From NCBI GenBank assembly GCA_009733575.1, contig ML770111.1, positions 1 through 19,360 on the forward strand: DNA of 19,360 nucleotides. The letters are read 5' to 3'. Shown in pieces: positions 1-19,360 of the stretch. The notes under the pieces were generated by a model. The model saw only the letters and a list, made by a program, of their open reading frames with translations. It did not search any database and was not told where the DNA came from. The DNA is from Gymnopus androsaceus JB14 (Eukaryota; Basidiomycota; Agaricomycetes; Agaricales; Omphalotaceae). The position numbers and the translations under genes were made by a program. Numbering within the stretch: the stretch's first letter is position 1; every line of letters starts with the position of its first letter.

Positions 1-558
1 AGGAAGTGCCCCAAAGCCACATGAGGTTGATGGTTTCAAGAGGGAGGGGGTTAGTGGGCATGGTAGAACACTGTTTTCCAATCCACCGTTCAGCTACCAC
101 CACCAAGCTTTGGCAGATCAGCAAGAGCTCTTAAATACTATTTTGGAATATTTGAGATATCAGTGAGGGTGACACTGACGGTCTGCAGTTCAGATGTCCT
201 TCAACAACACATACTACTTATTATTTACTCCGACTCGGAGATTTTCATTGCAAACCCGACTGGCAGTGCGGTGAGCTGTTGGGAGTCCGCCCTCTTCGCC
301 GTTGGCTAGCTGTTTCAATTCGAGTGTTTGAAACGCTGTAACCTTGAGCTAACCTTGTTTTAATCATTGCAGGTGCGTAACTTTGGAACCGCTATAATTA
401 GAATAATATTTTGAGTGCAGCCTGTACAAATTGGGGTTGGCTTTTCTACTGTTGATGTCCTGGATTAAATGACACCTCAACATTGACCCTCGCTAACACG
501 AACAGAATGCGGAAATAGAAGAAAAAGAAATGCGAGCACAACTACTTCTTCCTTTCAG
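1..558. other. No gene recognised at left edge
   Basis: No open frame of useful length and no recognisable motif on either strand. The T-run that would stop Pol III transcription of the neighbouring minus-strand tRNA lies here: the plus strand has five A at 522-526, about 33 bases beyond the tRNA 3' end. The rest may be flank of a gene outside the window. Confidence 0.5.
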
Positions 559-640
559 CGACGCCAGCAGGATTTGAACCTGCGCCCTCAAAGAGGAACA
601 GATTTCTAATCTGTCGCCGTAACCACTTGGCTATAGCGCC
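559..640 (-). tRNA. tRNA-Ser (anticodon AGA)
   Basis: On the minus strand an 82-base cloverleaf folds completely. The acceptor stem is seven pairs (GGCGCTA with TGGCGTC, including G-T wobbles) and the discriminator base is G. The D stem is GCC/GGC. The anticodon stem is ACAGA/TCTGT around the loop TTAGAAA, giving anticodon AGA (plus-strand 605-607). The variable arm is long (CCTC-TTT-GAGG), which marks a type II tRNA, and the T arm is GCAGG-TTCAAAT-CCTGC. AGA with a long variable arm and discriminator G identifies a serine tRNA. It has no intron, and CCA is not encoded, as expected in a eukaryote. A box (TAGCCAAGTGGTTA) and B box (GGTTCAAATCC) are present, so it should be transcribed by Pol III. 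Confidence 0.96.
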
Positions 641-1751
641 TTAAATATTACCAAAGAAATGGGTGAAAATCTAATCTACAAAGTAAGTACCTCCCGCGTT
701 TAACAAGCCCACTGGAGCAGTCAGGCCGGTCAGGAATTATCCTAGCCCTCATATTGCATCACGAGAGGCATACCTGGACCGCACTCTTCACTAATCCAAA
801 GTGACTCGGTGTCATCCGACTTGAAATGAAGAGAAAATGAGTGTCGAGCTCGCCCCCGCCCGCACGCCAATATATTGGAGATATAACTTCCATTAATGAC
901 TCGGCGGCATTTTCAGCAGTGGTGCGCCTGGGTCGGTGTCAAGAATGGGTCAATTATCGACATCTCTATAATATACGCCGTGACTGGTCCGACCGGCACC
1001 GTACTTACTTGTGCCATCTTGACGTTAACTAACATCGAGGGTTTATTCGGATTGATCTCGGATACGATTTCTTCAAATTTCCACCTTTACCGATAGAGTC
1101 TTGCCTAATTCTGACTCGAAGCTGTTCGCTAGTTCATATATCGCAAAGAATGAATTTATGAAATCGTGGGTGCCGCAAGTCGAAGGAATGTCCTCGGTGT
1201 TGTCCGTATATTCGAGTCCATACTCGATGGCTACGGCAAACCCCGGTGTGGACATGAGTTTGCTGGATTTATATTTCGACCGCCAAAACACCCTTTGTAC
1301 AATGATTCGGGAACAGTGAGCTACTAGCTATAGCTATGGCACGGCATAATACTCACAAGGAGAGACACTGCGCATGTAGCGCAATCAAAACCCAGTGAAA
1401 ATATAGCTGATGCGCACTGGTGAGTACAAGCAGGGGGCACCAGCGATGCTGTTATGGAAGTAGATCAGCAGTTGCAGCTCACGCGTTCCCACTTTTATAC
1501 TTACCCCCTTGACCGTGACTAGTTCTGACTGGCGCTGTACTTGCTCTGTCCAAGCTCTGTTAAGTTGTCCAGAACTTAGTCTACGCACCTTTCAGTAGGG
1601 AGAAAGGACTTACTGTGATCAAACTCTCACGTAACGCGTCTCGATCAGAGATCGTGATCCGCACGTGGCTGCCGCTCCGGAGCGGGTAACGCCGAAACAC
1701 CAAGCGCAATTTTACTTGTCAACTTTCACCTCTCATTCACCTTCTACGATA
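641..1751. other. Intergenic stretch; one weak 60-codon minus-strand frame
   Basis: No confident gene. The best candidate is an ATG-started minus-strand frame at 1255-1073 (60 residues, beginning MSTPGFAVAIEYGLEY). Its composition is protein-like, a TATAAAA lies upstream on the same strand (plus-strand 1493-1499), and a GTAAAG donor-like site lies near its end. It matches no family I know and the opposite strand is also open, so it is not called as a gene. The segment just before 1752 should contain the promoter and 5' UTR of the glycosyltransferase gene. Confidence 0.25.
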
Positions 1752-3547
1752 ATGAGGTGGCTCGCACCACCAACACGCCGAGAAATCGCTATTCTTCTCT
1801 TTTGCTCAACGGTCTTCACGCTTGCCTACAACTTTGAATACTCCCTTAGATTTGTCGGTTTCGACGCTTCAACTACGCGGGGCGTGATTCTATCGCGGCT
1901 AGGATATGCTCCAAGTGTCATCTTGAAAGATGGTAGAAGGCCTTTAGGTTGGAGAGACCAATTGGACGATACGATAATTGGGAATCACGACTGGAATGAC
2001 GGGGAAGTTCTTGACGCGAAGCTCGACCAAGGCCAGTCATTGGGTTTTGGCCCGCATTCTGCGATGTGGATAGGCAAGAAGCAGCTTAACCAACTTTGGC
2101 CTCCTACAAATGAACCTGGCGTTTCGTCTGGCTTTTGGCGTTGGAATGATCAAGTGCCGACGACTACGCTAGTGAAACATGTTCCTGGTATGTTCCTTAT
2201 CAACGCCCAAGAATATTGCTCAGACTATTTGTTTACAGGCTATACTATCCTTGACCAAGTCATTGCTCTCAATGATATTCTATATATCGTGACAGACGAC
2301 CCAGAGTCTTTCCCTAGCGTCAACTCGATAAGTACGGGCGAGTGGGAGGTGATTTCCTCTCAAACAGCGAGGTCTGTAATCGGGAGATACGGCGGACGGT
2401 ACGTAACTTGGAGGCTGAACTTCAGTGTACGATCATTCATGGCTGGCATAGTATTCACGGAGTGTCATGGATGTGTAATGAACCTGTCCCTCGTCAGTGA
2501 TGAGATTATTCTTGTCGGTCCAACTAACATATATTGATCCTTTGCAGAAAATACCACTCTTGTATCGCTCTGGTCCTTATATTCCACGCTACAATCCTCC
2601 ATCGTAACCTCACTCCCCTATCCAACCCGTTTTATCCTCCCTCAAATTCCCGCCTTCACAGATGTTGACTTGGACGAAACCGGTGCGAGAAAAGACGATA
2701 GTATGCCTCGTTCTCGATCTTCCACTGGGTTCCACCCATTCTTACCCAAAGCCGCTTTCCTGCATATGGGCGTCCTGTACCAAGAGGACTGGGCTGATTA
2801 TATGGGTATGGAAGTACCGTATGTCATTCAGCGTCTCGTAGTTGCGGACTACCAGGTCGCTGGTGCAGATGGCCTCTCGGCTGTCTTGCAGCAAGGTGCA
2901 GCTACTTCTCCAAATTGGTGGGAGCCCATCCAGCGAAATATGGCCGAATTTTTCGAGGAACCCGAACAGGAGAAGACGGCTGTGACATACATTCATCGGC
3001 CAGGAGCTCTGAGGGAAGAGGATCATGATGCTCTCGTTCGTGCGCTGAACAAGATGAGCAAAGACCGGAAAGTCGACGTGCACTTTGTAGAGGCTATCGA
3101 CAGCGATAATAACGCGGAATGGGGTGAACGGATGGCTGCTATTGTCAAATCAAATGTGAGTTTTACGGTTTTCTTCCCGTCGTACTCTTATTCAATTATC
3201 GCTACCTAGGTGATACTCGCTGTCCAAGGCCCCGACATCCTTGACGGCGTGTTCCTCAAACCCTCTCCCACAACCACCATGGTAGAGCTTTTCTCCCCGA
3301 ATACAGCATCTCGCGAACATCAATCCGTTGCTGAATCGCTCGGAATCAATTATATTGCATGGTCAAATACTCGGTTCGTATTTCGCTGCCTGTTTGAACG
3401 ATCTGATTGATTTGTTCGTCACGCAGAAAACTATCTTCAGACGAGATTACCCGATTATCTAATTCCCAAAACGACGACCAAGGACGCGACGTTCCTGTGG
3501 ACTCGGATGCTATCGTCAAAGCTATCTGGGATACGCTGACGCGATAA
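1752..3547 (+). CDS. Family 61 glycosyltransferase (DUF563/GT61), five exons
   Basis: Exons: 1752-2398, 2452-2492, 2548-3155, 3210-3373 and 3427-3547. The introns are 53-55 bp with donors GTACGT, GTCAGT, GTGAGT and GTTCGT. The spliced frame encodes 526 residues without a stop. Start: ATG 1752 is followed directly by a basic stretch and one hydrophobic segment (residues about 11-25, IAILLFCSTVFTLAY), a type II Golgi-style membrane anchor. The C-terminal half carries the conserved GT61 landmarks of basidiomycete proteins: GFHPFLPKAAFLHMGVLYQ, EVPYVIQRLVVAD, NWWEPIQRNMAEFFEE, a segment around VTYIHRPG, and VILAVQGPDILDGVFLKPSP followed by GINYIAWSN. The 41-bp exon 2 encodes IHGVSWMCNEP and is needed to restore the family motif. 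The likely role is adding a sugar to glycoproteins or glycans in the secretory pathway; the substrate cannot be read from sequence. The family assignment is strong by recognition, but exact exon edges need transcript support. Confidence 0.85.
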
Positions 3548-4611
3548 TGATTCATGAGGTGCACTACACCCCGACGGTAGCATCGCATAAAACCCTCTGG
3601 CCTCCCTCAACCAACTAGCTACCTCCTCACTCACGTACCGTCGTCTCCGTCTCTCCTTTCACTCTCCTCATAGCATCTGGCATGACGAATGTATACTATA
3701 ACAGCAACAGCCAGAACACCAGCATATGGAAGGAAACCTGGTTACCCAACAAGGGTTAATTGCCTATAATTACTTGTTTCGGATTCATGGAATATCAGCC
3801 ACATTACTAGCGCATTAGCCCCCTTCTATGATTGGATTGGGTGTATACCCACATACGAGAGTCATTAGCTCCACGGTGCTGATTGAACTGGCGATATCGC
3901 TCTCGGGTCTTCATCGGCCATTCCGCTACGAAGCCTTTTTGGGTTTAATTAGAGCTAGAGCCTCACGGAAACTTTCGAGAGTTACACAACTTTACGGAAT
4001 GGGACTTTTTTCTTTTTTGTTCTCCGTTGTACATGGATTGGATTCAAGGATTCATATGCATTTATAATTATTACTTTATTTTCAGGACAATCTGGACGTC
4101 TGCCACTTTGCATCCTTTATTTATCGTACATACACATATGTTCTCTAGCACAGTTTGTATCGTATAGCAGTTCCATTTTCATAGGATTTTCATGAGCTCG
4201 GGCTCTTTCGACGCAAGCTTCAATGGGCACGACCACCACTGTTGATGGAACTGAGCGTGCCATTAAACGCTCAGTAGTGTTAGCTTTGACTCCACGGTTC
4301 TAGGCGTCGGGATGTAGTACGAAATGAATACGAGGCTTCGTTCCAAGTCTTTGTGCTAACAACTATTCGATGTCTTCTTCGTGGGGCAGGTTCGTGTAAC
4401 CGTACTGTATTTCTGGTATCCAGGGACAAGCTCACTCTTCTTAAAGTTTTATTACATTGGGACGTTCAAGTTTAAATTTTAGAAAAACTTTCGAAGAGAA
4501 CGAACGCTCGTGAGAAAGACGCGTCTTCAAACATTTTAGCGCCCTGAGGCGCCCTGTCTGTTCACTTTGAACCACGACGTGAAGCTCTCTCAATGGATTG
4601 ATCATTGTCCA
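3548..4611. other. Intergenic region between glycosyltransferase and deacetylase genes
   Basis: About 1.06 kb with no supported gene. It must hold the 3' UTR of the upstream gene and the promoter of the deacetylase. A plus-strand frame near 3828-4067 opens by chance (79 codons, no recognised motif). A short direct repeat, GCGCCCTGAGGCGCCCTG, lies near 4540-4557. Nothing else stands out. Confidence 0.5.
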
Positions 4612-6162
4612 ATGAGCTCTTCACCAGCCTCTGTTGTAATTTATATCCTTTCCCAAGACTTGGTCAAGGTATTCCTGCCTCTCTAACTCGATTGTTCTTT
4701 GCTAATTATGAGATACTTGAAAGTATTCATCGCGGCTTCCCTCCAATCCTGGCAGATCTCTTCTAGTGCATTCCCTTGCCAAATCCTTGGGTCTTCTATC
4801 TTCTGACTACGGTGCTCCTCGACGGATAAAAGTGGTAAAACCCAAACCAGCGACGAAGGACGAACTTGCTGTATATCATGCTCAAGACTATCTAGACGCT
4901 GTTCTTCGCAAAGAAACTGGATCAGATGAATTAAATTCAGAAATAGAGCATCTGGCTGAATTTGGATTAGAGCACGATTGTCCACGGTTTACTGGCCTTG
5001 CTGAATACATTCGACTGGTGGCTGGTGCGACACTAACAGCTGCGAACGCGTTAAGGCTTGGATACGCGAATATTGCAATTAACTGGGATGGTGGAAGGTT
5101 CTCGTCTCTTCCATTCTGATCTTGACGCCTTCCTAACTCCCTCCTGGCCCCTCTGCTTACAGACATCATGCACAGAAATCTCGTGCGTCTGGATTTTGCT
5201 ATGTCGCGGACTGCGTATTGGCTATACTTCTTCTTAGAAAGGCCGATCCAGCGTTATCGCTTTCCGCTTTGGCTGATTCCACGTCTGAGTCTGCTGTAGT
5301 AGCTACTATCTTGAGGCAGAAGAAGACTCGGGTGATGTATTTGGATCTGGACGTACATTTTTCGGATGGTGTCTCGCAAGCCTTTTACGCTCCTGTCAGC
5401 TCTACTCCCTCACAGGTGCTGGTATGCCACATTCTTACTTACCCTCTGCACCGTTGCTTACGTTCTGTACCCGCAGACATTGAGCATCCACCACGCAGCT
5501 CCAGGATTCTTCCCTACATCCCCTCTTGCCCAATTGCCATCAACCTCCTTCGACCCGTTTACCTTGTCCCTCCCTCTCCTTGAAGGTGCCTCCAATCGCA
5601 CCTATGCAACCATCTGGCCCATCGTTGAACGCATAAAAGACATTTTTGACCCCAATTACGTTGTGGTTCAATGCGGTGTCGATGGACTCGCTGGAGATTC
5701 CAAATGTAAAGTCTTCAACTGGGGTTTAGATGTAGAGGACGAAGGCTCCTTGGGGTGGTGTGTTTCACGTATAGTCAACAATTGGAGTTGCAAAAAGCTG
5801 TTTCTTGGTGGTGGCGGGTACCATTCGCCGAATGCAGCACGGGCTTGGAGCCATCTTACGTCGATTATTGTAAGTCTCCGCAGCGTTCCTTTTATCTAAA
5901 TACAGACAACGTTTAACGCTTTCTCTAGCTTGGAAACCCTGTTCATGTCTCAACCGATATCCCAGATGATCCTGGGTTCCCACTTTACGCGCCTTCATTC
6001 ACGCTCGATGTTCCCGTTGGTAACATGCATGACATGAACTCGAAAGAGTATTTCGCGGAGGTGAAGACGAGATTCGATATGGCTTGCGAGATGCTGCAAG
6101 AGCGGGTAGCACCTTCGAAAACTGATATGGTACAGAATGCCATTGATATTTCAGCGCGGTGA
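4612..6162 (+). CDS. Class I histone deacetylase, HDAC8/Hos1-like, five exons
   Basis: Exons: 4612-4668, 4724-5097, 5163-5421, 5477-5869 and 5929-6162. Introns are 55-65 bp, and the spliced protein is 438 residues. It removes acetyl groups from lysines using a zinc-activated water. The class I landmarks appear in order: [21 protein letters not shown] (N-terminus), [14 protein letters not shown] with the substrate-rim Asp, NWDGGRHHAQ with the tandem catalytic histidines, [25 protein letters not shown] with the first two zinc ligands (D, H), [22 protein letters not shown] with the third zinc ligand (D), and [15 protein letters not shown] with the transition-state Tyr. The HH..D-x-H..D..Y set is therefore complete. 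Most class I enzymes read HHGDG where this has HFSDG. The short C-terminus without an acidic tail and the IPD..YAP region favour HDAC8/Hos1 over Rpd3. The ATG at 4612 gives the normal short N-terminus. Expected location is nucleus or cytoplasm. Confidence 0.9.
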
Positions 6163-6470
6163 TGCTAGTTATTTCTGATCTGCATTTTGTGCTTTGCCGA
6201 GGTTTTACGGTTTTACATTGGTGCGGCTTTTTCGCCTTTCGAGTGGATTGTCATAAAACAAGCGCCGATCTCTCTTCACACATTTGGAGATCTGCTAGAT
6301 TACCTCCGTCAGTTCGCTTCTGGGCGAGCATGGTAATATCGTAGAAGGTCCAGAGTTCGACCGGACTTGGCGTCGCGGAAATAAGGTCCCCGTGTTGTTC
6401 GTAGCGAAGGAAAGTAAATGTGAAAACGTCTAAGGTTTGCTTGATTCTGTTCATCCACATCCATCGTTCT
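6163..6470 (-). other. Deacetylase 3' flank with an unrecognised minus-strand coding-like frame
   Basis: After the deacetylase stop the plus strand carries only 3' flank. The minus strand is open from the edge of the next foldback element down to a stop at 6251 (start of reading near 6460, about 69 residues). It contains VELWTFYDITMLAQKRTDGG, which looks like real protein, but I cannot name a family. It may be the tail of a gene whose upstream part was separated by insertion of the foldback at 6471. The frame does not join directly to the coding-like sequence beyond that element. Confidence 0.2.
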
Positions 6471-6962
6471 CACGCCGAAAGTGCAGAAAAATCCGCTCGA
6501 ATGAAATATTAATTAATTTGCTAATTTTCATGTAAAAAACCACTTATTAGTGAAACTTTGAGCAAAAGATAATCATTCAGTTGAGCCAACTATCTTAATG
6601 AAACTACACTTTCCAGCTGAGCATTCAGTTAAAACTGAAAAAAAGACTGAAATATCAGCTACACTAGCAGCCAGACCTGATGGGCCCCCAGCAATCTACT
6701 GAAGGACCAGATCTTATTTGGCTGTGATTCAATACCTGACTTGGGGGGCCCATCTGTTTTTGCTGCTAGTGTAGCACATATTTCAGTCTTTTTTTTCAGT
6801 CTTAAGTGAATACACAACTGATAAGTTTATTTTCATTAAGATACATAGCTCAACTGAATAATTATTTTTGCTCAAAGTTTCACTCATAAGTGATTTTTTA
6901 CATGAAAATTAGCAAATCAATTAATATTTCATTCGAGCGGATTTTTTTGCACTTTTGGTGTG
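6471..6962. mobile_element. 492-bp foldback MITE with TCT target duplication
   Basis: The two halves are inverted copies of each other over almost their whole length. The left end CAC[G]CC[G]AAAGTGC mirrors the right end, which reads CAC[A]CC[A]AAAGTGC on the other strand. Pairing continues through ATCCGCTCGAATG, AGTGAAACTTTGAGCAAAA, AAAGACTGAAATATCAG and GCTACACTAGCAGC into a loop of about 50 bp centred near 6717. TCT precedes (6468-6470) and follows (6963-6965) the element and is probably a 3-bp target duplication. It has no coding capacity. CAC ends with a 3-bp duplication would fit the CACTA group, but the TIR is not canonical, so the superfamily is left open. Confidence 0.8.
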
Positions 6963-7690
6963 TCTCGAGCTTCGGAAGACCAAGATTAGTTGCATCTAGT
7001 GCATAAATGCACCTTGAGTTATCAAAGATATGTTCATAAGCGGCATCCTCGTTGATCATAGAGTAATAGACAAGGGACACGCATTTTTGAAATTTACAGC
7101 ATCATGTGTCATTAGGAATTGTGGATATCTGAGTAATGTACAATGAGATGCTTCACTTTTCGTGTTTGATAAGGATTTGAGATAGCACAAAGTAGATGGC
7201 AGAGCAATCAAACATGAAGAGTCTTGGCCTTGGAGAAGGCTAGTGTGTGGCTCGGGTGACCCGTCGGGTTTTGGTAATCACATTGTGGAGCTCAGCTCTA
7301 GCAAAATTTTGAGCCAAGGATGATGCAATTTGGTCAAGAATTGACTGAGTTATGGACAAAACAAGTTTTGTGCATTTGTGACAGCCCCCTGGTCACAGGT
7401 GGACCCGGGTTGATGTCTGAGCCCTTTCCGGGTCCAGAAGTCGAATTTAGCTCTGGAACATGTGTTTGTTTATATAATCTCACCAAACTTGTTTTGCTTA
7501 TAACTCAGTCAGTTCTTAACTGATTTACATTATCCTGAGCTCAAAATTTTCCTACAATTGAGCTTTACATCATGATTACCAAGAGACCCGACTAAAACCC
7601 GAGCCACACACTAGAGAAGGCTTGTGTGGACTTGATATCATTGAGTATATTGAGCTCCAGGCACTTCAGTCACCTACTAAAATGTACCTA
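6963..7690 (-). pseudogene. Decayed minus-strand coding remnant, possibly PP4 regulatory subunit 3 (SMK-1/Psy2)-like
   Basis: Read on the minus strand, short coding-like stretches appear in order. CLELNILNDIKSTQAFSKAK lies right of the MITE at 7241-7613. A segment around FDCSAIYFVLSQILIKHE lies left of it, in another frame. SMINEDAAYEHIFDN and YALDATNLGLPKLE lie next to the foldback that ends at 6962. The pattern M-[IL]-N-[DE]..YEHI..D..Y-LD resembles the SMK-1 domain of protein phosphatase 4 regulatory subunit 3 as I know it, but the match is short and made without alignment. Stops and at least one frameshift separate the pieces, so this is not a working gene. It could equally be a fragment of an unrecognised protein. 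Confidence 0.28.
7233..7621. mobile_element. hAT-type MITE (7241-7613) with perfect 8-bp target duplication GAGAAGGC
   Basis: The element runs 7241-7613 (373 bp). Its ends are TAGTGTGTGGCTCGGG on the left and the inverted CCCGAGCCACACACTA on the right. It is bordered by identical GAGAAGGC octamers at 7233-7240 and 7614-7621. Eight-bp duplications with a T/CAG-type terminus are the signature of the hAT superfamily. Internally the halves pair again over a long stretch (GGTAATCA, AAAATTTTGAGC, ACTGACTGAGTTAT, AAACAAG), so it is also a foldback. No transposase is encoded. The subterminal CGGGT/ACCCG motifs resemble those of the larger hAT element at 12523-14940. Confidence 0.88.
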
Positions 7691-8312
7691 CTTAGACTCA
7701 ACTTTCGCCATACAAGTTGGGAGTAAATGCCTGGGATATCCCACACAAAAATCCATGGTATTGGCATGTGGTATTCCCCAAGTCTCTGGGGACCCTCCAT
7801 GGCAAGGGGGGTCCGGAATCAAAATTACTGAGATGGTGTGTAAAAGTTTTTTGGTACCATGATGATGATGATATAAAAGGAAATTGCTGTCATCGCCTGT
7901 TTGTTTTGGGCGCCTAGCCATGAAATTTCTTCGATTTCCCTTTGTTGCATGCAATTCAAGCCATACAAGGCACATTAAACAGTATCTATAATAGTAATAC
8001 AAACATTTATTGCTGGATGCAAAGTGAGATAGCATGAAAATGCATTTGCAGCAAGAGAAACAGTCCAATATCAGTGCAAAGTCTGCAGGGTAACAAGATG
8101 AAGGACTAAGGGTCGGTAGGAAGGATTGGTACAGCGCGGCAAATGACCATGCTTTGCCATGTTGTCTCCCAAACGGGATGGAAGATTCACACTAATGCAA
8201 TGAATGAGTGAGGCGAAGTCACAGTGGGCACTTCAATACGACACGTGTTCAGTCACCTGAACTTTCAAGAAATTGTTCTTTTACTTGTGATTTTACTAAA
8301 TGTTCCACATAC
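7691..8312. other. Gene-free stretch with a short ATG microsatellite
   Basis: Nothing coding is supported. A run of ATG/GAT trinucleotides lies at about 7858-7872. A short hyphenated palindromic patch (ATTCCCCAAGTCTCTGGGGA) lies near 7773-7792. Minus-strand frames here are open only by chance. Confidence 0.4.
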
Positions 8313-8907
8313 TTAGTACATATCATCAGTATCCTCAGTATCCTCATTTTTCGCCTCCATCTCCCATACATTGTCATTGAGATCTTGCGCATCAATGTGC
8401 TCAGTCAAACCTACATCTAGCTCATCCTCATCAAACTCTTCAAACACATCCCCCTCATCCTCCTCCTTATCTTTATTGTCTTCTTCTTCCACAAACTCCA
8501 TCTCAACCTCAAGCTTGAGCCAGTTCCACTCCTGTTGGTTCCCATAATTCCATTGGCTCATCTTTTGGTAAGGCTGACAATGCTCTCTCCCATACCACAT
8601 ACAACAGGGCAAGGTCATTTTGACTTGCAAATGATGCAGTATGTCCAAGTCTATTGAATATATATTATAACATGAAAAAGAATTGCCTTTATCACATACC
8701 TTCTGTATCTTCCATTGCCCTCACAACAACCAACCACTCCTCCAGAAACCAGTCCTTCAGGACCACTTGTTTGTACTCTAACTGAAGCAACTCCTCACCA
8801 CAACAATCATGAAGCAGAATCCCTTTAATGCCAGTTCTGATGTGTTTGTTGCACAACCACAAAGGTGGCTCAGCCATGTCATCATTGTCCAAAAGGCTGA
8901 TATCATC
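8313..8907 (-). pseudogene. C-terminal fragment of a transposon protein, KDZ-transposase-like
   Basis: Two in-frame minus-strand pieces can be joined across a 49-bp intron (8651-8699, donor GTATGT, acceptor ATAG). The upstream piece (8907-8700) contains EPPLWLCNKHIRTGIKGILL, HDCCGEELLQLEYK and LKDWFLEEWLVVVRAMED. The downstream piece (8650-8313) begins DLDILHHLQVKM and ends in a long Asp/Glu-rich tail before TAA at 8313. The WLC..R.GI....L.D.C.EE...L......L..WF.EEW pattern matches the C-terminal region of Kyakuja-Dileera-Zisupton (KDZ) type transposon proteins abundant in agaricomycetes, by recognition only. An upstream stop (8908-8910) and no catalytic region nearby make it a truncated remnant. 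The acidic tail could alternatively belong to an ordinary host protein. Confidence 0.4.
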
Positions 8908-9638
8908 TCAGATAGAATTTTTGCAAAATTTTTGACATCAAGGGAGAATAATTCCTTCATCACAATTTATCTTGGAGCCACTGTGTTACCTGGAGCATCC
9001 CAAGCATGGTATGATTGAATCAAACCAGCTGACAATGAGTAATAAATACAGTCACATGATTAATAGGGGTGATTGGGAATGAAAAATTCTACTCCTGTCA
9101 CAACAAACAGCTTATAGACAACTGTGAAAACACTTACAGCTGCACATGAGTGAAAAATCAAACATGCTTGTGGTCAGGATGAAAACACAATTCAAAACAT
9201 TGAGACTAACACCACGGTTAGGGCTAGTTATCCATTTCTGGAAATTTGTTGAGGAAGCTTAGTGGAAAATCTATGTTTTGCGAGACTTATTCCGATCTGA
9301 ATATTACGTTAATCTTGATAGCAAAAAGCTTTGTACTTCTTTGTTTTTTACAAACATTTTCTTGGTTACAATAATTCCCTTTTTCCGCTCGAGAAAATGT
9401 ATTCCAACAAAGGGCTCTTTGCTGTCCTTTTCCAGAGTGGAAAAAGGAAACCATGCCAACCGAGAAAAACTTCAGGAAACATGAAGAAGTACAAAAGTTT
9501 TTCGCGGCCGCAATAGCTTACATTTCCCAGGTGGGAAATTGCCCTGGAAAGGTAAATTCTCCCTTAAGTCTTCCGGAAGTTTTTGCAAAAATAGAAAAAT
9601 AGCCTTGACCATGGTGTAAATGGAGCACCTTCATTGCT
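8908..9638. other. Gene-free stretch between two transposon-protein remnants
   Basis: AT-rich sequence without a supported gene. Small hyphenated palindromes such as TTTCCAGAGTGGAAA (about 9429-9443) and CCAGGTGGGAAATTGCCCTGG (about 9527-9547) occur, but no element boundaries could be fixed. Confidence 0.4.
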
Positions 9639-10278
9639 GATTACACCCTGTTTCAAGATGCCCTACATGCCCTGGATGGCCTCAACAAGGAGAAGTGGCC
9701 TACTTTGAGGGAGGAGGATACTTTTTGGAATGCAACTGAGAGACAGCACTTACCAGGTGACTCCAGAGTGATCAAGGGAAATCTTTGGGCAATGACTTAC
9801 ACTGGATATTGGTCCTTGGATAATGGAATGATGTCTCATTTAATTTTTGGAAATGGTGAAAGCAAGTCACTGCAAGGGTGACCACCTTCAGAGGGTTGGA
9901 TCTGGAAAATGGGACAGCTGAAGAACATGAGATATAGGCATGAGGGGAAAGCAGTACATTGTTGTTACATGGGATTTAGGGCTAAACTAATATTCAGTGC
10001 AGATGATAGAATGCAGTGGTTTAAAGCTGAAGTGGATTTTGAACATTGGCAGGAGTGTCTCAAGAGAAAGCATGCTGAGTGTGACTGTGCTTTGCAGAGG
10101 TTCACCTTTGAACAAGATACCTGGGCCACACTTTGCAGAGTCTCCTGGTCATATTGTGTATGTCTGCAAACACTGTAACATCTTTGAATCTCTTCATGTC
10201 AACCTTCAGATGAAGTTTGATAATGTTGCTGTGCCTATATTATGTCTGACATGCCCTGGAGAGACAATTACAGATTGA
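9639..10278 (+). pseudogene. Degenerate C-terminal remnant of an agaricomycete KDZ-type transposon protein
   Basis: From 9639 the plus strand reads DYTLFQDALHALDGLNKEKW, then EEDTFWNATERQHLPGDSRV, and reaches an in-frame TGA near 9879. The same frame then continues with SEGWIWKMG, MQWFKAEVDFEHWQECLKRKHAE and a segment ending DTWATL. After that the sense shifts one frame, giving SPGHIVYVCKHCNIFESL and PGETITD before a stop at 10276-10278. The order S-WIW..G, then W-F-[KR]-A..-[WL]-.EE..., then W..L, then PGH..Y., then GETI.D is the extreme C-terminus of KDZ-type transposon proteins of mushrooms as I recall it. One stop plus one frameshift make it a pseudogene. No N-terminal or catalytic part is visible upstream. 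Confidence 0.4.
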
Positions 10279-11096
10279 GTGTTGATCTGGTGTATAGACC
10301 AAGAAAAGTACTTTTTTTTGACTGGTAAGCTGCCAATTCTTTCTCTTAATGAGTGAACCTAAACTTGTTGGATTTATTTTTGCCGAGTGCTGTTGCTTGC
10401 CACGGCTTCCGAGTGGAAATATTAATTTACAATATATAAGCCTGTTTGTAGTACATTGATCCCCCATCTGTTTGCTTCCCGACTCCCACTACGAGGCTCA
10501 AACGGAATGTACCTGTTTGACTCTGTTTTCTCTCGAGTGACGCCGTACCTGTGTATCCCAACAAAACTCTCATCAGCAAAGCTGGGCTCCTGTGGGCCTC
10601 TGTGAGCTCCTGTGGGATTATTGAACATTTGAGCCAACTGTCAATGCATTTTGACATATTGACAGATGTCATTCTGTCCCACCAACACTATATAAAACCC
10701 AATGCATTGTCATTGCAACCTCCTCAAGTTCCATTTCTTTTTCCAAGTTGATTCTGGTTCACTTTGAACACTCTTGGTAAGTCTCCAATTCATCCAAGTG
10801 GACCAAGCCCTCCACTTCTTTACTGATGTTTTTACATCAGGAAAAGCTTTTTATGCAAACTTAGCATATAAACATAAAAAAATGCTACAAATGTCACAAA
10901 ATAGGCATAAACACAATTTTTATGCAATATTAGGCAAATTGTGTCAGAAATATGTAAAGTTGTCTGATATTATTACATTTTATGCAATAAAAAGGAATAT
11001 TTTTTGGAAAACTACAAGGTCCCTATGAGTACCCAAAATGTCTAGTAACTGGTCATACCAGTGAGAAAGTGGGTTCATGCAGATTGCAGAGGTATA
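10279..11096. other. Non-coding stretch with a TATA-box/promoter-like patch
   Basis: No gene is supported. A TATATAAAA at 10689-10697 is followed by a pyrimidine-rich tract (CATTGCAACCTCCTCAAGTTCC), the usual look of a Pol II core promoter or of an LTR in mushrooms. GGGCTCCTGTGGG and GAGCTCCTGTGGG are close direct repeats near 10585-10616. A TG...CA bordered LTR with a 5-bp duplication could not be delimited. 10840-11010 is very AT-rich and open in one frame only by composition. Confidence 0.3.
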
Positions 11097-11722
11097 CAGT
11101 CATTAACGGGTCCTTTGAACAGCCAAATGTAGTTACATCTTGAAAGGAGCCAGTTTTCAACAAAACATAATATAAACTACATAGGCATGTTCTCCTAGAC
11201 CAGCAGATGGAAAAATATCACTTTCATGACTCAAGAGACTGTGATCTCAAGCTGCCAGAGGACTATCAGTTGAAAATGCTGTTGTCATGCAATTTTGAGT
11301 CCTTTGAACAGCGTGACAATTGCCTAATGCAGCTTATCTTTCCATTAAAAACTGTTACGGCACCCGTTATATGTGTGACTCTTGACTCCCTTGCGAGCTT
11401 TCCTTCTTGTTTCGGAGCATCCTCAACCATGGGGGCTCATATTTTGGGCTAGATATGTGTATATAGGATGGTTAATCATGGGTTTGTAAAAAATATTCAT
11501 CGTTTTAACTGTTTCTATGAAGCTATTTCAATATTTCCACTTTTAGACACAGCAAATGTGTGTTTGCATTTAAACTGGAATTTTCGGAGGTCCTCAGAAC
11601 GATGCAGAATATGTAGTACTTCAATACTACATCAAGTCCGAAGTAAAAATACCCAAAAATGAGGTCTTCCGAGCTGTTTGTATAAAGGACTCACATGTTC
11701 AAAGGACCCGTTAATGACTGTA
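11095..11722. mobile_element. 624-bp MITE (11097-11720), TA target site, Tc1/mariner- or pogo-like ends
   Basis: The left end CAGTCATTAACGGGTCC and the following TTTGAACA (25 bases in all, starting 11097) are repeated exactly, inverted, at the right end (finishing 11720). Both ends abut the dinucleotide TA (11095-11096 and 11721-11722), the target duplication of the Tc1/mariner/pogo superfamily. Inside, GTCCTTTGAACAGC recurs near 11299, a partial internal copy of the end. A perfect small hairpin, ATGTAGTA-CTTCAA-TACTACAT, lies around 11610. No transposase is present, so it is a non-autonomous element. Confidence 0.8.
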
Positions 11723-11868
11723 CTAACTTCAATAGAATCTGAATTGCAACCAAGGGGTCCGAAAAAATTAATTTTGTACCAGGGGTTGGAATTTTTTTTT
11801 CAGCCTCGGCACTGAACCCTCCCTCCCTTCACATGATTTTTTGGGTCATGTGACTGCCCCATAAGGCA

Positions 11869-12212
11869 ACTATGAGTAGTGTTGCGATGGCTTGACTTGG
11901 GATGACAGCATGCCAGCTGCCACACCGAAATTATGTCAACGTATGCTGTGCCATTATATGTCACTTGGTGCGGCATGCTGCCACTCAAGCCGTTTTCACA
12001 CCTGATTAACTACTTTTAGTATACAAAAATTATTAAGATTTTTTTTTGATTTCTCAGAGAATTATTTATAGCTAACTTTAGCTGGCGGTTGCTAGGTCCG
12101 GCGTCGACTGACAGCATGACATGCCAAGCCATGCCGTGTCTATTTTTGGTTGATGCCGTTATAAGTTGTGCCGCGCCGCGCCATGTCATGCCTTCGCAAC
12201 ACTAACTATGAG
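11869..12212. mobile_element. hAT-type MITE (11877-12204) with perfect 8-bp target duplication ACTATGAG
   Basis: The 328-bp element starts TAGTGTTGCGATGGC and ends with GCCTTCGCAACACTA, inverted copies with one mismatch. The octamer ACTATGAG stands directly outside both ends (11869-11876, 12205-12212). This is the hAT pattern. The interior contains repeated GGCATG/CATGCC and GCCGCGCC motifs near both ends, typical subterminal repeats for transposase binding, and an AT-rich middle. It has no coding capacity. Confidence 0.88.
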
Positions 12213-12514
12213 ACACTGATCACCATTTCACCTTACTGTGCTGGTCTTTTGCCCTTTGTACATGCTCTACATAACTAATGAGCCTTTGTAAACTCTTCAC
12301 CTCACTCTGGATGCCATATATCTCAAATTTTATTAGTCAAGGCCAAGAACTGTAAGCACTCATGAAATGACCTAAAAAGGCAATAAAAAGGTATATACTC
12401 ACTCTACACAATGTAGCTGGTCTAAATATACTTTTCAGGCACTTCTTAGGCTTATTTGACTCAATTGGACATTACAAACATGCATTTTGAGGGTCAGTCA
12501 AAAAATAATTTTTG
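12213..12514. other. Gene-free spacer between two hAT-type elements
   Basis: About 300 bp of AT-rich sequence. No open frame of interest, no repeat with matched partner and no RNA gene was seen. Confidence 0.4.
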
Positions 12515-14948
12515 GGCCTCGCTAGTGTATGGTGCGGGTTTGCCGGGTTGGGTCGGTTCTCAACTTGGGTACCCAACAACTTTGGCACCACCCATTGCTT
12601 CTGTTTACATTGAAAGTATATTCTTTAACTAACTACATTGTGGCGGCAAACATTTACTACAAAACTACAATACTTATATAATCAACTGTAAAGTTAAACC
12701 TTCTTATACTCAACCGACATGCTCAAGCACAAGCCCAGCGTGACTGGCAACACCATACAAAATCAAAAGAAAAGAACCATTATCCAGAGTGATGATGGCA
12801 CTGGCACAGATAGTGGTGATGGCAAGCAAGATGCCATTCAACCAACCAACCACAATGGCGATGATGAAATTGTTGATACTACCAAGGCCAAGAACACTAA
12901 GAGGGCAGAGGCCATCACAAAAATAAGTTAGTATGGACATGTTACAAATTATATTGCAATGAAAAGACTTACCATTCAATAGAAAAAGATCTTGCAAAAC
13001 AAAAAGCACCCATATACACCTTTTTTGATGCCAAGCCCGAGTTTGAGTTTGATAGTGAGGGCTCTGTGGAGTACCTTATCTGGGGATGAACACATTGTGG
13101 CTATAAGACACAACAGGGGACAAAAACCAAGGACAAAGGTTCAACTAGTCAGTAAAAAGCTTGTCAAGAAAGTCAAAATATACTTACCATTGAATGACAG
13201 GTAACTTGAGCTCTCATGCATGATGATGTTGGGGAGAAGAAGCAGTCGCCACTGTGAAAGACTCTACTCTAGATAAAGCAGGCACAGCGATCAAAAATTT
13301 GGGGAAAAAAAAGTCAAACATGACTTACTGCAGCTCTCAAAACATTCAAAGGCTGGGCCGAATCATTCTCCATGCACCCTCCAGAAAAAGAAACCACACA
13401 ATACATCTTCATACCTCCTGCATCCTTGTATTCGGCCTGACTTGTTTTAGCATTGTAACTGCACAATGGGTTGCAGAATTGGCATGCCCATTTTGTGTAG
13501 TCCGCAATCACTGCTACCACTGGCTCCAGAAGGAAGGTTGTCCAAAACACTATGTGCCGAGTAAGGAAACAGTTGCGTGGGATGTGAAGAAGATTTATGC
13601 CAAGGCAAAAGAAGAACTGGCAGAAGAATTGCAGGTAAGCATTAAAATTGAATCAGTTGAATTCAGACTTACAACTGATTTCAGGCTGTCCAGTTTCAAA
13701 ATTCTTGGATTGCTCGTCAAATGGATTGGCGGAATATCTGCTTACTGATGAGGAATGGGAGGCAATCAAAGGTCTTGTCTCTGCGCTCAAGGTGTGTTTG
13801 TTTGTTCAGTCATTCATGCTACTAACAGATCATGGCTTCCAGATTCTCAAGGACACTACGACTTTTTTTTCATCTAATGCACCAATCATATCTGCTGTAA
13901 TTCTGCCATGGATGCCATTGATGAGGCTTTTGCAACAGGTATTATTGACAATCAGCTTCTCTCTGAGCCTTCTTGCCACGCCCTCTCCATTGGAAAGAAA
14001 ACACTCAACAAATATTGTATGCTGACTGATGATTTGAATATCTATTGTATGGCAATGGGTGCGTTTTTTTAATTTCTTTTCTAACAGCGAAATGATGTAC
14101 TAGCAATCCCACAGCTCTTCACCCTTCCATGAAGCTTGATTACTTTTGCAATGCTGGGTGGATGGATTCATGGGTTGAGGATGCCATCGCTATTACACAG
14201 TGCCACTGGGAACGGTACAAACCTTCCACCCCTGCTACTACCACATCAATGGTACGTGTTTTGTTTCCTGCCTGATGATTCAATGATCATTGGTTGACAA
14301 TATTTCTAGGGATCAACCTCACAAGTGGTGCACGCTTCTTCCTCAAACTCTTTTGTATCACTCATGTCTAGACATACATGGATTAATGGTGGTACAGGGG
14401 ATGAAACAAAGGATGAACTGGACCAGTATCTTGCAGATGGCTGTGTACCTACGGTGGACCCGCTACATTGGTGGATCATGAATAGGAAGGTGTATCCCAA
14501 CCTTACAAAGTTGGCAATCTCCATACATCTTATTCCAGGTGTGTTATGCATATCGCTTGTTTATTTTCAGATTGTTTCTCATGTTCTTGTTTAGCTTGTT
14601 TGGTTGCTGTTGAATGTACATTTTCCTGTGGTCACATCCTCATCTTGAATGAGGAGTTGATTAATTTTCTGCTTTCGGATGCTAACGACAATGGCAAAGG
14701 AGTTGAATTAGCTGATGATGAGATTTTGTCATAGTAGTATATATATTAGTCTATCTATCTTGAAAATGTAGTATGTTTGTAGTACTGTATAGTCTGTCAG
14801 ACATGCTTGATCCTTTGGGTGAAATTGTAACCCGACCTGACCCGGAGAGACCCGTACCCGGCCAACCAGGTACAGGTATAGCCTTGGGTCCAGGTCAGGT
14901 TGATGTTTGGGGCACCCGACCTGACCCGAGACACACACTAGGCCTCAT
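12515..14948 (+). mobile_element. Formerly autonomous hAT transposon (12523-14940)
   Basis: The 2,418-bp element begins TAGTGTATGGTGCGGG and ends GACCCGAGACACACACTA, so its inverted termini share TAGTGT with the smaller elements at 7241 and 11877. The flanking octamers GGCCTCGC (12515-12522) and GGCCTCAT (14941-14948) agree at six of eight positions, an aged hAT target duplication. Subterminal repeats are visible: CCCGACCTGACCCG occurs at 14831-14844 and 14915-14928, and CGGGT-type motifs cluster at 12535-12556. The interior carries a degenerate transposase gene from about 12719 to 14734. It is therefore a dead full-length copy, though its termini may still be recognised in trans. Confidence 0.85.
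12719..14734 (+). pseudogene. Broken hAT transposase gene (BED finger to hAT dimerisation domain)
   Basis: Coding pieces follow the order of basidiomycete hAT transposases. First comes an N-terminal hydrophilic stretch from ATG 12719. A BED-type zinc-finger region near 13030-13130 follows (APIYTFFDAKPEFEF, then EYLIWG-stop-THCGYK), where TGA replaces the expected first cysteine. Near 13200-13330 is CWGEEAVATVKDSTLDKAGT, preceded by two stops. Near 13480-13630 is FCVVRNH..W, then CPKHYVPSKETVAWDVKKIY. Later pieces are LLTDEEWEAIKGLVSALK, ILKDTTTFFSSNAP, ALSIGKKTLNKYC and MKLDYFCNAGWMDSWVEDAI. The end is the hAT dimerisation signature DPLHWWIMNRKVYPNLTKLA...VAVECTFSCGHIL, then TAG at 14732. At least four introns of about 50 bp are suggested. 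Several in-frame stops and a frameshift near 13905 make it inactive. Dimerisation residues (WW..[NK]...YP.L..A, VE.TFS) are retained. Confidence 0.85.
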
Positions 14949-15528
14949 GATGGACCCACCCTACCTACCCCTGGTACGGGATTTCTTGGCCCAGACCCCT
15001 TCATTGCAACTTAGTTGCCGAAATTTGGATAATTATGCATAATAATGACAACTTTGCAAGTTTGACAAAGGTATTAATTTTTTGAAAGGATCAATCTTGT
15101 ATCTGAAAGTTACATACTACACCTGCCTTCAGCCAAGGATACAACTAAGACACAACATGGCATAAGTAGAATGTGTGTCCGCATTTGATAATGATGTGTT
15201 ATGTCAATCCGGCTAGAAGCTGGAGCCTACCCTACATCAATGTCATCATATCACATGTTCAAGTTGGTTGATTGATCAGACCTTTCTTACTTCAACCACC
15301 ATCTTCCCTCCTTGCCTCTCTTGTGTTTGCGATATTTTTATTGATGCATGCTCTTTCACTCATACCATATTATTTCATGTTTTCAGTGATGCATTGCCAC
15401 ATATTTTAGCTCGTTGAACTCTGCTTTGAGGCTTTGAATGGTGGTACTTGTAAGAATTTTATCTCCAATGCATTTTGTTTTAGTGGCTGATTTTGTTTAG
15501 TAAACATTACCTGGGCTTGGGCAAGCTC
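14949..15528. other. Gene-free stretch right of the hAT element
   Basis: About 580 bp with no supported gene or structured repeat. TA-rich and TC-rich patches alternate. A possible splice acceptor (TTTTGTTTAG) at about 15491-15500 precedes the Ser-rich remnant that follows. Confidence 0.35.
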
Positions 15529-16060
15529 CAGCAGCAGCAGCTCTGTCTCTGTCTCCTCTCCAAACTCTGTTTCCATTTCCAGCTCTTCCATCAACTCCTT
15601 CTCCTACTTCCATCAGCATAGCCGAGGCCATTGCCTCTCTCCAACCAGTTCTAGTGTCGAACTTCCACCATTGCTTCTACTTCCACCTTGATCTCTGTTA
15701 CCTCTTCAACATGTGAGCTGGTAGTTGTGCATGACTACTGAATCACGGCACTGACTGTTTCTTATTTCCAGCTAGTACCGCTTCTGCAGTAGCTACTGGC
15801 TCCTCTTCCTATGGCTGGACTCTCTACCAGTCTTTCACTGGACAGAATCTGATCAACTGCTATACTGCGTAAGCACATCTCCCTCCCGTACCTCACCTGC
15901 CCTATACTCCCTATACCAACACCTCCTCTGGTGCCTCCGACAACAGCAATGTCGCCAACTATGTTGACAACCTCATCTCCGTCAACTCTGATGGCAATGT
16001 AATCATGCATGCAGGTCAACACCATCTTCACCATATCAATTTCATGCATTTCTATTCTAG
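15529..16060 (+). pseudogene. Remnant of a secreted GH16-like beta-glucanase gene
   Basis: Plus-strand pieces resemble fungal glycoside hydrolase family 16 (endo-1,3(4)-beta-glucanase) proteins. Ser/Thr-rich linker sequence (TSTIASTSTLISVTSST, from 15661) continues across a plausible 59-bp intron (15713-15771, GTGAGC..TTTCCAG) into SYGWTLYQSFTGQNLINCYT. A GTAAGC donor follows at 15869, but no clear acceptor is found. Then comes SGASDNSNVANYVDNLISV joined to NSDGNVIMHA (about 15930-16014). The Y-x-L-x-x-S-[FY]-x-G-x-[NS]-F/L start and the V-x-YV..L..V-x-SDG-[NK]-V-I/V-M segment match the N-terminal part of that family. The catalytic E-x-D-x-x-E region is not found, and frames are interrupted upstream (poly-Ser/CAGCAG region), so it is a truncated pseudogene. 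Assignment is by recognition only. Confidence 0.4.
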
Positions 16061-16690
16061 GGCTTTACTATTACCTTTAACCATCCGCTTCCTCTGTAAA
16101 GCTACTGGTAGCGTGTACATGTATACCCACGCTGATATTGTTGTATTACTATACTGATGTATGTAGCAGTACACTGCAGTTGACTATACATGATAATCCT
16201 GCTTTCTCATGGTTGAGCTATAGTATAAGGTTTTTGCGCCATTAAGCATTGTTCATGCAAGTGAATACTAGAGCATAAAAGTGCATGAAATTGTCTAATC
16301 TGGGAAAATAATGCTGTTTTTATTGAGGGACGTGGATAATGGACCTAACTTTGCATACATGATCTGTATAATCTTGCCATGATTGACAAATTTCGCACAT
16401 GTTTTGCATTTTTTTTGACTACTTTTAGTCAATTTCTAGCAACTTTTGCATATGTAGGTTTTCCTGATGTAATGTTTTCAGTATTCTAAGTATTGGCCAT
16501 GTGAAGCCCAAGTAATACTATAGTGTTATTCAAGTACTATTAGTGTTGGCCTTGTATGTAGAGTAGTACAACTGAGAACAATGATATTGTGGTATTTTAT
16601 GATTATTTTGTTTGTGAGTAGTATCAGTAAAACAATTCAAATGTATGGAGTAGAATTGAATGAAGCCCTGATGGACAACATTCCCATGAA
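16061..16690. other. AT-rich gene-free stretch
   Basis: No gene or RNA recognised. Short related tracts such as AGTACTATTAGTGTTGG and AATACTATAGTGTTATTC occur around 16514-16550 but do not form a delimited element. Confidence 0.35.
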
Positions 16691-16810
16691 ATCCACAGTA
16701 ATCCACAGTGATCCACAGCATTCCACAGCATCCCACAGTTCTGTACAGAGGGTACCTTGCTATGGGTGCTGTGGACAGTTCTGTGGGTTCCTCTGTACAG
16801 AACACCCATG
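16691..16810. repeat. 10-bp tandem repeat (WTCCACAGYR) with inverted partner
   Basis: Five direct copies with exactly 10-bp spacing: ATCCACAGTA, ATCCACAGTG, ATCCACAGCA, TTCCACAGCA, TCCCACAGTT (16691-16740). They run into CTGTACAGAGG. After about 25 bp the complementary motifs follow (GTGCTGTGGACAG, TTCTGTGGG, CCTCTGTACAGAAC up to about 16803), so the block as a whole can pair with itself. The 10-base step equals one DNA helical turn. No coding sense is supported. Confidence 0.75.
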
Positions 16811-16895
16811 TTTTGCTGATGCTGTACAGAAGATGGTCTCCAAGGAACCTATAATTTGCAGAGGTGATACAAGAGAGTCCTTAGTGGATGAAGAG

Positions 16896-17225
16896 GATCA
16901 TCAGAAAAAACTGTTTTGGGCCCAGGAGGTTTCAAGGCAACCTGAGGCATCCTAGTTGGCCCAGGAAAAAGGGCAAAACTTTGGACACCTCAGGTATCCT
17001 AGTCATCCTAAGTGTCCTGGAACATCCTGAGACATCCTAGGACATCATGCCCCAGGATACCCTCAGGACATCCCAGGATGTCCTAGGACACCTAGGATGA
17101 CTAGGATACCTGAGGTGTCCAAAGTTTTACCCTTTTTCCTGGGCCAACTAGGATGCCTCAGGTTGCCTAAGAGGCCTAGGAGACCTCAGATCTTCCTGGG
17201 TTCAAAACATTTTTTGGTGATGATC
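16896..17225. repeat. Large hairpin with 84-bp near-perfect arms built of CATCCTAG/CTAGGATG repeats
   Basis: 16935-17018 and 17085-17168 are inverted copies that differ at only two of 84 positions, with a 66-bp loop. Pairing continues, less exactly, outwards to GATCATCA at 16896 and its complement ending 17225, with about 20 extra bases in the right arm. The loop and inner arms are themselves made of TCCTRRGACA-like units at about 10-bp intervals (TCCTGGAACA, TCCTGAGACA, TCCTAGGACA). No protein is encoded and no target duplication was identified. Confidence 0.85.
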
Positions 17226-17286
17226 TGGAAAACATTGAGAAGACTGGAGGTAAATGCAAGAGCTGCAATAGTTAAATATGAGTGGT

Positions 17287-17680
17287 GAACTGTTTAATAA
17301 GTGCTGTTTAGTTAATCTCTTGAAATGATCCTATAATCAGTGTCTTTAAACAGGAACTTGAAAGGTGCATTTTTGTTGTTTAATGGTTTAATTTAATAGT
17401 GACTGAATGGGATTGAATGGGCCATTTAAACAAACCTGTAGCACTGTTTAGTGTGCTGCTGCAAAGGTATGTTTGATTTGTTCAATCCACAGTTGCCAAC
17501 CAACTTATGGTTTGTTTAATAGATTGTTTAATGTCTCAAGTCTTCATCTAATGGCTACCTTCCAACCTCTGTTTAAAGATTCTGTTTAGTCATTACATGA
17601 GGGACTTGTTTAATACACTGTTTAGTGGTTTTATTCTGTTTAATAGAAAATGGTTATGACCTTTCATGTTTAAAGTATAC
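17287..17680. repeat. Dense cluster of TGTTTA[AG] motifs
   Basis: About fourteen copies of TGTTTA (mostly CTGTTTAAT or CTGTTTAGT, two on the opposite strand as TTTAAACA) lie within 400 bp, at irregular spacing of roughly 10-60 bases. There is no open frame. It could be a protein-binding array, a subterminal region of an unrecognised transposon or a decayed satellite. TGTTTA is also the core bound by forkhead factors, but no host gene is adjacent. Confidence 0.6.
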
Positions 17681-17840
17681 TCATACTTTTATAGGGTGCA
17701 CAGTTACTTGTAGTAAACAAGTGCCTCAGAAATTCAAATCTTATGCAATACTGTAATGGATAAGGTCTGAAATAATCCATTTAGCTCAAAACATAGTGTA
17801 CTCTTGCTCAGGAGGGTCTGGGAGCTCCAGGGGCCTGCAT

Positions 17841-18405
17841 TCACACTGCCAATAATTATGCTTCAGTCTGAACTGAAGCATTGTGGGAAATTATTTCAGT
17901 TGCTGCTTGTACTTTTTTTGTTTGGAGCATTATGGAAAATAAATATTTTATAACTAAAGAAGTAAATACACTCAGACCAATTGAAGTTTGAACCATCCAC
18001 AAAAAAGAATGTTTCTCCAAAATGTCATTTTTCAGACAGCAATCAGTTTCAGCTGGACCAAAAATATAGATTACTGAAGCCATCTGAAGTATTTGTTTTT
18101 AGGACTGCTGAAACAGTGACAACTACCATTTCAGCTGACCTCAAATGAAGTACTTCGGCCAGCTTCAGTAGTGTATATTTTTGGTTCAGCTGAAATGAAT
18201 TACTTCATGTCCTGTTTGAAAAATGTTGTTTTGGAAATTCACAGAAAGTCTGAACTTCAAATGGTCCAAATTTATTTCCTTCTGTAGTTCTATAAAATAT
18301 TCATTTTCTGTATTCCTCTGAAATAGTACATCTCCCTTATCCATTGAAATAATTTATATCCCACAATGCTTCAACCAGACTGAACTATAACTATTGGCAA
18401 TGTGA
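17841..18405. mobile_element. 565-bp foldback MITE, no clear target duplication
   Basis: The left end TCACACTGCCAATAATTATG is matched, inverted, by the right end, which reads TCACATTGCCAATAGTTATA on the other strand. Pairing continues inward through TTCAGTCTG, GAAGCATTGTGGGA, AATTATTTCA, AATATTTTATA, TTGAAGTT, TTTCAGCTG and ACCAAAAATATA to a centre near 18125, so nearly the whole unit is one long imperfect palindrome. TTCAGCTGA and GAAGTA motifs recur inside. No coding capacity. The outermost boundary is uncertain by a few bases because the flanks give no matching duplication. Confidence 0.72.
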
Positions 18406-18552
18406 TTGTCATGGATGGGAACGGAACATTATATATATTTAACTCAATGGGAAGGTACGTAAGACACTGGTACATATTCTCAATGGCACCGTGTAATAGT
18501 CCTGTCTGGTAGATCGGCTTTCCTTAATTACCTCTCGATTGCAACCTGCGAG

Positions 18553-18614
18553 ACCGTCTGTAAGGCGATTAGTCTTGGTCAAACATTTTAAATCATCCAC
18601 TGACCAGCGGAATC
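18553..18614 (-). repeat. Vestigial eighth repeat unit and intron downstream of the peptide gene
   Basis: On the minus strand, just after the stop codon of the repeat-peptide gene, GATTCCGCTG is followed by GTCAGT. An intron-like 47-bp segment (18604-18558) with CTAAT and TTACAG comes next, then ACGGTCTCGCAG/GTTGC. This reproduces the end of a normal repeat exon, an intron and the start of the next repeat (GACGG...GCAG/GT) with an internal deletion. It is either a relic of an additional repeat exon or an intron in the 3' UTR. Confidence 0.6.
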
Positions 18615-19253
18615 TTAATTATAGCCACCACGGCCGTCTATAAAATGATCAGCTTTGTTCAAATGTTCAAATCCTTCTTCTATCACTTACCTGCTGCGTC
18701 CTCAGCTCGAACGCGATTATAGCCACCACGACCATCTTTTAGAAGGTTAGTCTAGTCTCAATATTGAAATCCCCTCAGCGCTGACCTGCTATTTCCTTGG
18801 CACGGACGCGATTATAGCCACCACGGCCATCTATAAAATAGTCAGCCTTGTTCGAACATTATCCTTCTCTATCACTTACCTGCTGCGTTCTCAGCTCGAA
18901 CGCGATTGTACGCACCACGTCCGTCTGCTATATCGTCAGCACGAACACGGTTGTAGCCACCACGACCATCTGTAAAATGGCCCTCAGCCTTGCTCCAACC
19001 TCGGCACTTATTCTCACCAACCTGCTACATCGTCAGCACGAACGCGATTGTAGCCGCCACGTCCGTCTGCTACATCGTCAGCTCGAGCACGGTTGTAGCC
19101 ACCACGGCCATCTATAAAAATGGTCAACCCTTTTTCGAACTTCCTATGTCAGAGGCCCTCACCAGTTATGTCTTCAGCGCGAATACTGAGACCATGGACA
19201 GTGGTTATAAGCCACAGCAGAGGGATGATTTGAACTATGGAGATGAGTCGCAT
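18615..19253 (-). CDS. Secreted repeat-peptide precursor, seven DGRGGYN cores, six exons
   Basis: Minus-strand exons: 19253-19163, 19111-19022, 18969-18880, 18830-18786, 18735-18691 and 18637-18615. Introns are 49-53 bp, all GT..AG and all phase 1. The spliced frame is 384 bases and encodes 127 residues. Exon 1 starts at an ATG in good context (AAGATGCG) and encodes a signal peptide (MRLISIVQIIPLLWLITTVHG), then LSIRAEDIT. The rest is repeats of 15 residues: core DGRGGYN (once DGRGAYN), spacer RVRA[DEK][DEN]xA. The seventh core is followed directly by TAA. Cores are almost invariant while spacers vary, the pattern of alpha-factor or Kex2-processed repeat precursors. There is no KR/RR, but every core is preceded by [VIA]-R-A, so cleavage after that Arg (or R-x-R) is inferred. 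No cysteines occur. A TATATT-like sequence lies about 35 bases upstream (plus-strand 19286-19295). Function is unknown: signalling peptide, RiPP precursor and structural secreted protein all remain possible. Confidence 0.85.
18637..19111 (-). repeat. Tandem exon-intron units encoding the peptide repeats
   Basis: Six complete 45-bp repeats occupy four exons: two double exons of 90 bp, then two of 45 bp. Each exon opens with AT after the acceptor and closes with GCAG before the donor. The introns at 18831-18879 and 18638-18690 are clearly duplicates: both begin GTAAGTGATAGA and share GAACAA[GA]GCTGA and ATTTTATAG. The intron at 19112-19162 shares GTTCGAA and the ATTTTTATAG end. Hence exon plus intron was copied together, and the double exons reflect intron loss or in-exon duplication. 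Confidence 0.85.
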
Positions 19254-19360
19254 CTTGACTTTAGTGAGTGTTGGAATATCAAAGGTAAATATATTCTATC
19301 GAACTATACATGGAACGCTTTCTCGTAGTCTCCACTTGTTTGTATCACCATCCCATGCAC
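19254..19360 (-). promoter_or_regulatory. Upstream flank of the repeat-peptide gene, to window edge
   Basis: The minus strand above the start codon contains AATATATTTA (plus-strand 19286-19295) about 33-42 bases from the ATG, a possible TATA-like element, and a CAACACTCACTAAAGTCAAG leader. Only about 107 bases are available, so regulation and neighbouring genes cannot be judged. Confidence 0.3.

What the first reader, a model, noticed from the sequence alone, without database searches (positions are those of the whole stretch)
18615..19253. Unrecognised secreted precursor with seven DGRGGYN peptides
A six-exon gene reconstructs without a single stop or phase clash into signal peptide plus seven near-identical heptapeptide cores, the last ending at the stop codon. 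Constant cores, drifting spacers and a C-terminal end on the core itself are what one expects if the cores are the released product. Each core holds one Tyr and an Arg flanked by Gly. This could be a new fungal peptide hormone, pheromone-like or RiPP family.
Basis: partly seen in the sequence, partly recalled or inferred. Interest (0 to 1): 0.93.

Follow-up and report, generated by a model that had tools for sequence, protein, structure and literature searches.

The report
Intron-split mushroom multi-peptide precursor gene
A mushroom-fungus gene, absent from the large protein database searched, carries seven near-identical copies of a short peptide behind a predicted secretion signal, and a protease would likely cut the peptides free; it resembles precursors of modified fungal peptides but lacks their usual cutting sites, so standard screens would likely miss it.

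Summary
The gene is there as read: minus strand, 19253 to 18615, six predicted exons, five phase-1 introns of 49-53 nt, a 127-residue protein. Seven cores (six DGRGGYN, one DGRGAYN) lie at an exact 15-residue period. Core codons change mostly silently; spacer codons do not. The core motif occurs nowhere else in the 83 Mb genome, which is very likely Gymnopus androsaceus JB14. In the same genome, four of 29 UstYa neighbourhoods hold repeat precursors, all with introns between repeats. One (contig C699) matches closely: signal exon, phase-1 introns, exons of one or two repeats. The best reading is a dikaritin-like secreted multi-peptide precursor. It fails two defining tests: no dibasic Kex2 site (Arg-x-Arg|Ala instead at six of seven sites), and no UstYa gene on its contig or the likely neighbouring one. 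An LTR retrotransposon starts 15 nt upstream of the ATG, so the gene may be cut off from its promoter. Absence of database homologues says little, because an UstYa-linked precursor of the same genome is missing too. Splicing, secretion, processing, cyclisation and function are inferred. New variant of a known kind.

The parts
19163..19253 (-). exon 1: ATG, predicted signal peptide MRLISIVQIIPLLWLITTVHG and a first spacer-like stretch LSIR|AEDIT
   Evidence: best 13-residue hydropathy 2.41; 15 of 22 nt identity of the exon end to a spacer
19112..19162 (-). intron 1, 51 nt, GTGAGG...TATAG, phase 1
19022..19111 (-). exon 2, 90 nt, cores 1 and 2
18970..19021 (-). intron 2, 52 nt, weak donor GTTGGT, phase 1
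   Evidence: the same donor GTTGGT in 5 of 9 modelled C699 introns
18880..18969 (-). exon 3, 90 nt, core 3 and core 4 (DGRGAYN)
18831..18879 (-). intron 3, 49 nt, phase 1
18786..18830 (-). exon 4, 45 nt, core 5
18736..18785 (-). intron 4, 50 nt, phase 1
18691..18735 (-). exon 5, 45 nt, core 6
18638..18690 (-). intron 5, 53 nt, phase 1
18615..18637 (-). exon 6, 23 nt, core 7 ending at TAA directly after Asn
18532..18604 (-). probable degraded eighth intron-exon unit (intron-like 18604-18558, exon-like 18557-18532, reads DGLAGCNRE)
   Evidence: 16 of 27 nt; weak on its own
19264..19268 (.). GTGAG, probable target-site duplication of the retrotransposon insertion
19269..19360 (+). start of an LTR of a multi-copy retrotransposon; the contig ends inside it; 15 nt separate it from the ATG

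Best explanation
This is a six-exon gene, by predicted splicing, whose protein carries a predicted signal peptide and seven near-identical cores, and a kexin-type protease would likely cut it after Arg (Arg|Ala) to release seven short peptides ending in DGRGGYN. Shown: the exon-sized repeats, the exact 15-residue period, the coding constraint on the core, the Arg-Ala dipeptide before all seven cores, and the layout shared with UstYa-linked precursors of the same genome. Inferred: splicing, secretion, cleavage at LSIR|A (site 1) and R[AV]R|A (sites 2-7), giving A[DEK][DEN][VIA][AT]DGRG[GA]YN peptides of 12 residues whose trailing R[AV]R must be trimmed, and possible Tyr cross-linking by one of the genome's unlinked UstYa enzymes. 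The array probably grew by duplication of exon-plus-intron units.
For: Exact period and cores. Silent-biased core codons. The motif is unique to this gene in 83 Mb. Hydrophobic N-terminus like those of three C5 precursors. Four of 29 UstYa neighbourhoods hold repeat precursors, and all four have repeats split by introns. C699 is the closest: first exon 97 nt (here 91); nine modelled introns, all phase 1, eight of 55 nt and one of 60 (here 49-53); of eight inner exons five are 78 nt, two 39 and one 42, that is two repeats or one (here 90 or 45). In the C5 precursor of L016 the stop likewise falls directly after the last core, where KR would follow. Site 1, LSIR|A, fits the published extended Kex2 motif LxxR, and P2 variation is tolerated (PMC8528282, passages). 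Kexin-type P-domains match at two places in the genome.
Against: There is no dibasic pair anywhere in the protein, and sites 2-7 (NR[AV]R|A) fit neither KR/RR nor LxxR. Simple Kex1 trimming of -YNRVR would stop at Val, so the mature C-terminus is not settled. No UstYa match lies on C728 or C877. There is no transcript, no peptide mass and no homologue. The core-versus-spacer contrast in constraint is borderline. The retrotransposon next to the ATG may have silenced the gene. The signal peptide was judged by hydropathy only. The layout comparison rests on splice models guided by repeat words and, for L039, on reading by eye.
Confidence: 0.66

Rival explanations
1. A true dikaritin (RiPP) precursor: the Tyr of each core is cyclised by an UstYa-type enzyme encoded elsewhere or on unassembled flanks.
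For: One Tyr in each of seven cores; a genome rich in UstYa (51 matches, 29 neighbourhoods by my grouping); the same exon layout as UstYa-linked precursors.
Against: No UstYa match on C728 (18.6 kb downstream) or on C877 (11.6 kb, likely upstream), whereas the ATGs of the four linked precursors lie 0.4-1.5 kb from the UstYa match; no dibasic site.
Confidence: 0.3
2. A secreted repeat protein that is not cut: a wall or matrix protein whose Gly-Tyr-rich units act in the intact chain.
For: No dibasic sites; constant period of 15 residues suits a structural repeat.
Against: Core constrained while spacers drift (borderline contrast); the layout matches peptide precursors with KR sites; the Arg-Ala dipeptide is kept before all seven cores.
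Confidence: 0.2
3. A gene that is dead in this strain: an intact reading frame cut off from its promoter by a recent LTR-element insertion, with a decaying 3' unit.
For: LTR starts 15 nt before the ATG; its first 92 bases are identical in the nine other copies inspected, which were among the best-scoring ones; probable degraded eighth unit.
Against: All five introns and all seven cores are intact; an insertion can leave or supply a promoter.
Confidence: 0.4
4. A minisatellite or repeat artefact, not a gene.
For: Minisatellites occur in this genome and trigger the same repeat scan.
Against: Silent-biased changes in cores, consistent GT-AG and branch-like sites, a signal-peptide-like exon and in-frame splicing of six exons; no copies elsewhere in the genome.
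Confidence: 0.04

Closest known systems
Kex2-processed repeat proteins (KEPs; Le Marquer 2019 PMC6339444, Umemura 2020 PMC7329392, Vogt 2022 PMC9769878; passages seen)
   Same: Predicted signal peptide, short near-identical repeats separated by spacers, product length (12 residues as predicted) within the commonest 9-24 class of Dikarya (PMC6339444, passage), no other domain found.
   Different: No KR, RR, KK or RK in the protein; Arg-x-Arg|Ala instead, so screens for dibasic sites between repeats would likely skip it.
Dikaritins (ustiloxin, phomopsin, asperipin; UstYa/DUF3328-dependent)
   Same: Repeated Tyr-bearing cores in a secreted precursor; the host genome is rich in UstYa genes and has UstYa-linked precursors with introns between repeats.
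   Different: No UstYa gene in the available neighbourhood, no dibasic sites, cross-link not shown.
UstYa-linked repeat precursor on contig C699 of the same genome (this work)
   Same: Signal-like first exon, phase-1 introns, exons of one or two repeats, short introns, donor GTTGGT in 5 of 9 introns.
   Different: Repeats ELGISF-KR and ELEKSF-KR, no Tyr in the modelled protein, UstYa match 1.5 kb away.
Ascomycete alpha-type pheromone precursors and basidiomycete CaaX pheromones (features partly recalled)
   Same: Small signalling peptides cut from a precursor.
   Different: No STE13 X-A/X-P register (five residues between Arg and the core), no CaaX end.

Membership tests
KEP (Kex2-processed repeat protein) | N-terminal signal peptide | tested here: inconclusive
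   Hydropathy only: best 13-mer mean 2.41 at residues 4-16, like three C5 precursors (2.28-2.60); no SignalP
KEP (Kex2-processed repeat protein) | near-identical internal repeats | tested here: met
   seven cores, period 15 residues
KEP (Kex2-processed repeat protein) | dibasic Kex2 sites between the repeats | tested here: not met
   no dibasic pair in 127 residues
Dikaritin RiPP | UstYa/DUF3328 gene in the neighbourhood | tested here: not met
   51 genome matches to PF11807, none on C728 or C877; the C877 link is itself inferred, and both contigs are short
Dikaritin RiPP | core residue able to be cross-linked (Tyr in the classical cases) | tested here: met
   one Tyr in 7 of 7 cores
Dikaritin RiPP | cyclised product | not testable with these tools
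   needs mass spectrometry
Ascomycete alpha-pheromone type precursor | STE13 X-A/X-P dipeptides between Kex2 site and core | tested here: not met
   read from the sequence: five residues, odd register, first pairs AD/AE/AK
Basidiomycete mating pheromone | C-terminal CaaX box | tested here: not met
   protein ends DGRGGYN

The most novel reading that the evidence does not exclude
An intron-partitioned class of fungal peptide precursors, in which each exon carries one or two copies of the product and the array grows by duplicating exon-intron units, is widespread in mushroom fungi but invisible to gene predictors and dibasic screens; this member has left the KR code for Arg-x-Arg|Ala and yields a new DGRGGYN peptide line that could be modified in trans.
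Probability: 0.3. Interest if true: 0.72.

Novelty: new variant of a known kind. Interest (0 to 1): 0.5.

Why it matters
Published screens for fungal peptide precursors look for repeats between dibasic sites in predicted proteomes (passages of PMC6339444, PMC7329392 and PMC9769878). This gene has no dibasic site, and its repeats lie on 45- or 90-nt exons. Neither it nor one UstYa-linked precursor of the same genome with introns between repeats was found in a database of 5.8 billion proteins. If the class is real, counts of such peptides in mushroom fungi are too low, and an exon-aware DNA search would find more. It also offers a simple system for how peptide arrays grow and end.

Tried and rejected
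Homology: the spliced protein found nothing at E <= 1 (25 candidates). A six-frame search of the own genome with the repeat part gave five matches: four in this gene, and a low-complexity repeat on C211 at E 4.45 that I rejected (its locus L012 was scanned). Pfam gave two weak matches, both below cut-off. A relaxed GYNR[VA]RA pattern found 17 places with up to one mismatch against 5 for the reversed control. Six of the 17 are this gene. The other 11 are on eight contigs; six of them share one recurring 20-base sequence (C219, C221 three times, C864 twice), kilobases apart where on one contig, so none forms a 45-nt array. A positive control failed: the UstYa-linked C5 precursor of L016, as I spliced it, is also absent from the protein database, so one search's negative carries little weight.

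Second copy or allele: the first DNA search scored only 40 of 539 candidates because of the LTR. Repeated without the LTR it found this gene alone (one candidate), and the likely upstream flank also matched only itself. An isoprenylcysteine methyltransferase-like gene on C877 was considered as a pheromone-maturation clue and dropped: the genome holds many such genes (50 six-frame matches) and this protein has no CaaX end.

Repeat scan: it needs three exact copies of a 5-residue word within 700 nt or 900 nt, and flanks of UstYa matches were mostly 1.5-2.5 kb, so shorter arrays and more distant precursors are missed. Of 31 UstYa loci (148,674 bases summed, overlaps included), 7 gave hits: 4 precursors (L014, L016, L039, L066) and 3 loci with one or two isolated words (L018, L042, L070). 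Two more loci (L074, L075) gave none, which makes 29 of 29 neighbourhoods. Of 15 control loci, 2 gave hits (L030, L048); L048 overlaps a TTGGGGTGACT minisatellite and L030 was not examined further. The splice models of L014, L016 and C699 were guided by repeat words. In L014 the modelled introns are 41 nt with weak donors, and the first two repeats were left unspliced because that stretch reads open. L039 was read by eye, and one of its repeats carries a stop.

Literature: the exact string DGRGGYN is in no paper of the held library. Searches for UstYa with basidiomycete terms, for Kex2-processed repeat proteins, for dikaritin with introns (20 of 6,216 papers listed) and for exon-per-repeat precursors listed no paper whose title or listed abstract start names the intron-between-repeats layout. 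Five papers were seen as passages only: PMC9769878, PMC7329392, PMC6339444, PMC8893723, PMC8528282. Supplementary tables of the KEP surveys could not be opened, so a listing there cannot be excluded.

Full report
Observation. The gene was rebuilt independently from the minus strand. It has six predicted exons between 19253 and 18615 and five GT-AG introns of 49-53 nt. All introns are phase 1 in an Asp codon, all have a branch-like [CT]T[AG]A[CGT] starting 15-18 nt from the 3' end, and all hit a stop if retained. The 127-residue product is a predicted signal peptide plus seven cores with an exact 15-residue period: six DGRGGYN and one DGRGAYN. The core DNA pattern occurs seven times in the 83.3 Mb genome, all here, and not in the reversed control. 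A DNA search with the gene finds no second copy.

Constraint. Counting distinct base changes across copies, the seven core codons hold 7 silent and 1 replacement changes (expected silent fraction 0.238, p = 2.7e-4). The spacers hold 5 and 7 (p = 0.25). The contrast between the two is borderline (Fisher p = 0.054). The introns align with shared blocks (no statistic computed), which fits duplication of intron-plus-exon units. Exon 1 ends in a spacer-like stretch (15 of 22 nt). A probable eighth unit lies decayed after the stop, so the stop probably arose inside a once longer array, directly after a core.

Organism. The closest named proteins to a gene on the likely neighbouring contig C877 are from Gymnopus androsaceus JB14. 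The contig lengths recorded for three sets of its paralogues (252,690, 97,729 and 78,139) equal those of C73, C258 and C314 of this genome. The window is thus very likely from the JB14 assembly: Omphalotaceae, Agaricales.

Surroundings. The contig ends 107 nt upstream of the ATG, inside an LTR that starts at 19269, with 15 nt between LTR and ATG. GTGAG precedes the LTR, and this is the only exact GTGAG-LTR start in the genome. One of 160 exact LTR ends is followed by GTGAG: C877:256-260, close to a contig start. By my reckoning a chance match among 160 ends is of the order of 15 percent, less if only contig edges count, so the pairing is likely and not proven. The flank so obtained has no in-frame ATG between a stop 75 nt upstream and our ATG. 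Of eight reading frames of C877 given to Pfam, one is methyltransferase-like and one endonuclease/reverse-transcriptase-like. Of ten of the window's 62 listed frames, two adjoining ones match histone deacetylase and no other passes a cut-off. No UstYa match lies on either contig.

Comparison within the genome. I grouped the 51 UstYa matches into 29 neighbourhoods and scanned fetched stretches of all 29 for peptide words repeated at least three times. Four hold repeat precursors: three on C5 (L014, L016, L039) and one on C699. All four have repeats on separate short exons, though two repeats of L014 stayed joined in the model. C699 is the closest match to the window gene: first exon 97 nt; nine modelled introns all phase 1, eight of 55 nt and one of 60; eight inner exons of 78 (five), 39 (two) or 42 nt (one), carrying two repeats or one; donor GTTGGT in 5 of 9. 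In L016 the last repeat ends KYA-stop where the others have KYAKR, the same way in which the window gene ends at GGYN. These models were guided by repeat words and have no RNA support.

Mechanism. By analogy with these precursors, Asn is probably at or near the C-terminus of the product and R[AV]R stands where KR would. All seven cores are preceded by Arg-Ala, with five residues between that Arg and the core. The first site, LSIR|A, fits the extended Kex2 motif LxxR, and Kex2 tolerates varied P2 residues (PMC8528282, passages); the other six fit only by the P1 Arg. Two kexin-type P-domain matches are in the genome. The expected products are 12-residue A[DEK][DEN][VIA][AT]DGRG[GA]YN peptides; how the trailing R[AV]R is trimmed is open. 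Cyclisation through Tyr by an UstYa enzyme in trans is possible. In the survey of Umemura only 103 of 1680 basidiomycete KEPs had a linked DUF3328 gene (PMC7329392, passage), so lack of linkage is common and points at least as much to linear peptides.

Novelty. By defining features this is neither a strict KEP (no dibasic site) nor a shown dikaritin (no linked UstYa), but it looks built to work like them. The gene is not in the protein database searched, and neither is an UstYa-linked precursor of the same genome, which points to an annotation blind spot rather than to a unique gene. I rate it a new variant of a known kind.

Noticed in passing
L066 and L073 (G000:C699; modelled gene 17117 to 18309, may run further): UstYa-linked repeat precursor with exons of one or two repeats (ELGISFKR, ELEKSFKR), nine modelled phase-1 introns, donor GTTGGT in 5 of 9.
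   Followed up: partly
G000:C5 650-692 kb (L014, L016, L039): Three UstYa matches each with its own intron-split repeat precursor (cores around VPEPDxxFGAKYTTLD-KR and IPDPDESFNNKYA-KR); the L039 one carries a stop in a repeat.
   Followed up: partly
G000, 29 neighbourhoods: Large UstYa (PF11807) set: 51 six-frame matches in this mushroom genome, 25 of 29 neighbourhoods without a repeat precursor in the stretches scanned.
   Followed up: partly
window 19269-19360 and many contigs: High-copy LTR retrotransposon (160 exact LTR ends); first 92 bases of the LTR identical in the nine copies inspected. The window's contig and C877 break inside it.
   Followed up: partly
L035 8425-9191; G000:C73, C258, C314 and others: Many isoprenylcysteine methyltransferase-like genes in this genome (50 six-frame matches) and among public JB14 proteins.
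   Followed up: no
window 16690-16739, 17051-17111; L035 2323-2973, 8111-8175; L048 170-300: Several minisatellites; TTGGGGTGACT units occur near methyltransferase-like genes in two places, L035 and L048.
   Followed up: no
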